Of a stretch of 64,000 nt of DNA, positions 1 through 64,000 are shown piece after piece (positions within the stretch are counted from its first letter, which is position 1; each line of letters begins with the position of its first letter). The position numbers were made by a program, and so were the translations under genes. This stretch comes from Bacteroidota bacterium (lineage in GTDB: Bacteria > Bacteroidota > Bacteroidia > Chitinophagales > Chitinophagaceae), in the NCBI GenBank assembly GCA_947448725.1, contig CANFOM010000002.1, positions 1 through 64,000 of the forward strand, written 5' to 3'. Under the pieces are notes generated by a model that worked only from the letters and a program-made list of their open reading frames with translations, was not told the origin of the DNA and did not search any database.

Positions 1-156
1 AATACTATTTATCAATAATTTATTATAATTAATAAATTTTCACCACTAAGTTTATTTATTATTTGGATTGAGATGCGTTTGAGCGTCATATTCGTAATAG
101 CTTTTAAAATAACAAATACATATTAATAATTTATTAAATATTATTAATTTAAAATA

Positions 157-220
157 ATTATCCTTTGGGGGAAGGATAATCGGGGTGATTGAGATTCGTC
201 TTGGTCACCCCAAATTTTTT
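157..220 (+). terminator. Hairpin plus intrinsic terminator of an upstream plus-strand gene
   Basis: Two inverted repeats lie here. The first has arms ATTATCCTT and AAGGATAAT around a 6-nt loop (157-180). The second has arms GGGGTGA (182-188) and TCACCCC (205-211), followed by AAATTTTTT, which reads as a Rho-independent terminator on the plus strand. The gene it ends would lie left of the window. The rest of 1-238 is very AT-rich, and I see no credible gene in it. Confidence 0.6.
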
Positions 221-238
221 AGGCTAACTTAAAGTGAA

Positions 239-1051
239 TTAAACGGCTACATTAAAGTCACGCAAAGCATCGTTTAGGCTTGTTTTTAAATCGGTACTTG
301 GTTTACGTTGACCAATGATTAAAGCACAACTTACTTGATAGTCCCCGGCTGGGAATGATTTACGATAAGATCCAGGAATTACGACACTTCTGGCAGGCAC
401 TCGTCCTTTGTATTCAATGGGGGTTGCTCCACTTACATCTATAATTTTAGTGCTTTGGGTAAGTACTACATTGGCGCCTAAAACGGCTTCCTTTTCCACA
501 TGTACTCCTTCTACTACAATACATCTGCTACCTATAAAACATCCATCTTCGATAATTACAGGGCTGGCTTGTAATGGTTCTAAAACCCCTCCAATACCAA
601 CGCCTCCACTTAAATGTACTCCTTTACCAATTTGAGCACAACTACCAACTGTGGCCCAAGTATCAACCATGGTGCCTTCATCAACAAATGCTCCAATATT
701 CACATAGCTTGGCATTAAAACCACATTTTTAGCCAAATAAGCACCATAACGAGCAACTGCATGAGGAACGGCTCTTACGCCCAAAGCAGCATAATTAGAT
801 TTAAGTAACATTTTATCATGAAATTCAAAAGGGGCTAATTCCCAGGTTTGCATGGGTTGAATAGCAAAATACAAAAGAATGGCTTGTTTTACCCACTCAT
901 TCACTACCCATTGGTTGTCCTTGGGTTCCGCTACTCTTAATCGGCCTTTGTCCACTTCTTCAATGACTGTGCGAACTGCATTGCTATAAGTTTCGTCCTT
1001 TAATAAACTACGATCGGCCCAGGCCGCTTCAATCTTATTTTTTAATTCCAT
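239..1051 (-). CDS. dapD: 2,3,4,5-tetrahydropyridine-2,6-dicarboxylate N-succinyltransferase
   Basis: Succinylates tetrahydrodipicolinate with succinyl-CoA in the succinylase branch of lysine and meso-diaminopimelate synthesis, in the cytoplasm. The 270-aa length matches the family. The N-terminal helical part (about 1-100) is followed by imperfect hexapeptide repeats of a left-handed beta-helix (about 115-215), including VNIGAFVDEGTMVDTWATVG and a Gly-rich GGVGIGGVLEP stretch. It is monocistronic and divergent from tsaC. The ATG is preceded at 14 bp by TAATTTTG, a good Bacteroidota -7 element. The next lysine-pathway enzyme, dapB, lies 27 kb away in the same window. The assignment is very secure. 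Confidence 0.96.
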   Translation of the reverse strand: MELKNKIEAAWADRSLLKDETYSNAVRTVIEEVDKGRLRVAEPKDNQWVVNEWVKQAILLYFAIQPMQTWELAPFEFHDKMLLKSNYAALGVRAVPHAVARYGAYLAKNVVLMPSYVNIGAFVDEGTMVDTWATVGSCAQIGKGVHLSGGVGIGGVLEPLQASPVIIEDGCFIGSRCIVVEGVHVEKEAVLGANVVLTQSTKIIDVSGATPIEYKGRVPARSVVIPGSYRKSFPAGDYQVSCALIIGQRKPSTDLKTSLNDALRDFNVAV

Positions 1052-1065
1052 TTTTGTTATTTGTA

Positions 1066-1073
1066 CAAAATTA
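1066..1073 (-). promoter_or_regulatory. -7 promoter element of dapD
   Basis: TAATTTTG on the minus strand, an exact match to the Bacteroidota TAnnTTTG element. It lies 14 bp before the dapD ATG. No clear -33 TTTG is visible at the usual distance. Confidence 0.45.
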
Positions 1074-1144
1074 CAAACAAGCCTAGAATTTGTAGCAGTT
1101 TCTTTTGCACAATAATGAACCTTCGTTTATTTATAAGTATTGAT

Positions 1145-1151
1145 TAATTTG
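1145..1151 (+). promoter_or_regulatory. Probable -7 element of tsaC
   Basis: TAATTTG, one base shorter than the TAnnTTTG consensus, ends only 4 bases before the tsaC ATG. With the spacing inferred at the SRP RNA gene, transcription would start at or next to the ATG. Confidence 0.35.
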
Positions 1152-1155
1152 CAAC

Positions 1156-1728
1156 ATGTTTGCTTACGAAGAAGATATTCAGGCTTGTTTAGAGGCGCTT
1201 AAAAAAGGAGCACTTATATTGTATCCCACCGATACTGTATGGGGTATTGGTTGTGATGCCACCAATGAAGCAGCAGTAGCTAAAATTTTTGCATTAAAAA
1301 AAAGAGTGGATACCAAGGCTATGATTGTATTGGTAGAAGAAGAACAATCTATTTTACATTATGTTGAAGATGCGCACTTGCAAGTGTTTGATTATATCAA
1401 AGGCATTCATAAACCCACCACCGTCATTTATCAAAAAGCAAAAAATTTGGCCAATAATTTAATGGCTGCAGATGAATCTATAGCCATTAGAATTACCAAA
1501 GATCCTTTTTGTAAATCAATAATTATGCAATTAGGAAAACCATTGGTAAGTACTTCTGCTAATATTTCTGGTTATCCTACTCCTTTATGCTTTCAAGATA
1601 TTTCATTGGATATTATTGAGGGCGTTGATTATGTAGTAAAACACAGGCAAGAGGAAACCGAGTTACAGCAACCTTCTTCAATTGTTAAATGGAATGAGGA
1701 TGGCGAATTAATTATCATTAGATCTTAA
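1156..1728 (+). CDS. tsaC: L-threonylcarbamoyladenylate synthase (TsaC/YrdC/Sua5 family)
   Basis: Makes threonylcarbamoyl-AMP from threonine, bicarbonate and ATP, the first step of t6A37 modification of tRNAs that read ANN codons. The YrdC signature is visible: YPTDTVWGIG near residue 23, the KKR basic motif near 48, and STSANISG near 132. At 190 aa it is the short TsaC-like form without the Sua5 C-terminal domain. It starts a plus-strand run with a GT9 gene 8 bp downstream and then cca and miaA. Three tRNA-maturation genes (tsaC, cca, miaA) are thus close together. The start is the only suitable ATG. Confidence 0.92.
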   Translation: MFAYEEDIQACLEALKKGALILYPTDTVWGIGCDATNEAAVAKIFALKKRVDTKAMIVLVEEEQSILHYVEDAHLQVFDYIKGIHKPTTVIYQKAKNLANNLMAADESIAIRITKDPFCKSIIMQLGKPLVSTSANISGYPTPLCFQDISLDIIEGVDYVVKHRQEETELQQPSSIVKWNEDGELIIIRS

Positions 1729-1736
1729 AATAGTAA

Positions 1737-2744
1737 ATGCAAAAAATTCTAGTCATACAAACTGCTTTTATTGGAGACGTAGTACTAAGTACTGCCCTAT
1801 TAGAATCATTGCACCAGCAATATCCCTTAGCAGCTATTGACCTATTAGTGCGTCAAGGCAATGAATCGCTTTTTACAAAACATCCATTTATTCATGAAGT
1901 AATTGTGTGGAATAAAAAAAAGAAAAAATACATCCATTGGCTAAACGTTTTATTTGCAATAAGAAAGACAAAGTACGATGCGGTAGTGAATGTGCAACGT
2001 TTTGCTGCCACTGGATTGTGGACGGCTTTGTCAAAAGCAAAATTTAAAATTGGCTTTGATAAAAATCCATTTTCATTTTTATTTACGCATGCGATCAAGC
2101 ACCTTGAAATACAAGAGGGAATGCATGAAATAGATAGAAACCACCAATTGATTCAAGTGCTAGGAAAAATTTCATTGCTTCAACCAAAATTGTATCCTGC
2201 TTTAGAGGATGTTGAAAAAGTAAAAAAATACCAAGGACAACCCTATATCTGTATGGCACCCGCATCGGTTTGGTATACCAAGCAATATCCAATAACTGAT
2301 TGGGTTGCTTTTTTACAAGCCATCCCCTTTGATGGTCCTATTTATATTTTGGGAGGGGCAGGGGATAAAATCATTGGTGAAAAAATAATCAATGCTTTAG
2401 GGGCCAATACACAATTGATCAATTTAGCAGGTGAACTTGGATTTCTTGCATCTGCTGCCCTGCAACAAAAAGCAGTGCTTAATTATGTAAACGATTCGGC
2501 ACCCATGCATTTTGCATCTGCTGTTAACGCACCCGTGGTAGCTATTTATTGTTCTACCATTCCCGCATTTGGTTATGGTCCCTTGTCGGACCAGCGATTT
2601 GTGGTACAAACTAAAGAAAATTTAGCCTGCAGACCCTGTGGGATTCACGGAAAAAAGACTTGCCCTTTAGATCATTTTAATTGTGCCCATTCTATTCAAA
2701 TTCAACAATTGACGGCACCTTTATTACAAGTGCTACAACATTAG
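1737..2744 (+). CDS. Glycosyltransferase family 9 (heptosyltransferase-like)
   Basis: A GT9 family enzyme, related to ADP-heptose:LPS heptosyltransferases that extend the LPS inner core on the cytoplasmic face of the inner membrane. The N-terminal Rossmann start has the typical QTAFIGDVVLSTALLESL segment (about 8-25). The C-terminal domain has GGAGD (about 211) and NDSAPMHFASA (about 252), a variant of the NDSGPMHLA nucleotide-sugar motif. Length 335 aa is normal. It sits 8 bp after tsaC, with cca directly following, so it is probably co-transcribed. The sugar transferred cannot be told from sequence. kdsA elsewhere in the window shows that a Kdo-containing LPS core is made. Confidence 0.85.
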   Translation: MQKILVIQTAFIGDVVLSTALLESLHQQYPLAAIDLLVRQGNESLFTKHPFIHEVIVWNKKKKKYIHWLNVLFAIRKTKYDAVVNVQRFAATGLWTALSKAKFKIGFDKNPFSFLFTHAIKHLEIQEGMHEIDRNHQLIQVLGKISLLQPKLYPALEDVEKVKKYQGQPYICMAPASVWYTKQYPITDWVAFLQAIPFDGPIYILGGAGDKIIGEKIINALGANTQLINLAGELGFLASAALQQKAVLNYVNDSAPMHFASAVNAPVVAIYCSTIPAFGYGPLSDQRFVVQTKENLACRPCGIHGKKTCPLDHFNCAHSIQIQQLTAPLLQVLQH

Positions 2745-2752
2745 TACTTTTG
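2745..2752 (+). promoter_or_regulatory. Possible internal -7 element before cca
   Basis: TACTTTTG, an exact TAnnTTTG match, overlaps the end of the GT9 gene and ends 5 bases before the cca ATG at 2758. If used, it would give a leaderless cca transcript. Confidence 0.3.
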
Positions 2753-2757
2753 TGGAC

Positions 2758-4179
2758 ATGCAAATTAATTTCACAGCAACAGAACAAGCCCTTTTTAAGG
2801 TAGTGGCATCGGAAGCCGCTAAAATGGGAATACCTGCATACGCGGTAGGGGGCTTTGTGCGTGATAGAATATTAGATCGACCAACTAAGGACATTGATAT
2901 TGTTTGTTTAGGAGATGGACTTGAATTAGCTACTGCTTTTGCCCATCAATTTAAACCTAGACCTCCGGTTTCTTTATTCAAGACCTTTGGAACTGCGCAA
3001 GTTAAAATGGAGGCCATAGAAATTGAATTTGTTGGGGCTAGAAAAGAAAGTTATTCAAAAGACAGTCGAAAACCTCAAGTGAGTCCAGGAAGCATTGAGG
3101 ATGATCAAAATAGAAGAGATTTTACCATCAATGCATTGGCGGTTGAATTAAGTGAAAATAATTTTGGAACCATCATTGATCCATTTGGAGGCTTAGAGGA
3201 TTTAGAAAATAAAATTTTAAGAACCCCATTGGCCCCCGAACAAACTTTTGATGATGATCCATTGCGTATGATGCGCGCCATTCGTTTTGCTACTCAACTT
3301 AATTTTACGATTACTCCTGAAACGTTTTTAGCCATTCAAAAAATGGCCGATAGAATTAAAATTGTTTCTCAAGAAAGAATTACCGATGAGCTACAAAAAA
3401 TAATGATGACTGCTACCCCTTCCAAGGGCTGGTACTTATTAAAAGAAGCGGGGTTATTAAACCATATATTCCCATTATTGCTTCAATTAGAAGGCGCTGA
3501 AACCCTAGATGGCATTGGGCATAAGGATAATTTTTCTCATACCCTTCAAGTGTTAGACAATGTTGCTGTTGCCTCTGATGATATTTGGTTAAGATGGGCT
3601 GCTTTACTACATGATATTGCTAAACCTAAAACAAAAAAATTTGAAACAGGTTTTGGATGGACTTTTCATGGACATGAAGTAGTGGGTGCAAGGATGGTGC
3701 CTAAAATTTTTACCCAACTAAAATTACCATTGAATGAGAAAATGAAAATGGTTCAAAAATTAGTGGCCTTGCATTTAAGACCTATTTCTTTAACCAAAGA
3801 AACGGTTACAGATAGCGCGGTAAGAAGATTGTTATTTGATGCAGGAGAAGATATTGATTTTTTAATGTTGCTCTGTGCTGCAGATATTACCAGTAAAAAC
3901 AAAGTAAAGGTAAAACGCTATTTGCAAGGTTTTGACTATGTGAAAATTAGATTACAGGAAGTAGAAGAAAAGGACAATATTAGAAATTGGCAGCCACCCA
4001 TTACCGGGGAAATTATCATGGAGTTATTTGCAATAACACCTTCGAAACAAGTGGGTATTATCAAAGATGCTATTAGGGAAGCAATTTTAGATGGGGTTAT
4101 TCCTAATGACTATGACGCAGCTTATGCTTTTATGTTAAAAGAAGCTGAAAAACTAGGCTTATTTCCTATAATTAAATAG
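2758..4179 (+). CDS. cca: CCA tRNA nucleotidyltransferase with HD domain
   Basis: Adds or repairs the 3'-terminal CCA of tRNAs. The class II nucleotidyltransferase head carries AVGGFVRDRIL then the DID metal-binding pair (KDIDIVCLG, about 45-53), RRDFTINALA (about 121), and the RMMRAIRFA segment. The C-terminal part has an HD phosphohydrolase motif, LHDIAKP (about 287). About 473 aa is typical for the Bacteroidota form with an HDIG domain. The ORF track begins at a GTG at 2752. I prefer the ATG at 2758, because a promoter-like TACTTTTG ends exactly at the GTG. It follows the GT9 gene closely. Confidence 0.93.
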   Translation: MQINFTATEQALFKVVASEAAKMGIPAYAVGGFVRDRILDRPTKDIDIVCLGDGLELATAFAHQFKPRPPVSLFKTFGTAQVKMEAIEIEFVGARKESYSKDSRKPQVSPGSIEDDQNRRDFTINALAVELSENNFGTIIDPFGGLEDLENKILRTPLAPEQTFDDDPLRMMRAIRFATQLNFTITPETFLAIQKMADRIKIVSQERITDELQKIMMTATPSKGWYLLKEAGLLNHIFPLLLQLEGAETLDGIGHKDNFSHTLQVLDNVAVASDDIWLRWAALLHDIAKPKTKKFETGFGWTFHGHEVVGARMVPKIFTQLKLPLNEKMKMVQKLVALHLRPISLTKETVTDSAVRRLLFDAGEDIDFLMLLCAADITSKNKVKVKRYLQGFDYVKIRLQEVEEKDNIRNWQPPITGEIIMELFAITPSKQVGIIKDAIREAILDGVIPNDYDAAYAFMLKEAEKLGLFPIIK

Positions 4180-4204
4180 TAATTTAGCGTTTCAAATCAC
4201 CAAA

Positions 4205-4819
4205 ATGGCAGTATTAAAATTTAGGATTTATTGGGAAGAAGATGATGTAATTTATAGAGATGTTTTGGTGAAGCATTCACAAAATTTTGCAGATCTGCAT
4301 CAAATAATTTTGAGGGCATTTGAATTTGATCAAAAACATGATGCCACTTTTTTTAGAAGTAATGATACTTGGCAAAGAGGGCGTGAAATTAGTAAGGAAG
4401 TGTACGAAAAAGAATACAAAGCACCTCCTTTATTAATGGAAGAAACTACGATAGGTTCAGAAATTATTGATACCAATCAACATTTTATTTACTTATACGA
4501 TTTTGTAAAGTCTTGGTCATTTTTAATTGAGCTCATTCAGGTTATTAAGAATGCAGATGCCGATATGAGTTTGGAATATCCACTAGTGAGTCGCATTGAA
4601 GGTGTGGGCCCAATGCAATATGGTACCAAAGGAATGTTAGGAGAAAAATTCGCAGACATCGAAGAAAAATATGATTTATCTGAAGCCAAAGAAGGTTTTG
4701 GTCAAGAAGGCGAAGAAGAAGAAGCGAACGCATCTGATGAAGATGATAGCGATGAAGATGCTGAAGAAGATTCCCAAGAATCCTCTGGCAGCGAGTTTTT
4801 TGAAGGAGAAGCATTCTAG
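4205..4819 (+). CDS. pRiA4b ORF-3-like / IS1096 passenger TnpR-family protein
   Basis: A 204-aa protein that resembles the PRiA4_ORF3 family. The family is named after mobile-element passengers but is widespread as an ordinary chromosomal gene, and its function is unknown. The N-terminal globular part has the family-like pattern of an early basic/aromatic strand, a HQIILRAFEFDQKHDATFF helix-strand segment, and a C-terminal fold to about residue 165. The last 40 residues are an extreme acidic Glu/Asp/Ser tail, which suggests a protein- or nucleic-acid-mimicking tail or a disordered linker. It lies 25 bp after cca and 70 bp before miaA. No transposase is nearby, so I do not treat it as a mobile element. 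Confidence 0.7.
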   Translation: MAVLKFRIYWEEDDVIYRDVLVKHSQNFADLHQIILRAFEFDQKHDATFFRSNDTWQRGREISKEVYEKEYKAPPLLMEETTIGSEIIDTNQHFIYLYDFVKSWSFLIELIQVIKNADADMSLEYPLVSRIEGVGPMQYGTKGMLGEKFADIEEKYDLSEAKEGFGQEGEEEEANASDEDDSDEDAEEDSQESSGSEFFEGEAF

Positions 4820-4889
4820 TATTTTTTTTATAGTAAGTTCTATTTTCTTTTCATTCTTTATTTCAAATTTAATTAAGCTTTAAACTAAA

Positions 4890-5774
4890 ATGTCCAAAAC
4901 TGTTTATATTGTAATGGGGCCAACAGCAGTGGGTAAAACTAGCTTTGCCATTGCGCTTGCAAAAACTTTAGGTGCCGAAATTATTTCGGCAGATGCGCGC
5001 CAATGTTTTAAAGAAATGAATATTGGAGTAGCAAGACCTTCCATTGCAGAATTAAATGAAATGCCCCATCATTTTATAGCCAGTCATTCCATCACCGAAG
5101 AAATCAATGTTGCCTTTTTCGAAAAATGGGCGCTTGAAAAAGTAGATAGTTTATTAGCAACTAAAGATGCAGTGGTGATGGTTGGCGGAACAGGATTGTA
5201 CATTAAAGCTTTTTGTGAAGGGTTAGATTTGATACCTGCCATTGATCCAGCAATTAGAGAGGGGATCATTAACCAATATGAAAAATTAGGTTTAAGGTGG
5301 TTGCAAAAAGAACTAGCGGTTAAGGATCCTACTTATTGGGCGCAAGGAGAACAAAAAAATCCACAAAGATTAATGCGTGCCTTAGAAGTTTTTTTAGGAA
5401 CAGGCGTTTCTATTGTAAGTTTTCAAACAAAAAAAATTGTAGAAAGGCCTTTTAAAATTGTAAAAATTGGTTTGGAAATGCCGAGGGAGCAATTGTATGA
5501 AAGAATCAATCAAAGAGTTTTGGATATGGTGGAGGCTGACTTAGAAACAGAAGTGAAAGGGTTGCAAGCTTTTTACCATTTGAATGCATTTAATACCGTG
5601 GGCTACAGCGAATGGATGGACTACTTTGATCAAAAAATAAGTAAAGAAAGGGTGATAGAGCTGATTCAGCAAAATACCAGACATTATGCTAAAAGGCAAA
5701 TGACCTGGTTTAAGAAAGACCCTGCTATCCATTGGTACAATGCGTCAAGTGTAGTACCCGACCAAATACTTTAA
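4890..5774 (+). CDS. miaA: tRNA dimethylallyltransferase
   Basis: Transfers a dimethylallyl group to N6 of A37 in tRNAs reading UNN codons. The N-terminal P-loop is GPTAVGKTS (about 9-17). It is followed by the DARQC segment (DSRQ in most homologues; Ala replaces Ser here), the VGGTGLYIKAF motif (about 98), and the C-terminal RHYAKRQMTWFKKD helix that contacts the anticodon stem. 294 aa is normal, perhaps slightly short at the C-terminus. It closes the tsaC-GT9-cca-ORF3-miaA run. Confidence 0.94.
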   Translation: MSKTVYIVMGPTAVGKTSFAIALAKTLGAEIISADARQCFKEMNIGVARPSIAELNEMPHHFIASHSITEEINVAFFEKWALEKVDSLLATKDAVVMVGGTGLYIKAFCEGLDLIPAIDPAIREGIINQYEKLGLRWLQKELAVKDPTYWAQGEQKNPQRLMRALEVFLGTGVSIVSFQTKKIVERPFKIVKIGLEMPREQLYERINQRVLDMVEADLETEVKGLQAFYHLNAFNTVGYSEWMDYFDQKISKERVIELIQQNTRHYAKRQMTWFKKDPAIHWYNASSVVPDQIL

Positions 5775-5885
5775 AAGCCACTTGTCTATTTTTGATTTCT
5801 AAATGAGGCAAATTATCATTAGTTTTAATATATAATCAGTACCCTTAAAACTGATTCCCTACACTTATTTTTAAAAATTAACATT

Positions 5886-7217
5886 ATGCAAAAATTAGGA
5901 GCTATCCTTATGGTAAGCCTATTTTCACTTTTGTTGGTTCAGGCAAAAAGCCAAACCATTCAATTTGAAAAATATACTTTACCCAATGGATTAAAAATTA
6001 TTTTACATGAAGATCACTCTGCCCCAGTTGTGGCAGTTACTTCATTATACCATGTTGGTTCTAAAAACGAGGACACCGCGCGTACCGGTTTCGCTCATTT
6101 TTTTGAACATTTATTGTTTGAAGGTTCTGACAATATTAAAAGAGGAGAGTTTGATAAATATGTAACCAATGCTGGAGGGGCTTTAAATGCCAATACCTCA
6201 CAAGACCGTACTTTTTATTATGAGTTATTACCTTCTAATCAAGTGGATTTAGGTTTGTGGTTAGAAAGTGAGCGTATGATGCATGCTAAGATTGAGCAGG
6301 TAGGCGTGAATACACAACGCGAGGTAGTAAAAGAAGAAAAGCGTCAAAGAATGGACAATCGTCCTTATGGATCTTTCATAACGGAGATGCTGAAGAGAGC
6401 TTACAAGGTTCATCCTTATCGTTGGGCACCTATTGGAAGTATGGAGCATTTGAATGCTGCAAAACTAGAAGAGTTTATTAAGTTTTATAAAACTTATTAT
6501 GTTCCTAATAACTGCGTTTTATCAATTGCAGGGGATATTAATATTCCTGAATTGAAGAAAAAAATTGAAGCTTATTTTGGTCCTATTGCAAAAGGCAGCT
6601 TGCCAATGAATAGACCTTCCATAAAGGAACCTGCATTGGGTGGAGAAGTAAGAGATGTTATTTATGACAACATTCAATTACCAGCCGTATTTCATGCCTA
6701 TCGTGCTCCAAAACAAGGCGGCAATGAATATTATGCATTTAATGTTTTGTCCAACTTATTGTCTGGAGGAGAATCTTCCAGAATGAATAAAGCTTTAGTA
6801 GATTCCAAGCAATTGGCGGCAGCGGCCCAATCAGTTCCCTTTTTTAATGAAGATGAAGGTTTATTTATTGCATTAGCCATTGCCAATGTGGGCGTGAAAG
6901 TAGACACTTTAGAGAAAAATATGGATAGTGTGGTGAATGAGTTTAAAATTAATTTAGTGACGGAGCGTGAATTTCAAAAAGTAAAAAATCAAATTACTAC
7001 CGAATTGGTTAATTCAAAAGCAACCATGGCTGGTATTGCAGAAAGCTTGGCCAATAACGAAGTATATTTTGGAGATGCTAATTTAATTAACACTGAATTA
7101 GAAAAATACAATAAAGTCACTAGACAAGATATTATAAATGTGGCTAAAAAATATTTAAATAAAGACAATCGAGTAGTACTTTATTATTTACCTAAAGAAA
7201 AAACAACTGCTAAATAA
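5886..7217 (+). CDS. M16 family zinc peptidase, catalytic subunit
   Basis: A secreted insulinase/mitochondrial-processing-peptidase-like protease. A signal peptide (about 1-22) ends in VQAKSQ. The inverted zinc motif HFFEH is intact at residues 71-75, and the distal Glu ligand is expected at E150/E151 (VVKEEKR). The C-terminal M16 domain follows. At 443 aa it is the single-unit form that needs a partner. The next gene, 35 bp downstream from its real ATG, encodes an M16 protein lacking the zinc motif, so the two probably form an alpha/beta-type heterodimer in the periplasm. The substrate is unknown. Confidence 0.9.
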   Translation: MQKLGAILMVSLFSLLLVQAKSQTIQFEKYTLPNGLKIILHEDHSAPVVAVTSLYHVGSKNEDTARTGFAHFFEHLLFEGSDNIKRGEFDKYVTNAGGALNANTSQDRTFYYELLPSNQVDLGLWLESERMMHAKIEQVGVNTQREVVKEEKRQRMDNRPYGSFITEMLKRAYKVHPYRWAPIGSMEHLNAAKLEEFIKFYKTYYVPNNCVLSIAGDINIPELKKKIEAYFGPIAKGSLPMNRPSIKEPALGGEVRDVIYDNIQLPAVFHAYRAPKQGGNEYYAFNVLSNLLSGGESSRMNKALVDSKQLAAAAQSVPFFNEDEGLFIALAIANVGVKVDTLEKNMDSVVNEFKINLVTEREFQKVKNQITTELVNSKATMAGIAESLANNEVYFGDANLINTELEKYNKVTRQDIINVAKKYLNKDNRVVLYYLPKEKTTAK

Positions 7218-7252
7218 TCGAGCCCACTTTGCGCTCATTAAAAAATAATTTT

Positions 7253-9319
7253 ATGAAAAAATATTTATACATTGCTTTATTAAGTTTGCCATTGTTTTCT
7301 TTGGCACAAAATGTAGATCGAACCAAGGCCCCCTCGCCAGGCAAAGCGCCACTCATTCAAGTGGCCGATCCGGTGAAGTTTACTTTAGCCAATGGGTTAC
7401 AAGTTTTTGTGGTAAAAAACACAAAGCTCCCTCGAGTTTCAGCGACTTTAGCCTTGGATGTGGATGGGTTTAAAGAAGGAGACAAATCGGGCATGGCAGA
7501 AATGGCTGGACAATTACTAAAAAGAGGCACCACCAAAAAATCAAAGGCGGAATTAGATGAAGCGGTTGAATTTTTAGGAGGGAGCTTGTCTACCTCTAGT
7601 CAATATGCATCCGTTAGTTCACTTAAAAATAATTTTCCAAAATTAATGGAATTATTAGCCGAAGTGATATTGCACCCAGCTTTATCATCGGATGAATTAG
7701 AAAAAGTGAGAAAGCAAAGTATTTCAGGAATTGAATCGAATAAAGATGAGCCTGATGCTATTTCGAACAATGTGGTGCATAAATTGGTCTATGGGGGTAA
7801 TCATCCTTATGGTGAAGTGACCACTGTTAAAACAGTTAATGCAGTTAAAGAACAAGACGTTAAAGATTTTATTAAAACTTATTGGATTCCCAACAACGCC
7901 TATTTAATTTTTGTGGGAGATATTGAGCCATTAGCAGCAAAGGCATTGGCGGAAAAAAACTTTACTACTTGGGCTAAGGGTGTTTATACAAAACCTAATT
8001 ATGAAAAGCCAGTACTTCCCAATACTTCTTATGTGGCTATCGTAGATCGTCCTGCATCTGTGCAGAGTGTCGTAGTAGTTGCTACTACAGTAGAGTTAAC
8101 TAAAGGATCCTCCAATGATATTCCATCTGTTGTAATGAATAATATTTTAGGAGGAGGATTTTCAGGTAGATTGTTTGCTAATTTAAGAGAGAAACATGGG
8201 TTTACTTATGGCGCTTACTCTTCTATTAAGCCCGATAAGCAAATTGGATTTTTCAAAGCAGAATCTTCTGTAAGAAATGAAAAAACAGATAGTTCTATTC
8301 AAGAAATATTACATGAGATCAACATTATCAGAGACGCGAAAGTGGGGGATACAGAATTAAGCAGAATGAAAAATTATTTGGCTGGAGGCTTTGCTCGTTC
8401 TTTAGAAAATCCTATAACGATTGCTAATTTTGCATTGTCTATTGCAGTGAACCACTTGCCTGCTGATTACTATCAAAAATATTTAAGCAATTTAGCTGCA
8501 GTGAATGCACAAAATGTAAAAGAAGTAGCTACTGCATTATTAAATCCCGCTAAAATGCATATAGTAGTGGTGGGTAATGCCAAGCAAATTGCTAAAGGCC
8601 TAGAAAAATATGGTCCAGTAAAGTATTTTGATATTGAAGGCAATGAAGTGGCGGCTCCTGTAGAAGCTAAAGCAGATGTCAATTTAACTCCAGCTAGTTT
8701 AATGGAGAAGGCCTTGGCAGCTATTGGAACTAAAGAGGCTTTGGCTGCAGTAACCGATGTACAATTAAAAGGTACCGCCAGCTTGATGGGTCAGACGCTC
8801 AATATGGAACAGACTATTATTCTCCCAGGAAATTCGGTAACCACGATGTCCATGGGCGGCATGGCCATTATGCGTCAAGCAGTGGTGGATGGTAAATATT
8901 CAGTAACACAACAAGGACAGGAAGCACCTATTACACCGGATTTAAAAGAGGGGCTTGATGAGTCTGCCAATATTTCACCTGAGCAACTATTTTTAACGAA
9001 GGGCTATCAATTAAAAATTATTGGTGCTGAAAAAATAAATAATAAAGATGCTATTGATGTAGAAGTGACCACGCCGTCTGGAAAAATTTCACATCGTTAT
9101 TATGATGCAAGCTCTTATTTATTGGTTAAAACTTCTAAGTCGGAAGAAGTTCCAGGAAGAGGTACAGTTACCCAACAACATTTCTTTAATGCCTATCAAC
9201 AAGTAAATGGTATTCAATTACCTTCGGATGAGTTGATTGATATGGGTCAATTAAAGATTGCTATAAAATATACAAGTATTAAAGTGAACCAAGGATTAAA
9301 AACAAGCGACTTAAAATAG
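7253..9319 (+). CDS. M16 family peptidase-like protein, non-catalytic partner with C-terminal extension
   Basis: A secreted M16-fold protein. The ATG at 7253 gives a clean signal peptide (MKKYLYIALLSLPLFSLAQ) and is preferred to the ORF-track start 24 bases upstream. Two M16 halves cover about 45-470, including a C-terminal GGGFSGRLFANLREKHGFTY segment typical of the family. The place where HxxEH belongs reads GMAEMAGQLLKRG, so no zinc site is visible. Residues after about 480 form an additional domain of about 200 residues that I could not identify by motif. It resembles the outer-membrane-lipoprotein-sorting-like tails seen on Bacteroidota M16 partners. It is followed by a strong terminator. 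Confidence 0.85.
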   Translation: MKKYLYIALLSLPLFSLAQNVDRTKAPSPGKAPLIQVADPVKFTLANGLQVFVVKNTKLPRVSATLALDVDGFKEGDKSGMAEMAGQLLKRGTTKKSKAELDEAVEFLGGSLSTSSQYASVSSLKNNFPKLMELLAEVILHPALSSDELEKVRKQSISGIESNKDEPDAISNNVVHKLVYGGNHPYGEVTTVKTVNAVKEQDVKDFIKTYWIPNNAYLIFVGDIEPLAAKALAEKNFTTWAKGVYTKPNYEKPVLPNTSYVAIVDRPASVQSVVVVATTVELTKGSSNDIPSVVMNNILGGGFSGRLFANLREKHGFTYGAYSSIKPDKQIGFFKAESSVRNEKTDSSIQEILHEINIIRDAKVGDTELSRMKNYLAGGFARSLENPITIANFALSIAVNHLPADYYQKYLSNLAAVNAQNVKEVATALLNPAKMHIVVVGNAKQIAKGLEKYGPVKYFDIEGNEVAAPVEAKADVNLTPASLMEKALAAIGTKEALAAVTDVQLKGTASLMGQTLNMEQTIILPGNSVTTMSMGGMAIMRQAVVDGKYSVTQQGQEAPITPDLKEGLDESANISPEQLFLTKGYQLKIIGAEKINNKDAIDVEVTTPSGKISHRYYDASSYLLVKTSKSEEVPGRGTVTQQHFFNAYQQVNGIQLPSDELIDMGQLKIAIKYTSIKVNQGLKTSDLK

Positions 9320-9350
9320 ACGAGTAAGTTTTTACAGATAGATTGGTATA

Positions 9351-9395
9351 AAAAAGACGTCCCGCAACGAGTAATCGAAGCGGGACGTCTTTTTT
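9351..9395. terminator. Bidirectional intrinsic terminator
   Basis: A perfect 15-bp inverted repeat, AAAAAGACGTCCCGC and GCGGGACGTCTTTTT, with a 14-nt loop. A-tracts and T-tracts flank both sides, so it can end both the plus-strand M16 operon and the convergent minus-strand barrel gene. Confidence 0.9.
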
Positions 9396-9412
9396 ATACT
9401 TATGAAGTAGAA

Positions 9413-10945
9413 TTACTTTGAAAATCTAATGCCGTAACCTATATTAAATATTAATTGATTACCGGTCATATTTGCAAAGGTATTTGCTTTGTCATTTAAT
9501 CGGTAAGGGAAGATGGCATCTTTACTGCTACTATTGATCACTGTAAAATCAATAAAATGTCTATTGGTTCTATACCCTAAGCCACCACTTACAACAAATC
9601 TAGAGGCCTTGATGGCTTCGTCTGCATAAGGGGTGCCATAATAAGCAGTTCCTGCGCGTATCATCCAATTGCCATCTAATTTTATTTCAGCACCTATCTT
9701 AATGTTTACATTATTTTTATAAATTTCTTTAATGGTGCTATTTAAAGCGCTATAATAATTGGTAGATTCTTGATCATAGGTATTGGAATAAAAGCGAGTG
9801 CCAGAATAGTTTACCCATTCAACATCAGCGCTTATAAAGCCAAGCGGTTGTGTTGGTTTGTTAGGCGCAGCGAAAAAATAACTGGTACTAAAAATAGTTT
9901 TTAGCGGGGTTGCAACGGTGTAATCTCTTTCACCTGGATAGCCATTGTTTAAATCGTTCGAGCTAGCGGATTGTGTACCAGCATACTTTTCTGTATTGGT
10001 AGTCATATCAACACTTAATAAGTCTTTGAATGAAATCAATTGAGGAGTATGTAAAGAAAATCCAACTCTTAAAAAAGGCTCAGGTTTGTAAATAACACCA
10101 AATTTAGCTCCAATACCCCAGCCTTTGGAACTAAATGTTTCATTGATGGCGAATCCGCCAAATGAATTATTGGCATTATTGGAAGCATCGGTTTCGGAAT
10201 AATAAAGTGATTTACTGTAATTAATCATCGGCATAATAATACTGGCGCCTAAGTATAATTTATCTTCCATATTACCTCCCCATCCAAAAGCCAATTCATT
10301 GTAACTACCACTGGTAACGGCGTCGTAAGTTTGTTTAGTACCAGTTGAAATAGGCACTAGACTTTGATAGCCAGTTATAGCGCCAGCTGCATTGGCCGTG
10401 GTATCAATTAAATAAGTTCTATAAGCCAATGAGCTACCAAAAATATAATTGCTTAATGCACTACTGGTGTCAGCTTGATCATGAACTAATTCTTCTAAAT
10501 ATTTTTCAGATAAACTACTTTGATTATTAAGTCCGCTAAAACTTACATGGTTAGAGAAATCGGCTATCTGATTAAAGGTAACAGAGAAAGCAGTGCTCGT
10601 CCAATTATTAACTCTTTTTCCTTCGGCTAATACAATCCCTATAGATCCGAAATTAGATTTGCTATCATTACTGGTGCTATTTGTTCCACGATAATTGAAC
10701 TTATTGTTTTGAACTAGAAATTTCGGGGTTAATAAAAATTCACTTGATTTATACAAACCCAATCCGGCTGGATTAATATGATTGGCAGATAAATCTCCAC
10801 CTAATGAACCCATAGCACCTCCTAGAGCGTTACTTCTTGCTGTTCCGCTTGGATTAAACCAAGATAGTCTTAATCCATCTTCAGGATCTTGTGCGTACGA
10901 GGTTAAACTTGATCCTAGGATGATCAATAAAACTAATTTCTTCAT
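9413..10945 (-). CDS. Outer-membrane beta-barrel protein, OmpP1/FadL-like
   Basis: Signal peptide MKKLVLLIILGSSLTSYAQ, then NPSGTARSNALGGAMGSLGGDLSANHINPAGLGLY (about 30-64). This last segment is the N-terminal signature of the Bacteroidota branch of the OmpP1/FadL/TodX transport barrels (few conserved residues, usually annotated as hypothetical or hemin receptor). Alternating aromatic/polar strands run to a C-terminal GYGIRFSK, with the penultimate aromatic typical of barrel proteins. 510 aa fits 14-16 strands. The cargo is unknown. It shares the terminator with the convergent M16 pair. Confidence 0.75.
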   Translation of the reverse strand: MKKLVLLIILGSSLTSYAQDPEDGLRLSWFNPSGTARSNALGGAMGSLGGDLSANHINPAGLGLYKSSEFLLTPKFLVQNNKFNYRGTNSTSNDSKSNFGSIGIVLAEGKRVNNWTSTAFSVTFNQIADFSNHVSFSGLNNQSSLSEKYLEELVHDQADTSSALSNYIFGSSLAYRTYLIDTTANAAGAITGYQSLVPISTGTKQTYDAVTSGSYNELAFGWGGNMEDKLYLGASIIMPMINYSKSLYYSETDASNNANNSFGGFAINETFSSKGWGIGAKFGVIYKPEPFLRVGFSLHTPQLISFKDLLSVDMTTNTEKYAGTQSASSNDLNNGYPGERDYTVATPLKTIFSTSYFFAAPNKPTQPLGFISADVEWVNYSGTRFYSNTYDQESTNYYSALNSTIKEIYKNNVNIKIGAEIKLDGNWMIRAGTAYYGTPYADEAIKASRFVVSGGLGYRTNRHFIDFTVINSSSKDAIFPYRLNDKANTFANMTGNQLIFNIGYGIRFSK

Positions 10946-10993
10946 AATTTTTATTTATTTAAATACAGCTTTCAGCAAATTGGAAATACAATA

Positions 10994-12172
10994 CTATTGA
11001 TTCTGGCCTCTTCCAGGACGGGCGCTTCCTGAGGAAGTGCCTGTACTATTGAAACCGCCACTTCTGCCACCGGAACTATTAGAACTGTTAGTGCTTTGTA
11101 ATGGCGTACTATTTGTATTAGCTGCTCTATATTGACTGTTGTTAGCGCTGTTATTATTAAAGTATCTTGCCGGCCTATCATAACCATTGGAGTTGTTACC
11201 GTTGCTATTATTGACATTTGCATTATTGGCAACTACTCTTTTAATTAAACTTCCAAAATTGGTATTCACTACTGGATTGGCTAAGTTTCTTGTATTAGCA
11301 ATGGAAACATTGGAATTATTGTTGGAATTATTATAGCCTCTGTTATTTCGGTAAGCACCTAAACTAACCGCACTATTTTGCATAGAGCGGGTGGCAATAT
11401 CTTGTTGACGATTTTCTCCAAAGCCACGTCTGTTATAATGTCCATCCCAATCATGATGATAGGAACGATAAGGATTCCAGAATCCACCAGCAAAGAAGGG
11501 GTTCCATCCGCCATAGCCAAAACCACCGTAGCCAAATCCGCCATAACCAAAACCACCATAACCAAATCCGTCATAGCCAAATCCACCATAACCAAAATCA
11601 TTATATCCCCATCCCATGCCATAGCCAAAGGAACTCATGTAAGGATTGTATCCGCCCCAGCCCATAGAATAAATAGATCCAAATGGATTATACCAAGAAG
11701 CACCATAGTATCCAGTATACCAACTATTCCATCCACTGTAAGATGGGTAGAAGGCATTGTTAAAACGAGGGTCATTCCAATAACCAAAATCGTCGATGCT
11801 ACTCCATCTATTTCTGTTGGCAACTTTTAATCTTAAATATCGATCGTCTTGATAGTTTTGATAGTCTTGATATTCCTCATTATCAGCAGCTACCCCTTGT
11901 TGGTTGTTATTGTAATTTTGACTATTACTGTTATTATTTTGCTGATTCGAATTGTAGTTTTGAACCTTGTTAGGAACTCCCCAATTTTCAGTACTAATTA
12001 TTTTCTTATTGGAAGCAATGGTAGTGTTAGCATTGTTAGGTGTTGTATATAAATCGTCAGTTGCAATACTTGTAGATTGTTGCAAACTTGTACATCCCAT
12101 TCCTAGTAAACTAAACGTCACTAGGCAAATGGCCATAAGCCTTACATTAGCGGTCGTTTTAATCTTGTTCAT
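10994..12172 (-). CDS. Gly/Tyr/Asn-rich low-complexity lipoprotein of unknown function
   Basis: Read from the ATG at 12172, it begins with a basic n-region, a hydrophobic stretch and LLGMGCTS, a plausible though non-canonical lipobox. The Asn/Gln-rich region that follows is disordered (about 60-95). A YNP/GWGGYNP Trp/Tyr/Gly region leads into about six tandem copies of FGYGG/FGYDG (about 200-230), and a second Asn/Ser-rich tail ends in SSGSARPGRGQNQ. The composition suggests an extended or self-associating surface or periplasmic protein. No enzyme fold is visible. The antisense ORFs in this stretch (11378..11830 and others) are shadows created by the repeats. Not recognised by name. Confidence 0.75.
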   Translation of the reverse strand: MNKIKTTANVRLMAICLVTFSLLGMGCTSLQQSTSIATDDLYTTPNNANTTIASNKKIISTENWGVPNKVQNYNSNQQNNNSNSQNYNNNQQGVAADNEEYQDYQNYQDDRYLRLKVANRNRWSSIDDFGYWNDPRFNNAFYPSYSGWNSWYTGYYGASWYNPFGSIYSMGWGGYNPYMSSFGYGMGWGYNDFGYGGFGYDGFGYGGFGYGGFGYGGFGYGGWNPFFAGGFWNPYRSYHHDWDGHYNRRGFGENRQQDIATRSMQNSAVSLGAYRNNRGYNNSNNNSNVSIANTRNLANPVVNTNFGSLIKRVVANNANVNNSNGNNSNGYDRPARYFNNNSANNSQYRAANTNSTPLQSTNSSNSSGGRSGGFNSTGTSSGSARPGRGQNQ

Positions 12173-12303
12173 TTTGATGTAGTTTTTGGTTTTTATATGC
12201 CCTTTATTTAGCATACATTTGCTACTATAAAGGTACAAAATTTTAAAATAATTAGCGTTTTTAGTACTTGTTTCTTAGAATATAAAAAGTTAAGATTTAT
12301 ACA

Positions 12304-13782
12304 ATGGCAAAGGAATTAACATCAAGGGCACAGGATTACTCTCAATGGTACAATGACCTAGTCATTAAAGGGGAGCTGGCCGATTATAGCGCGGTGAGAG
12401 GATGTATGGTAATTAAGCCTTATGGGTATGCCTTATGGGAAAATATGCGTGATGTTTTAGACAGGATGTTTAAAGATACTGGGCATCAGAATGCCTATTT
12501 CCCATTATTTGTTCCTAAGTCACTTTTTGAGGCAGAAGAAAAAAATGCAGAAGGCTTTGCCAAGGAGTGCGCAGTAGTCACTCATTATCGCTTGATTGCT
12601 GATCCCAATAACAAAGGGAAATTAATGGTTGACCCAGAAGCAAAATTAGAAGAGGAATTAATTGTACGTCCTACCAGTGAAGCGATCATTTGGAATACGT
12701 ATAAAACTTGGATTCAGTCTTATCGTGATTTGCCAATTTTAGTAAATCAATGGGCCAATGTAGTAAGATGGGAAATGCGTACTCGTTTATTTTTACGTAC
12801 CGCAGAATTTTTATGGCAGGAAGGTCATACCGCTCATGCCACTGCTCAAGAAGCTATTGCTGAAACAAAACAAATGTTGAATGTGTATGCCGACTTTGTA
12901 GAAAACTGGATGGCAGTGCCTGTGATTAAAGGAGTAAAATCGGCTAATGAAAGATTTGCTGGCGCAGAAGATACCTATTGTATTGAAGCATTAATGCAGG
13001 ATGGAAAAGCATTGCAAGCGGGTACTTCGCATTTCTTAGGCCAAAATTTTGCAAAAGCATTTGATGTAAAGTTTAGCGATCAAAATAATAAACAAGAATA
13101 TGTTTGGGCCACCAGCTGGGGTGTAAGTACTCGTTTAATTGGTGGTTTGGTAATGACCCATAGTGATGATGAGGGTTTGGTATTGCCTCCTCGCATTGCA
13201 CCCATTCAAGTTGTGATTGTTCCTATCTACAAAGGAGAAGAACAAAAAGCAGTATTGGATGAAAAAGTGGCAGAGATAGTAAAATCATTTAAAGCTGCAG
13301 GAATAAGAGTGAAATATGATAATTCGGATCATGCTAGACCAGGATGGAAATTTGCAGAGTACGAATTAAAAGGAGTGCCGATTAGAATTGCTATAGGTGC
13401 AAGAGATTTAGAAAACAAACAAGTTGAATTGGCCCGTCGGGATACCAAAGAAAAATCAGCTGTGGCGATGGAAGGTTTAACACCAACAGTGGAAGCCTTA
13501 TTGGTTGAAATTCAAACAAATTTATTTGAACGTGCCAAAAAATACCGCGACGAACATATTACTAAAGCGGATACCTGGGATGATTTTATGAAAATATTAG
13601 ATACCGATGGTGGTTTTGTTTTAGCCCATTGGGATGGGACTGCTGATACAGAAGATAAAATTAAAGAATTAGCCAAAGCTACCATTCGCTGCATTCCTTT
13701 AGACAATCCATTGGAAAATGGAAAATGTATTTTAACTGGGAATGCTTCTACCCAAAGAGTACTGTTCGCAAGAGCTTACTAA
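12304..13782 (+). CDS. proS: Prolyl-tRNA synthetase (archaeal/eukaryotic-type ProS)
   Basis: Charges tRNA-Pro. 492 aa, with the compact ProS architecture lacking the bacterial editing insertion. It has the class II catalytic core with RPTSEAIIW and the [23 protein letters not shown] motif 2 region (about 155-190), the [14 protein letters not shown] motif (about 240), the anticodon-binding domain, and a C-terminal zinc-like domain ending in the characteristic tyrosine (FARAY). It is transcribed divergently from the Gly/Tyr-rich lipoprotein, with truB 19 bp downstream. Confidence 0.96.
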
Positions 13783-13801
13783 GATTTAAGTTTCAAAATT
13801 C

Positions 13802-14542
13802 ATGCGACAAAAACCAATACTTAAAGTACTTGTTCCTTACTTAGAAGGTAAAGTATTACTTATTGATAAACCTTTGCGTTGGACTTCCTTTGATATTGTA
13901 AAAAAAGTACGCATACTTACCCGAGTCATTAAAATTGGTCATGCAGGAACCTTGGATCCATTGGCTACGGGGTTGCTTATTGTTTGTACAGGTAGTTTTA
14001 CAAAACAAATCAATAATTATATGGGGTTGTCTAAAGAATATGTTGGAACGATGGTCTTAGGCGCAACGACACCCACTTATGATTTAGAATCTGAGCCAGA
14101 AAATTTTAAATCGATACAGCATTTAACCAAGGAGGAAATACAAAAAGCAACGCTACCATTTGTTGGGGAAATATTTCAAATGCCACCACAACATTCCGCC
14201 ATTAAAAAAGATGGGAAAAGATTATATGAGTCGGCAAGGAAAGGGATTGAAGTAAAAGTAGATCCTCGAAAAGTAAATATTATTAGTTTTGAAATAACCC
14301 ATATCGATTTGCCTTCGATTGGTTTTAAAGTAGTTTGTTCTACGGGCACTTATATTAGAAGTTTGGTAAAAGATTATGGAGACGCATTGCAGGTAGGTGC
14401 TTATATGAGTAGTTTAAGACGCACTAAAATTGGGGACTTTGAGGTAGCCAATGCCATTCAATGGCAGGATTTGCAAGTTGAAATAGAATCCTTAGTAGCT
14501 GGCTCTGATGGGACAATGAATAAAGAAGAGGGAGCTGTTTAA
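13802..14542 (+). CDS. truB: tRNA pseudouridine(55) synthase
   Basis: Isomerises U55 in the T-loop of tRNAs. The catalytic motif GHAGTLDPLATGLL is intact, with the catalytic Asp at residue 52. The preceding IDKPLRWTSF and the CSTGTYIRSLVKD segment (about 180) are also family hallmarks. At 246 aa it has the catalytic domain without a long C-terminal PUA domain, as is usual in this phylum. It is probably co-transcribed with proS. Its stop overlaps the convergent TamL-like gene by 4 bases. Confidence 0.95.
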   Translation: MRQKPILKVLVPYLEGKVLLIDKPLRWTSFDIVKKVRILTRVIKIGHAGTLDPLATGLLIVCTGSFTKQINNYMGLSKEYVGTMVLGATTPTYDLESEPENFKSIQHLTKEEIQKATLPFVGEIFQMPPQHSAIKKDGKRLYESARKGIEVKVDPRKVNIISFEITHIDLPSIGFKVVCSTGTYIRSLVKDYGDALQVGAYMSSLRRTKIGDFEVANAIQWQDLQVEIESLVAGSDGTMNKEEGAV

Positions 14543-16920
14543 AAAGGCAATCCAATGCCAAACTGCCAAGCATAATTATTAACCTTTAAGCCATTGGGCT
14601 TAACATCGGACCACTTTAAATGGCCGAGGTCCAACCATCCATTATTGTACAAACGAGTGGGGTCTTTCATTTTCATAGCGTAATCTATACGGATAATAAA
14701 ATAATTAAAGTCCAATCTTATTCCAGTTCCAACACCAATGGCTAAATCTTGGTAGAGCTTGTCTAATTTAAATCCTGCTGATGGATCGATATTGGATTCA
14801 TGTGTATTCCATATATTTCCAATATCTGTAAATAGGGCAGAGCTAATTTTGTAGGAACCCAATTGTACTAATGGAAAACGGTATTCTAAATTGGTTTCTA
14901 ATTGAACATCTCCAAAGCGATCAAAGTTTTGATTTTTTGAACTGGTATCGTAAAACTGAGAACTACCTAATCCCAATTGTCTTAATCCCCAAGCACGCAT
15001 ACTATAAGGGCCACCTGCGGTAAATTGTTTGAAAAAAGGTAGTTGTCCTTTTAAGGTGGGGTCATTACTGTAGTTGTTTCCCCAGCCACCCATAAAACGC
15101 CAAGCCAATTCGGAGTAAGTAAATTTGTATAATTTTCTTAATTCAAGCTCGGCCTTAATGTACCTATAAATATGTTTTTGTACGACAGTGGAAATGCCGA
15201 GCAAGCCACCCGCTTCCTCAATGCCCAATCTTAAATAATTATTTTGATTGGAATGATTCAAAGAAGGGCCTGAATGAATAAAATTGAATGTCTGACTAAT
15301 TACATTGCCTTCATTAAAGGAAGATCTTAAAAAAGGGTTGAGTAATAAAAGACTATCTAGTTTACTAAATTTATCAATGTGGTACAATTCAATATTAAGT
15401 GGCTTGTAGATCCAAGTATTGTCCGATCTGTTTTTATTTTTCTTTGTTTCATACCCCCAACTAGCGGTAATTGATTTTAGTTGATAATAATTGAGCCTAT
15501 CTATATAAGCTCCATTTAAAGAAAAGTTGGTTCTGGTGGAATTGGGATAATTAGTTTGCCTGTGCACAAAGGGGATGAGTAAATTGGGAAAGCTATAAGT
15601 ATGCCCAACATTCAACAACAATGTTTGTGTTAAATTTTCGTTTCCATTGTTGACATTCAATTCAATACCACTTCTTAAATTGGTGATAGAAGGTATTGAT
15701 TTTCTTTGAACATTTTTATCGCGATAAGTAAAGCTAGTGGACAAGCCAAGCAAGTCGCCCGAGATTAATTGAGAATTATTTTTACTGCCTTCTACATCAA
15801 AACTAAAACTATACCTTAGTGCGGGCACTAAAAAATAGTGTAAATACACACTGTCATTTTTTAAAGTAGTTCTGCCATCAATTTGTTGCCAGGCACCAAG
15901 ACTACTAAAGTTATTCAGGGTTTGGTAGTACATTTTTTCATCAAAAAGATCGCCTTTTTTAATAATGGATTGTTGCTCAAATAATAGGGACTTAAATTTT
16001 GGTGTATTATATTGTTGTACGATGTCCCCTATCACTTCCTGGTTGGGCAAAGTTTTAATTAAAATACTATCGGGGTTGTCGGCCAATTTCAAATCACTGT
16101 AAAATATTTGTTGTCCAATGGGATAGGCCTTGGTGACTATATTGGAGCTATTGCGTAATTGAAAAGTAATTTTCCAATTGGGGTTTTCTTTTTCTTTTTG
16201 TTTTGCAGTTTGAACTTGGATCATTTGAGCCAGCGGGTCAAGGTTTAATTGCATCAATTGTTGATTCAAAGTATCTACTTCTGCAAATATTTTTTCTTTA
16301 GTGAAAAAATAATATCCTTTGCTTCTAAATAATTCCACTAATCTATCCAACTCATTGTTAATGGATTCATTTGAAAAAGCCATTCCTTTTTTGATATAGG
16401 CCTCTGTCTTATGGTTGATGGCTATTTCTTGAAGCTTTCTGTCTGTTAATTGATACACTACTGTATCAATAACAGTTTTTTTGTTTAATTGAATGTTCAT
16501 CGTCAAATGCACTCTCCACTCATCTTTAACTGTGTCTATTTTAACGAGTGGGGTTAATAGGGGATGGCTATAGCCTTTAGTAGACAAATAAGCTTGCATA
16601 AATTGAACGGTTCGTTGTAATTTATCTGCTTGGTAGTAACTAGGTTGAAGAACGGTATTAAAAACGCCAAACTGTCTAATTCGTTTTACTTTGAGGCTGT
16701 CATCCCAATAATTGTCAATATCGGATTCAATTTCCTGTAACTCTTTTTTACTTTCGGGGTCCTTAATGACCACTTTGTTGTCAAATACAAAGGCTATTTG
16801 TTTAGGATAATCATGAATTGTCGCATTTTTGATATCGGCGCAAGCATTTAATAAAAATAAAAGGCCTAGTAGGTAAAATCTTGCGAAGAAACTAATATTT
16901 TTAACTCTCCGTAAATGCAT
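14539..16920 (-). CDS. TamA/BamA-family outer-membrane lipoprotein (TamL-like)
   Basis: A large Omp85-superfamily protein. From the ATG at 16920 it starts with a basic n-region, a hydrophobic segment and LLNAC, a good lipobox, so it is probably lipidated like the TamL proteins described in Bacteroidota. The middle contains POTRA-like periplasmic segments (about 60-330), and the last 400 residues form the barrel. GGPYSMRAWGLRQLG (about 690) stands in the place of the VRGF/Y motif of Omp85 barrels, and the chain ends in GIGLPF with the expected C-terminal Phe. It probably works in outer-membrane protein or lipid transport. It is head-to-head with the methyltransferase gene, and the start codons overlap. 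Confidence 0.85.
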   Translation of the reverse strand: MHLRRVKNISFFARFYLLGLLFLLNACADIKNATIHDYPKQIAFVFDNKVVIKDPESKKELQEIESDIDNYWDDSLKVKRIRQFGVFNTVLQPSYYQADKLQRTVQFMQAYLSTKGYSHPLLTPLVKIDTVKDEWRVHLTMNIQLNKKTVIDTVVYQLTDRKLQEIAINHKTEAYIKKGMAFSNESINNELDRLVELFRSKGYYFFTKEKIFAEVDTLNQQLMQLNLDPLAQMIQVQTAKQKEKENPNWKITFQLRNSSNIVTKAYPIGQQIFYSDLKLADNPDSILIKTLPNQEVIGDIVQQYNTPKFKSLLFEQQSIIKKGDLFDEKMYYQTLNNFSSLGAWQQIDGRTTLKNDSVYLHYFLVPALRYSFSFDVEGSKNNSQLISGDLLGLSTSFTYRDKNVQRKSIPSITNLRSGIELNVNNGNENLTQTLLLNVGHTYSFPNLLIPFVHRQTNYPNSTRTNFSLNGAYIDRLNYYQLKSITASWGYETKKNKNRSDNTWIYKPLNIELYHIDKFSKLDSLLLLNPFLRSSFNEGNVISQTFNFIHSGPSLNHSNQNNYLRLGIEEAGGLLGISTVVQKHIYRYIKAELELRKLYKFTYSELAWRFMGGWGNNYSNDPTLKGQLPFFKQFTAGGPYSMRAWGLRQLGLGSSQFYDTSSKNQNFDRFGDVQLETNLEYRFPLVQLGSYKISSALFTDIGNIWNTHESNIDPSAGFKLDKLYQDLAIGVGTGIRLDFNYFIIRIDYAMKMKDPTRLYNNGWLDLGHLKWSDVKPNGLKVNNYAWQFGIGLPF

Positions 16921-17650
16921 GTCCATGATCAATAATAGTGAACTCAAATATATTCAATCTTTTGCCCATAAAAAACATTGGGCGGAAGAATCTGCATTTA
17001 TAGTGGAAGGACCTAAAATGGTACAAGAGCTTTTAAGAAGTAATTGGACCATTAAAAAGATATATGCCACTGCCGATTGGATACAAGGCCAAGGGGTATT
17101 GCCAGTTCCAGTGGTAGAAGTAGATCAAATCATGCTGGAGCGAATGAGTCATATGCAAACACCTTATCAAGTGATTGCTTTAGCAGAAAAAGAGTCCTTT
17201 TTAAAGCAATTGCCATTTGACGAAACCTTCACAATTTTATTAGATGGAATACAGGATCCAGGCAATTTGGGAACTATTATTAGAACAGCCGACTGGTTTG
17301 GAATTAAGCAAATTTTAGTTTCTGAGGATACCGCTGGATTTTACAATCCAAAAGTGCTTCAAAGCACTATGGGAAGTTGTTTTAGAGTTAGGGTGGAGTC
17401 GGTAAATTTAGAAGCCATTGTAAAAGCCAATGCTTTGCCTGTTTATGGTGCTTTATTAAATGGCAGTTCCATGTATGAAACAGTTATCGCGCCCACTGGT
17501 TTTTTGATGATTGGCAATGAATCTAAAGGAATAGGGAATCAATTAACAAAATATGTGACGCATCCTATAAAAATTCCTAAATATGGAAATGCAGAGTCAT
17601 TGAATGCCGCGGTAGCGACGGGCATTATTTTATCTCATTGGAAAGCCTAA
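16919..17650 (+). CDS. SpoU/TrmH-family RNA 2'-O-methyltransferase
   Basis: A SPOUT-class methyltransferase acting on 23S rRNA or tRNA ribose. An N-terminal substrate-binding region (about 1-100) is followed by the knot domain. Motif 1 is LLDGIQDPGNLGTIIRTADWFG (about 113), motif 2 GNESKGI (about 200), and motif 3 IPKYGNAESLNAAVATGIIL (about 218). 243 aa is typical. A second ATG at 16925 gives MINNSELKYIQS and could be the true start. The target nucleotide cannot be deduced. The gene overlaps the divergent TamL-like gene at its 5' end and the convergent permease by 4 bases at its 3' end. Confidence 0.9.
   Translation: MSMINNSELKYIQSFAHKKHWAEESAFIVEGPKMVQELLRSNWTIKKIYATADWIQGQGVLPVPVVEVDQIMLERMSHMQTPYQVIALAEKESFLKQLPFDETFTILLDGIQDPGNLGTIIRTADWFGIKQILVSEDTAGFYNPKVLQSTMGSCFRVRVESVNLEAIVKANALPVYGALLNGSSMYETVIAPTGFLMIGNESKGIGNQLTKYVTHPIKIPKYGNAESLNAAVATGIILSHWKA
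16945..16952 (-). promoter_or_regulatory. -7 element of the TamL-like gene, inside the methyltransferase ORF
   Basis: On the minus strand this reads TATATTTG, an exact TAnnTTTG match, 24 bp before the ATG at 16920. It lies within codons 9-12 of the divergent methyltransferase gene. Confidence 0.4.
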
Positions 17651-18831
17651 TCAAATTTAATGGCTTTGGCAGGAGCAATTTTCTTAATCCATAAAGTTGG
17701 AATTAAAAAAGAGCAGTAACTAATGATGGCTGTGCCCAAAATAACTGACACTATTTGAATCCCATCAAATTCAATAGGCAAGGTTTTTATAAAATAAGCC
17801 GACTCGTCCAATTGGATCCATCCAAATTTTTGTTGTAGATAAGAAAGTCCAATGCCTAAAGTAGTGCCTAGTCCAATACCCATCCAACATATTATACTAG
17901 CTTGGTATAAAAAAACTTGTCTAATAAAATTTTGTGTGGCGCCTAAAGCACTCAGTGTGCCAATCATTGGAATTCGCTCTAGCATTAAGATAAATAAGCA
18001 GGTAAGTAAATTAACAATTGCTATAAGCAGCATTATGGTAATGGTTACATTGCGGTTTATGGTTTGAACGCCAATCCAATCAAAAATTTGAGGATAATAA
18101 TCTTTAATGGTTGTAGATACCCAATTGGCGGGCATTTGGCGTTGAACTTCATCATTAACTTTATCTATACTTGCGCCTTTTTTAAGGGCGATAGAATAAC
18201 CTTCTATTTGATTAAAGTGGTTATTAAGTTGTTGCAATAATTTAATATCCACTAAGATGAATTGTTTATCATAGTCTTCAATTCCAGAATGATAAATCCC
18301 TACTACTTTTAATTTTCTTTGTTGAACATCGCCTAAGTTTAAAAAATACAATCTTACTGTTGCACCAATTGTTATATTTAAGGTAGTGGCTAATTGGTCA
18401 GACAAAACCACTTCATTAGAAAGACTATCTTTTTCATTTTGAATGCCTCTTCCTTTGACAAGAAATGGAGTAGGCGCATTGGTAGGCAAGCCTCGAGCAA
18501 CCACTCCTTCAATATCTTGATCATAAGATAATACGGTAGATTGATTTAAAAATGGGGTAACCTTTTTAACGAATTTTATTGCACTTAAATTATTTACTGT
18601 TGACGCATTGGCTTCTAATGGAGCTCCATTAACGGAGGAGATTCTAATTTGTCCCCAAAAGGCATATACTTTATTGCTTACAGTTTGTTGAAATCCATTG
18701 ACGATAGATAAAGTAATTAATATGGCAGCCACGCTAATGGCAGTTGCTGCAATAGATAAGCGAACTATAAAACGGGTATAGCTTTTTTGTTTTTGAAAAC
18801 TTATTCGTTTGGCTATTTCAAAGGCGTTCAA
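17647..18831 (-). CDS. LolC/E-like ABC transporter permease (FtsX/MacB fold)
   Basis: An inner-membrane permease of the lipoprotein-releasing type. One TM helix (about 22-45 from my start), a large periplasmic domain (about 50-260), then three C-terminal TM helices around the FtsX-domain signature ERIPMIGTLSALGATQNFIRQVF. The 5' end lacks an ATG. The ORF track starts at TTG 18909, but TTG 18831 gives MNAFEIAKRISFQ, which matches the N-terminus of Bacteroidota homologues, and leaves room for the divergent plug-protein promoter. The partner ATPase is not adjacent. It would move lipoproteins from the inner membrane, a fitting neighbour for a lipidated TamL. Confidence 0.83.
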   Translation of the reverse strand: MNAFEIAKRISFQKQKSYTRFIVRLSIAATAISVAAILITLSIVNGFQQTVSNKVYAFWGQIRISSVNGAPLEANASTVNNLSAIKFVKKVTPFLNQSTVLSYDQDIEGVVARGLPTNAPTPFLVKGRGIQNEKDSLSNEVVLSDQLATTLNITIGATVRLYFLNLGDVQQRKLKVVGIYHSGIEDYDKQFILVDIKLLQQLNNHFNQIEGYSIALKKGASIDKVNDEVQRQMPANWVSTTIKDYYPQIFDWIGVQTINRNVTITIMLLIAIVNLLTCLFILMLERIPMIGTLSALGATQNFIRQVFLYQASIICWMGIGLGTTLGIGLSYLQQKFGWIQLDESAYFIKTLPIEFDGIQIVSVILGTAIISYCSFLIPTLWIKKIAPAKAIKFD

Positions 18832-18919
18832 GGGGTGGCTAATTTTTATCAAATCTAGTTTTTTCTCTTTAAAAATTAGGATTAAATGGGTAGTTTCGTA
18901 GGGTATCAATGCTGGAACT

Positions 18920-20197
18920 ATGTTTTATAAGATATTTCTCTGTGTAAGCGTATTGTTGAATTGTTCATTGAGTGGTAATGCCCAAAACAATCCTGACAAA
19001 ATAATGGATACCACTATTCATAGTATTTTAATTTATCCAGTCAATAAGCCATTAGCCATCCCTGCTATTCTGCTTAAAGAAGGTACCCCGCTTCAAATAA
19101 GTTTTGATGATTTTAAAGCCGACTATCAAGATTATTATTATTCGGTAGAATTAATGAATGCCGATTGGACGCCCACGCCTATCAATAGTTTCGATTATGT
19201 GCAAGGTTTTAATCAAATTAAAATTAATGATTACTCGGTTTCCTCTATGGCTTATCAACATTATTTCCATTATCAATTTACGTTTCCTAATGCCAATTGC
19301 AAACCTACAAAATCGGGTAATTATATTTTTAAAGTATTTAAAAATGGAAATATCAATGAGCTTGTTTTTACAAAACGATTTTATGTAGTGGAAGATCAAA
19401 TAGGCATTGCAGCAGCTGTATTGGAGCCTTTTGATGGGGCTATTTCTAAGACGCACCAAAAAATTAGTGTACAAGTAGATGTGAAAGAAATTCCTTCCTT
19501 GCAATCTGATCAATTACAAGTGGCCGTCGTTCAAAACTACAGATACAATGATGCGATTAAACTAGTAACACCCAACTTTATTAGAGGGAATATTTTAGAA
19601 TACAACAAAGAAGATCAATTCATTTTTCCTGCTGGAAAAGAATCCAGATGGCTTGATTTGCAAAGTATGCAATTGGTTTCTGACAGAATAAGTAAGTTTC
19701 AAAAAGTAGGGGATCAGAATTATGTTTATTTAAAGCCAGATGGATCTCGAGCAGATATGGCTTATTATAGTTTTAAAGATTTAAATGGGAATTATCTCAT
19801 TACCAATACCGACGCACTACAAAGTGATAATCAAAATGATTATGCCCATGTGGTATTTACTTATTGGCCTAAGGATCACATTCCATTCTTAGGTCAAAAA
19901 TTATACCTGGAAGGGGCAATGGTCAATAATGAATTAAATAAAAATTCAGAAATGCTGTTTGATGTTAAATTGGGCGTGTACCAGAAAACATTGGTGTTAA
20001 AGCAAGGCTATTATAGTTACAATTACATTCTAAGAGATAGCCATGACCCTAATACGCTGGATGATTATACAGAAACCGAAGGCAATCACTGGGAGACTGA
20101 AAATAATTATTCCATTTTTGTGTACTATCGACTCCCTGGTGCGCAGCATGATTCTTTAATGGGGTTTACCACTATTAATACCAAGCAAAGTTGGTAG
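18920..20197 (+). CDS. Type IX secretion system plug protein (DUF5103)
   Basis: Resembles the DUF5103 family, whose members plug the SprA/Sov translocon of the type IX secretion system in Bacteroidota. Signal peptide about 1-21, ending SLSGNAQ. The N-terminal beta-sandwich contains the conserved IQFSFDD-like segment (LQISFDDF), YYYSVELMNADWTPTPI and DYVQGFNQIKINDYSVS (about 50-100), all strongly family-like. A second beta domain carries GNYLITNTDA and YVHVVFTYWPKDHIPFLGQKLYL-like strands to the end. 425 aa is normal. It acts on the periplasmic face of the outer membrane. The other T9SS genes are not in the window. Confidence 0.85.
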   Translation: MFYKIFLCVSVLLNCSLSGNAQNNPDKIMDTTIHSILIYPVNKPLAIPAILLKEGTPLQISFDDFKADYQDYYYSVELMNADWTPTPINSFDYVQGFNQIKINDYSVSSMAYQHYFHYQFTFPNANCKPTKSGNYIFKVFKNGNINELVFTKRFYVVEDQIGIAAAVLEPFDGAISKTHQKISVQVDVKEIPSLQSDQLQVAVVQNYRYNDAIKLVTPNFIRGNILEYNKEDQFIFPAGKESRWLDLQSMQLVSDRISKFQKVGDQNYVYLKPDGSRADMAYYSFKDLNGNYLITNTDALQSDNQNDYAHVVFTYWPKDHIPFLGQKLYLEGAMVNNELNKNSEMLFDVKLGVYQKTLVLKQGYYSYNYILRDSHDPNTLDDYTETEGNHWETENNYSIFVYYRLPGAQHDSLMGFTTINTKQSW

Positions 20198-20241
20198 CAA
20201 AGTAGGTTTTAGGACGCTTTTTTTAGTAGCTTTTTTTGTGC

Positions 20242-20249
20242 TACATTTG
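20242..20249 (+). promoter_or_regulatory. -7 promoter element of the SRP RNA gene
   Basis: TACATTTG, an exact TAnnTTTG match, ends 4 bases before the first base of the SRP RNA terminal stem. This sets the spacing between the element and the transcript start in this genome at about 5 bases. The -33 position is only T-rich. Confidence 0.65.
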
Positions 20250-20253
20250 CACC

Positions 20254-20347
20254 GGCAGGTCTTGCACGACCAGCTCCTGTTGAAACTCCCCAGGGCAGGA
20301 ATGCAGCAAGGATAGACGGTTGAGCGGTGCGATGTAAGTAGCCTGCC
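20254..20347 (+). ncRNA. ffs: Signal recognition particle RNA, small bacterial (4.5S) type
   Basis: A hairpin RNA of about 94 nt, with terminal arms GGCAGG and CCTGCC. The apical domain contains CAGGGCAGGAATGCAGCAAGG. This has the layout of the bacterial SRP RNA symmetric loop and tetraloop region (CAGG...GGAA...GCAGCAAGG) that binds Ffh. It would assist co-translational targeting of membrane proteins. It lies between the T9SS plug gene and the aldolase gene with its own -7 element. The exact 3' end is inferred from the stem. Confidence 0.88.
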
Positions 20348-20367
20348 ACTTTTTAAAACTATATATT

Positions 20368-21018
20368 ATGAAATTTTTTGTAGACACGGGTAATTTAGCT
20401 CAAATTAAAGAAGCCAATGATTTAGGCATTTTGGATGGGGTTACTACCAATCCAAGTTTAATGGCACAAGTGGGTGTTAAAGGAGAAGCCGCTATTGCAG
20501 CGCACTATAAAGCCATTTGCGAATTGGTTGATGGGGACATTAGTGCAGAAGTGCTTTCTACCGACTTTGCTACTATGGTAGAAGAAGGTAAAAAATTAGC
20601 CGCCATTCATAAAAACATTGTGGTGAAAGTGCCTATGATTAAAGATGGTATTAAAGCGATAAAGTGGTTTACCGATAACGGGATACGTACCAATTGTACT
20701 TTGATTTTTTCTGCTGGGCAAGCCATATTAGCTGCTAAAGCAGGCGCAACTTATGTATCTCCTTTTATTGGAAGAATAGATGATAGTTCTTGGGATGGTA
20801 TGGAATTGATTGCTCAAATTCGCCACATTTATGATATTCAAGGATTTGATACACAAATATTGGCTGCGTCTATACGCAATGCTTTACATATTGTTAAGGC
20901 TGCAGAAGCGGGAGCAGATGTTTGTACTTGTCCTTTAGATTCAATTTTAGGATTGTTAAAGCATCCTTTAACAGATATTGGTTTAGCGAAGTTCTTAGAA
21001 GATGCTAAAAAGATGTAA
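20368..21018 (+). CDS. fsa: Fructose-6-phosphate aldolase / transaldolase-like protein
   Basis: A small TIM-barrel aldolase of the MipB/TalC group. 216 aa, starting MKFFVDTGNLAQIKEA and GVTTNPSLMAQ. The Schiff-base Lys is K87 in IVVKVPM. NCTLIFSAGQAILAAKAGATYVSPFIGRIDD and the AASIRNALHIVKAAEAGADVCTCP segment complete the site. The family either splits fructose-6-phosphate to dihydroxyacetone and glyceraldehyde-3-phosphate or acts as a transaldolase, and sequence alone does not settle which. An intrinsic terminator follows. Confidence 0.9.
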   Translation: MKFFVDTGNLAQIKEANDLGILDGVTTNPSLMAQVGVKGEAAIAAHYKAICELVDGDISAEVLSTDFATMVEEGKKLAAIHKNIVVKVPMIKDGIKAIKWFTDNGIRTNCTLIFSAGQAILAAKAGATYVSPFIGRIDDSSWDGMELIAQIRHIYDIQGFDTQILAASIRNALHIVKAAEAGADVCTCPLDSILGLLKHPLTDIGLAKFLEDAKKM

Positions 21019-21038
21019 ACATTACTAGATCATTTTAA

Positions 21039-21068
21039 GAAAGCCTCGATTTCTCGGGGCTTTTTTTA
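21039..21068 (+). terminator. Intrinsic terminator after the aldolase gene
   Basis: Stem arms GCCTCGA and TCGGGGC (one G-T pair) with a 4-nt loop, followed by TTTTTTTAT. It lies about 20 bp after the stop codon. Confidence 0.85.
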
Positions 21069-21200
21069 TATGTTTATTTTATTTATCTACATCTTAGAAA
21101 ATCTCCGAACGTATAAGTTTTATCTGTTTTGCGGTTTATTCCTTTTTACTTTCTTCAATTTAGCTTGGAAAATTTTATTTATTAATGATATATAATTATA

Positions 21201-21208
21201 TATCTTTG
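21201..21208 (+). promoter_or_regulatory. -7 promoter element of hicAB
   Basis: TATCTTTG, an exact TAnnTTTG match, 14 bp before the hicA ATG, giving a 5' UTR of about 10 nt. Confidence 0.5.
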
Positions 21209-21222
21209 TAAAATCAAGCCAA

Positions 21223-21417
21223 ATGATAAAAAAGGTTAAAGAGATGATTAGGATAATTGAACTTGATGGTTGGGTTTTATATGCTCAAAAAGGAAGCCAT
21301 AAGCAATATAAGCATCCAATAAAGAAAGGGAGAGTCACTATTCCCGATCATGGTAAAAGTGAAGTATTATAGCACATGATTGTGAAGTCAATTTTAAAAC
21401 AAGCAGGGTTATTGTAA
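21223..21417 (+). pseudogene. hicA: HicA family mRNA interferase toxin, interrupted by an in-frame amber codon
   Basis: Too short for the ORF track. The reading frame gives the dsRBD-like HicA fold: MIKKVKEMIRIIELDGW, then QKGSHKQYKHP with the catalytic-type His at residue 26, then KKGRVTIPDHGKSEVL. A TAG follows at 21370-21372. The same frame continues for another 14 residues as HMIVKSILKQAGLL to TAA. That tail matches the usual HicA C-terminal helix (NSILKQAGL), so this is one gene with a nonsense codon about three quarters along. The product would lack its last helix. Either the toxin is dead or the 49-aa product is still partly active. hicB starts 17 bp later and is intact. Confidence 0.75.
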
Positions 21418-21434
21418 ACTATAATATTGCCATT

Positions 21435-21839
21435 ATGAAAAAAAATATCGTTGAAATTTTCTTTGCTGGTAAAAACTTTTCAGCACATGTACCATTACTG
21501 CCTGGTTGTATTTCTACTGGTAGGACACCCGATGATATAAAAGCTAAAATTCAAGAAGCCATTCAATTTCATTTAGAAGGTATTAGGGAAGACGGGGCAA
21601 CTCTACCAGTATCGTTTAGGGGTAAATACTATTTGGTTTACAAATTTGATACCCAAAGTTTATTAAAATACTATAAGAATGTAATCACTGGTTCAGCTTT
21701 GGAAAAATATTCAGGAATTAATCAAAAGCAATTAAACCATTATGCCAATTTGCATCGTAAGCCTAGGGTAGAGCAAATAAATAAAATAAAATTAGCTTTT
21801 CATAATCTTGGCAAAGAGTTAATGTCGGTTGAATTATAA
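21435..21839 (+). CDS. hicB: HicB family antitoxin
   Basis: Antitoxin and autoregulator of a type II HicAB module. The N-terminal partial RNase H-like fold carries FSAHVPLLPGCISTGRTPDDIKAKIQEAIQFHLEG (about 15-50), the HicB signature. The C-terminal part (about 90-134) looks like a Xre/Cro-type helix-turn-helix (SGINQKQLNHYANLHRKPRVEQINKI), which would bind the operator. 134 aa is normal. The neighbouring toxin gene carries an in-frame stop, so this may be an orphan antitoxin now kept only by drift or for regulation. Confidence 0.87.
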   Translation: MKKNIVEIFFAGKNFSAHVPLLPGCISTGRTPDDIKAKIQEAIQFHLEGIREDGATLPVSFRGKYYLVYKFDTQSLLKYYKNVITGSALEKYSGINQKQLNHYANLHRKPRVEQINKIKLAFHNLGKELMSVEL

Positions 21840-21845
21840 ATGAAA

Positions 21846-22517
21846 CTATTGATGCTTTAAAGCTTCTCTTTTTGATAAGTTGGAAAGTTGCGGATGGGTT
21901 TTGATAAATCCTTTCACCCATTTAGTATCAGTATAAGCATAAGTACGAAGTGCCCAGCCAATGGCTTTGCGGATAAAAAATTCTTCTTCTAGTTGGCAAT
22001 GTTCAATGTACTTTGTAAGCAATTCGGTATCGGTTTTATCCTTGTACATTAATTGAAATAAAATACTCATTCTTTGAAGCCAAATATTACTTGACCTATT
22101 CCATTTAGAAGTGGTGGGCTTTATATATTCTGTAAATTGGATAAAAAATTTACCAATTACATGGGAATTTGTACTATCTACAGAATCCCACCAGCTATTG
22201 TGGGTGATTATCCACTCAATGAGTGGAATGGTTTGCTTTGACCATAATTTTTTATGGTAGCCTAATAGTTCTATTGCGAAATAATGCATTTCTCTTTCTG
22301 GTTCAGCAAAACATTCCTTAATAATTAAACTTAATTCGGCATGATTTTTTATGGGATGAGATTTGTAAAAATCCTTACTAATAGTTCGTCTTAAAGGGGT
22401 GGCTATTCCAAAAAACTCAAATTGATTTAACATATAGGCCTTGGCCCCCTTCGCTTTACTTGCATTTTTGTTGGCAGTAAATACATTACTTATTTTTTTT
22501 ACATAAGGGTGCGCCAT
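21846..22517 (-). CDS. DNA alkylation repair protein, AlkD-like
   Basis: A HEAT-like-repeat protein of the AlkC/AlkD DNA glycosylase family, which removes bulky or N3/N7-alkylated bases. The ATG at 22517 (MAHPYVKKISNVF) is preferred over the ORF-track start, whose first nine residues look like leader sequence. Family features include FGIATPLRRTISKDFYKSH (about 40), MHYFAIELLGYHKKLW (about 80), ITHNSWWDSVDSTNSHVIGKFF (about 100-123) and EEEFFIRKAIGWALRTYAYTD (about 180-200). The Trp/Asp residues of the AlkD active-site groove are present. It lies head-to-tail behind the oxidoreductase gene. Confidence 0.85.
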   Translation of the reverse strand: MAHPYVKKISNVFTANKNASKAKGAKAYMLNQFEFFGIATPLRRTISKDFYKSHPIKNHAELSLIIKECFAEPEREMHYFAIELLGYHKKLWSKQTIPLIEWIITHNSWWDSVDSTNSHVIGKFFIQFTEYIKPTTSKWNRSSNIWLQRMSILFQLMYKDKTDTELLTKYIEHCQLEEEFFIRKAIGWALRTYAYTDTKWVKGFIKTHPQLSNLSKREALKHQ

Positions 22518-22555
22518 ATTAAAAAGAATTAAACCAGTAAACAATGAAATAAAAA

Positions 22556-23596
22556 CTATTCAAGTGTTATTACTTTTTTCTCTGCAAAGCTTTTTCTAGC
22601 TGCTTCTAAGATGCGTATAATGTCTGTACCATGTTTTGCTGAAGTAGGTACCGGTTCGTTATGGTTTATAGCGTAAGCCATTTTTTCATAAAAGGTTCCG
22701 TAATTACCAGCTAGGCTAGGGATGCTTTCAGTACTTATTTTCCCATCGGTATCAGTACTTAAAACACCCCATTTTTCTTTGTGTTCCAGGCCCCAATTGG
22801 GTGTATTAGGTTTTTTACCTGCGAGTAAATCATCTTCTTGTACATCGGCTCTATCTTTAATAAAACAACCCTTCGTGCCATAAATTTTATAGGCAGGAAG
22901 TTGTTGCATAAATACCATTCCACTCGTTAATAAAATTCTATGGGTTGGGTAGTAAAGTAGTAAAGTAAAATAATCATCTATCTTACCCACTTTTCTGGTG
23001 GTTCTTAGATCTGCAAAAACAGAACTAGGCATACCGCTTAATAATAAGGCTTGGTCTACTAAGTGCGGGCCTAAATCAAATAATACACCTGAGCCTGGGG
23101 TATTGGTTTCCTTATGTACTTTAGGGCTTAAGGTGGTTCTATATCTTTCAAAAGATATTTGGATATCTAAAAATGCTCCAATTTTATCTTCTGCAATTAA
23201 TTTTTGTAGGGTTAAAAAATCGGCGTCGTATCTTCTGTTATGGTATACTGCTAATTTTAAATTTAATTTTTGTGCTAAGGCATCTAATTCTTCTGCTTCT
23301 TTGACAGTTACAGTGAAAGCTTTTTCAGTAACTACATGCTTGCCTGCTAATAAGGCCCTTTTGGTATAGTCGTAATGACTATCATTAGGGCTATTGACTA
23401 TCACTAGATGGATACTTGGGTCATTTAATATTTCTTCATAGCTTTCAAATGATTTAGTATTTGGATAAATGGCTTGAATATTTTTTTGACTTCTTTCCCA
23501 ACTTCCCACTAAGTTAAAATGATGATTAGTATCAATAAAAGGAGCATGGAATAATTTTCCACTCATGCCAAAAGAAACCAATGCTGTGTTTATCAT
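22556..23596 (-). CDS. Gfo/Idh/MocA family oxidoreductase
   Basis: An NAD(P)-dependent sugar or inositol-type dehydrogenase. The N-terminal Rossmann fold has SFGMSGKLFHAPFID (about 8-22). EKAFTVTVKEAEEL (about 91) contains the catalytic-type Lys (usually EKP, here EKA). The C-terminal alpha/beta domain has the GSGVLFDLGPHLVDQALLLSG segment (about 165-186), with the His/Asp of the family. 346 aa is typical. It resembles the YvaA/YdgJ scyllo-inositol-dehydrogenase-like group, but the substrate cannot be named. A TATCTTTA element ends 4 bases before the ATG. Confidence 0.85.
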   Translation of the reverse strand: MINTALVSFGMSGKLFHAPFIDTNHHFNLVGSWERSQKNIQAIYPNTKSFESYEEILNDPSIHLVIVNSPNDSHYDYTKRALLAGKHVVTEKAFTVTVKEAEELDALAQKLNLKLAVYHNRRYDADFLTLQKLIAEDKIGAFLDIQISFERYRTTLSPKVHKETNTPGSGVLFDLGPHLVDQALLLSGMPSSVFADLRTTRKVGKIDDYFTLLLYYPTHRILLTSGMVFMQQLPAYKIYGTKGCFIKDRADVQEDDLLAGKKPNTPNWGLEHKEKWGVLSTDTDGKISTESIPSLAGNYGTFYEKMAYAINHNEPVPTSAKHGTDIIRILEAARKSFAEKKVITLE

Positions 23597-23632
23597 ATAT
23601 TAAAGATAATATTTTTGTGAGGTATTAAAAAC

Positions 23633-23664
23633 AAAATCCCTCCCGAAAATTCGGGAGGGATTTT
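23633..23664. terminator. Perfect palindromic terminator between aconitase and oxidoreductase genes
   Basis: Arms AAAATCCCTCCCGA and TCGGGAGGGATTTT around a 4-nt AAAT loop, perfectly complementary over 14 bp with A and T tracts on both sides. On the minus strand it would end the aconitase transcript before the oxidoreductase promoter. Confidence 0.8.
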
Positions 23665-23681
23665 AAAATCATTATAGTACA

Positions 23682-23721
23682 ATTTAGTAGGCTTTTAATT
23701 TTCTAATAAAGCCTACTAAAT
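23682..23721. repeat. 13-bp inverted repeat next to the aconitase stop codon
   Basis: ATTTAGTAGGCTT and AAGCCTACTAAAT with a 14-nt AT-rich loop, ending 1 base from the aconitase stop. It can form a second hairpin in the acn mRNA 3' UTR, upstream of the strong terminator. Confidence 0.6.
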
Positions 23722-23722
23722 G

Positions 23723-25990
23723 CTATCCGGCAACTTGTTTTCTTATGATATTAAGTGCACCACCTGCTTTAAACCACTCAATTTGCTGTTGGTTATAAGT
23801 ATGGTTGGCCTCAATAGTGTCAACGGTTCCGTCTTTATGCGTTAATACCAAGCTTAAAGGCTTGCCTGCAGTAAACTGCGTTAATCCATTTACATCAATG
23901 GTATCATCTTCTAAAATTTTATCGTAGTCGGCTTTGTTAGCAAATGTTAATGCCAACATACCTTGCTTTTTCAAGTTGGTTTCATGAATACGTGCAAAGG
24001 ATTTAGTCAATACCACTCTAACACCTAAATGTCTTGGCTCCATAGCAGCATGTTCGCGGGAACTACCTTCGCCGTAGTTTTCATCACCCACTACAATGGT
24101 TCCAACACCTGCTGCTTTGTAAGCTCTTTGAGTATTTGGAACAGTATCGTAATTGCCATTGATTTGACTTTTAACATTGTCTGTTTTTTCATTGAAGAAA
24201 TTCACAGCACCAATTAATAAGTTATTAGAAATATTATCTAAGTGGCCACGGAATTTTAACCAAGGACCGGCCATTGAGATATGGTCGGTGGTACATTTTC
24301 CTTTTGCCTTAATTAATAATTTCAACGATTTTAAATCGGTGCCTTCCCATGCAGCAAAGGGGTCTAACAATTGTAAACGCTTAGATGTTGGATCTACCGC
24401 AATAGTAACTTTAGAACCATCTTCTGCTGGGGCTTGGTAGCCTGCATCTTCTACTGCAAAACCTTTCACTGGCAATTCATGTCCTGTAGGCGCATCTAAT
24501 TTTACTTGTTCGCCTTTATTATTAGTAAGTGTATCTGTTAAAGGGTTGAAATTTAAATCACCAGCAATGGCTAATGCAGTAATTAATTCAGGAGAACCTA
24601 CAAAAGCAAAAGTATTCGGGTTACCATCGGCACGCTTTGCAAAATTTCTATTGAAAGAATGTACAATGGTATTTTTTTCTTTTTTCTCAGCACCTACTCT
24701 TTCCCACATTCCAATACAAGGTCCACAAGCATTGGCAAATACTTTCGCACCAATTTGGCTAAATACATCTAAGAAGCCATCTCTTTCAATGGTATACCTT
24801 ACTTGCTCTGAGCCTGGTGTAATTAAGTATTCGGATTTCATCGTCAATCCTTTTTCTGAAACTTGTTTGGCTAAACTTACTGCACGACTAATGTCTTCAT
24901 AAGAGGAATTGGTACAACTTCCTATTAAACCCACTTCGATTTTAGTTGGCCATCCATTGGCGGCAGCCACTTCTTTCATTTTTGAAATAGGCGTTGCTAA
25001 ATCTGGAGTGAAAGGGCCATTCAAGTGCGGCTCTAAAGTATTCAAATCAATTTCAATTACTTCGTCAAAATATTTTTCAGGTGCTGCATACACTTCTGGG
25101 TCTGCTGTTAAATGAGCAGCTACAGCATCAGCTAAAACAGCTACATCTGCTCTTCCTGTAGATTGTAAATAACGACTCATGCTAGCATCGTATCCGAAAG
25201 TAGAAGTGGTCGCACCAATTTCAGCACCCATATTACATATAGTTCCTTTCCCTGTACAACTCATACTTGTAGCGCCTTCTCCAAAATATTCTACAATGGC
25301 ACCCGTGCCTCCTTTTACAGTTAAGATACCAGCTACTTTTAAAATAACATCTTTAGGAGCGGTCCATCCATTTAATTTCCCAGTTAATTTAATACCTATT
25401 AATTTAGGCCATTTTAATTCCCAAGGCAATCCTGCCATTACATCACAAGCATCTGCACCGCCCACGCCAATAGCAATCATGCCTAATCCACCAGCATTTA
25501 CTGTATGAGAATCGGTCCCTATCATTAAGCCTCCTGGGAATGCATAATTTTCTAACACCACTTGGTGAATAATACCTGCCCCTGGCTTCCAAAAACCCAA
25601 CCCATATTTATTAGAAACTGAGGCTAAGAAATCATATACTTCTTTACTATCCGCAGTAGCCACTTGTAAATCTTGTTTGGCCTCTACCTTAGCAGAAATT
25701 AAGTGATCGCAATGCACCGTACTTGGAACAGCTACTTTTGGGCGACCTGCTTGCATAAATTGCAAAAGCGCCATTTGAGCTGTTGCATCTTGCATGGCTA
25801 CTCGGTCTGGCCCAAAATCAACATAAGAACCACCTCTTTCAAAGCTTTCTAATTTTTGATCGCTATGCAAATGCGAGAATAAAATTTTCTCTGATAAACT
25901 TAAGGGACGTCCTAATAATTTACGCGCTGCTTCCACTTTTGCTGGCATTTCAGCATACACTTTTTTGATCATTTCGATATCAAAAGCCAT
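23723..25990 (-). CDS. acn: Aconitate hydratase (mitochondrial type)
   Basis: Interconverts citrate and isocitrate in the TCA cycle with a [4Fe-4S] cluster. 755 aa, the eukaryotic-mitochondrial-like form common in Bacteroidota. Visible hallmarks are [11 protein letters not shown] (about 88), [26 protein letters not shown] (about 155-180), [15 protein letters not shown] with the first cluster Cys (about 358), [11 protein letters not shown] with the next two (about 424), and the swivel domain [20 protein letters not shown] (about 650). An exact TACCTTTG promoter element lies 30 bp before the ATG. Confidence 0.96.
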
Positions 25991-26019
25991 AGGTATAGAT
26001 TTTGTTGTTAAAACTGCTG

Positions 26020-26027
26020 CAAAGGTA
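26020..26027 (-). promoter_or_regulatory. -7 promoter element of acn
   Basis: TACCTTTG on the minus strand, an exact TAnnTTTG match, which would give a 5' UTR of about 25 nt. No convincing -33 element was seen. Confidence 0.45.
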
Positions 26028-26113
26028 AGTCAAAATGCTAGCCGGTGTGCTCAAATAATACACTTTATGTCCACTTTTTTCAATAAATTTGACTTGGAAT
26101 ATAAACTACCATC

Positions 26114-26332
26114 ATGCAAAAAATGAGAGATTTCTTGGAATTACATGCTTTTGGCGTTTGCACAGCCATAGGGGAAAGATTAGGCATTGCTAGTGCTAAA
26201 ATTAGATTGTGGTTTATCTATATCTCTTTTTTAACCTTTGGCTCTCCGGTAATTATTTATATGATTTTGGCTTTTATCAGAAGTATCAAAAATTATATCT
26301 TATTAGCCAAACGCAATCCTTTAAAGTACTAA
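26114..26332 (+). CDS. PspC-domain small membrane protein
   Basis: A 72-aa protein that fits the PspC domain. An amphipathic N-terminal stretch with GVCTAIGERLGIASAKIRLWFIY matches the family pattern of a GVCxGIAxYFxxxxxxVRLxFV signature. One long hydrophobic segment (about 34-60) probably forms one membrane-embedded hairpin or a single TM. Such proteins are linked to envelope stress in other bacteria. Here it stands alone between aconitase and kdsA, so the role is open. Confidence 0.72.
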   Translation: MQKMRDFLELHAFGVCTAIGERLGIASAKIRLWFIYISFLTFGSPVIIYMILAFIRSIKNYILLAKRNPLKY

Positions 26333-26362
26333 TTGCGTTCTTAATTTCATCTTAGTATGTAA

Positions 26363-26428
26363 TTATCTACACATCGCAGTATATACTTATCTACACATCG
26401 CAGTATATACTTATCTACACATCGCAGT
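26363..26428. repeat. 24-bp tandem repeat, 2.75 copies
   Basis: The unit TTATCTACACATCGCAGTATATAC occurs at 26363 and 26387 with no differences. A third, partial copy of 18 bases starts at 26411. The array lies between the convergent pspC-like gene and kdsA and runs into a 7-bp hairpin (CAGTTTC-TAC-GAAACTG, 26425-26441) that overlaps the kdsA stop. Each unit begins TTATCTACA, one mismatch from the DnaA box TTATCCACA. There is no flanking transposase. Confidence 0.9.
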
Positions 26429-26430
26429 TT

Positions 26431-27255
26431 CTACGAAACTGTTCTTCTTAATCTAACTAATTTTTCTAATAAAGGTGCTAGCTTTTCTAAGGAAAGCATA
26501 TTGGCTCCATCACTTTTTGCTTGTGCAGGATTGGGATGTGTTTCTATAAATAATCCATCTGCACCAGTAGCAATAGCTGCTTTAGCAATGGTTTCTATTA
26601 ATTGAGGATTTCCGCCAGTAATACCACTAATTTGATTGGGTTGTTGTAAAGAATGCGTGCAGTCCATAATTACGGGTACTTTATTTTCTTGCATCGCAGG
26701 AATGTTTCTGTAATCCACCACTAAATCTTGGTAACCAAAAGTGTTACCTCTTTCGGTTAACATTATTTTTTCATTGCCAGCCATTCTAATTTTATCTACT
26801 GCAAATTTCATAGAAGCACCACTCAAAAATTGTCCCTTTTTTACATTGACTATTTTTTGGGTAGCCGCCGCGGCTAAAAGCAAATCGGTTTGTCTGCATA
26901 AGAAAGCAGGAATTTGTAAAATGTCTATAAATTTTGCCGCAATAGCTGCTTCGTCATGTGCGTGAATATCGGAAGTAGTGGGTACCTTATAATGGGCGCC
27001 TACTTTTTTAATGAGTTCCATTCCTGTATCATCTCCAATGCCCGTAAAAGAGTTGGCACTGGTGCGATTGGCTTTTCTATAACTAGCTTTAAATATATAA
27101 GCGATACCTAAGTTTTTACAAAGGGTAGACACTTTATCGCCAATCTCCATCACCAATTCTTCGTTCTCTACCACACATGGGCCTGCGATTAAAAAAAAGT
27201 TATTGGGGTCGTAAGATTGTGCCTTACATAAATCTTGTAAATAAGAAGGAATCAT
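26431..27255 (-). CDS. kdsA: 3-deoxy-8-phosphooctulonate synthase (Kdo-8-P synthase)
   Basis: Condenses arabinose-5-phosphate with phosphoenolpyruvate on the way to Kdo of the LPS core. The TIM barrel has IAGPCVVENEELV (about 24), FKASYRKANRTSANSFTG (about 56-73), TERGNTFGYQDLVVD (about 165-180), and DCTHSLQQPNQISGITGGNPQLI (about 195), which distinguishes KdsA from DAHP synthase. The ORF track runs 19 codons further upstream. The ATG at 27255 gives the normal length (about 274 aa) and nearly removes the overlap with the Rrf2 gene. Confidence 0.94.
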   Translation of the reverse strand: MIPSYLQDLCKAQSYDPNNFFLIAGPCVVENEELVMEIGDKVSTLCKNLGIAYIFKASYRKANRTSANSFTGIGDDTGMELIKKVGAHYKVPTTSDIHAHDEAAIAAKFIDILQIPAFLCRQTDLLLAAAATQKIVNVKKGQFLSGASMKFAVDKIRMAGNEKIMLTERGNTFGYQDLVVDYRNIPAMQENKVPVIMDCTHSLQQPNQISGITGGNPQLIETIAKAAIATGADGLFIETHPNPAQAKSDGANMLSLEKLAPLLEKLVRLRRTVS

Positions 27256-27286
27256 GTTGTTAATTTTTCGATTTTGAGTACTTGTG

Positions 27287-27700
27287 TTATTTTTTGAAAA
27301 ATAAGTCTGCAACGGTTCTTTTATCTAAAATAGACAAAGTATTGTCTCTTACTTCAATCAGTACTTTATTGATACTGCATTTTTTTTCATTGCAATCGGC
27401 ACATTTTTGGTAAAAGTTTAAACTTACACAAGGCAGCATGGCTATGGGGCCTTCAATAATTCTAAAAATGCCAGATAGTTTTATTTTTTCAGGAGGAATA
27501 GCAAATAAGTAACCTCCATGTTTTCCTTTTTTGCTATCTAAAAAACCTGCTTTTTTTAATTCTAGTAAAATATTTTCAAGAAATTTAATAGGTATATTTT
27601 TTTTATCAGCAATTTCGGCAATGAGAATAGGGGTCGCCTCCTGGTGCTCTACCATATAGGCGAGTGCTTGTAGTGCATATTGTGTTTTCTTTGATAACAT
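27287..27700 (-). CDS. Rrf2-family transcriptional regulator
   Basis: A 137-aa Rrf2 regulator. It has an N-terminal winged helix-turn-helix (MLSKKTQYALQALAYMVEH, then IAEIADKKNIPIKFLENILLELKKAGFLDSKKGKHGGYLF), a dimerisation helix, and a loop with four cysteines spaced C-x8-C-x2-C-x4-C (about 96-113). The Cys pattern would suit a metal or Fe-S cofactor, but differs from the three-Cys IscR pattern. It lies 31 bp upstream of the kdsA ATG, so the two are probably co-transcribed. The true target genes are unknown. Confidence 0.85.
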   Translation of the reverse strand: MLSKKTQYALQALAYMVEHQEATPILIAEIADKKNIPIKFLENILLELKKAGFLDSKKGKHGGYLFAIPPEKIKLSGIFRIIEGPIAMLPCVSLNFYQKCADCNEKKCSINKVLIEVRDNTLSILDKRTVADLFFKK

Positions 27701-27739
27701 ATTTAATCTACGCTATTTTTATAAATTACATTTACTAAG

Positions 27740-28456
27740 CTAAAGCCCTAATACTTGCTTCATCGTAAAGATACCCCTTTTTTTATTGGCAAATTCTGCA
27801 GCTAAAACAGCACCTGAAGCAAACCCTTTTCTAGTATGTGCTGTATGAATAATATCAATTCTATCAATGGCCGATTCGTAACTCACTGTATGTGTTCCAG
27901 GGGCGGGGTCGATTCTTTCTGAATGAATGATTAAATCGGAGGGGTTAGCGGAGGCTGCATTGACCCATTTATTTTTTCTACCTATTTTTTCTAAAATTTG
28001 TTCTGCCAAGCTAATTGCGGTTCCACTCGGAGCATCCTTTTTCTCGGTATGATGCAATTCGGTCATAGAAACATCATAGTCATTATATGGCTCCATCAGT
28101 AACGCAAGTTGTTTGTTTAATTCGAAAAATAAATTAACGCCAATGCTGTAATTACTCGAATACACCAAGCAACCTTGGTGTTGATTACAAATTGCAGTTA
28201 TTTGATCCCATTTTTCTAACCAACCTGTTGAGCCACTAACTACTGGAACATTCCATTCCATACATTTTGAAATATTATCGAATGCGCTATGAGGTCCAGT
28301 GAATTCAATCGCCACTTCTGCTTTTTGCAAATTAGTTTTTGTAAATTCATTGGCATTGTTCACATCTATCTTCAATACAATTTCATGTCCTTTGGTCAAG
28401 GCCATTTCTTCAATGGCTTTTCCCATTTTCCCATATCCAATAAGTGCAATTTTCAT
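27740..28456 (-). CDS. dapB: 4-hydroxy-tetrahydrodipicolinate reductase
   Basis: Reduces the dihydrodipicolinate intermediate with NAD(P)H in lysine/DAP synthesis. MKIALIGYGKMGKAIEEMA is the Rossmann start, GSTGW (about 76) lies in the cofactor region, and ELHHTEKKDAPSGTAISLAEQI (about 132-153) is the DapB signature with catalytic His and Lys. 238 aa matches the short Bacteroidota form. Neighbours are DUF5683, parB and parA, a gene order common in this phylum. Confidence 0.95.
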   Translation of the reverse strand: MKIALIGYGKMGKAIEEMALTKGHEIVLKIDVNNANEFTKTNLQKAEVAIEFTGPHSAFDNISKCMEWNVPVVSGSTGWLEKWDQITAICNQHQGCLVYSSNYSIGVNLFFELNKQLALLMEPYNDYDVSMTELHHTEKKDAPSGTAISLAEQILEKIGRKNKWVNAASANPSDLIIHSERIDPAPGTHTVSYESAIDRIDIIHTAHTRKGFASGAVLAAEFANKKRGIFTMKQVLGL

Positions 28457-28470
28457 ACTAGTAAGTTTAT

Positions 28471-29043
28471 TTATTTGGCATGACTGCCTTTAAAATTAAT
28501 TTGTAAAGATAAGCCAGATTGTTGTTGACTAGGCTGTATATAAGGGATTAGCCTTAAGGATAAATTATTGTTGACATCAAATTCCTTCAAATGGCCAGAA
28601 ACCGTCGCGTCTATAACATTTACTCCCCAAGCTAGTATAAACCACATGATGGCATAGTCTCGGTCTCTTCTAAATATATTTCTGTAACTCTGTATGGAGC
28701 CCAAACTTAATTTAGACAATCTAGGATCTATCTTAGGAATATCAGAAGGGTCCCCGTTGGCCTCTTTAAACTTAGCTTCATATCCAAATTTTGTTCTTTG
28801 GTACCAATCGTTATTATATACATAAGCGTATGCAGGAATAGATAGTACACCATAGACCAAAGGAATTTTCCAAAATTGTTTGTTGTAGGCTTGACCCCAT
28901 CCAGGAATCATGGCAGATCTTTTAGTGGCTCTACTTGGAATATGATGAAGTAGGGTGTCTGCATTTTTAATATAAGCAGAATCTTGGCTCCAGGCAGTTT
29001 GCTGAAAAAATAAAATCAGCATAAATAATAATAATTGCCTCAT
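28471..29043 (-). CDS. DUF5683 domain-containing protein
   Basis: A 190-aa exported or membrane protein. Signal peptide MRQLLLFMLILFFQQTAWSQ, then a region typical of DUF5683: ATKRSAMIPGWGQAYNKQFWKIPLVYG (about 40-66), YNNDWYQRTKFGYEA, and FRRDRDYAIMWFILAWGVNVIDATVSGHL (about 124-152), with two hydrophobic helices. Function is unknown. It commonly sits between parB and dapB in Bacteroidota, as here. Confidence 0.8.
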   Translation of the reverse strand: MRQLLLFMLILFFQQTAWSQDSAYIKNADTLLHHIPSRATKRSAMIPGWGQAYNKQFWKIPLVYGVLSIPAYAYVYNNDWYQRTKFGYEAKFKEANGDPSDIPKIDPRLSKLSLGSIQSYRNIFRRDRDYAIMWFILAWGVNVIDATVSGHLKEFDVNNNLSLRLIPYIQPSQQQSGLSLQINFKGSHAK

Positions 29044-29075
29044 CCTTTAAATTCCTTTATGATAAAAAATGCTTA

Positions 29076-30014
29076 CTAGCTAATGCTTAATTGCATTGCT
29101 TCTAATATTTTATTTAAACCATTTAAATCCGAGTATTCGATGGTTATTTTGCCACTGCCGTTTTTTTGGTGTTGTAAAATAACTTTAGTAGAAAGATGGC
29201 TTGTTAATTTATCTTCTAGTTTTTTATATACTGGAGAAAGTTGATTTTTATTGGATGCTGAAACATTGGGCATTGCACTATTCTTTCCTGCCTGATTCAT
29301 TTTTCTAATTAAGTCCTCTGTTTGACGAACGGTTAATCCTTTCTCTATGATTTCTTTAAATAAAAATAATTGCTTGTCTATTTCTTTGCCAATTAACATT
29401 TTAGCTAAGCTCACGCTTAAGGTACCATTGCGAAGGGCTGCTTGAATATTGGGAGGAAGTTCTAATAATCGAATATAGTTGGAAATGGTTGATCTGTCCT
29501 TTCCCATGCGCTCCGCCACTTTCTCCTGAGTATAATTCAAGTCCTCCATCATCCGCTGATAACTTAACGCTATTTCAATTTCATTTAAATCTTCTCTTTG
29601 TAAATTTTCAAGTAGTGCTAATTCTAATAACTCTTGATCATTTCCCATGCGCACATAAGCGGGTAAGTCGGTTAAGCCCGCTATTTTAGCGGCTCTAAAA
29701 CGGCGCTCGCCTGCAATTAACTGAAACTTGCCATTGGTTAATTGAGCCACTGTGATAGGCTGTATTAAATCATGTATTTGAATAGAGTTGGCAAGCTCTC
29801 TCAAAGTTTTTTCGTCAAAATCTTTTCTTGGATTTTTTGGATTGACTACTATATCCTGTAAGGCAATTCGATTGCTAGCTACTGCTTTCTCTTTTATGGC
29901 AGCAGGAACATTAGAATTATTGGCAGCCGGATTTTTGTAATCCGTATCAATACTTTGCAATAGGGAGCGAAGTCCTTTGCCAATGAGATCTTTATTGGGT
30001 GTACTCTTGCTCAT
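29076..30014 (-). CDS. parB: Chromosome-partitioning protein ParB (Spo0J family)
   Basis: CTP-dependent DNA clamp that loads at parS and spreads. The N-terminal ParB/Srx-like domain has VVNPKNPRKDFDEKTLRELANSI and the GERRFRAAK motif (about 104-112). A helix-turn-helix follows (YTQEKVAERMGKDRSTISNYIRLLELP, about 155-181), then a linker and a C-terminal dimerisation domain (about 250-312). The start lies 3 bases after the parA stop, so the pair is translated from one message. I did not find an obvious parS palindrome in the window. Confidence 0.94.
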   Translation of the reverse strand: MSKSTPNKDLIGKGLRSLLQSIDTDYKNPAANNSNVPAAIKEKAVASNRIALQDIVVNPKNPRKDFDEKTLRELANSIQIHDLIQPITVAQLTNGKFQLIAGERRFRAAKIAGLTDLPAYVRMGNDQELLELALLENLQREDLNEIEIALSYQRMMEDLNYTQEKVAERMGKDRSTISNYIRLLELPPNIQAALRNGTLSVSLAKMLIGKEIDKQLFLFKEIIEKGLTVRQTEDLIRKMNQAGKNSAMPNVSASNKNQLSPVYKKLEDKLTSHLSTKVILQHQKNGSGKITIEYSDLNGLNKILEAMQLSIS

Positions 30015-30016
30015 AA

Positions 30017-30817
30017 TTAATCAATTATACGCTCGGCATTACTCATATTGGTCATGCCATTTTTTTGTAAAATTTCTTTTGCTAAATTTAAATAATTCAC
30101 AGTGCCTTTACTATCGGCATCATATAAAATAACAGGCTTACCTACACTTGGTGCTTCACTTAAACGGGTATTTCTGTGAATGATGGTGGAGAAAACCATT
30201 TCATCAAAATGCTTTCTTACTTCACTCACTACTTGATTGCTTAAACGAAGTCTTCCATCGTACATGGTCATTAAGATCCCTTCAATTTGTAGTTGAGGAT
30301 TTAAGCGGCTTTGCACAATTTTGATGGTATTTAATAATTTGCCTAATCCTTCCAAAGCAAAAAACTCACATTGCACTGGAACAATCACACTATCGGAGGC
30401 AACCAAAGCATTGACAGTAATTAAACCCAAAGAAGGCAAACAGTCAATGATGATAAAATCATATTGGTCTTTTATGGGGATTAATAATTCCTTTAAAACA
30501 TTTTCTCTATTAGGCAAATTGACCAATTCTATTTCTGCACCTACTAAATCGATATGAGAAGGGATAACGTCTAAATGAGGAATTTCAGATTTTAGGATAA
30601 TATCGGCTAAGGGCGTTTGATTGATCATCCCGTCGTATAAACTAGTCGTAATATTATGTAAATCAAATCCTATTCCTGTTGTGCTATTGGCTTGAGGATC
30701 GGCGTCTATTAGTAAGGTTTTAAACTCTAAAACAGCCAAACTTGCCGCTATATTGATAGCGGAAGTTGTTTTACCAACACCCCCTTTTTGATTCGCTATT
30801 CCTATAATTCTTGCCAT
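30017..30817 (-). CDS. parA: Chromosome-partitioning ATPase ParA (Soj)
   Basis: ATPase of the ParABS chromosome segregation system. Deviant Walker [16 protein letters not shown] near the N-terminus, switch I region [14 protein letters not shown], and DCLPSLG. The ATG at 30817 gives [18 protein letters not shown], the usual start, and is preferred to the ORF-track start nine codons upstream. An exact TATTTTTG promoter element lies about 25 bp upstream, within the short gap to the divergent metallophosphoesterase gene. Confidence 0.95.
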
Positions 30818-30841
30818 AAAATGGGTATCCTTAATTTCTGC

Positions 30842-30849
30842 CAAAAATA
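30842..30849 (-). promoter_or_regulatory. -7 promoter element of parAB
   Basis: TATTTTTG on the minus strand, an exact TAnnTTTG match, which would give a 5' UTR of about 20 nt. Confidence 0.45.
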
Positions 30850-30905
30850 AGGGATAAATGGTAACAATTTGGGATTAAATTGGCCATTAATGAGGCTTTT
30901 GGCCC

Positions 30906-30913
30906 TAATTTTG
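30906..30913 (+). promoter_or_regulatory. -7 promoter element of the metallophosphoesterase gene
   Basis: TAATTTTG, an exact TAnnTTTG match, 16 bp before the ATG at 30930 and divergent to the parAB element. Confidence 0.45.
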
Positions 30914-30929
30914 CGTTTTAAATTATTCT

Positions 30930-32165
30930 ATGCGCAGCCCTCTTTTTATTTTCATCCTGGTAACAGTATTGATTCTCATTGACTTTTATATTTACGCTGT
31001 TTTAAAGACCTTATTCCAATCAGCATCCATAGGTACCAAAAGCTTTATAAGCATCCTGTATTGGACCTTATGTATTGTCAGTGTAGGTTCTTTTTTATTG
31101 TTTCCCTTTATAGTTAATCCCTACTTTAAACAATATATTTTTTCCATTGGAATAGGGTGGGTATTGACCCAAATTTTTATGGTTCTTTTTTTCTTAATTG
31201 ATGATGTAAGAAGAGGTGCTTTTTGGACCATGGGACAAGTGGCTTCTGCAGCGGGTGCAAAATTTTTGAATGCCGATAAAGGCATTCCTCGTTCTGCTTT
31301 TTTAAGTTGGTTGGGAGTAGGACTTTCTTCTACCTTATTTTTATCCTTGTTGTATGGATTTGGCAACAAATACAAGTATACACTTATCAAGAAAAAAATT
31401 GCTTTAAATGGATTGCCATCAAGTTTTAAAGGTTTTAAAATTATACATATCAGTGACATTCATAGTGGAAGCTTAAAAGACCAAGCGGCAGTGCTTAAAG
31501 GAATTGCTATGATTCAAAAGCAAAATGCGGATTTAATTTTATTCACGGGCGATTTAGTCAATGATCGTGCTACGGAGATGAAAGATTGGATGTCGATTTT
31601 TAGTCAAATTAAAGCGCCTCATGGAGTGTATAGTACTTTGGGCAATCATGATTATGGGGATTATGTTAGTTGGGATAGTCCAGTAGCTAAACAACAAAAT
31701 TTAGAAGCGCTAAAAAAAGTGCATCATGATTTAGGTTGGAGATTGTTGATGAATGAAAATGTACTCATTACAAAACAAGATGAGGCCATTCGTTTGGTGG
31801 GTATAGAAAATTGGGGAGCAAAAGCAAGATTCCCTAAATACGGCAAAATGGAGCAAGCCATGCATGGGGTGGGTGATAAAGAAGTAATTGTTTTAATGAG
31901 TCATGACCCTAGTCATTGGGAAGCAGAAGTCATTCCTAAATATCCTGCCATTCAACTTACTTTAGCTGGACATACGCATGGAATGCAATTTGGCTTGGAG
32001 AACCCATATTTCAAATGGAGTCCTGTTCAATGGGTGTATAAACAATGGGCAGGTATTTATGACAACAAAAAGCAACAGTTATATGTGAATAGAGGTTTTG
32101 GTTTTATTGGCTATCCAGGAAGGGTGGGGATATTGCCCGAAATAACTTTAATTGAATTGGTATAG
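30930..32165 (+). CDS. Membrane-anchored metallophosphoesterase
   Basis: A calcineurin-like phosphoesterase. About 150 N-terminal residues hold four hydrophobic segments, then the five metal-binding blocks appear in order: IIHISDIHSGS (about 172), LFTGDLVND (about 207), STLGNHDYGD (about 235), LMSHDP (about 322) and LAGHTHGMQFG (about 344). The architecture matches the YkuE/YaeI-like family, some of which are lipid-linked UDP-sugar hydrolases. The substrate here is not evident. 411 aa is normal for the membrane-anchored group. Confidence 0.88.
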   Translation: MRSPLFIFILVTVLILIDFYIYAVLKTLFQSASIGTKSFISILYWTLCIVSVGSFLLFPFIVNPYFKQYIFSIGIGWVLTQIFMVLFFLIDDVRRGAFWTMGQVASAAGAKFLNADKGIPRSAFLSWLGVGLSSTLFLSLLYGFGNKYKYTLIKKKIALNGLPSSFKGFKIIHISDIHSGSLKDQAAVLKGIAMIQKQNADLILFTGDLVNDRATEMKDWMSIFSQIKAPHGVYSTLGNHDYGDYVSWDSPVAKQQNLEALKKVHHDLGWRLLMNENVLITKQDEAIRLVGIENWGAKARFPKYGKMEQAMHGVGDKEVIVLMSHDPSHWEAEVIPKYPAIQLTLAGHTHGMQFGLENPYFKWSPVQWVYKQWAGIYDNKKQQLYVNRGFGFIGYPGRVGILPEITLIELV

Positions 32166-32176
32166 TTTTTTAGTTT

Positions 32177-32184
32177 TAATTTTG
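32177..32184 (+). promoter_or_regulatory. -7 promoter element of the PorT-like gene
   Basis: TAATTTTG, an exact TAnnTTTG match, 22 bp before the ATG at 32207 and only 12 bp after the previous stop. Confidence 0.4.
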
Positions 32185-32206
32185 TACTGTACTCAATATT
32201 TACCTT

Positions 32207-32815
32207 ATGAAAAAAGTAGCCTTCATTTTAATGGGTTGTATCGCATTAAATACAAATGCGCAAGATAAATTGGCCATAGGTATTAAAGTAGGCCAAAATT
32301 TTACGAGCGTAAACAATGTAAATGTTGATCACAATTCAGCTTCTTATCATTTAGGAGCCTCTGTTCAAATTGGTATTGGACCATTATTTAGTATTGTACC
32401 CGAGGCCATTTTAACACAGACTAAATTAGAGGCCAACCCAACCGCCGTAGATTTGGTTTTAAATCCAGGTCTTAAGCCTGAGACTTTCCATTTGAATTAT
32501 TTAGCCATTCCATTACTTGCCCAATACAAACCTTTCAAAAGTTTATTGTTTCAGGCGGGTCCTCAATACAGCATTTTATTAGATCAGAAAAAAGACGGAA
32601 CTGAAAACGCAAGAACGGCTTTTAGTAGCGGAGAATTTGCTTTGGTGGGAGGTGCTAAGATTGATTTAGGCGGGTTTTTTATCTATGGACGTTATGTAAT
32701 TGGAATGAACAATATTGGCTCAGCCGCTGAGGGCTATAGCAATCTGAAAGATCAAAGTACATGGAAAACGCGTCAATGGCAATTAGGAGTGGGGTTAAGC
32801 TTATTTAACTTTTAG
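32207..32815 (+). CDS. Small outer-membrane beta-barrel protein (PorT / OMP_b-brl_2 type)
   Basis: 202 aa with signal peptide MKKVAFILMGCIALNTNAQ. Strand patterns fit an 8-stranded barrel: LAIGIKVGQNFTSVN, YHLGASVQIGIGPLFSIVPEAILTQ, HLNYLAIPLLAQYKP, LLFQAGPQYSILL, and a C-terminal WQLGVGLSLFNF ending in an aromatic residue. The YLAIPLLAQY segment is characteristic of the PorT-like family. The specific role is unknown. Its last 15 bases overlap the convergent DUF4954 gene. Confidence 0.78.
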   Translation: MKKVAFILMGCIALNTNAQDKLAIGIKVGQNFTSVNNVNVDHNSASYHLGASVQIGIGPLFSIVPEAILTQTKLEANPTAVDLVLNPGLKPETFHLNYLAIPLLAQYKPFKSLLFQAGPQYSILLDQKKDGTENARTAFSSGEFALVGGAKIDLGGFFIYGRYVIGMNNIGSAAEGYSNLKDQSTWKTRQWQLGVGLSLFNF

Positions 32816-35014
32816 CTTTCCTTTTAAAACGGCAATATTTAATTCAATGGCTTTGAGCGCTATTTGTTGTTCCTTAATAAACCCATTGTCTTTTAAGTCG
32901 CCTACCACTGCCATCATTTCTGCTTCATTTTGATACACCATTTTTCTAAATGGGTTACTGTAATCCTTGGCTCTCGTTTTTTGTATGCGATCTGTTACAT
33001 CAGCCTTGATAACTAAGTAGTTGTCTAACCAAGTGATAAGTTGTTTGTTGGTAATAGCGCTTAATTTTTTCTTGGTAATGATTTCAAGTGCTACTAAAGC
33101 ATGATTTTTTCTTTTATCAAGATATTTACTGGAAGCTACTTCGTAAAATTCATGAATTTCGTCCCAGCTTTGAATTTGATCGTATTTAATTTTACTCAAT
33201 AAGGTGTGTACTGATTTCTGAGGAATCAGTTGGCCACCCAAATTTACCCAGGCCGCTTCGTTATAGTTAACAACTATATTTTTAATATTGTTTATTGTAT
33301 TTTTTCCTTCTTTAGCGTTGATGCTTGAGATAAGTGATTCCATTCCGTACATAAAAATCATTTTTTCAAACATATGGTAGGCATCATAACATTTGATGAG
33401 TCTGGTTTTGCGTTTGCTATTTTCAAAGCCATCTGCAAAAACAGACAAGGCGTCTATTTCCTTTTTCGTTTTAGTAGCTAACAAGTTTTCACCTAAGGTG
33501 ATTAACTGTTCGTCGGAAAGGGGCTTACTTTTCTTAGTGGCCATTAAATGGGCATTTGCTACAGCCGCAGCTATCGTTTTGCGGGCTTGTATCAATTCAT
33601 TGACGGAATCTGGCGCTAAGTAATCGTATTCAAACAAGGGCAATTTTTTATTTCTTTTGTCTCTATCAATATACTTCCATGCGTTTCTTGCCAAGGCGTA
33701 AAAATTATACAAAAACCAATAACCTGGCATTACAATCAATTCGTCTTTTAAGGGGTCGTTGCTAATTAAAGAAAAAGGAATTGGAATATTCAATTCATAA
33801 TTATAATCTCCTTTATTGAGTAGTGTAAAACTAGAAAAAACAGAATTGTGTTTTATGCTTACACATAAGCCAGGCCAAAATCCACGGCCCATAATTACTT
33901 CTCCATCAGCCCCTCTACTATTGTGGTTAGATCCTAAAGTAGATCCAGCGGCTATATTGCTTTGGCCCATGACCAAGGCAGCACATAAAAAAGAATTATT
34001 ATGGTGTTGCTCGTGCGCAGGAAAAATTAATGAGTTCAGTACTTCGCAACAGGAAATAGTTGCATTAGGGCCTAAGAAAGAATTGATTAACCTGGCACCA
34101 TATTTTAATTGGGAGTGATCCGATAATACAAACCTCACCGCTTTAATGCCATAGAAAATTCTACAACCAAATCCAATCACGCCATTTACCAGCTCGCAAC
34201 CTTCTCCAATTTGAGTTCGGGCTTCGGGTGAGGAGTTAATGGTTACATTTTTTATTTTATTGGCCCCTTTTAAATAAGCGTCAGACCCTACCCATACATC
34301 CTTAATAATTTTACAATTTTTAATGACGGTACGGTCACCAACTTTTCCATAATAGCCTAGTTTATTGTCAAATCTTTTTTCGGTTAAACTGATGAATTTT
34401 TTTTGTAAAGTAGCATCTTGTCTGTTTCTTGTCCATAGGTAAGCATCGCCAGCGGTCATCCCATTAAAGGGTAATACTTTACGTCCTGTATTTTCATTGC
34501 AAAGTTCAATCCAAATTCTTACCGATTCATCTTCGCCTTTTTTGATGATACCATTTCCGAATTTAGAATGATTCGTTGTAACAATCTCATTTACATTGGT
34601 GATGATTACTTCATTGCCAATGATGTAATGAGATAAATAGTTCACATTGTGTATGGCTACATTGTTGCCAAAGTCGGCACTAATGATGGTGGAATTGTAA
34701 ATACCCACAGGCACCACTAAATCACTAAAGCAAAGACAATTGGCTTCTAGATTGCCTATACGAATTAAACCAAAAAAAGAACAGTTTTTTACCAATTCAG
34801 GATTGAAAGCGTTGGAAACTAAAATTTTATTCCAGTTGTCGCTTGTATTTCCATTGCGTACTAATATTTCTATTTCTAAAGAAGTTAAACTTCTATATTG
34901 AATGCCACTTCTGTTTTGTTGATTGCGCAAATAATATTCATCTTTCCCTTTTGGTAGGTCTTTGATAAAGCCATAGCCCAACTCTTGTACGGGCATCTTT
35001 TTAATGGTATTCAT
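32801..35014 (-). CDS. DUF4954 family protein with left-handed beta-helix repeats
   Basis: About 737 aa from the ATG at 35014 (MNTIKKMPVQELGYGF). The earlier ORF-track start would overlap the upstream amidase stop. The N-terminal half (about 60-400) is a long series of hexapeptide-like repeats (AHNVNYLSHYIIGNEVIITNV-type, GEGCELVNGVIGFGCRIFYGIKA, LGPNATISCCEVLNSLIFPAHEQHHNNSFLCAALVMGQSNIAAGSTLGSNHN), as in sugar-nucleotide acyl/nucleotidyltransferase-like beta helices. The C-terminal half is helical. DUF4954 proteins are widespread in Bacteroidota and have no assigned reaction. It is probably co-transcribed with the amidase, 7 bases apart. Confidence 0.8.
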   Translation of the reverse strand: MNTIKKMPVQELGYGFIKDLPKGKDEYYLRNQQNRSGIQYRSLTSLEIEILVRNGNTSDNWNKILVSNAFNPELVKNCSFFGLIRIGNLEANCLCFSDLVVPVGIYNSTIISADFGNNVAIHNVNYLSHYIIGNEVIITNVNEIVTTNHSKFGNGIIKKGEDESVRIWIELCNENTGRKVLPFNGMTAGDAYLWTRNRQDATLQKKFISLTEKRFDNKLGYYGKVGDRTVIKNCKIIKDVWVGSDAYLKGANKIKNVTINSSPEARTQIGEGCELVNGVIGFGCRIFYGIKAVRFVLSDHSQLKYGARLINSFLGPNATISCCEVLNSLIFPAHEQHHNNSFLCAALVMGQSNIAAGSTLGSNHNSRGADGEVIMGRGFWPGLCVSIKHNSVFSSFTLLNKGDYNYELNIPIPFSLISNDPLKDELIVMPGYWFLYNFYALARNAWKYIDRDKRNKKLPLFEYDYLAPDSVNELIQARKTIAAAVANAHLMATKKSKPLSDEQLITLGENLLATKTKKEIDALSVFADGFENSKRKTRLIKCYDAYHMFEKMIFMYGMESLISSINAKEGKNTINNIKNIVVNYNEAAWVNLGGQLIPQKSVHTLLSKIKYDQIQSWDEIHEFYEVASSKYLDKRKNHALVALEIITKKKLSAITNKQLITWLDNYLVIKADVTDRIQKTRAKDYSNPFRKMVYQNEAEMMAVVGDLKDNGFIKEQQIALKAIELNIAVLKGKLKVK

Positions 35015-35021
35015 ATGCGAA

Positions 35022-36677
35022 TTATTTAAATAAGTTTGGGTGTAATTTATTCCAATGGGTAGCTCCTTGAAATTTATTAGCGATGGCGAGCAGGGTGGCT
35101 TCGTCATATAAATTACCTATAAGACTAATTCCAGTAGGTAAATTTAATTTTTTATCAAACCCTGTAGGCAAACACACAACTGGATGACCTGTTAAATTAG
35201 TTATAGCAGATTGATTGCCGTCGCCTCTTGAAGGGCAAATGATTACATCGTATTGTTGTATTACTTCATTTACTTTTTGCATTAAGCTGTAGCGGTGTCT
35301 TTGGGCATTTACATATTCAACCGCTGGAACAAATCTGGCTGTCCTAAATTGATTGGGCCAGTCATATTTTGTTTGTCTTGTTAGCTGATCATCAATATTT
35401 AGTCTTGTCAATTCATCAAATTGAGCTGCACATTCTACGCCAATAACCACATCCATTATATTAATATTGTATACCCCACTATCTGGAAAGTTAACAGGAA
35501 TTAATTGAACACCTAGTTTTTTAAAAACCTCTAATACCTTAAATTCATTTCTTGAAGTATCTTTTATTTTGTCAAAATAATTTTTTGCGTAAGCAATTTT
35601 TAGTTTTTTAATGTCCTTGTTAGGGTCATAATTAAATGGCTTATATACTGCACTTCCATCTTTGCCATCTGTTCCATGAATGTAATTAAAAACGATGGCT
35701 GCGTCTGCAGCAGACCTGCAGATAGGCCCTATTTTATCCAAGCTGTAACTTAATGCCATAGCGCCAGATCTACTGATGCTTCCGAAAGTGGGCCTTAAAC
35801 CGGTAGCACCACAAGTAGTCGAAGGAGAAACAATGCTGCCCCAGGTTTCTGTGCCAATAGCAAAGGGCACTAACCCTGCAACAGTGGCAGAGGCTGATCC
35901 AGCGGAAGAACCAGAGGATCCATAATTTAGATTCCATGGATTTTTGGTTCTACCTCCATACCAATAATCTCCCATTGCCAAAGCCCCTAAGGTAAATTTA
36001 GCAACGAGTACAGCACCTGCTTCTTTTAATTTAAGATAAACAAATGCATCTTCATCAATCATTTGATTTTGGTATGGCGCTGCACCCCAGGTAGTCTTAG
36101 TGCCTTTGACCGAAAATAAATCTTTTAAACCATAAGGGATTCCATGTAACAAACCTCTGTATTTTCCTTGTGCAATTTCTTCATCTGCTTTTTTTGCTTG
36201 CTCATAAGCTAGGTTTTCTTGTAAACTAATTACACATTGTAAGGTATCGCCCCATTTTTTAATACGCTCAATAAAAAATTGGGTAAGTGCAAGCGAAGTG
36301 ATTTTTTTATTCTTAATAAGAGAGGCCAATTGCTCAATAGAATAATAGGCCAAATCATTTTTATTAGCGGGAAGCGAGATAGTATTGTCTAATTTCCAAC
36401 GGATTGGTTTTTGCTTTTCATTAAAGTGCATGCCAGGTAAAACTGGAGATTGCCATAAGCTCAACGGTACACTATTGGTCAATGAAAAAGAATGCATTGC
36501 TTTGTAATTGGCTAGATTGTCAATTACATCAGAATATAAAGTATCTATTTCTTGAGTCGAAAAACTAAGGTCGAATAATTTTGCAGTACTGACTAAATCT
36601 TTTTTTTGAATGGAAGTGTCTTGGGCGCTTCCATAAACACTTAGGGATAGTAATAAGCAGGTTAGAATATTTCTCAT
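35022..36677 (-). CDS. Secreted amidase (amidase-signature family)
   Basis: An amidase of the Ser-cisSer-Lys type. From the ATG at 36677 the protein starts with a signal peptide (MRNILTCLLLSLSVYGSAQ), so it is exported. Catalytic parts are GIPYGLKDLFSVKG with the Lys (about 180 from this start), and the long GSSGSSAGSASATVAGLVPFAIGTETWGSI signature (about 260-290) with both Ser residues. 551 aa is longer than GatA because of the extended N-terminus. It is unlikely to be the Glu-tRNA amidotransferase subunit, because no gatB/gatC is nearby and it is secreted. The substrate is unknown. Confidence 0.87.
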   Translation of the reverse strand: MRNILTCLLLSLSVYGSAQDTSIQKKDLVSTAKLFDLSFSTQEIDTLYSDVIDNLANYKAMHSFSLTNSVPLSLWQSPVLPGMHFNEKQKPIRWKLDNTISLPANKNDLAYYSIEQLASLIKNKKITSLALTQFFIERIKKWGDTLQCVISLQENLAYEQAKKADEEIAQGKYRGLLHGIPYGLKDLFSVKGTKTTWGAAPYQNQMIDEDAFVYLKLKEAGAVLVAKFTLGALAMGDYWYGGRTKNPWNLNYGSSGSSAGSASATVAGLVPFAIGTETWGSIVSPSTTCGATGLRPTFGSISRSGAMALSYSLDKIGPICRSAADAAIVFNYIHGTDGKDGSAVYKPFNYDPNKDIKKLKIAYAKNYFDKIKDTSRNEFKVLEVFKKLGVQLIPVNFPDSGVYNINIMDVVIGVECAAQFDELTRLNIDDQLTRQTKYDWPNQFRTARFVPAVEYVNAQRHRYSLMQKVNEVIQQYDVIICPSRGDGNQSAITNLTGHPVVCLPTGFDKKLNLPTGISLIGNLYDEATLLAIANKFQGATHWNKLHPNLFK

Positions 36678-36708
36678 GCTCAATTTTTTGAGTTGATCAA
36701 AGATAATA

Positions 36709-37971
36709 TTACCTATTGGGTTTTGGGCTGCTAAAGCGTCTTTTTTGACCGCCATTTCCCATGGCTTTAGACCTTGAATGCCCAGCGTTGCCCCTCCCTT
36801 GTTGTTTGGCCTCTTTAATGGGGTTAAAATTGGTCATGGGAAAGGGATGATTTTCAATCACTGGAATTTTTTTAGCTATCAGCTTTTCAATGTCTTTTAA
36901 GAATGCCCTTTCTTCTGCATCACAAAAAGAAATAGCAGTTCCATTGGCTCCTGCGCGACCAGTTCTTCCAATACGGTGTACATAGGTTTCTGGAATATTG
37001 GGTATTTCGTAATTTACTACATACGCCAAGTCGTCTACATCAATGCCTCTTGCAGCGATATCGGTAGCCACTAATACTCGTGTAGTTTGTGCTTTAAAAT
37101 TAGACAAAGCTCTTTGACGTGCATTTTGTGCTTTATTGCCATGAATGGCTTCGGCTTTAATATTATTTTTGGTAAGTAAGTTAACCACTTTGTCTGCCCC
37201 ATGTTTGGTTCTTGTAAAAACCAATGCCGTTTTAATAGCGGTGTTTTTTAAAAGTTCAATCAGCAAACTATTTTTATTCACTTTATCTACAAAATAAACC
37301 GATTGTTCAATAATGTCTACTGTAGAGGATACCGGCGTAACACTCACTTTTAATGGATGAAATAAAATCGTATTGGCTAAACTTACAATTTCGGGAGGCA
37401 TGGTAGCAGAGAAGAAAAGGGATTGTCTTTTTTTAGGGAGTACCGCTAAAAGTTTTTTTACATCGTGCACAAATCCCATGTCTAACATTCTATCGGCTTC
37501 ATCCAAAACAAATATTTCGACTTCTCTAATATTTAAATGCCCTTGATTCATTAAGTCTAATAATCTGCCTGGTGTAGCAATGACCACATCCACTCCATTT
37601 CTTAAGGCAGTTACTTGAGGGCCTTGTCCAACACCTCCAAAAATGACGGTGCAATTTAATCCGGTATGTCTGCCATAGGCATTAAAGCTCTCTCCAATTT
37701 GTATCGCTAGTTCTCTGGTAGGGGTTACTATTAAACTTCTAATTTTTTTTCTTCTATCTGCTTTTTTATTGGTCACCAATAATTGTAAAATAGGCAAAGT
37801 AAAAGCAGCTGTTTTACCAGTGCCTGTTTGGGCACAACCCAACAAATCTTTTCCTTGTAAAACAATGGGGATGGATTCTGCTTGAATAGGAGTAGGCGTC
37901 GTGTAGCCCTCTTCTTGAATGGCCCTTAAAAGCGGCTCTATAAGACCTAAGTCCTGAAATTTTGTGTTCAT
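36709..37971 (-). CDS. rhlE: DEAD-box RNA helicase, RhlE-like
   Basis: An ATP-dependent RNA helicase in ribosome assembly or RNA turnover. The Q motif region [26 protein letters not shown] comes first. Then Walker A AQTGTGKT (about 46), PTREL, GG, TPGR, DEAD (about 160), SAT, and the C-terminal RecA-like domain with [13 protein letters not shown] and [10 protein letters not shown]. The tail (about 385-420) is short, basic and Gly/Arg-rich. The ATG at 37971 ([10 protein letters not shown]) replaces the ORF-track start four codons earlier. Confidence 0.94.
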
Positions 37972-38059
37972 AATAGACTGCAAGGTACACTATTTAATTT
38001 TTAAGCCTTTTAAATGAGCGCATTGCTCATTATTGTAATAATCTAAGCTTAGTGTATCC

Positions 38060-39484
38060 TTATGAAAACAAATCCATTGCTGCCTTACCCAATCCATCGG
38101 GTGTGGTATAAAAAGGTCTTTTTTCAACTAAATAATGGGTGTCCTGTGGAATGCCTAGCGCATGATAAATAGTTTGATGAATTTGATCAATTTTGATAGG
38201 CTTTTCAATGGTTTTACATGGACGTTCATCGGCAGTTTTTCCATAAACATTTCCTTTCTTAATGCCTCCACCAAACATCAACATAGAGCACCCATCCGTA
38301 AAATGACGATGCATGCCATAGTTTTTTAATTCTTGAATAATGTCAGGTTGATTGACTTGTTCTTGTACTTTAAGATCGGGCCTGCCTTCGACCATCATAT
38401 CTCTACTAAATTCACTGGCAAGTATGATTAAAGTGCGATCCAAATGACCCGATTGATCCAAGTCTTTTATTAATTGCGCTATGGGCCCATCAATTTGTTT
38501 TTTCATATCCGCTAATCTCGTGTGGCCATTATCATGCGTATCCCAGTTTTTAAAAGGTTCATATTCGGTAGTTACACTAATAAATCGTGCACCCTTTTCT
38601 GTTAATCGTTTGGCCATAAGACAACCTAAACCAAATTTACCAGTATTGTAAATGTCATAATTTTCTTTTGGTTCTTTACTTAAATCAAATGCAGCAGCTT
38701 CTGGCGATTTTAATAACATATACGCTTGCTCCATAGAACGTCTCATAGATTCTTTCTGATAATCACTTCCCATTTCCCCCATCGGGCTTTTACTCATTAA
38801 CTCATTATATAGTTGATTTCTTTTTTCAAACCTACTCATATTCATCCCTATGGGTGGTTTGACACTTTCTAGACCTGCACTTGGATCTGGAATTACAAAT
38901 GGACCAAATTCATTTCCTAAAAATCCGGCTGTATGAAATGCTTTTAATTCTTCGCCTTCACCTAAAGAAAATCTTTGACCAATATCTATAAAAGCAGGGA
39001 TTACTTTATTGACAGGCCCTAATTGATTGGAAATCCAGGAACCAATATGAGGAGCCAATACCGATTGAGGTGGTTTATAACAAGTATGCCAATGGTATTG
39101 ATGACGAGAGTGTAAAATATGTCCCATGTCTGCTGCAACATAAGATCTGATTACGGTACCCTTGTCTAATACTTTTCCAATAGCAGATAACCCTTCAGAA
39201 AAATAAATATCATCCAATGCCGTAGGTACAGATTTAAAAGTACTTAATACATCATTGGCTTGCATGCCTTTGGTAAAGGCCGTATATTTTTTTGGATCAA
39301 AGGTATCGGTATGCGCCATGCCGCCTGCCATCCATAATAAAATGACGGTATCAGCGGTTGATTTTATTTTTGCTTCATTGCACCCTGCTAAAAAACCTGC
39401 CAATGGGGCACCTGCAGCTAGTGCAGCCATCGAAGCAGCACTGCTTTTTTTCAAAAATTCTCTTCTATCCCAATGGCTACTCAT
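38060..39484 (-). CDS. DUF1501 family secreted protein (sulfatase-like fold)
   Basis: 474 aa with a twin-arginine-type N-terminus (DRREFLKKSSAASMAALAAG), so a Tat substrate. The body matches DUF1501: LWMAGGMAHTDTFDPK (about 50-65), SRHQYHWHTCYKP, PAFIDIGQR, DTHDNGHTRLADMKKQIDGPIAQLIKDLDQSG and IILASEFSRDMM (about 350), which are alkaline-phosphatase-like metal-site segments. It is directly downstream of a PSD1/DUF1549/DUF1553 gene, the usual partner. Function is unknown. The pair is abundant in Planctomycetes and appears in some Bacteroidota. Confidence 0.85.
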   Translation of the reverse strand: MSSHWDRREFLKKSSAASMAALAAGAPLAGFLAGCNEAKIKSTADTVILLWMAGGMAHTDTFDPKKYTAFTKGMQANDVLSTFKSVPTALDDIYFSEGLSAIGKVLDKGTVIRSYVAADMGHILHSRHQYHWHTCYKPPQSVLAPHIGSWISNQLGPVNKVIPAFIDIGQRFSLGEGEELKAFHTAGFLGNEFGPFVIPDPSAGLESVKPPIGMNMSRFEKRNQLYNELMSKSPMGEMGSDYQKESMRRSMEQAYMLLKSPEAAAFDLSKEPKENYDIYNTGKFGLGCLMAKRLTEKGARFISVTTEYEPFKNWDTHDNGHTRLADMKKQIDGPIAQLIKDLDQSGHLDRTLIILASEFSRDMMVEGRPDLKVQEQVNQPDIIQELKNYGMHRHFTDGCSMLMFGGGIKKGNVYGKTADERPCKTIEKPIKIDQIHQTIYHALGIPQDTHYLVEKRPFYTTPDGLGKAAMDLFS

Positions 39485-39501
39485 AAAAAATTATTGATGA
39501 A

Positions 39502-42006
39502 TTAATAAATAATTTGAAATTCTGGTAATAAAAGGATGGCCCAAAACAAATCCTCAATGGATTCGTTGGTGGGTTGATCTCCTAATAATTTTTTAGCAAT
39601 TTGATATTCTGACAATTGTACTTCTCTTCCCAAAGCACGAACATAAATTTCTTTTATGATGCGGTCTGTTGTAACATATTTTAATTTCCAAGTTTGAGCA
39701 CCTTTTTTAATCATTGAATTAAATCTTTCCCCATTGGTCAATTCAAGTGCTTGTAAAAGATTTGCTTGTGACTCTCTGCTGGTTGCAACGGTTTCTCTAG
39801 TTGGTCTTCCTAATGCAATAAGAAATGGATTATTGCTCACCAAAGCAGCTCTTGCAAATGCAGGATGAGTGAGACTAGGTGTTTTCGTATAGTTAGGATG
39901 ATACATTAACATAGAGTCGGAAAATAATGGGCCGATAGTAGTTGCGGCAGCATCTGCGAATTGTTCTGCAGTCATTCTTTTGCGCAACATTCCAGTAAAT
40001 TGATATTGTTGGGCTATTATTTTAGTAGCATCCTTAAAACCAACAGAGGGTAGTTGGTAAGTTGCAGAAGAAGTAATTAAATAAAGTAATTCCTTGATGT
40101 CTGATTTGTTTTCTTGAAAATGAAAGGCCATCCAATCTAATAAATCTTGATTCCAAGGTTCATTGTCCATGACATCCACTGGCTCAATCAATCCTCGACC
40201 CATCAATTGTGCCCATAATCGATTCACAAGTGTTCTGTAGAATCTTCCATTGGAAGCTTGCACCATCATCGAAGCCAATTGTGCTTGTCGTTCTTTTCGA
40301 GGAGCAGCACTATCAATGGTTCCTAATGTTGACCATAGCATTCGGGTGCCCGTATACTTACCGGTGGGTTTATCACAACGATTAATTTCAAGTGAGCTAT
40401 CAGCAAAAATATTAGCAAAAGCATAAGCGTCCGAAAGTTTCCAGTCACTTATAAAACTATTATGGCAAGAAGCGCATTTTAAATTGAGCCCTAAAAATAT
40501 TTGAGCAACATTTTGAGCCGCTTGCATTTCTGTTCTTTGACTTGCATTGACCACTCCACGCCATTTAATTCCTTCGATAAAACCTTTGGAAGAATCGTTT
40601 GGACTTATCAATTCTTTTACAAACTGATCATAAGGCTTATTAGCCTTTAAAGATTTATACAACCAGTCCGTAATATTGTGTCGGCCTCCTGTGATATAGC
40701 CCGTGCCGGTATAATCATTTCTAAGTGCGTCATTCCAAAAGCTTAGCCAATGAGTTGTATAATCATCTTGTTGGTCCAATAATTTCTTTATCCATAATTC
40801 TCTTTTATTGGGTCTGGTATCTTTAGTAAATTTAGCTAAGTCCTCAGGATTGGGCAGTAAACCAATAATATCCAAGGATACTCTTTTGAAAAAAGTTTTA
40901 TCATCTACTAATTTCGGCCATACCATTTTATTTTTTGTAAAATATTGACTGGTCCATCGGTCTATAGGATTAGTAAGTCCATTGACAATGGGAGGGAGTG
41001 CTGGATTTCTTGGTGCTAATTCAGCGACTCTAAAAATATTTTTTTCAGAACTGTCTGGCCAAGGGGCGCCTTTTTGAATCCAGAATTTAATAATGGCAAT
41101 ATCTCCCTCAGCTAATTTTTTTCCTTTAGAGGGCATTGCGTCCTTGTCTGAAGAGGGTAAGCTAATTCTTCGGAACAATTCACTAGCTGTTAAATCGCCT
41201 GGTACAATTACAGGACCATTTTCGCCGCCTTTAAAAATCATATCTCGACGATCTAATCTAAGGTCTCCTTTAATTTTTTCTGCGCCATGGCATTTATAAC
41301 AGTTATGGGCCAAGATGGCTCTCACTTGAATATTTAATTCAATGGCTTGCTGTTTGGTTAACTTTGTTGTATCATCTTTAAAAGCAGATAGATCAAAATT
41401 TCTCTTGGTACTTCCATCGTAATCCTTACTCCATGGAAGGGTAGAGGAAAGATAGTCCTTGCCATGGGTAAGCGCCGCCCCAAAATGTCCAGCCACCATT
41501 ATTCCTAGCCCACTAATTAAAAGTAAAAGCCGGTATACTTTAATCAGTTGTAAATTATTTTTTTTTAACAAACTGTTTAATAAAATCCAAGTGATGCAAG
41601 CTAAACAAGCAGTGGTGATACCTAGCCATTGATGAATACTTACTAAGTCCTTTTCATAACCACCTTCTTTTGACAATAATAGTCCCATGATGGCTGATAC
41701 ACATGCAAGGATAGCACCAGTGCCAATCAATATTTTTATACCAGGACGTAAACTCGAATTAAAATTTTTTAAAGTGAAAAATTCAAGAAAAGTAGCTAGT
41801 AGAATTAAAGCGACAGGGAAATGAACGGCCATTGGATGCAGTCTACCTAAGAATCGCCAAATCCAAAATGTATTTAAGTTGGCACTTTGGACATTCGATT
41901 CGGCAAATCCATTCAAAGAAATCTGCAAAATGCAAAATAGTATTATCGAACTAATTACGACGTATACTTTTTTACGAGGCCTTGAATTTTTATTTAAATC
42001 TTTCAT
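39502..42006 (-). CDS. DUF1549/DUF1553 (PSD1) protein with N-terminal membrane domain and two haem motifs
   Basis: 834 aa. The first 180 residues hold about four TM helices with RFLGRLHPMAVHFPVALILLATFLE, a DUF2231-like block. A planctomycete-type cytochrome c domain follows with CYKCH at 236-240 and the MPSKGKKL Met. DUF1549 then carries a second CxxCH (CASCH at 511-515), and DUF1553 continues to the end (residues about 590-830, with NRLWAQLMGRGLIEPVDVMDNEPWNQ). Probably a membrane-anchored periplasmic c-type cytochrome oxidoreductase. It lies 17 bp upstream of the DUF1501 gene. An exact TATTTTTG element lies 24 bp before its ATG. Confidence 0.85.
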   Translation of the reverse strand: MKDLNKNSRPRKKVYVVISSIILFCILQISLNGFAESNVQSANLNTFWIWRFLGRLHPMAVHFPVALILLATFLEFFTLKNFNSSLRPGIKILIGTGAILACVSAIMGLLLSKEGGYEKDLVSIHQWLGITTACLACITWILLNSLLKKNNLQLIKVYRLLLLISGLGIMVAGHFGAALTHGKDYLSSTLPWSKDYDGSTKRNFDLSAFKDDTTKLTKQQAIELNIQVRAILAHNCYKCHGAEKIKGDLRLDRRDMIFKGGENGPVIVPGDLTASELFRRISLPSSDKDAMPSKGKKLAEGDIAIIKFWIQKGAPWPDSSEKNIFRVAELAPRNPALPPIVNGLTNPIDRWTSQYFTKNKMVWPKLVDDKTFFKRVSLDIIGLLPNPEDLAKFTKDTRPNKRELWIKKLLDQQDDYTTHWLSFWNDALRNDYTGTGYITGGRHNITDWLYKSLKANKPYDQFVKELISPNDSSKGFIEGIKWRGVVNASQRTEMQAAQNVAQIFLGLNLKCASCHNSFISDWKLSDAYAFANIFADSSLEINRCDKPTGKYTGTRMLWSTLGTIDSAAPRKERQAQLASMMVQASNGRFYRTLVNRLWAQLMGRGLIEPVDVMDNEPWNQDLLDWMAFHFQENKSDIKELLYLITSSATYQLPSVGFKDATKIIAQQYQFTGMLRKRMTAEQFADAAATTIGPLFSDSMLMYHPNYTKTPSLTHPAFARAALVSNNPFLIALGRPTRETVATSRESQANLLQALELTNGERFNSMIKKGAQTWKLKYVTTDRIIKEIYVRALGREVQLSEYQIAKKLLGDQPTNESIEDLFWAILLLPEFQIIY

Positions 42007-42030
42007 AAACTATGCAGTTTTAAAGATAAA

Positions 42031-42038
42031 CAAAAATA
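42031..42038 (-). promoter_or_regulatory. -7 promoter element of the PSD1-DUF1501 operon
   Basis: TATTTTTG on the minus strand, an exact TAnnTTTG match, 24 bp before the PSD1 ATG. Confidence 0.4.
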
Positions 42039-42169
42039 GTATCAAAAAGTAGCCGAATATATAGGTATGTGAGGGCTTGTAAGCAGTTGATAGGGAATGC
42101 TTTAAATGTAAATGGGCGGAAACAATCATTTTTAATTGTATCCGCCCATCAAAACAAGGAAGAGGGTAT

Positions 42170-43948
42170 TTATTTTTTACTTGCAGCCCAAACGTCCATC
42201 TTAGCTTCAAATACGTTTAATGGCAATGAGCCATCTTTTAGCACTTCGGTATGAAATTCAGCAGCGCTAAACTTGGTACCTAATTCCATTTCGTATTTTG
42301 TTCTTAATGCTCTAATTTTCATGGCACCCACTTTGTAGCCCAAAGCTTGTCCAGGGTTACTCATATACCTTTCAATTTCTGCAGTGGCGCCTTGCTCACC
42401 AATGGGTTCATTATCCATCATGTATTTGATGGCTTCTTCTCTGCTCATGTTTTTAGTATGAATGGCCACGTCAACAACCAATCTAATGGCACGATGTATT
42501 TCATCACCCAAAGCACCAAAATATTGATAAGGGTCTTTATACAATCCTAATTCTTTTCCAAGCGATTCGCAATACAAAGCCCATCCTTCAACATAAGCAT
42601 TGTGTCCACCGTATCTTCTAAAATTAGGTAGTAAGGTATTTTCTTGTGTTAAGGAAATTTGATAGTGATGTCCAGGAATGGCTTCATGTAAGAACAAAGA
42701 TTCCATGCCAGACGTGGTATTAAATTTAGTAGCATCTAAAATAGGAACATAAAAAATACCAGGTCTAGTGCCATCGGCCGATCCCGAATTGTATTCGGCA
42801 CTTGCAGATGCGGCTCTGAAGGCTTCCGTTTGTCTTATTTCAAAAGGAGTTTTAGGAGCGTGTTCGAATAACTTAATTAAGTTGGGTTGCATTCTTTGGT
42901 GAATGTTTTCAAAGGCATCAATCACTTCTTTTGGTGAATGATAAGGCATGAATTTTTTATCTGTATTTAAGTAATCGAAGAATGATTTTAAATCACCTTT
43001 AAAGCCTACTAAATTTTGAATACTGTCCATGGCTCTTTTAATTCTTGCCACTTCGCTTAATCCAGTTTGGTAAATATCTTCGGGTGTTCTATTAGTAGTG
43101 GTTTGTTGTTTCACTTGATAAGCATACATTTCAACACCCCCTGGGATAGAAGATAAGCCTGAACTTGTTCTAGTTTTTGACAAGTATTCATTTTGCAAGA
43201 AATCGCCTAATTTTTTATAGGTAGGTACAATCACATTTAAAATGGATTGTTCATATTCCTTGGTTAATCTTTCTTTGTCTGCTGCAGAGAAACTAGCAGG
43301 CATAGAATTGATGGGGCCATAAAACAAACTTTTCTTAGCATCCGTTACCACCATGCTTTGCATTTGTGGAATCATTTTTATCACAAGTGATTTTGGAAAT
43401 ACAATACCTGCTTTTATACCTAATTTGAAATTTCCAATAGCAGTATCTGCCCATACAGAGAAAGCACTTACTCTTTTTAACCAGTCGTCATAATCTTTCA
43501 CTTTTTTAAAGGGTTGACCTCCCGTACCAGAGCCAAATTGTGCAATGATTAATGGTAAAGAATTCATTTGATTAAATGGCAAATATTCAAAATGGAATTT
43601 AGTACCCTCCATATTTATTTCCAATTGATCTTTTAATACATCAAAAGATATTTGATCATTAGCACTTAAGGAAGCGCGGTCGTAATTTTTTAAACTATCT
43701 AAAAAGCGTTCGTTGAATTTTTTATACGCTTCGTTGTAGGCAATAGAACCGTCATTGGGAAGTAAATCATTGTATCTTTCGTCACCAATAATGGTGGCTT
43801 CCAAAGGATTTTGTTTTAACCCTTCCTGATAATACAATTCGGTAAGTGCTGCAAAGCTTTTATTGGCTTCCAGATTTGTTTTTGAGGTGTTTTGCTTGCA
43901 AGCACCAATGCTGCTTAGTACCACTAAAGCAAGTATAATTTTTTTCAT
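42170..43948 (-). CDS. DUF885 family lipoprotein metallopeptidase
   Basis: 592 aa. MKKIILALVVLSSIGAC is a signal peptide with lipobox Cys 17, so it is periplasmic or outer-membrane anchored. The HEAIPGHH zinc-binding motif at residue 421 (HExxH type) and the GWALYCESLGKELG segment (about 455) with the distal Glu match DUF885, an M3/M32-like helical metallopeptidase group. The substrate is unknown. Upstream on the minus strand, TACATTTA (one mismatch to the -7 consensus) lies 15 bp before the ATG. Confidence 0.85.
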   Translation of the reverse strand: MKKIILALVVLSSIGACKQNTSKTNLEANKSFAALTELYYQEGLKQNPLEATIIGDERYNDLLPNDGSIAYNEAYKKFNERFLDSLKNYDRASLSANDQISFDVLKDQLEINMEGTKFHFEYLPFNQMNSLPLIIAQFGSGTGGQPFKKVKDYDDWLKRVSAFSVWADTAIGNFKLGIKAGIVFPKSLVIKMIPQMQSMVVTDAKKSLFYGPINSMPASFSAADKERLTKEYEQSILNVIVPTYKKLGDFLQNEYLSKTRTSSGLSSIPGGVEMYAYQVKQQTTTNRTPEDIYQTGLSEVARIKRAMDSIQNLVGFKGDLKSFFDYLNTDKKFMPYHSPKEVIDAFENIHQRMQPNLIKLFEHAPKTPFEIRQTEAFRAASASAEYNSGSADGTRPGIFYVPILDATKFNTTSGMESLFLHEAIPGHHYQISLTQENTLLPNFRRYGGHNAYVEGWALYCESLGKELGLYKDPYQYFGALGDEIHRAIRLVVDVAIHTKNMSREEAIKYMMDNEPIGEQGATAEIERYMSNPGQALGYKVGAMKIRALRTKYEMELGTKFSAAEFHTEVLKDGSLPLNVFEAKMDVWAASKK

Positions 43949-44199
43949 TTTACAATATTTCCGTAAATGTAAGAAAAATTATAGAATACTTTTCAGCGGT
44001 TGTAAAAGGCGCTCACATTTGAACTTCTCTATGATAGGGGGTGCTTAAAAGACATTTCTTAGTTTATGAATAGAATTCGAGATCGCTGATCTATCGGCCT
44101 AGCATTGCTTAGACCAGGAAAAGTTAGTTAATTATACTTCTGACATTTTATTAAGTTTTATATTTACACTAACCTTAGACGATTTTGAAAAAAGACCCT

Positions 44200-44445
44200 A
44201 TGTTACGAAAGCTAACTTCCCTTATACTTTTTTGCTTATTACTTGCTTGTAAAAAAAATACTGAAATAGCACCTGAAACAACATCGGCCTTGATGGAACC
44301 CGATCCTGCTCAATATGGAATTCCTTTTAAGGCGGTAAGCAGTAAAAGCCAGCCAAACTCAACCCTTCCAAACTATTCCACCGTTACACTCTTAGCTAAA
44401 TTTCTTGGCTTGTCGACGTCAATTCCTTTAGCCACACCCACATAA
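44200..44445 (+). pseudogene. Truncated lipoprotein gene, 5' remnant possibly of a secreted alpha-amylase-family protein
   Basis: From the ATG at 44200 (MLRKLTSLILFCLLLACKKNTE) it begins with a lipoprotein signal (LLLAC), then a short Ser/Thr/Pro linker and EPDPAQYGIPFKAV. To me the DPAQYGxPF segment looks like the start of Bacteroidota alpha-amylase-type lipoproteins. From 44373 on, the frame runs antisense through the glmS C-terminus, ending at 44445, so the real coding part stops at about residue 58. The glmS 3' end is intact. I read this as a leftover of a larger gene removed by deletion next to glmS. A genuine short lipoprotein is possible. The 250 bases before it (43949-44199) show no gene or convincing promoter. 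Confidence 0.45.
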
Positions 44446-46211
44446 TAACTAATTAGTTGCATAGGCACTACACTTAATAATGGAGCAATGACTTCATCAA
44501 TTTCAGGAACGTACATGATATTTTCAGAAAGGGTAGGAAGGGTTTGATCACCTATGCTTGCAACTGCAATAATTTGCCCTTTTCTGGCTTTGATTTCCTG
44601 AATATTAGAAACCACTTTGTCATAATAAATATCTTTAGTGGCTACAAATACAACAGGCAAGGTTTCATCAACTAGTGCAATGGGGCCATGTTTCATTTCG
44701 GCCGCAGGATATCCTTCGGCATGTATATAGGTAATCTCTTTTAATTTTAAAGCACCTTCTAACGCAATAGGAAAATTGTAACCTCTTCCTAGGTATAAAA
44801 AATCTTTGGCGTCTTTAAATTTTAATGCAATTTTTTGTATTACACTCGTATCTGCTAAAATTTCTTTTACTTTTTCAGGAACGGATGCTAGCTCATTGAT
44901 TAAGTGCAAATATCTTTCCTCGGTAATACTGCCTTTTGCTTTGGCCATTTTTAATGCTATCATGGCAAGTACGGTTAGCTGACCTGTAAAAGCTTTGGTA
45001 CTAGCTACCCCAATTTCGGGCCCTGCATGGGTGTAGGCACCTGCATGACTTAATCGGGCAATACTACTTCCCACTGCATTCACAATGCCAAATATAAAAG
45101 CACCTTTTTCTTTGGCACTTTCTAATGCCACTAAGGTATCCGCTGTTTCGCCACTTTGAGAAATAGCAATAATTACATCACCTGGATGAATCACTGGATT
45201 TCGGTATCTAAATTCAGAAGCGTATTCCACTTCCACAGGAATTCGACATAATTCTTCGATAAGGTATTCGGCATACAAACCCGCATGCCAACTAGTACCA
45301 CAGGCCACTATAATAATTCTAGAGGCTTTGGTTAAAGCTTCTATATGATTGTCTACTCCGGCCATTACAATTTGCTGATGTTCTACTATTAATCGTCCTC
45401 TTAAACAATCATAAATGGTTTCGGGTTGTTCAAAAATTTCTTTTAGCATGAAATGATCATAACCGCCTTTTTCAATAGCAGCTAATTCCATATCTAACTT
45501 TTGTATAAAGGGTGTTTGTTTTTCGTTACCCAAATTTTTCAAAATGAGTTCGTCCTTTTTGACAATAGCTATTTCGTAGTCATTTACATAGACAACCTCT
45601 TTCGTGTATTCTATAATTGGGGAGGCGTCACTTGCTAAAAAATGTTCGTCTTTGCCAATGCCAATCACTAAGGGGCTGCCTTTACGCGCGGCAAGAATGG
45701 TTTCTGGATCATCTTGATCAATTAATAAAATACAATAAGCGCCCACAATTCTTTTTAAGGCAATTCTTAATGCTTCTTCTAAACTACTTTTATTATTGTC
45801 TTGAATGTCTTGAATAAAATTTAATAACACTTCTGTGTCAGTATCACTTTTAAAAGTATAGCCTTTGGAAAGCAATTCTTTTTTAATGGCGGCGTAATTT
45901 TCAATAATTCCATTGTGCAACATAGCCAAGCGTCCATTGTTGGATAAGTGAGGGTGAGCATTGCGATCTGATGGTTCTCCATGGGTGGCCCATCTGGTAT
46001 GTCCAATGGCAATATGGGAATGTAAATTTTTACCCAAGACGGCTTCTTCCAATTCTGCTACTTTGCCTTTTTTCTTGTGTACCTGTAACTTCCCCTCTTG
46101 AATGATGGCCACACCGGTACTGTCATAGCCACGGTACTCTAATCGTCTTAATCCTTTAATTACAATGGGGTAAGCTTCTCTATTGCCAATGTATCCTACA
46201 ATGCCACACAT
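44373..46211 (-). CDS. glmS: Glucosamine-6-phosphate synthase (glutamine-hydrolysing)
   Basis: Makes glucosamine-6-phosphate from fructose-6-phosphate and glutamine, the entry to UDP-GlcNAc for peptidoglycan and LPS. MCGIVGYIG exposes the N-terminal catalytic Cys. The class II amidotransferase domain reaches about residue 220. Two SIS domains follow, with ACGTSWHAGLYAEYLIEEL (about 300), SQSGETADT, and the C-terminal DVDKPRNLAKSVTVE, a near-invariant ending. 612 aa is normal. A TAATTTCG element (one mismatch) lies about 36 bp before the ATG (46247-46254). No glmS ribozyme is recognisable. Confidence 0.97.
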   Translation of the reverse strand: MCGIVGYIGNREAYPIVIKGLRRLEYRGYDSTGVAIIQEGKLQVHKKKGKVAELEEAVLGKNLHSHIAIGHTRWATHGEPSDRNAHPHLSNNGRLAMLHNGIIENYAAIKKELLSKGYTFKSDTDTEVLLNFIQDIQDNNKSSLEEALRIALKRIVGAYCILLIDQDDPETILAARKGSPLVIGIGKDEHFLASDASPIIEYTKEVVYVNDYEIAIVKKDELILKNLGNEKQTPFIQKLDMELAAIEKGGYDHFMLKEIFEQPETIYDCLRGRLIVEHQQIVMAGVDNHIEALTKASRIIIVACGTSWHAGLYAEYLIEELCRIPVEVEYASEFRYRNPVIHPGDVIIAISQSGETADTLVALESAKEKGAFIFGIVNAVGSSIARLSHAGAYTHAGPEIGVASTKAFTGQLTVLAMIALKMAKAKGSITEERYLHLINELASVPEKVKEILADTSVIQKIALKFKDAKDFLYLGRGYNFPIALEGALKLKEITYIHAEGYPAAEMKHGPIALVDETLPVVFVATKDIYYDKVVSNIQEIKARKGQIIAVASIGDQTLPTLSENIMYVPEIDEVIAPLLSVVPMQLISYYVGVAKGIDVDKPRNLAKSVTVE

Positions 46212-46273
46212 ATATTATTATTTGGATGATTATTCAATATTTTATACGAAATTAGACATTTATATTTTAATGA

Positions 46274-46882
46274 ATGGCAGTATTGCAAAATTTTGATTTT
46301 ACCCAGGAGTATACCTTAGAAAATGAACGAGTGTTATTGAGGCCACTATTGCTTTCGGATCATTCCTTACTAGAAAAATATGTCATCGAAGAGCCCGACT
46401 TATGGCAATATTCTTTAGTGGCGATCAATGACAGTGCCGATCTGGAAAATTATCTCCAAGAAGCCCTAAAAGCTAGAAATCAAAAAACGGCCTATCCATT
46501 TATTGTATTTGATAAGTTACTTCAACAATATGTTGGGTGTACTCGTTTTTATGATATTCAATTGCCTTTTAATAGCACCCAATTAGGGTATACTTGGTAC
46601 AGTAAAAAAGTATGGGGGACTGGATTAAATCAACATTGTAAATTTTTACTTTTACAATTTGCTTTTGATCAAATAAGTTTTGAAAGAGTTGAATTTAGAG
46701 CAGACAATAACAACAAAAGAAGCATTGCTGCGATGCAAAAAATTGGCTGCACGATTGAGGGGGTCTTAAGAAATCATTTACCTATGCCTAATGGAACAAG
46801 GCGCGATTCTATTGTGTTAAGTATCTTAAAACCAGAATGGATAGCCAAGCTAAAACAAAATTTAGCGGCTCAATTAAAGTAA
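46274..46882 (+). CDS. GNAT family N-acetyltransferase (RimJ/RimL-like)
   Basis: 202 aa. The N-terminal ENERVLLRPLLLSDHSLLEKY matches the start of RimJ/RimL-type N-terminal acetyltransferases. The acetyl-CoA-binding core appears as LGYTWYSKKVWGTGLNQHCKFLLLQFAFDQ (about 107-137, with a degenerate Q/RxxGxG/A loop), then VEFRADNNNKRSIAAMQKIGCTIEGVLRNHLP (about 142-173), the family's strongly conserved end. The substrate is unknown. It is divergent from glmS, with TATATTTT ending 4 bases before its ATG. The 3' end overlaps mgtE by 9 bases. Confidence 0.85.
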   Translation: MAVLQNFDFTQEYTLENERVLLRPLLLSDHSLLEKYVIEEPDLWQYSLVAINDSADLENYLQEALKARNQKTAYPFIVFDKLLQQYVGCTRFYDIQLPFNSTQLGYTWYSKKVWGTGLNQHCKFLLLQFAFDQISFERVEFRADNNNKRSIAAMQKIGCTIEGVLRNHLPMPNGTRRDSIVLSILKPEWIAKLKQNLAAQLK

Positions 46883-48271
46883 AGTGCCTTGTAGGAATAA
46901 ATAGGCTAAACTAAAATAAATAAGTATTGCAGTTACATCCACCAAAGTGGCAACAAATGGAGCAGAGGAAACTGCGGGGTCAGCGCCTAGCCTTTTTAAA
47001 ACAATAGGCAACATTGAGCCTGTAATGGTTCCCCATATAACAACTCCCAAGATAGTGAAGCCAATAGTAACAGCTATCAATAACCAATGTGCACCATAAA
47101 ATCCTGGAACAATCATATGCCATGCTGTTACTCTGAAAAATCCAAGTACGCCTAATAATACGCCCAATAAAAATCCACTTATTATTTCTCTTCTTAATAT
47201 TTTCCACCAATCTGCAATCGTAATTTCACCCACTGACATTGCTTGTATGATAAGTGTCGATGATTGTGATCCAGAATTACCACCCGTTGATAATATTAAT
47301 GGAATAAAACTTGCAAGTACTAATACTTTGGCTAATTCATCTTCGAAATAACCCATGGCGGTGGCTGTAAATAATTCCCCAATAAATAATACCACCAGCC
47401 AAGTAATTCTTTTTTTGAATAATTTTAAAATAGAAATATCTAAATAGGGTTCATTCAACGCTTCTGTACCTCCCATTTTTTGCATATCCTCGCTAAACTC
47501 TTCATTGGTTACCCATAAGATATCATCAATGGTTACAATCCCTAATAATACATCGTTGTCATCCACTACAGGTATGGCAGTTCGGTTATTCATTTTAAAT
47601 ACCTGATTCGCATGCTCTTGGTCATCATACACATTTAATGCTACAAAGCGGCCATCAATAATATCTGCAACAATATCCTCTGGATTAGCCAATAATAAAT
47701 CTCTAATTCTAATGTCGTCTATCAGTCCGCCTTTTTCATCAATAATATAGATAACGTCAATGGTCTCTGAATTTTTACCATGTTTACGAATGGTTTCTAT
47801 TACTTGTGCAACAGTAAACTGAGGGTAAACGTAAACATAATCGGGAGTCATCAAACGGCCCACACTATCTTCAGGATAACCTAAAAGGGATAAAGTAATT
47901 TTACGTTCTTCCGGATCCAATAATTTGATTAAGTCTCTTATGGCCGCTTTTGGTAATTCTTCTAAGAAGTCGGTACGGTCATCTGGAGGTAGTTCATTTA
48001 AGATTTTAGCTGTTTTTCGAGCAGGCAATTCTTTAATGATATCCTTTTGTTGATTAATATCTAATATTTTAAAAACACTCACCGCACGATGCACCGTCAT
48101 ATTGTCAATGATGGTGGCTTCATTTTCGGGAAATTCATTCACCAATTCCACTACATCACTAATGTTTTGTTCATCTAGAAATTCTCTTAATAGATGCATG
48201 TCATTTTTGGATAAAATATCCAAGAATACTTCTGATAAATTTATTTCTTGTGCTTCTAGTTCAACTGACAT
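46874..48271 (-). CDS. mgtE: MgtE magnesium transporter
   Basis: An Mg2+ channel of the inner membrane. It has an N-terminal superhelical MgtE_N domain (about 15-140, with LPPDDRTDFLEELP and LLGYPEDSVGRLMTPDYVYV), two CBS domains (about 145-270) that sense Mg2+, the plug helix, and five TM helices (about 290-465) including the pore segment LILSTGGNSGSQSSTLIIQAMSVGEI. 465 aa is normal. A TACCTTG motif lies 5 bases before the ATG, similar to other genes here. Confidence 0.94.
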   Translation of the reverse strand: MSVELEAQEINLSEVFLDILSKNDMHLLREFLDEQNISDVVELVNEFPENEATIIDNMTVHRAVSVFKILDINQQKDIIKELPARKTAKILNELPPDDRTDFLEELPKAAIRDLIKLLDPEERKITLSLLGYPEDSVGRLMTPDYVYVYPQFTVAQVIETIRKHGKNSETIDVIYIIDEKGGLIDDIRIRDLLLANPEDIVADIIDGRFVALNVYDDQEHANQVFKMNNRTAIPVVDDNDVLLGIVTIDDILWVTNEEFSEDMQKMGGTEALNEPYLDISILKLFKKRITWLVVLFIGELFTATAMGYFEDELAKVLVLASFIPLILSTGGNSGSQSSTLIIQAMSVGEITIADWWKILRREIISGFLLGVLLGVLGFFRVTAWHMIVPGFYGAHWLLIAVTIGFTILGVVIWGTITGSMLPIVLKRLGADPAVSSAPFVATLVDVTAILIYFSLAYLFLQGTLL

Positions 48272-48317
48272 GGGTGCAAGGTAAGAAAAATCCTAAAGGA
48301 TGCCTTATATTTATAGC

Positions 48318-48701
48318 ATGATTCTACCCATTCTTACTATTGCCCCATCCCCAAATAGAGGTCGGGGTGTATTTGCTACTGAGCCTATTGCAAGTGGCAC
48401 TGTGATTGAAATAGCGCCTGTTATTGTGGTGGATAATATCCAAAGAACAAAACTAGAAGAGACTTTATTGTATGATTATATTTTTGAATGGGGAGAGGAT
48501 CACAAAAGCGCAGCCATTGGCTTGGGCTATATATCTATGTACAATCATGCTATTGAGCCCAATTGTAGGTATGATATGGATTATGAAGCGGAAACGATGA
48601 GCATTACAACTATTAAGGCAATTGAAGTGGGCGATGAGCTTTTCATTAATTACAATGCCGAAGGGGCCGAAGAAAAACCAGTCTGGTTTGAATTACATTA
48701 A
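48318..48701 (+). CDS. SET-domain protein
   Basis: A small SET-domain protein, a putative protein-lysine methyltransferase. NRGRGVFATEPIASGTVIEIAPVIV (about 12-36) is the SET start, YISMYNHAIEPNCRYDMD (about 76) matches the conserved NHSxxPNC-type motif, and AIEVGDELFINYN (about 106-118) is the GEELxxDY-like end. The ORF track starts at 48300. I prefer the ATG at 48318, which follows TATATTTA with a 4-base gap. It has no pre- or post-SET domains, 128 aa. The target is unknown. Confidence 0.8.
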   Translation: MILPILTIAPSPNRGRGVFATEPIASGTVIEIAPVIVVDNIQRTKLEETLLYDYIFEWGEDHKSAAIGLGYISMYNHAIEPNCRYDMDYEAETMSITTIKAIEVGDELFINYNAEGAEEKPVWFELH

Positions 48702-48727
48702 GACCCTTGAGTATTGTTCCAATTCTT

Positions 48728-49843
48728 TTAATAAAACAATAAGCAAACTGGCATCGATACCTTAATACTATTTCCAGTATTGGTCAATTCCCCAGTGGTG
48801 GCATTGCGTTTAAATACAATTACATTATCGGATTCTTGGTTGGCGACTAATAGCCAATTCCCATCTGGGGTCATGGTAAAATTACGGGGGGCATTTCCTT
48901 GTGTGGAATAATAACTAATATGTTTTTCGTCTAATTTCCCATTAGGCAACACCGGAAGTTTTACAATATTATTTTCAGTGCCTCTATTGGTTGCGTATAA
49001 AAATAATCCGTCGGGTGATAAATGAATATCGGCACTTCCATGAATTGTTGTGGCAGCAGCCGGGTGAATAGCTAAAGTTTGTATAAAACTAGCCACTCCT
49101 TTTGTAAAACGGTAAACGCTAATGCTTCCTGTGAGTTCTTCAATAATATAAATGAATTTACCATTGGCAGAGAAAGTTAAATGTCGGGGCCCAGCACCTG
49201 GACTAGATGGAATGTTTTTTGCTTTTTGTTCATCAAGTGGGGGGCTATTTTTAAATTGATAAGGATAAATGGATACCTGATCGGTTCCTAAATCGGGGGT
49301 TAATAAATATTTGCCCTCGGGAGAAAAAAACAATCCATGCACATGTGCTTTTTCTTGCCTTCCTTTATTGACGCTGCTTCCACTGTGTTGAATAAATTGT
49401 TGAGGATTGGATATTTGACCATCTGCAAAGCGATGAAAACTAGTAAGACTTCCACCCATATAATTGGCGACAAATAAATTACGTTGATCGGGGCTTAAAG
49501 CAATATAACAAGGGCTGGCGCCTTTGCTGCTTTTGTTTTGCAATAAATTTAATTGATTATTTTTTAAACTATAAACGCTAACGCTTCCCTCGGCACTTTC
49601 ATTTACTGCGTATACATTTTGTTTGTCTTTTGAAATGGTTAAGTAAGAAGGATTTTTGGCGCTATCGGTATGGCTAATTTCGGTAGCCTTTCCTGTTGCC
49701 GTATCAAAATGAAATAAGTAAATGCCCTTGCTTCCTTTTTGGGTGTAAGTACCAATCAATAAATTGGCATCTTGAGCGATAGTACTTAATTGTATTAATA
49801 AGGCTAGGGAAAACAAGAATGATTTTATTGGGTGTAGGGTCAT
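48728..49843 (-). CDS. Secreted lactonase family protein (6-phosphogluconolactonase-like beta-propeller)
   Basis: 371 aa with a signal peptide (SFLFSLALLIQLSTIAQ). Seven-bladed propeller repeats include LLIGTYTQKGSKGIYLFHFD, NPSYLTISKDKQNVYAVNE, GASPCYIALSPDQRNLFVANYMGGS, GAGPRHLTFSANGKFIYIIEELTGSI, and NAPRNFTMTPDGNWLLVANQESDNVIVF, typical of the YbhE/lactonase_7 family. Export makes a direct pentose-phosphate role unlikely. It may act on another lactone in the periplasm. It lies 26 bp downstream of the GH16 gene, so the two are probably co-transcribed. Confidence 0.86.
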   Translation of the reverse strand: MTLHPIKSFLFSLALLIQLSTIAQDANLLIGTYTQKGSKGIYLFHFDTATGKATEISHTDSAKNPSYLTISKDKQNVYAVNESAEGSVSVYSLKNNQLNLLQNKSSKGASPCYIALSPDQRNLFVANYMGGSLTSFHRFADGQISNPQQFIQHSGSSVNKGRQEKAHVHGLFFSPEGKYLLTPDLGTDQVSIYPYQFKNSPPLDEQKAKNIPSSPGAGPRHLTFSANGKFIYIIEELTGSISVYRFTKGVASFIQTLAIHPAAATTIHGSADIHLSPDGLFLYATNRGTENNIVKLPVLPNGKLDEKHISYYSTQGNAPRNFTMTPDGNWLLVANQESDNVIVFKRNATTGELTNTGNSIKVSMPVCLLFY

Positions 49844-49869
49844 TTTATTTTTTTTATTGGTAAATGCTA

Positions 49870-50724
49870 TTATTGGTAAACTCTAACATAATCAACTTCC
49901 ATACGAATGGGAAAAATACTATCATCCACTTTTGGACCTCCAAATCCTCCACCTACAGCTAAATTTAAAAGTAGGAATTGAGGTGCAACAAATGGATAGT
50001 ATTCGTCCGATTTATTTTCATTTTCTACGGTTAAATAAAGCACATTGTCTACATAAAATTTCATTTCTTTTTTACTCCAATCAAGTGTATACACATGAAA
50101 GGAAGTGGTTACATCATTTATAAAAGCTTTGGCTGTTTTTTGAGTGCCTTTAGGCCAGTTGTACAATTTAGAATGAGCTGACCAATGTATTTCATTTAAA
50201 CTTTTACCTACATGCTCCATGATATCTATTTCGCCACAGGCGGGCCAGCCCACCTGATCAATATTACTACCCAGCATCCAAATGGCAGGCCAAGAACCTA
50301 CACCTGCTGGCAACTTAGCCCTAATTTCAAAACGTCCATAGGTCCAATCTGCTTTTCCTTGCGTAAGCATTCTAGCTGAGGTATAATTTTGCCCACCAAC
50401 ATTTTCTTTCCTTGCTTCTATAATTAAATTTCCATTTTCTACTCTTGCATTATTATTGCTATTGGTGTAGTATTCTAATTCGTTATTTCCCCAACCATTA
50501 CTACCGGTGCCTATATTATAAGCCCATTTGGCGGTATCAGGGCGACCGGGTGTATTAAACTCATCGGACCATACTAGTTTTTTAATAGTATCCTTCATTA
50601 AAGAGGTAGGAGGAACTTTTACAGGATAGGCAGTTGCTTCGGCAGGAAGTTTTAAAGCTGGTTTTTGAGCATTAAAGGTCAAAGAAATAGAAGTCAACAA
50701 TAGGGTTAAGGGAATAATACGCAT
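49870..50724 (-). CDS. Glycoside hydrolase family 16 protein (laminarinase-like)
   Basis: 284 aa with a signal peptide (to about 20). The catalytic ExDxxE motif is GEIDIMEH, with E165 as nucleophile, D167 and E170 as acid/base. WSDEFN (about 52), GWGNNELEYYTNS (about 78), RFEIRAKLPAGVGSWPAIWMLG (about 131-152) and the C-terminal MEVDYVRVYQ complete a GH16 beta-jelly-roll, closest in pattern to beta-1,3-glucanases (laminarinases). There is no SusC/SusD or other carbohydrate gene next to it, so this is not a full polysaccharide locus. Confidence 0.92.
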   Translation of the reverse strand: MRIIPLTLLLTSISLTFNAQKPALKLPAEATAYPVKVPPTSLMKDTIKKLVWSDEFNTPGRPDTAKWAYNIGTGSNGWGNNELEYYTNSNNNARVENGNLIIEARKENVGGQNYTSARMLTQGKADWTYGRFEIRAKLPAGVGSWPAIWMLGSNIDQVGWPACGEIDIMEHVGKSLNEIHWSAHSKLYNWPKGTQKTAKAFINDVTTSFHVYTLDWSKKEMKFYVDNVLYLTVENENKSDEYYPFVAPQFLLLNLAVGGGFGGPKVDDSIFPIRMEVDYVRVYQ

Positions 50725-50791
50725 AAAAACAAGTGCTAGTTTTATAATTAAGAACTTTCTAAGGCAATTTAATCAATTTTATTCTTTTTAG

Positions 50792-50822
50792 TTGGGTAAT
50801 TTATAAAAGGGTTGTAAATTTG
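50792..50822 (+). promoter_or_regulatory. Promoter of the his operon
   Basis: TTG at 50792 and TAAATTTG at 50815-50822, separated by 20 bases, match the Bacteroidota -33/-7 promoter. The leader ATG begins only 4 bases after the -7 element. Confidence 0.7.
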
Positions 50823-50826
50823 CGCT

Positions 50827-50877
50827 ATGATAATAAAAAGCCATACACATCATTTTCATTTGCTCTACAAGGGGTAA
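50827..50877 (+). CDS. hisL: Histidine operon leader peptide (attenuator)
   Basis: A 16-residue ORF, too short for the ORF track. It reads M-I-I-K-S, then HTHHFH, then LLYKG and TAA. Four His codons occur within six positions. It lies directly after the his promoter and before a terminator, with hisG next. This fits transcription attenuation by ribosome stalling at His codons when charged tRNA-His is scarce. The start codon sits at the expected transcription start, so it has no room for a ribosome-binding site. Confidence 0.85.
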   Translation: MIIKSHTHHFHLLYKG

Positions 50878-50940
50878 GCTATGGGTGTAGGTATTATACT
50901 ATATTTAACCAAAGGGCTTACTAACAAGTAAGCCCTTTTT
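50874..50940 (+). promoter_or_regulatory. his attenuator: antiterminator and terminator
   Basis: The terminator has arms AAAGGGCTTAC (50911-50921) and GTAAGCCCTTT (50928-50938) with a 6-nt loop and a T tract. The competing arm GTAAGC (50874-50879) overlaps the leader stop codon TAA. It can pair with GCTTAC (50916-50921) of the terminator arm. A ribosome reaching the stop would cover the antiterminator arm and allow termination. A ribosome stalled on His codons (50842-50859) would leave it free. No separate region 1 pairing was noticed. Confidence 0.8.
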
Positions 50941-50997
50941 AGTAGGTATAAAATATTGAAATAAATTAAAGTTGTAAAAAAGATAAATTAAAATAAG

Positions 50998-51852
50998 ATG
51001 CGTTTAAAGTTAGCTATTCAGAAATCGGGCCGATTGCATGATGATTCTATTAAGTTATTAAAAGAATCGGGAATTGATATTGGCAATGGGGTCAATAAAT
51101 TAAAAGCCGATGCGACCAATTTCCCATTGGAGTTATTCTTTTTAAGAGACGATGATATTCCACAATATGTGGAAGATGGGGTTGCGGATATAGGTTTTGT
51201 GGGAGAGAATGTGGTGTATGAAAAAGCCAAAAAAGTAGAAGTAGCTTATGAATTGGGATTTGGAAAATGCAGATTGAGTTTTGCAGTTAAAAAAAGTGAA
51301 ACCTTTTCTGGGCCCAATTTTTTGTCTGGAAAAAAAATTGCAACCAGTTATCCAGTGCTGGTGCAAGATTATTTGGATAAGCATAAAATCAAAGCCGAAA
51401 TTCATGAAATTAGTGGTAGTGTTGAAATTGCACCTGGTATTGGACTGGCCGATGTGATATGTGATTTAGTAAGTAGCGGCTCTACTTTATTTATGAATGG
51501 GTTAAAAGAAGCTGAAACTATTTTAAATTCTCAAGCGGTGTTAATTAAAAGACCCGCCTTGGATAAAGAAGCTGCACAAATATTGGAGCGCTTGTTATTT
51601 AGAATTGAATCGGTAAAAAAGGCAAAGAGAAATAAATATGTTTTATTAAATGCACCCAATGCCAATTTGGATAAAATTATTTCCTTATTACCTGGTATGA
51701 AAAGCCCTACGGTAATTGCATTAGCTACGCCAGGTTGGAGTAGTGTACACAGTGTTATTGACGAAAGTGATTTTTGGGAAATTATTGAACAATTAAAATT
51801 GGCTGGAGCCGAAGGAATTTTAGTAGTGCCCATTGAAAAAATGATTTTGTAA
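50998..51852 (+). CDS. hisG: ATP phosphoribosyltransferase (long form)
   Basis: First and committed step of histidine synthesis, joining ATP and PRPP. 284 aa, long HisG with a C-terminal ACT-like regulatory domain (about 215-284), which normally gives feedback inhibition by histidine. MRLKLAIQKSGRLHDDSIKLLKESG, DDIPQYVEDGVADIGFVGENVV (about 51-72), and GSVEIAPGIGLADVICDLVSSGSTL (about 140-165), the PRPP-binding region, are clear. It follows the attenuator by 57 bp and overlaps hisD by one base (TAATG). Confidence 0.96.
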   Translation: MRLKLAIQKSGRLHDDSIKLLKESGIDIGNGVNKLKADATNFPLELFFLRDDDIPQYVEDGVADIGFVGENVVYEKAKKVEVAYELGFGKCRLSFAVKKSETFSGPNFLSGKKIATSYPVLVQDYLDKHKIKAEIHEISGSVEIAPGIGLADVICDLVSSGSTLFMNGLKEAETILNSQAVLIKRPALDKEAAQILERLLFRIESVKKAKRNKYVLLNAPNANLDKIISLLPGMKSPTVIALATPGWSSVHSVIDESDFWEIIEQLKLAGAEGILVVPIEKMIL

Positions 51853-53147
51853 TGATTAAAATTTACAATGAACCGCTTGCGAAGGACTGGCCCATTTTAT
51901 TGGCAAGGCCAGTGATGGATGCATCTCAATTATTGCCTCAAGTTCAATTGATACTCAATGAAGTGCAAAACAAGGGAGATGAGGCATTAAGACAATTTAC
52001 TTTAGCCCTAGATAAAATAAGTTTAAAAGAATTTAAATTAAGTGCAGCTCAAATGGCTGCTGCTGAAAACGAATTAGCTCCAAGTTTAAAAACAGCCATA
52101 CAGTTGGCAAAAGTAAACATTGAAGTATTTCATCAAAGTCAAATTCAACAAGTAGAAAGAATTGAAACCATGCCTGGAGTGTGGTGTTGGAGAAAATCGG
52201 TAGGGATAGAAAAAGTGGGCATTTATATTCCTGGTGGCTCTGCTCCTTTATTTTCAACCGTTTTAATGTTGGGCGTTCCAGCAAAAATGGCTGGCTGCAA
52301 AGAAATTATTTTATGTTCTCCACCCAATGAATCGGGAACCCTTCATCCTGCAATTATTTATGCGGCTTCTTTGGTGGGGGTCACCTCTATTTATACCATA
52401 GGTGGTGCTCAAGCCATTGCAGCCATGGCTTATGGAACAGCGACCATTCCTAAAGTCAATAAAATATTTGGTCCAGGAAATCAATATGTCACAGCAGCCA
52501 AACAGTTGGTGCAACAAGCAGGCGTTGCTATTGATATGCCAGCAGGGCCGAGTGAGGTTTGTGTATGGGCAGATGAAACTTGTATTGCTTCTTTTGTGGC
52601 AGCCGATTTATTATCGCAAGCAGAACATGGCGCAGACAGTCAAGTGTTGTTAATAGCTAGTTCAACAGAGATTGTTGAAGCAGTTCAAAAAGAATTGGAG
52701 CAGCAATTAAATGTATTACCAAGAAAAGATTTAGCGGAAAAGGCATTAAAAAATTCAAAGGCGATGGTGTTAAATAATGTAGAAGCGGCCATTGCCTGTA
52801 TCAACGAATATGCGCCAGAGCATTTAATATTATCCATTGACAACGCAGCGCAACTGGCAGATAAAATTATCAATGCAGGATCCATTTTCATTGGCAACTA
52901 CTCGCCAGAATCTGTAGGAGATTATGCTAGTGGCACCAACCATACCTTACCCACCAATGGGTTTGCCAAAGCATATAGTGGCGTGAGTTTGGATAGCTTT
53001 GTTAAAAAAATAACCTTCCAACAAATTACAGAAAGAGGGTTGGCTAATATTGCACCCACCGTCATTGAAATGGCTGAGGCAGAAGGTTTGAAGGCGCATA
53101 GCAATGCAGTAGGAATTAGATTAAAATGGTTGGCTTCAAAAATATAA
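51852..53147 (+). CDS. hisD: Histidinol dehydrogenase
   Basis: Last two steps of histidine synthesis, a four-electron NAD-dependent oxidation. 431 aa. GVYIPGGSAPLFSTVLM-like segment (about 115), FGPGNQYVTAAKQLVQQAGVAIDMPAGPSEVCVWADE (about 205-240), QAEHGADSQVLL (about 257), and YASGTNHTLPTNGFAKAYSGVSLDSF (about 358-383) are all HisD hallmarks, including the zinc-site His/Asp residues. It starts on the last base of hisG, so translational coupling is likely. Confidence 0.97.
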   Translation: MIKIYNEPLAKDWPILLARPVMDASQLLPQVQLILNEVQNKGDEALRQFTLALDKISLKEFKLSAAQMAAAENELAPSLKTAIQLAKVNIEVFHQSQIQQVERIETMPGVWCWRKSVGIEKVGIYIPGGSAPLFSTVLMLGVPAKMAGCKEIILCSPPNESGTLHPAIIYAASLVGVTSIYTIGGAQAIAAMAYGTATIPKVNKIFGPGNQYVTAAKQLVQQAGVAIDMPAGPSEVCVWADETCIASFVAADLLSQAEHGADSQVLLIASSTEIVEAVQKELEQQLNVLPRKDLAEKALKNSKAMVLNNVEAAIACINEYAPEHLILSIDNAAQLADKIINAGSIFIGNYSPESVGDYASGTNHTLPTNGFAKAYSGVSLDSFVKKITFQQITERGLANIAPTVIEMAEAEGLKAHSNAVGIRLKWLASKI

Positions 53148-53150
53148 GTT

Positions 53151-54221
53151 ATGAATTTTGATATCAAAAAAATAGTAAGACCTAACATTGAAATATTGAA
53201 AGCGTATTCTTCTGCAAAAGATGAGTATACTGGTGAAGCCAATGTATTATTAGATGCCAATGAAAATAGTTTAGGGTCTCCCTTGACCAAATGGTACAAT
53301 AGGTATCCAGATCCTTATCAGAAAAAAGTAAAAGAAAAATTAGCTTTTATAAAACAAATCAAAGCGGAACAAATTTTCTTAGGCAATGGAAGTGACGAGT
53401 GTATTGATATTTTATTTCGCACTTTTTGTGAACCAGGCAAAGACAATATTATTATTTGTCCGCCTACCTATCCCATGTATGAAGTAGGCGCTAATATTAA
53501 TAGTATTGAAATAAAATCGGCACCGCTTTTACCTAATTTCCAATTGAATGTGGCGCATATCGAACAATTGGTGAACGAACAAACAAAAATAATTTGGATT
53601 TGCTCTCCTAATAATCCAACAGGTAATTCATTGGATAGGATAGACATTGAAACAATACTGAATCACTTTAATGGTTTAGTGGTAGTGGATGAGGCGTATA
53701 TCAATTTTTCTAAGCAAAAATCATTTGCGCAATCATTAATTGACTATCCCAATTTAGTCGTCTTACAAACATTAAGCAAAGCTTGGGGTTTGGCAGGGCT
53801 AAGATTAGGCATGTGTTTTGCAAGTGATGCGATTGTAAAGTATATGAACAAAGTAAAAGCACCTTATAATATTAGTATGGTCACACAGGAATTGGCCTTG
53901 ACGGCATTAGAGGAAGTAGGTCAAGTTAATGATATGATTGCCCATTTGGTGGATATGCGTATTGCACTTGCGGCAGTGATCGAAACTATGCCTTTTGTGG
54001 AAAAGGTATACCCGTCTGACACCAATTTTATACTGGTCAAAATTCCTAAAGCCACCGAATTGTATCGCTATTTATTAACGCAAGGGATTGTGGTGAGAGA
54101 CCGTTCTAGCCTTGAAAATTGCAGCGATAGCTTAAGAATTACGATTGGGACCGAACAGGAAAATACAGCTTTGGTAGACGCCATGGCCAAATGGATCGAG
54201 TTTACTTTTGCAAATGACTGA
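53151..54221 (+). CDS. hisC: Histidinol-phosphate aminotransferase
   Basis: PLP-dependent fold-type I aminotransferase for histidinol phosphate. 356 aa. NENSLGSP (about 39), FLGNGSDECIDILFRTFCEPG (about 75-95), PNNPTGN (about 154), VVDEAYINF (about 180), and the PLP-Lys in LQTLSKAWGLAGLRLG (about 205-219). It begins 3 bases after hisD. The next gene is not a his gene: the operon is broken here by a periplasmic dehydrogenase and cytochrome. Confidence 0.96.
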   Translation: MNFDIKKIVRPNIEILKAYSSAKDEYTGEANVLLDANENSLGSPLTKWYNRYPDPYQKKVKEKLAFIKQIKAEQIFLGNGSDECIDILFRTFCEPGKDNIIICPPTYPMYEVGANINSIEIKSAPLLPNFQLNVAHIEQLVNEQTKIIWICSPNNPTGNSLDRIDIETILNHFNGLVVVDEAYINFSKQKSFAQSLIDYPNLVVLQTLSKAWGLAGLRLGMCFASDAIVKYMNKVKAPYNISMVTQELALTALEEVGQVNDMIAHLVDMRIALAAVIETMPFVEKVYPSDTNFILVKIPKATELYRYLLTQGIVVRDRSSLENCSDSLRITIGTEQENTALVDAMAKWIEFTFAND

Positions 54222-54282
54222 TTTTAGAGAAAATTTATTAAATTACACACTCATCAATTTTTAAATTAAACAATTGTAATAT

Positions 54283-55539
54283 ATGAAAAAAGGTTTATCA
54301 ATTTTAAGTTTATTCTTATTGGTGCTATCCATTGTGGGTAAAGCACAAGAAAATGCAGGATTAAGATTACCTGCTGGTTTTAAAGCAAGTTTGTTTGCTG
54401 ATAATATTGGAAGCGCAAGACATATTACTATTACCAAATCAGGAGTAGTTTTTGCAAAGTTGAGTAACCCAAATAAGGAGGGGAATGCTATTATAAGATT
54501 AGAGGATGCGAATCATGATGGAGTAGCAGATAATATTACTGGATGGGGTAAATATGGTGGAACAGGTATTTACGTAAAAGGAAATAGTTTATATGCTAGT
54601 TCTAATGAAGCAATTTTTAAGTATGAACTAAATAGCAAAGATGAAGTGGTTAATCCATCGAATCCAGTAACGGTGGTAAGTGGTCTTATTAATCGCAGAC
54701 AACACGAGTCCAAATCAATCACTTTTGACAAAGGGAATAATGTTTATGTAAATATTGGAGCTTACTCTAATTCATGTCAGACCAAAGATAGAACCCCAGG
54801 TTCTCAAGGAATGATGCCTTGTCCTATTTTAGATTCAGCTGGTGGAATTTGGAAGTTTGACGGAACCAAAGAAAATCAAACTTATAAGGATGGTAAAAGA
54901 TATGCTACTGGCTTAAGAAATGTAATTGGTTTGGACTGGAATACCGAAACAAATCAATTATTTGTAATGCAACATGGACGCGATCAGTTAAATACTTTGT
55001 TCCCTAATTTATACAATGATTCATTAAATGCAGAACTACCAGCTGAAACATTTTATGCGATCAATGAAGGGGATAATGCAGGATGGCCTTATGTATATTA
55101 CGATCCAAGTCAACATAAAAAAATTGTTGCTCCAGAATATGGTGGTGACGGTAAAAAGGAAGGCGCTAAAGAATATAAGGATCCTGCGGTAGCTTTCCCT
55201 GCGCATATGGCACCTATGGGTGTATTGTTTTATACTGGCACTCAATTTCCTGAGAAGTATAAAAATGGTGCGTTTATTACTTTTCATGGCTCATGGAATA
55301 GAGCTCCACTACCACAAGAAGGTTTTTTTGTAGCTTTTGTTCCATTTAAAAATGGCAAGGCAACTGGTGAGTGGGAAATTTTTGCGAACGGATTTGGAGG
55401 TAATGCAGAGGGTGTTAAAGTAATCAATACGGGAAAAGCAAAAGCTAGACCAGTAGGATTAGCACAAGGACCAGACGGTTCAATTTATGTAAGTGATGAT
55501 ACGAAAGGTGCTATTTTCAAAATCAGTTACAATAAATAA
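54283..55539 (+). CDS. Sorbosone dehydrogenase-like PQQ-type beta-propeller oxidoreductase, periplasmic
   Basis: 418 aa with signal peptide MKKGLSILSLFLLVLSIVGKAQ. LPAGFKASLFADNIGSARHI (about 28-47) and the propeller blades GVFAKLSN, GWGKYGGTGIYVKGNSLYASSNEAIFKY, NVYVNIGAYSNSCQTKDRTPGSQGMMPCP, GRYATGLRNVIGLDWNTETNQLFVMQHGRDQL and GPDGSIYVSDDTKGAIFKISY match the soluble aldose/L-sorbosone dehydrogenase group that usually uses pyrroloquinoline quinone. It lies 61 bp after hisC with no visible terminator. The adjacent cytochrome c is a natural electron acceptor. The sugar oxidised is unknown. Confidence 0.85.
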   Translation: MKKGLSILSLFLLVLSIVGKAQENAGLRLPAGFKASLFADNIGSARHITITKSGVVFAKLSNPNKEGNAIIRLEDANHDGVADNITGWGKYGGTGIYVKGNSLYASSNEAIFKYELNSKDEVVNPSNPVTVVSGLINRRQHESKSITFDKGNNVYVNIGAYSNSCQTKDRTPGSQGMMPCPILDSAGGIWKFDGTKENQTYKDGKRYATGLRNVIGLDWNTETNQLFVMQHGRDQLNTLFPNLYNDSLNAELPAETFYAINEGDNAGWPYVYYDPSQHKKIVAPEYGGDGKKEGAKEYKDPAVAFPAHMAPMGVLFYTGTQFPEKYKNGAFITFHGSWNRAPLPQEGFFVAFVPFKNGKATGEWEIFANGFGGNAEGVKVINTGKAKARPVGLAQGPDGSIYVSDDTKGAIFKISYNK

Positions 55540-55584
55540 TTTTTATAAGAGCTTAACCATAAAACAATAAAGTGTAATTAAATA

Positions 55585-56010
55585 ATGGGAAATAAAGTAG
55601 AAAGATTTTTTAAAATAGGGTGCTTTTGTATCATGATGATAAGCGCTCTTAATGTAGGAGCCCAAAATTTAATCAACGGCAAAAAAATATTTGAAACAAG
55701 GTGTTTGGCTTGTCATCAATCAGATGGCGGAGGTGTTCCTAATATGAACCCGCCACTAGATGGCTCCACCAACGTGAATGGAAAAGATATTGCAAGAATG
55801 GTGAAGATTATTCAAAATGGATATGATGAGCGTGTTGCATTAGATGGTATGTATTACAATAATGCGATGATTGCCATGCCAGATTTAAAGGAAGATGCTA
55901 TTGCAGATGTGTTAAGTTATATTAGAAATAGTTGGTCCAATAAAGCAGGGTTGGTGACTTTAGCAGAAGTGAAAAAGTCAATTAGTAAAAACAAGGTCAA
56001 CAAAAAGTAA
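55585..56010 (+). CDS. Periplasmic c-type cytochrome
   Basis: 141 aa with a signal peptide (to about 26, ending NVGAQ). A single haem site CLACHQ (about 39-44) is followed by GGGVPNMNPPLDGSTNV (about 47-63) and an axial Met in the NNAMIAMPDL segment (about 94-103). Class I cytochrome c. It is placed 45 bp after the PQQ-type dehydrogenase and probably accepts its electrons. It is followed by hisB after 28 bp, so it lies inside the his operon. Confidence 0.88.
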   Translation: MGNKVERFFKIGCFCIMMISALNVGAQNLINGKKIFETRCLACHQSDGGGVPNMNPPLDGSTNVNGKDIARMVKIIQNGYDERVALDGMYYNNAMIAMPDLKEDAIADVLSYIRNSWSNKAGLVTLAEVKKSISKNKVNKK

Positions 56011-56038
56011 TTAAGTTTTCAAAAGAACAATTAAAAAA

Positions 56039-57169
56039 ATGCGACCTATTTTATTTATAGACAGAGATGGGGTTATTTTAGAAGAACCAACAACTGATTT
56101 TCAAATTGATGCGATAGAAAAAACGAGTTTTGTTGCAGGCGCTATTACCCATTTACAAAAAATTGCATCGGAATTAGGCTATTATAAAGTAATGGTCACT
56201 AATCAGGATGGCTTAGGTACAGCGGCTTATCCTTTAGAACAGTTTGAGCCTTTTCAACAATTAATGCTTAGGACTTTGTCTGGTGAAGGCTTTGTATTTG
56301 ATGAAATTCATATTGACGCTACTTTTGCAAAAGATAATGCGCCCACTCGTAAACCAGGCATAGGGCTAGTAAAGCATTTAGTAAACAATAAAGAATTTGA
56401 TATAGCTAACTCTTATGTAATTGGAGATAGATGGAGTGATATTCAATTGGCGAAAAATTTAGGATGCAAGGCTATTTATCTTACTACTCAAAATCATAGC
56501 CTTTCTGCGGATCAAGAAAAAGAGTTAAGAAGCAGCATTGCTTTTGAAACCGATAGTTGGGCTGCTATTTATTCTTTTTTAAAATTGGGATTGCGAAAAG
56601 TAAAGCATGAGCGCAATACCAAAGAAACAAAAATCAGTATCGATCTAAATATGGATGGGAAGGGTTTAGCTAATATTCATACAGGACTTGGCTTTTTTGA
56701 CCACATGTTGGAGCAAATTGCAAGACATGGATCCATTGATTTAGCGATACAATGCGATGGCGATTTGCATATTGATGAGCACCATACTATTGAAGATGTG
56801 GGCTTGGCTTTGGGCGAAGCTTTTGCTAAAGGACTAAGCGATAAAAGAGGAATGGAACGTTACGGATATGCTTTACCTATGGACGAAGCAGAAGCTAAAG
56901 TGTTGATTGATTTTGGAGGACGTAATTGGATTGTTTGGGATGCTAGTTTTACTAGAGAAAAGGTAGGAGAAATGCCTACAGAAATGTTTTTCCATTTTTT
57001 CAAATCTTTCAGCGACGCCGCTAAATGCAATTTGAATATTAGTTGTCAGGGGGAGAATGAACACCATAAAATAGAGGCTATTTTTAAAGCTTTTGCCAAA
57101 GCCATTAAAATGGCCGTTAGACGTAATCCAGCTAGTGACCAATTGCCAAGTACCAAAGGGGTTTTGTAA
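56039..57169 (+). CDS. hisB: Bifunctional histidinol-phosphatase / imidazoleglycerol-phosphate dehydratase
   Basis: 376-aa fusion catalysing two steps of histidine synthesis. The N-terminal HAD-type phosphatase domain (about 1-165) begins FIDRDGVIL with the DxD nucleophile pair and has TNQDGLG and GDRWSDIQLAKNLG. The C-terminal dehydratase (about 180-376) has HTGLGFFDHMLEQIARHG and DEHHTIEDVGLALGEA with the metal-binding His residues. This arrangement is usual in Bacteroidota and enterics. The gene after it is not hisH, but a trp leader and operon. Confidence 0.96.
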   Translation: MRPILFIDRDGVILEEPTTDFQIDAIEKTSFVAGAITHLQKIASELGYYKVMVTNQDGLGTAAYPLEQFEPFQQLMLRTLSGEGFVFDEIHIDATFAKDNAPTRKPGIGLVKHLVNNKEFDIANSYVIGDRWSDIQLAKNLGCKAIYLTTQNHSLSADQEKELRSSIAFETDSWAAIYSFLKLGLRKVKHERNTKETKISIDLNMDGKGLANIHTGLGFFDHMLEQIARHGSIDLAIQCDGDLHIDEHHTIEDVGLALGEAFAKGLSDKRGMERYGYALPMDEAEAKVLIDFGGRNWIVWDASFTREKVGEMPTEMFFHFFKSFSDAAKCNLNISCQGENEHHKIEAIFKAFAKAIKMAVRRNPASDQLPSTKGVL

Positions 57170-57216
57170 GGCCTAACGGCTGATAGTATCCTGGATAATA
57201 TCCTAGAATAGGTTTA

Positions 57217-57248
57217 TTTGGTAGAAAAAGCCCATTTCCTTAAATTTG
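57217..57248 (+). promoter_or_regulatory. Promoter of the trp operon
   Basis: TTTG (57217-57220) and TAAATTTG (57241-57248), separated by 20 bases: the same spacing and the same -7 sequence as the his promoter. The leader ATG follows 7 bases later. Confidence 0.75.
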
Positions 57249-57255
57249 CCATAGA

Positions 57256-57312
57256 ATGAAACAAACAAACAATATATGGTGGTGGCATACAAAATCCGTT
57301 AGGGTATTGTAG
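57256..57312 (+). CDS. trpL: Tryptophan operon leader peptide (attenuator)
   Basis: An 18-residue ORF below the track limit. It begins MKQTNNI, continues WWW at codons 8-10, then HTKSVRVL and TAG. Three consecutive Trp codons in an 18-codon reading frame just before a terminator and trpE mark a classical Trp leader peptide. There is no visible ribosome-binding site. The ATG is 7 bases after the -7 element. Confidence 0.92.
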   Translation: MKQTNNIWWWHTKSVRVL

Positions 57313-57373
57313 TGACATAACTATATTGTCAAATTATACATCAACCCTAACAGCAATGTTGGGGTTTGTTTTT
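57298..57373 (+). promoter_or_regulatory. trp attenuator: antiterminator and terminator
   Basis: Terminator: ACCCTAACA and TGTTGGGGT arms (about 57343-57366, one G-T pair) closed by a GCAA tetraloop and followed by TTTGTTTTTTT. Antiterminator: GTTAGGGT (57298-57305), inside leader codons 15-17, pairs with ACCCTAAC (57344-57351) and is extended by TGTA/TACA and TGACA/TGTCA pairs. The two structures share the ACCCTAAC arm and exclude each other. A ribosome at the TAG would block the antiterminator arm. One stalled on the Trp codons 12 bases upstream would not. Confidence 0.85.
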
Positions 57374-57399
57374 TTAACGAAAGATCGAAGAATAGAAAG

Positions 57400-58812
57400 A
57401 TGCAAAAAATTAATATTACGACTACTGTCACCAAAATGTTGGCAGACACATTTACACCCGTAGGGATTTATCTCCGTTTAAGAGATCGATTCAGGGATAC
57501 TATTTTATTAGAAAGCACCGATTCGCATGCTTCTGAAAATAGTTATTCGTTTATTGGGGTAAATGCGATTGGAGGAATTGAAATTTCTTCCTTCAATGAA
57601 ATCGAATACAAGTATCCCAATCAAGAGCCAGAGAAAGAACTGATAAAGGATGTACATGCTGCACCGGATCGTATTTGGTCTTATATGCAACAATATGAGA
57701 TGAATGGTGCTGAAGTAAAAGAAGCTGCTTTTGCTCAAGGCTTGTATGGCTATACGGCCTATGATGCTATTCCTTTTTTTGACACCATTCAATTTAAAGA
57801 AGGAGCGCCTTTGATTCCATTAATGCGCTATAGGTTGTATCAATATGTAATTGCTTTTAATCATTTTAAAGATGAAATTTTTATTTGCGAGAATCAATTA
57901 GCAGGAATTGTTTCAGAACACGAAGCGCTGGTATCGTTTATTAAAAGTAAGGATGTACCTCAATATCCTTTTTCGCTTCAAGGCGGAGAAACTTCCAATT
58001 TAACCGATGATCAGTATCGAGAAGCTGTAAAAAAAGGCATTCAACATTGTATGCGTGGTGATGTATTTCAAATAGTGTTAAGTAGACGTTTCCAACAAAG
58101 TTTTCAAGGAGACGAATTCAATGTATACCGAACTTTAAGAAATATCAATCCATCCCCTTATTTATTTTTCTTTGATTATGGAGATTATAAATTAATGGGT
58201 TCTTCCCCCGAAGCGCAAATCATTATCAAAAATGGGAAAGCAGTGGTGCATCCTATTGCAGGTACTTTTAAACGAAGTGGGGATGAAGCCACTGATATTG
58301 TCATGACACAAAAACTACTCGATGATCCAAAAGAAAATGCAGAGCATGTAATGTTGGTGGATTTGGCAAGAAATGATTTAAGTAGGGTATGTACGGAAGT
58401 AAAAGTAAAACAATACCGTCAGGTACATTATTATAGTCATGTAATTCATTTAGTAAGTGAGGTAGAGGGCAAAGTAGCCAAGGGGTCAAATCCTTTTCAA
58501 TTGGTTTCAAAAACTTTTCCAGCGGGCACTTTAAGTGGAGCGCCTAAATTTAAAGCCATGCAATTGATTGATTCGATAGAGCCCACTAAGCGATCTTATT
58601 ATGGAGGTTGCATTGGTTTTGTAGGATTTGATGGCTCTTGCAATCAAGCGATCATGATTCGTACTTTTTTGAGTAAGCAAAATACGCTTACCTATCAAGC
58701 GGGTGCAGGAGTAGTAGCAGCCAGTATTCCTGAAAATGAATTGCAGGAAGTGAATAATAAATTAAACGCATTAAAGACTGCTATGGTATTGGCAGAGAAA
58801 CTTCATCAATAG
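57400..58812 (+). CDS. trpE: Anthranilate synthase component I
   Basis: Converts chorismate to anthranilate with ammonia from TrpG. 470 aa. LLESTDSHASENSYSFIG (about 44-61) is the tryptophan feedback-binding region. The chorismate-binding core has GDVFQIVLSRRF (about 224), SPYLFFFDYGDYKLMGSSPE (about 250), HPIAGTFKRSGDE (about 284), LVDLARNDLSRVC (about 322), FPAGTLSGAPKFKAMQLID (about 374), and the C-terminal YQAGAGVVAAS. It is the first gene after the trp attenuator. Confidence 0.96.
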   Translation: MQKINITTTVTKMLADTFTPVGIYLRLRDRFRDTILLESTDSHASENSYSFIGVNAIGGIEISSFNEIEYKYPNQEPEKELIKDVHAAPDRIWSYMQQYEMNGAEVKEAAFAQGLYGYTAYDAIPFFDTIQFKEGAPLIPLMRYRLYQYVIAFNHFKDEIFICENQLAGIVSEHEALVSFIKSKDVPQYPFSLQGGETSNLTDDQYREAVKKGIQHCMRGDVFQIVLSRRFQQSFQGDEFNVYRTLRNINPSPYLFFFDYGDYKLMGSSPEAQIIIKNGKAVVHPIAGTFKRSGDEATDIVMTQKLLDDPKENAEHVMLVDLARNDLSRVCTEVKVKQYRQVHYYSHVIHLVSEVEGKVAKGSNPFQLVSKTFPAGTLSGAPKFKAMQLIDSIEPTKRSYYGGCIGFVGFDGSCNQAIMIRTFLSKQNTLTYQAGAGVVAASIPENELQEVNNKLNALKTAMVLAEKLHQ

Positions 58813-58830
58813 AAATAGAAAATGGAAAAA

Positions 58831-59400
58831 ATGAAAATATTGGTATTTGATAATTATGATTCTTTCACTTATAATTTAGTGCAATTGATAAAAGAAATTG
58901 CCCCTAAAGCGACTGTGGAAGTTTTTCGTAATGATGAAATTTCATTGGATAAAGTAAAGGGGTACGATAAAATTTTATTATCTCCTGGTCCAGGCTTGCC
59001 ATCGGAATCGGGCTTGTTATTGCCATTAATTAAAGAGTATGCAGCTACTAAATCTATTTTTGGTGTTTGCTTGGGGCAACAAGCGATAGGAGAAACTTTT
59101 GGCGGTAAGCTTACCAACTTAGCGCAGGTGTATCATGGTATTGCCACCCCAATCAATATAACTGCTAGCTCGGATTTGTTTGAAGGGTTGCCTGCTCAAT
59201 TTGAAGTAGGTCGTTATCATAGTTGGGTTGTAGATGAAAAAGATTTTCCAGCAGACTTAACAATCACTTCCAAGGATGACAAAGGGTATATCATGTCATT
59301 AGAACATAAAACCTATGATGTTAAAGGAGTGCAATTTCATCCGGAAAGTGTTTTAACACCTAACGGAGCAAAAATTTTAACAAACTGGTTAAAGAAATAA
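58831..59400 (+). CDS. trpG: Anthranilate synthase component II (glutamine amidotransferase)
   Basis: Supplies ammonia from glutamine to TrpE. The class I GATase triad is visible: FGVCLGQQAIGE with the Cys (about 79), and VQFHPESVLTP with His/Glu (about 168). The start MKILVFDNYDSFTYNLVQLI is typical, which is why I use the ATG at 58831 rather than 58822. It could also be shared with PabB. Close after trpE and 2 bases before trpD. Confidence 0.95.
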   Translation: MKILVFDNYDSFTYNLVQLIKEIAPKATVEVFRNDEISLDKVKGYDKILLSPGPGLPSESGLLLPLIKEYAATKSIFGVCLGQQAIGETFGGKLTNLAQVYHGIATPINITASSDLFEGLPAQFEVGRYHSWVVDEKDFPADLTITSKDDKGYIMSLEHKTYDVKGVQFHPESVLTPNGAKILTNWLKK

Positions 59401-59402
59401 AG

Positions 59403-60395
59403 ATGAAAAAATTATTACAATATTTATTTGAGCATAAAACTTTAAGTCGCGAACAAGCGAAGGAGGTGCTTGTTCAAATATCTCAAGGGGTATACAACGA
59501 ACATGAAATCACCTCCTTTGTGACGGTGTATTTAATGCGCAGTATTACCATTGATGAATTAATGGGTTTTAGAGATGCTTTATTGTCTTTGGCAGTAAAA
59601 GTGAATATTGGTGTTGAAAATACCATTGATATTGTAGGAACAGGTGGGGACGGCAAAGACACTTTTAATATATCTACTTTGGCTTGTTTTATAGTAGCCG
59701 GGGCAGGACAGCCTGTCGTAAAACATGGTAATTACGGTGCTTCTAGCGTAAGCGGTGCTTCTAATGTGATGGAGCAATTGGGATATCAATTTAAAAATGA
59801 AGAAGCGGCTTTGTCCAAAGAAGTAAAAGAAGCAGGTATTTGTTTTTTACATGCACCATTATTTCACCCGGCATTAAAAACGGTAGGGCCTATCCGAAGA
59901 AATATTGGGGTACGTACGTTTTTTAATATGCTAGGTCCTATTGTAAATCCAGCACAGCCAAGGTATCAATTAATTGGGGTCTATAATTTAGAAATGGCCA
60001 GAATATACAATTATGTATTACAAAATTTAGGGAAAGATTTTACACTGATACATAGTTTGGATGGTTATGATGAAATTGCACTTACTACCGATACTAAAGT
60101 AATTACCAATAAAGGAGAATACATTATGACGCCTTATCAATTAGGGAAGAAAAAAGTATTTAGCGAAGAATTGCATGGAGGTAAAACAGTGGAAGAAGCG
60201 GCAAGCATCTTTAAAAATATTATTCAAGGCAAAGGTACTTGGTCGCAAAATGCAGTGGTATTATCCAATGCAGCCATGGCTTTATTTGTGACAGGACAAT
60301 ATGAAAATTACGACTTGGCTTTTCAGGCAGCAGTAAAAAGTTTAGAATCGGGGGCTGCCAATAATAGTTTACAAAAATTAATTAGTTTACAATGA
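59403..60395 (+). CDS. trpD: Anthranilate phosphoribosyltransferase
   Basis: Joins anthranilate and PRPP. 330 aa. An N-terminal helical domain is followed by the PRPP site GTGGDGKDTFNIST (about 80-93), VKHGNYGASSVSGASNVMEQLG (about 107-128), and FFNMLGPIVNPA (about 178). Its last 4 bases overlap trpC (ATGA), indicating translational coupling. Confidence 0.96.
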   Translation: MKKLLQYLFEHKTLSREQAKEVLVQISQGVYNEHEITSFVTVYLMRSITIDELMGFRDALLSLAVKVNIGVENTIDIVGTGGDGKDTFNISTLACFIVAGAGQPVVKHGNYGASSVSGASNVMEQLGYQFKNEEAALSKEVKEAGICFLHAPLFHPALKTVGPIRRNIGVRTFFNMLGPIVNPAQPRYQLIGVYNLEMARIYNYVLQNLGKDFTLIHSLDGYDEIALTTDTKVITNKGEYIMTPYQLGKKKVFSEELHGGKTVEEAASIFKNIIQGKGTWSQNAVVLSNAAMALFVTGQYENYDLAFQAAVKSLESGAANNSLQKLISLQ

Positions 60396-61195
60396 GCACG
60401 AATATTTTAGCAACTATTGTTGCTCAAAAATTTATCGAAGTTGCTGCACGAAAAAAGCAAATAAGCATCGCTCAACTAGAACTTATGCCGCTGTTTGCTC
60501 AAAAATCATTTTCATTAAAATCAAATTTATTAGATCCTTCCAAAACCAATATCATTGCCGAATTTAAAAGAAAGTCTCCTTCTAAAGGAGTGATCAATGA
60601 TTCTACAAGCGTTCTGGAAGTAACAAATGCCTATGCGCAATTTGGAGCAGCCGGGATTTCTGTATTAACCGATAAAGATTTTTTTGGAGGCAGTTTGGAT
60701 GATTTAGCCATCGCCGTAAAAAACGAAGTACCTGTTTTAAGAAAAGAGTTTATTATAGACGAGTTTCAAATTATTGAAGCAAAAGCCTATGGGGCTTCGG
60801 TCATTTTATTAATAGCCAGTTGCTTAACTCCTGCAGTAACCGAATTATTAGCTGGTACCGCTAAGGAATTAGGCATGGAAGTATTGTTAGAGCTTCACGA
60901 TGAAACCGAGCTAGGTCATATCTGTGATGAAGTAGATTTCGTAGGCATCAACAATAGAAGCTTGAAATCTTTCGAAGTAAACATTGAACATTCTTTACAA
61001 TTAAGAAGTCAATTACCCAAGAGTAAATTAAGTATTGCAGAAAGCGGTATTTATGATTTAGCTACCTATCAGCTTTTGAAGCAGGAAGGATTTGATGGAT
61101 TTTTAATGGGAGAATATTTTATGAAACAGGCTAGTCCAGCAAAAGCGTTTGAAGTATTTGCAAGCGCCATTAAAACCGGAAAGGATGCAGCGTAA
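60392..61195 (+). CDS. trpC: Indole-3-glycerol phosphate synthase
   Basis: Ring closure of CdRP to indole-3-glycerol phosphate. 267 aa TIM barrel, monofunctional. IIAEFKRKSPSKGVIND (about 51-67) with the catalytic Lys, VLTDKDFFGGS (about 93), VLRKEFIIDEFQI (about 111), VGINNRSLKSFEV (about 186) and IAESGIY (about 217). Its 3' end overlaps trpF by 11 bases. Confidence 0.96.
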   Translation: MSTNILATIVAQKFIEVAARKKQISIAQLELMPLFAQKSFSLKSNLLDPSKTNIIAEFKRKSPSKGVINDSTSVLEVTNAYAQFGAAGISVLTDKDFFGGSLDDLAIAVKNEVPVLRKEFIIDEFQIIEAKAYGASVILLIASCLTPAVTELLAGTAKELGMEVLLELHDETELGHICDEVDFVGINNRSLKSFEVNIEHSLQLRSQLPKSKLSIAESGIYDLATYQLLKQEGFDGFLMGEYFMKQASPAKAFEVFASAIKTGKDAA

Positions 61196-61811
61196 AGTAT
61201 GTGGCATCACCCAATTAGAGCAAGCCCAAGCAATAGATGCCATGGGGGTTAATTATATTGGGTTCATTTTTTATCCTGGGTCTAAGAGATATGTATTGTC
61301 TGCAATGACATTGGAGCAATTGGCTACTTTTAAACCAGTGCATGCAAAAAAAGTTGGCGTATTTGTGAATGAGTCATTTGAGCAGGTGGTAGAAATTGTA
61401 AAAAAAGCAGGATTGGATATGGCACAATTGCATGGAGATGAAACGGCAGCTTATTGCGATCGTTTGAATCAAATTGTACCCGTCATTAAAGTGTTTAGAA
61501 TAGGCAAAGCTTTACCTGATTATGCTTCTTATGATAAGGCAGCAGCATATTATTTGTTTGACACAGATAGTGTATTATATGGTGGAACAGGACAACACTT
61601 TAATTGGGAGTTGATAAAAAATGAAAATTTCAATAAGCCCTATTTTTTAAGCGGAGGTATTGGTATCAATGATGTGCAGGGGATTGAAGTGATGCGGAAG
61701 ACTAAGGCGGGGAAAGATTTGGCAGTGATAGACATCAATAGTCAATTTGAAATTAGTCCAGGGGTAAAAGATTTAGAAAAAATTAAAACATTTATAGATG
61801 CAATTATTTAG
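61185..61811 (+). CDS. trpF: Phosphoribosylanthranilate isomerase
   Basis: Amadori rearrangement of PRA to CdRP. From the ATG at 61185 (MQRKVCGITQLEQ) it is 208 aa and has the KVCGIT start with catalytic Cys, NYIGFIFYPGSKRYV (about 24-38), AQLHGDE (about 80), VIDINSQFEISPGVKD (about 179-194), and GGIGIND. The ORF-track start 12 codons earlier lies inside trpC and is less likely. A separate TrpF means that HisA need not be bifunctional. It overlaps trpB by 14 bases. Confidence 0.94.
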   Translation: MQRKVCGITQLEQAQAIDAMGVNYIGFIFYPGSKRYVLSAMTLEQLATFKPVHAKKVGVFVNESFEQVVEIVKKAGLDMAQLHGDETAAYCDRLNQIVPVIKVFRIGKALPDYASYDKAAAYYLFDTDSVLYGGTGQHFNWELIKNENFNKPYFLSGGIGINDVQGIEVMRKTKAGKDLAVIDINSQFEISPGVKDLEKIKTFIDAII

Positions 61812-62997
61812 TACAACTAACAATTATCAAAATCCTACAGAGGAAGGTTACTATGGTGAATTTGGCGGCGCCTACATTCCTGAAATGTTGTATGGGAATG
61901 TGGAAACCCTAAAAAATCAGTATTTGAAAATTGTGCAGGATCCTACTTTTCAAGCCGAGTTTCAACAACTATTAACTGACTATGTAGGAAGACCCACTCC
62001 ATTATTTTTAGCGGAGCGTTTAAGTAAAGAAATTGGTGCCACTATTTATTTAAAAAGAGAAGACTTATGTCATACTGGGGCACATAAAATTAATAATACG
62101 ATTGGGCAAATATTATTAGCACAACGTTTGGGAAAGAAAAAAATTATTGCTGAAACAGGCGCTGGGCAACATGGCGTGGCGACTGCTACTGTCTGTGCTT
62201 TAAAAGGAATGGAATGTGTGGTGTATATGGGAGAGAAAGATATTGAAAGGCAAGCGCCCAATGTAGCCCGTATGAAAATGTTAGGCGCTACGGTGATTCC
62301 TGCTGTTAGCGGTAGTAAAACTTTAAAAGATGCCACCAATGAAGCCATTCGTGCTTGGATTAATGAGCCTAACGAGACGCATTATATTATTGGAAGTGTG
62401 GTAGGACCGCATCCTTATCCAGATATGGTAGCCCGTTTTCAAAGTGTGATTAGTGAAGAAATAAGAAAGCAATTAAAAGAAAAAACCGGAACGGAGTTGC
62501 CCACCCATGTAGTGGCTTGTGTAGGTGGAGGTAGCAATGCTGCTGGGGCTTTTTATCATTTTTTAAATGAGCCTTCGGTGGAATTGGTAGCAGTAGAAGC
62601 AGCTGGCCATGGGGTAAATTCTGGTTTAAGCGCTGCCACTACTCAATTGGGTACGCATGGTATTTTGCATGGAAGTAAAAGTATTGTGATGCAAACCCAA
62701 GACGGCCAAGTTGTAGAACCACATAGTATTTCTGCAGGCTTAGATTATCCAGGCATTGGGCCACTTCATGCTTTTTTATATGAAAGCAAAAGGGGTACTT
62801 TTTTAAGTGCTACGGATGAAGAAGCATTGGCTTCGGCTTTTCACCTTTCTAAAATAGAAGGAATTATTCCCGCATTAGAAACCGCCCATGCATTTTCTGT
62901 CTTGCCAAAATTAAATTTAAAACCTACTGATGTAGTGGTGGTTTGTTTAAGTGGAAGAGGCGATAAAGATTTAGCCACTTACATGCAATATTTATAA
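61798..62997 (+). CDS. trpB: Tryptophan synthase beta chain
   Basis: PLP enzyme condensing indole and serine. 399 aa. GEFGGAYIPEML (about 20-31), LKREDLCHTGAHKINNTIGQ (about 85-104) with the PLP Lys, ETGAGQHGVATAT (about 115), GGGSNAAG (about 240) that binds the cofactor phosphate, and CLSGRGDKDL near the C-terminus. The partner TrpA follows 18 bp later. Subunits form an alpha2-beta2 complex with an indole tunnel. Confidence 0.97.
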   Translation: MQLFSTTNNYQNPTEEGYYGEFGGAYIPEMLYGNVETLKNQYLKIVQDPTFQAEFQQLLTDYVGRPTPLFLAERLSKEIGATIYLKREDLCHTGAHKINNTIGQILLAQRLGKKKIIAETGAGQHGVATATVCALKGMECVVYMGEKDIERQAPNVARMKMLGATVIPAVSGSKTLKDATNEAIRAWINEPNETHYIIGSVVGPHPYPDMVARFQSVISEEIRKQLKEKTGTELPTHVVACVGGGSNAAGAFYHFLNEPSVELVAVEAAGHGVNSGLSAATTQLGTHGILHGSKSIVMQTQDGQVVEPHSISAGLDYPGIGPLHAFLYESKRGTFLSATDEEALASAFHLSKIEGIIPALETAHAFSVLPKLNLKPTDVVVVCLSGRGDKDLATYMQYL

Positions 62998-63015
62998 AGC
63001 GTAAACAAAATTATT

Positions 63016-63789
63016 ATGTCAAGGTTAGAGTCATTATTTAAAGAAAAGAAAGATCGCGTTTTAAATGTATATTTTACTGCAGGCTATCCAACTTTAGATA
63101 GCACAGTTAAAGTAATGTCCAGTTTGCAAGCAGGTGGAGCCAATATTATTGAAATAGGTATGCCCTATAGTGATCCTCTAGCAGATGGAGAAGTGATACA
63201 AGCCAGTAGCATTAAGGCTTTGGCCAATGGAATGACCTTGACTGTTTTATTTGATCAATTGGCCAGCATGCGCAAAAGCATTCACATTCCAGTTATTCTA
63301 ATGGGTTATATGAATCCGATTTTACAATATGGGTTTGAAGCATTTTGCAAAAAAGCAAAAGAAGTAGGGGTGGATGGTTTAATTTTACCCGATTTGCCTT
63401 TATTTGAGTTTGAGCAATTCTATGGAAAAATAATTAATGACAATGGGTTAGATTTTATCTTTTTAGTTACGCCAGAAACACCTGCGGAAAGAATTAAAAA
63501 ATTAGATAGTTTAAGTGCTGGTTTTTTATATGCAGTAAGTTCCTCTGCAACAACAGGTAAGGATAAGGATTTCTTAAAAGTAGCTACTTATTTAAAAGGC
63601 TTACAAGCGATGCAATTAAAAAATCCAATTTTAGTGGGGTTTGGCATTAAGGACAAAAACACTTTTGATGCGGCTACTGCTTATACCCATGGGGCCATTA
63701 TTGGTTCTGCTTATATTCAAGTATTATCCAAAGGCGGCGATATAGATCAAAGTACAAGGCTGTTTTTAAATGGGGTACTTGGTGCTTAG
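63016..63789 (+). CDS. trpA: Tryptophan synthase alpha chain
   Basis: Cleaves indole-3-glycerol phosphate and hands indole to TrpB. 257 aa TIM barrel. VYFTAGYPTLDST (about 19-31), IIEIGMPYSDPLADGEVIQASSIKAL (about 46-71) with catalytic Glu and Asp, GLILPDLPLFE (about 127), and VGFGIKDKNTF (about 214). Last trp gene; hisH follows 24 bp later without any terminator seen. Confidence 0.96.
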   Translation: MSRLESLFKEKKDRVLNVYFTAGYPTLDSTVKVMSSLQAGGANIIEIGMPYSDPLADGEVIQASSIKALANGMTLTVLFDQLASMRKSIHIPVILMGYMNPILQYGFEAFCKKAKEVGVDGLILPDLPLFEFEQFYGKIINDNGLDFIFLVTPETPAERIKKLDSLSAGFLYAVSSSATTGKDKDFLKVATYLKGLQAMQLKNPILVGFGIKDKNTFDAATAYTHGAIIGSAYIQVLSKGGDIDQSTRLFLNGVLGA

Positions 63790-63813
63790 CGTTAGAAGGT
63801 AATAAAATAAAAA

Positions 63814-64000
63814 ATGAAAACAGTTATCATACAATACAATGCAGGAAATATCCAATCCGTTTTATACGCATTGGAGCGATTGGGCGCAACTGCTTTGGTT
63901 ACGGATGATGCCAATGAAATTAAAACTGCCGATAAAGTGATATTCCCAGGGGTGGGGGAAGCCAGTACGGCGATGCAATATTTAAAAGAACGCAAGTTGG
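63814..64000 (+). CDS. hisH: Imidazole glycerol phosphate synthase, glutaminase subunit (partial, runs off the window)
   Basis: Not in the ORF track because no stop lies within the window. The first 62 codons read MKTVIIQYNAGNIQSVLYAL, then LGATALVTDDANEIKTADKVIFPGVGEASTAM. The YNAGNxxSVxxALxRLG and KVIFPGVGEAStAM patterns are specific to HisH. Together with HisF it forms IGP and AICAR. Its position directly after trpA shows that the remaining his genes (expected hisA, hisF, hisI/E) lie downstream of the trp operon. Confidence 0.93.
   Translation, partial: MKTVIIQYNAGNIQSVLYALERLGATALVTDDANEIKTADKVIFPGVGEASTAMQYLKERKL

Follow-up and report, generated by a model that had tools for sequence, protein, structure and literature searches.

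The trp attenuator of E. coli (trpL, RF00513) combines consecutive Trp codons, alternative 1:2, 2:3 and 3:4 pairings and a U-tract terminator, and trpE is the first gene behind it. Within the Bacteroidota, a cis-regulatory RNA named Bacteroid-trp (RF01692) has been described (Weinberg et al., 2010; PMC2864571), and leader-peptide attenuation before amino-acid operons was proposed in Flavobacterium psychrophilum from transcriptome data (PMC9723704); in that species the conserved Bacteroid-trp element has been likened in the literature to its E. coli counterpart. Streptomyces lividans TrpL1 (MFAHSTRNWWWTAHPAAH, likewise with WWW) and Sinorhizobium meliloti rnTrpL/peTrpL, both from other phyla, are Trp leader ORFs at the mRNA 5' end, and their transcript starts have been mapped (PMC8079986; PMC7298713). 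With these precedents, leaderless trp leader ORFs are not new to biology.

Here, we analyze a leader that shares the listed elements of the E. coli system. All the structural features of an E. coli-type trp attenuator that could be tested (tandem-Trp ORF, terminator, antiterminator and 1:2 hairpin) are present. Unlike the E. coli leader, it has a Bacteroidota-type promoter, an ORF predicted to be near-leaderless and a WWW run placed just before strand 1, and the search for TrpR gave no match. In common with the S. lividans and S. meliloti leaders, its ORF would stand at the 5' end of the mRNA, although its transcript start is predicted from the promoter. The window, as we call the whole 64,000-nucleotide stretch of DNA analyzed, belongs to a Chitinophagaceae genome of Sediminibacterium type, whose nearest named TrpE is 97% identical and comes from a MAG labelled Sediminibacterium ginsengisoli. 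NCBIfam matches of seven ORFs verified the gene order trpEGDCFBA, and the promoter, the leader ORF and the terminator lie between the end of hisB (57169) and the start of trpE. With high confidence, the element is a transcription attenuator of the classical ribosome-mediated kind, with charged tRNA-Trp as the sensed signal.

Table 1. Positions of the trp leader elements, the trp operon and the his leader in the window.
Feature	Position	Strand	Details
Bacteroidota-type promoter	57217..57248	+	-33 TTTG 57217-57220; 20-nt spacer; -7 box TAAATTTG 57241-57248
Leader ORF trpL	57256..57312	+	18 codons, MKQTNNIWWWHTKSVRVL and stop; ATG 57256; three TGG codons 57277-57285; stop TAG 57310-57312; read from the sequence and from the WWW leader in relatives
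1:2 hairpin	57288..57311	+	strand 1 57288-57297 with strand 2 57302-57311
2:3 antiterminator	57298..57351	+	57298-57305/57344-57351; 57308-57311/57337-57340; 57313-57317/57327-57331
3:4 intrinsic terminator	57343..57375	+	stem 57343-57352/57357-57366; GCAA loop 57353-57356; T7 57369-57375
Regulated operon trpEGDCFBA	57400..63789	+	NCBIfam matches, seven ORFs
His attenuator before hisG (50998)	50815-50940		box TAAATTTG 50815-50822; leader ORF 50827-50877; terminator near 50911-50940

The 18-codon ORF and its run of three Trp codons, already recognized in a first-pass annotation of this DNA, can be read directly and go beyond chance expectation: the 64 kb contain TGGTGGTGG a single time, in frame within trpL, where 0.23 occurrences are expected. 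A WWW leader precedes trpE in 77/77 named relatives with enough upstream sequence, the other three of the 80 contigs in that set ending 45-117 nt before trpE. The region upstream of trpE was also read in same-genus and same-order genomes, a set that overlaps the named contigs because some genomes are the same. Members of other families in the order have a recognizable leader with different flanking residues (MVKNNFWWWNGKRF, MNFTFVHTNNWWWPRPSPTCRVR and MKFRTTKNWWWACETS). A His codon (CAT, window positions 57286-57288) follows WWW in 123 of the 129 loci of the family and borders on the 1:2 hairpin at its base. It was considered as a marker of his-operon adjacency and discarded, since WWWH is kept where a simple pattern did not detect hisB immediately upstream.

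Three alternative helices can be drawn in the leader RNA. The antiterminator pairings proposed earlier hold on inspection, since GTTAGGGT is the exact reverse complement of ACCCTAAC and the inner helices are TGTA/TACA and TGACA/TGTCA. The terminator with its GCAA loop and T tract is likewise found in the window as described; the tetraloop itself was dropped as a conserved feature because loops differ among relatives. Folding energies are -16.5 kcal/mol for 2:3 (shuffle z -3.6) and -13.2 kcal/mol for 3:4 (z -3.3), and both hairpins require 57344-57351, so that they are mutually exclusive. The whole leader has a shuffle z of -3.9, and its full fold, which contains the terminator, reaches -34.3. 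Thermodynamic folding, one of the checks suggested with the first-pass annotation, bears the model out, with z values from -3.3 to -4.5 across the three helices. Among 22 terminator-like matches between 49 and 64 kb, the trp terminator has the longest stem.

Conservation of these pairings was assessed in a covariation alignment of 31 leaders. The 3:4 helix is paired in 98.7% of alignment cells and 2:3 in 84.7%, and when each leader was folded separately an antiterminator hairpin was obtained in 31/31. Covariance across relatives, a second suggested check, came out in part: the 3:4 score was matched by 0/500 shuffles, but the 2:3 score alone was reached by 124/500, because the register of distant relatives is shifted by one. 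Compared with its nearest sister leaders, the subclade of the window has strands 2, 3 and 4 altered together (strand 2 from GTTGGGGT to GTTAGGGT, strand 3 from ACCCCGAC to ACCCTAAC and strand 4 from GTCGGGGT to GTTGGGGT); paired changes of this kind go back to a small number of inherited events, each seen in several sequences, and not to many independent ones. A covariance model built from the 31 leaders matches in 79/299 genomes of the order, spread over 44/140 genera, matches for which the trpE neighbor was checked in part only and some of which may be other attenuators. Both the Trp codons and the alternative pairings, on whose persistence in relatives the original reading had been staked, are retained, and that reading stands.

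What does not stand is the simpler design attached to it. The first-pass annotation pictured the attenuator as minimal, lacking any obvious pause hairpin. In such a device 1:2 would have no function, strand 2 would be hidden solely by the ribosome at the stop codon, and a leader left untranslated would allow read-through into the operon. We consider this design unlikely. A 1:2 hairpin, overlooked at that stage, forms by the pairing UACAA-A-AUCC/GGGU-A-UUGUA with -7.8 kcal/mol and a shuffle z of -4.5, and it is largely conserved, with 90.3% of cells paired in the 31 leaders against 38-57% in slid registers. It is mutually exclusive with 2:3, as in attenuators of the E. coli type. In a few distant relatives the hairpin is weak (-3.1 in L028, while L030 favors another fold), and it may matter less there. 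An untranslated leader is predicted to terminate, E. coli-like, because the free RNA, taken through the last base of strand 3, favors the 1:2-containing fold (-19.0) over 2:3 (-16.5), and because the terminator is part of the fold of the full leader. Control of trpEGDCFBA through charged tRNA-Trp, the other part of the annotation's interpretation, finds strong support in conservation and in the exclusive pairings.

Ribosome-mediated attenuation at this locus would proceed as follows. Transcription would begin about 3 nt ahead of the leader ATG. Under shortage of Trp-tRNA the ribosome would stall on WWW and mask strand 1, the 2:3 antiterminator would form, and RNA polymerase would continue into trpEGDCFBA. 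With ample Trp, the ribosome would reach the stop codon and mask strands 1 and 2, allowing 3:4 to form and transcription to terminate. If the leader were not translated, 1:2 would form and 3:4 would likewise terminate. Whichever of the three Trp codons it stalls on, a ribosome of usual footprint covers the RNA to about 57290-57296; strand 1 would then be hidden to a large extent or entirely, and the antiterminator strand from 57298 left free. At the stop codon it covers to about 57322, and strands 1 and 2 would be hidden. This geometry is what attenuation needs.

A terminator/antiterminator pair taken by itself fits any sensor. A different Trp sensor could govern the same hairpins, be it a tryptophan riboswitch, a T-box or a protein that binds RNA (TRAP, for instance), and the ORF would then be incidental. 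This is very improbable. The WWW codons are kept in frame in all relatives, neither a T-box nor any other RNA family scored above threshold, and neither TRAP nor TrpR gave a match in searches of the genome. It is scarcely credible that the small ORF arose by chance and that the hairpin simply terminates the his operon lying upstream: a scan of the interval between hisB and the trp promoter gave no terminator match, so that his read-through would reach this one, but the WWW leader is retained also where hisB is not recognized directly upstream, the promoter box between hisB and the leader is conserved, and so are the alternative pairings. Of the 129 WWW loci scanned, at least 74 have hisB immediately before the leader, and in the window the scan found no terminator in between, so that his transcripts may enter the trp attenuator.

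Existing Rfam models do not recover the element. RF00513 (Trp_leader, gathering threshold 41 bits) gave no match in the window and 27.3 bits in the relative L027, and RF01692 (gathering threshold 49 bits) had no match in the window, in 12 relatives or in the genome. Permissive scans returned only sub-threshold matches to unrelated families (MicC, sroB and snoRNAs, with rnk_pseudo in relatives), which were set aside. RF01692 is, like the element studied here, a cis-regulatory RNA of Bacteroidota, and in its matches elsewhere in the class a terminator follows a Trp-rich leader ORF; with Bacteroid-trp, other Bacteroidota therefore probably use the same strategy of regulation. At the one RF01692 locus inspected, the pairing layout is seemingly different from that of the window and the ATG lies further from the promoter box. 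Ahead of trpE, classical trp attenuation seems to be general in this large family of Bacteroidota, which the Rfam models miss.

The promoter coordinates of the first-pass annotation are correct and can be read directly in the sequence, but what they imply for the transcript had gone unnoticed. At mapped flavobacterial promoters the -7 box spans -12 to -5 (PMC9723704; PMC6847099), and by this spacing we place the putative trp transcription start at about 57253, leaving a near-absent 5' UTR. The trp -7 box is conserved among relatives. Its gap to the leader ATG is 4-9 nt in 77/104 trp leaders, and exactly 7 nt in 54 of those 77; some boxes among the remaining leaders were misassigned by the simple pattern used, and one subclade has a genuine gap of about 16-23 nt. 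Such a box was found within 120 nt of 7/22 larger genes of the window, a small sample in which all gaps were at least 14 nt. Leaderless mRNAs make up 5.5% in F. psychrophilum (PMC9723704), and in Bacteroides thetaiotaomicron 3.7% of 5' UTRs are shorter than 10 nt. Among the mapped mRNAs of these two species, very short 5' UTRs are rare, at about 4-6%.

The trp leader has a counterpart 6.4 kb upstream, ahead of hisG. A His-rich leader ORF (MIIKSHTHHFHLLYKG and stop) begins 4 nt after its box, and a competing antiterminator fold (-17.2) opposes a terminator of -17.0. All other examined loci with an identified start (19/19) have a His-rich leader before hisG, and the gap is 4-8 nt wherever the box was recognized. 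Elsewhere in the genome, beyond the window, a Phe/Tyr-rich leader (MKANINNWFYFFFYFYFNQSSRVVFVKA; L134, G000:C2:93011-93159) starts 7 nt after a TATCTTTG box and is followed by a terminator and then by a pheA-like gene that resembles, as judged by eye, a prephenate dehydratase. Whether Chitinophagaceae consistently build their trp, his and phe attenuators on leader ORFs that are leaderless or nearly so is, in our judgment, an evenly balanced question. If they do, the first ribosome could load once RNA polymerase clears the promoter. To our knowledge, Shine-Dalgarno sequences are not used in the phylum Bacteroidota, and the trp and his leaders together would offer a clean case for studying translation-transcription coupling on near-leaderless ORFs without them. 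We found no published account of near-leaderless amino-acid leaders in Chitinophagaceae, mainly in the open literature, and a literature search for attenuation in Chitinophaga gave no match.

Reading the regions before ilvD and before the two best aspartokinase matches of the genome revealed no comparable leader, and the other R1 matches of the genome, apart from the pheA leader, looked like ordinary terminators. A leuA-family match outside the window (L185, G000:C20:13820-14962) aligns to profile positions 1-382 of 494, scores below the cut-off, has one internal TAA and is perhaps a shorter homologue. Within the window, the his cluster adjoins the trp operon, the two together occupying 50998-63789. 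Two non-his ORFs lie in the same direction between hisC and hisB, at 54283-55539 (418 aa) and 55585-56010 (141 aa), and the latter carries a CLACH c-type haem motif.
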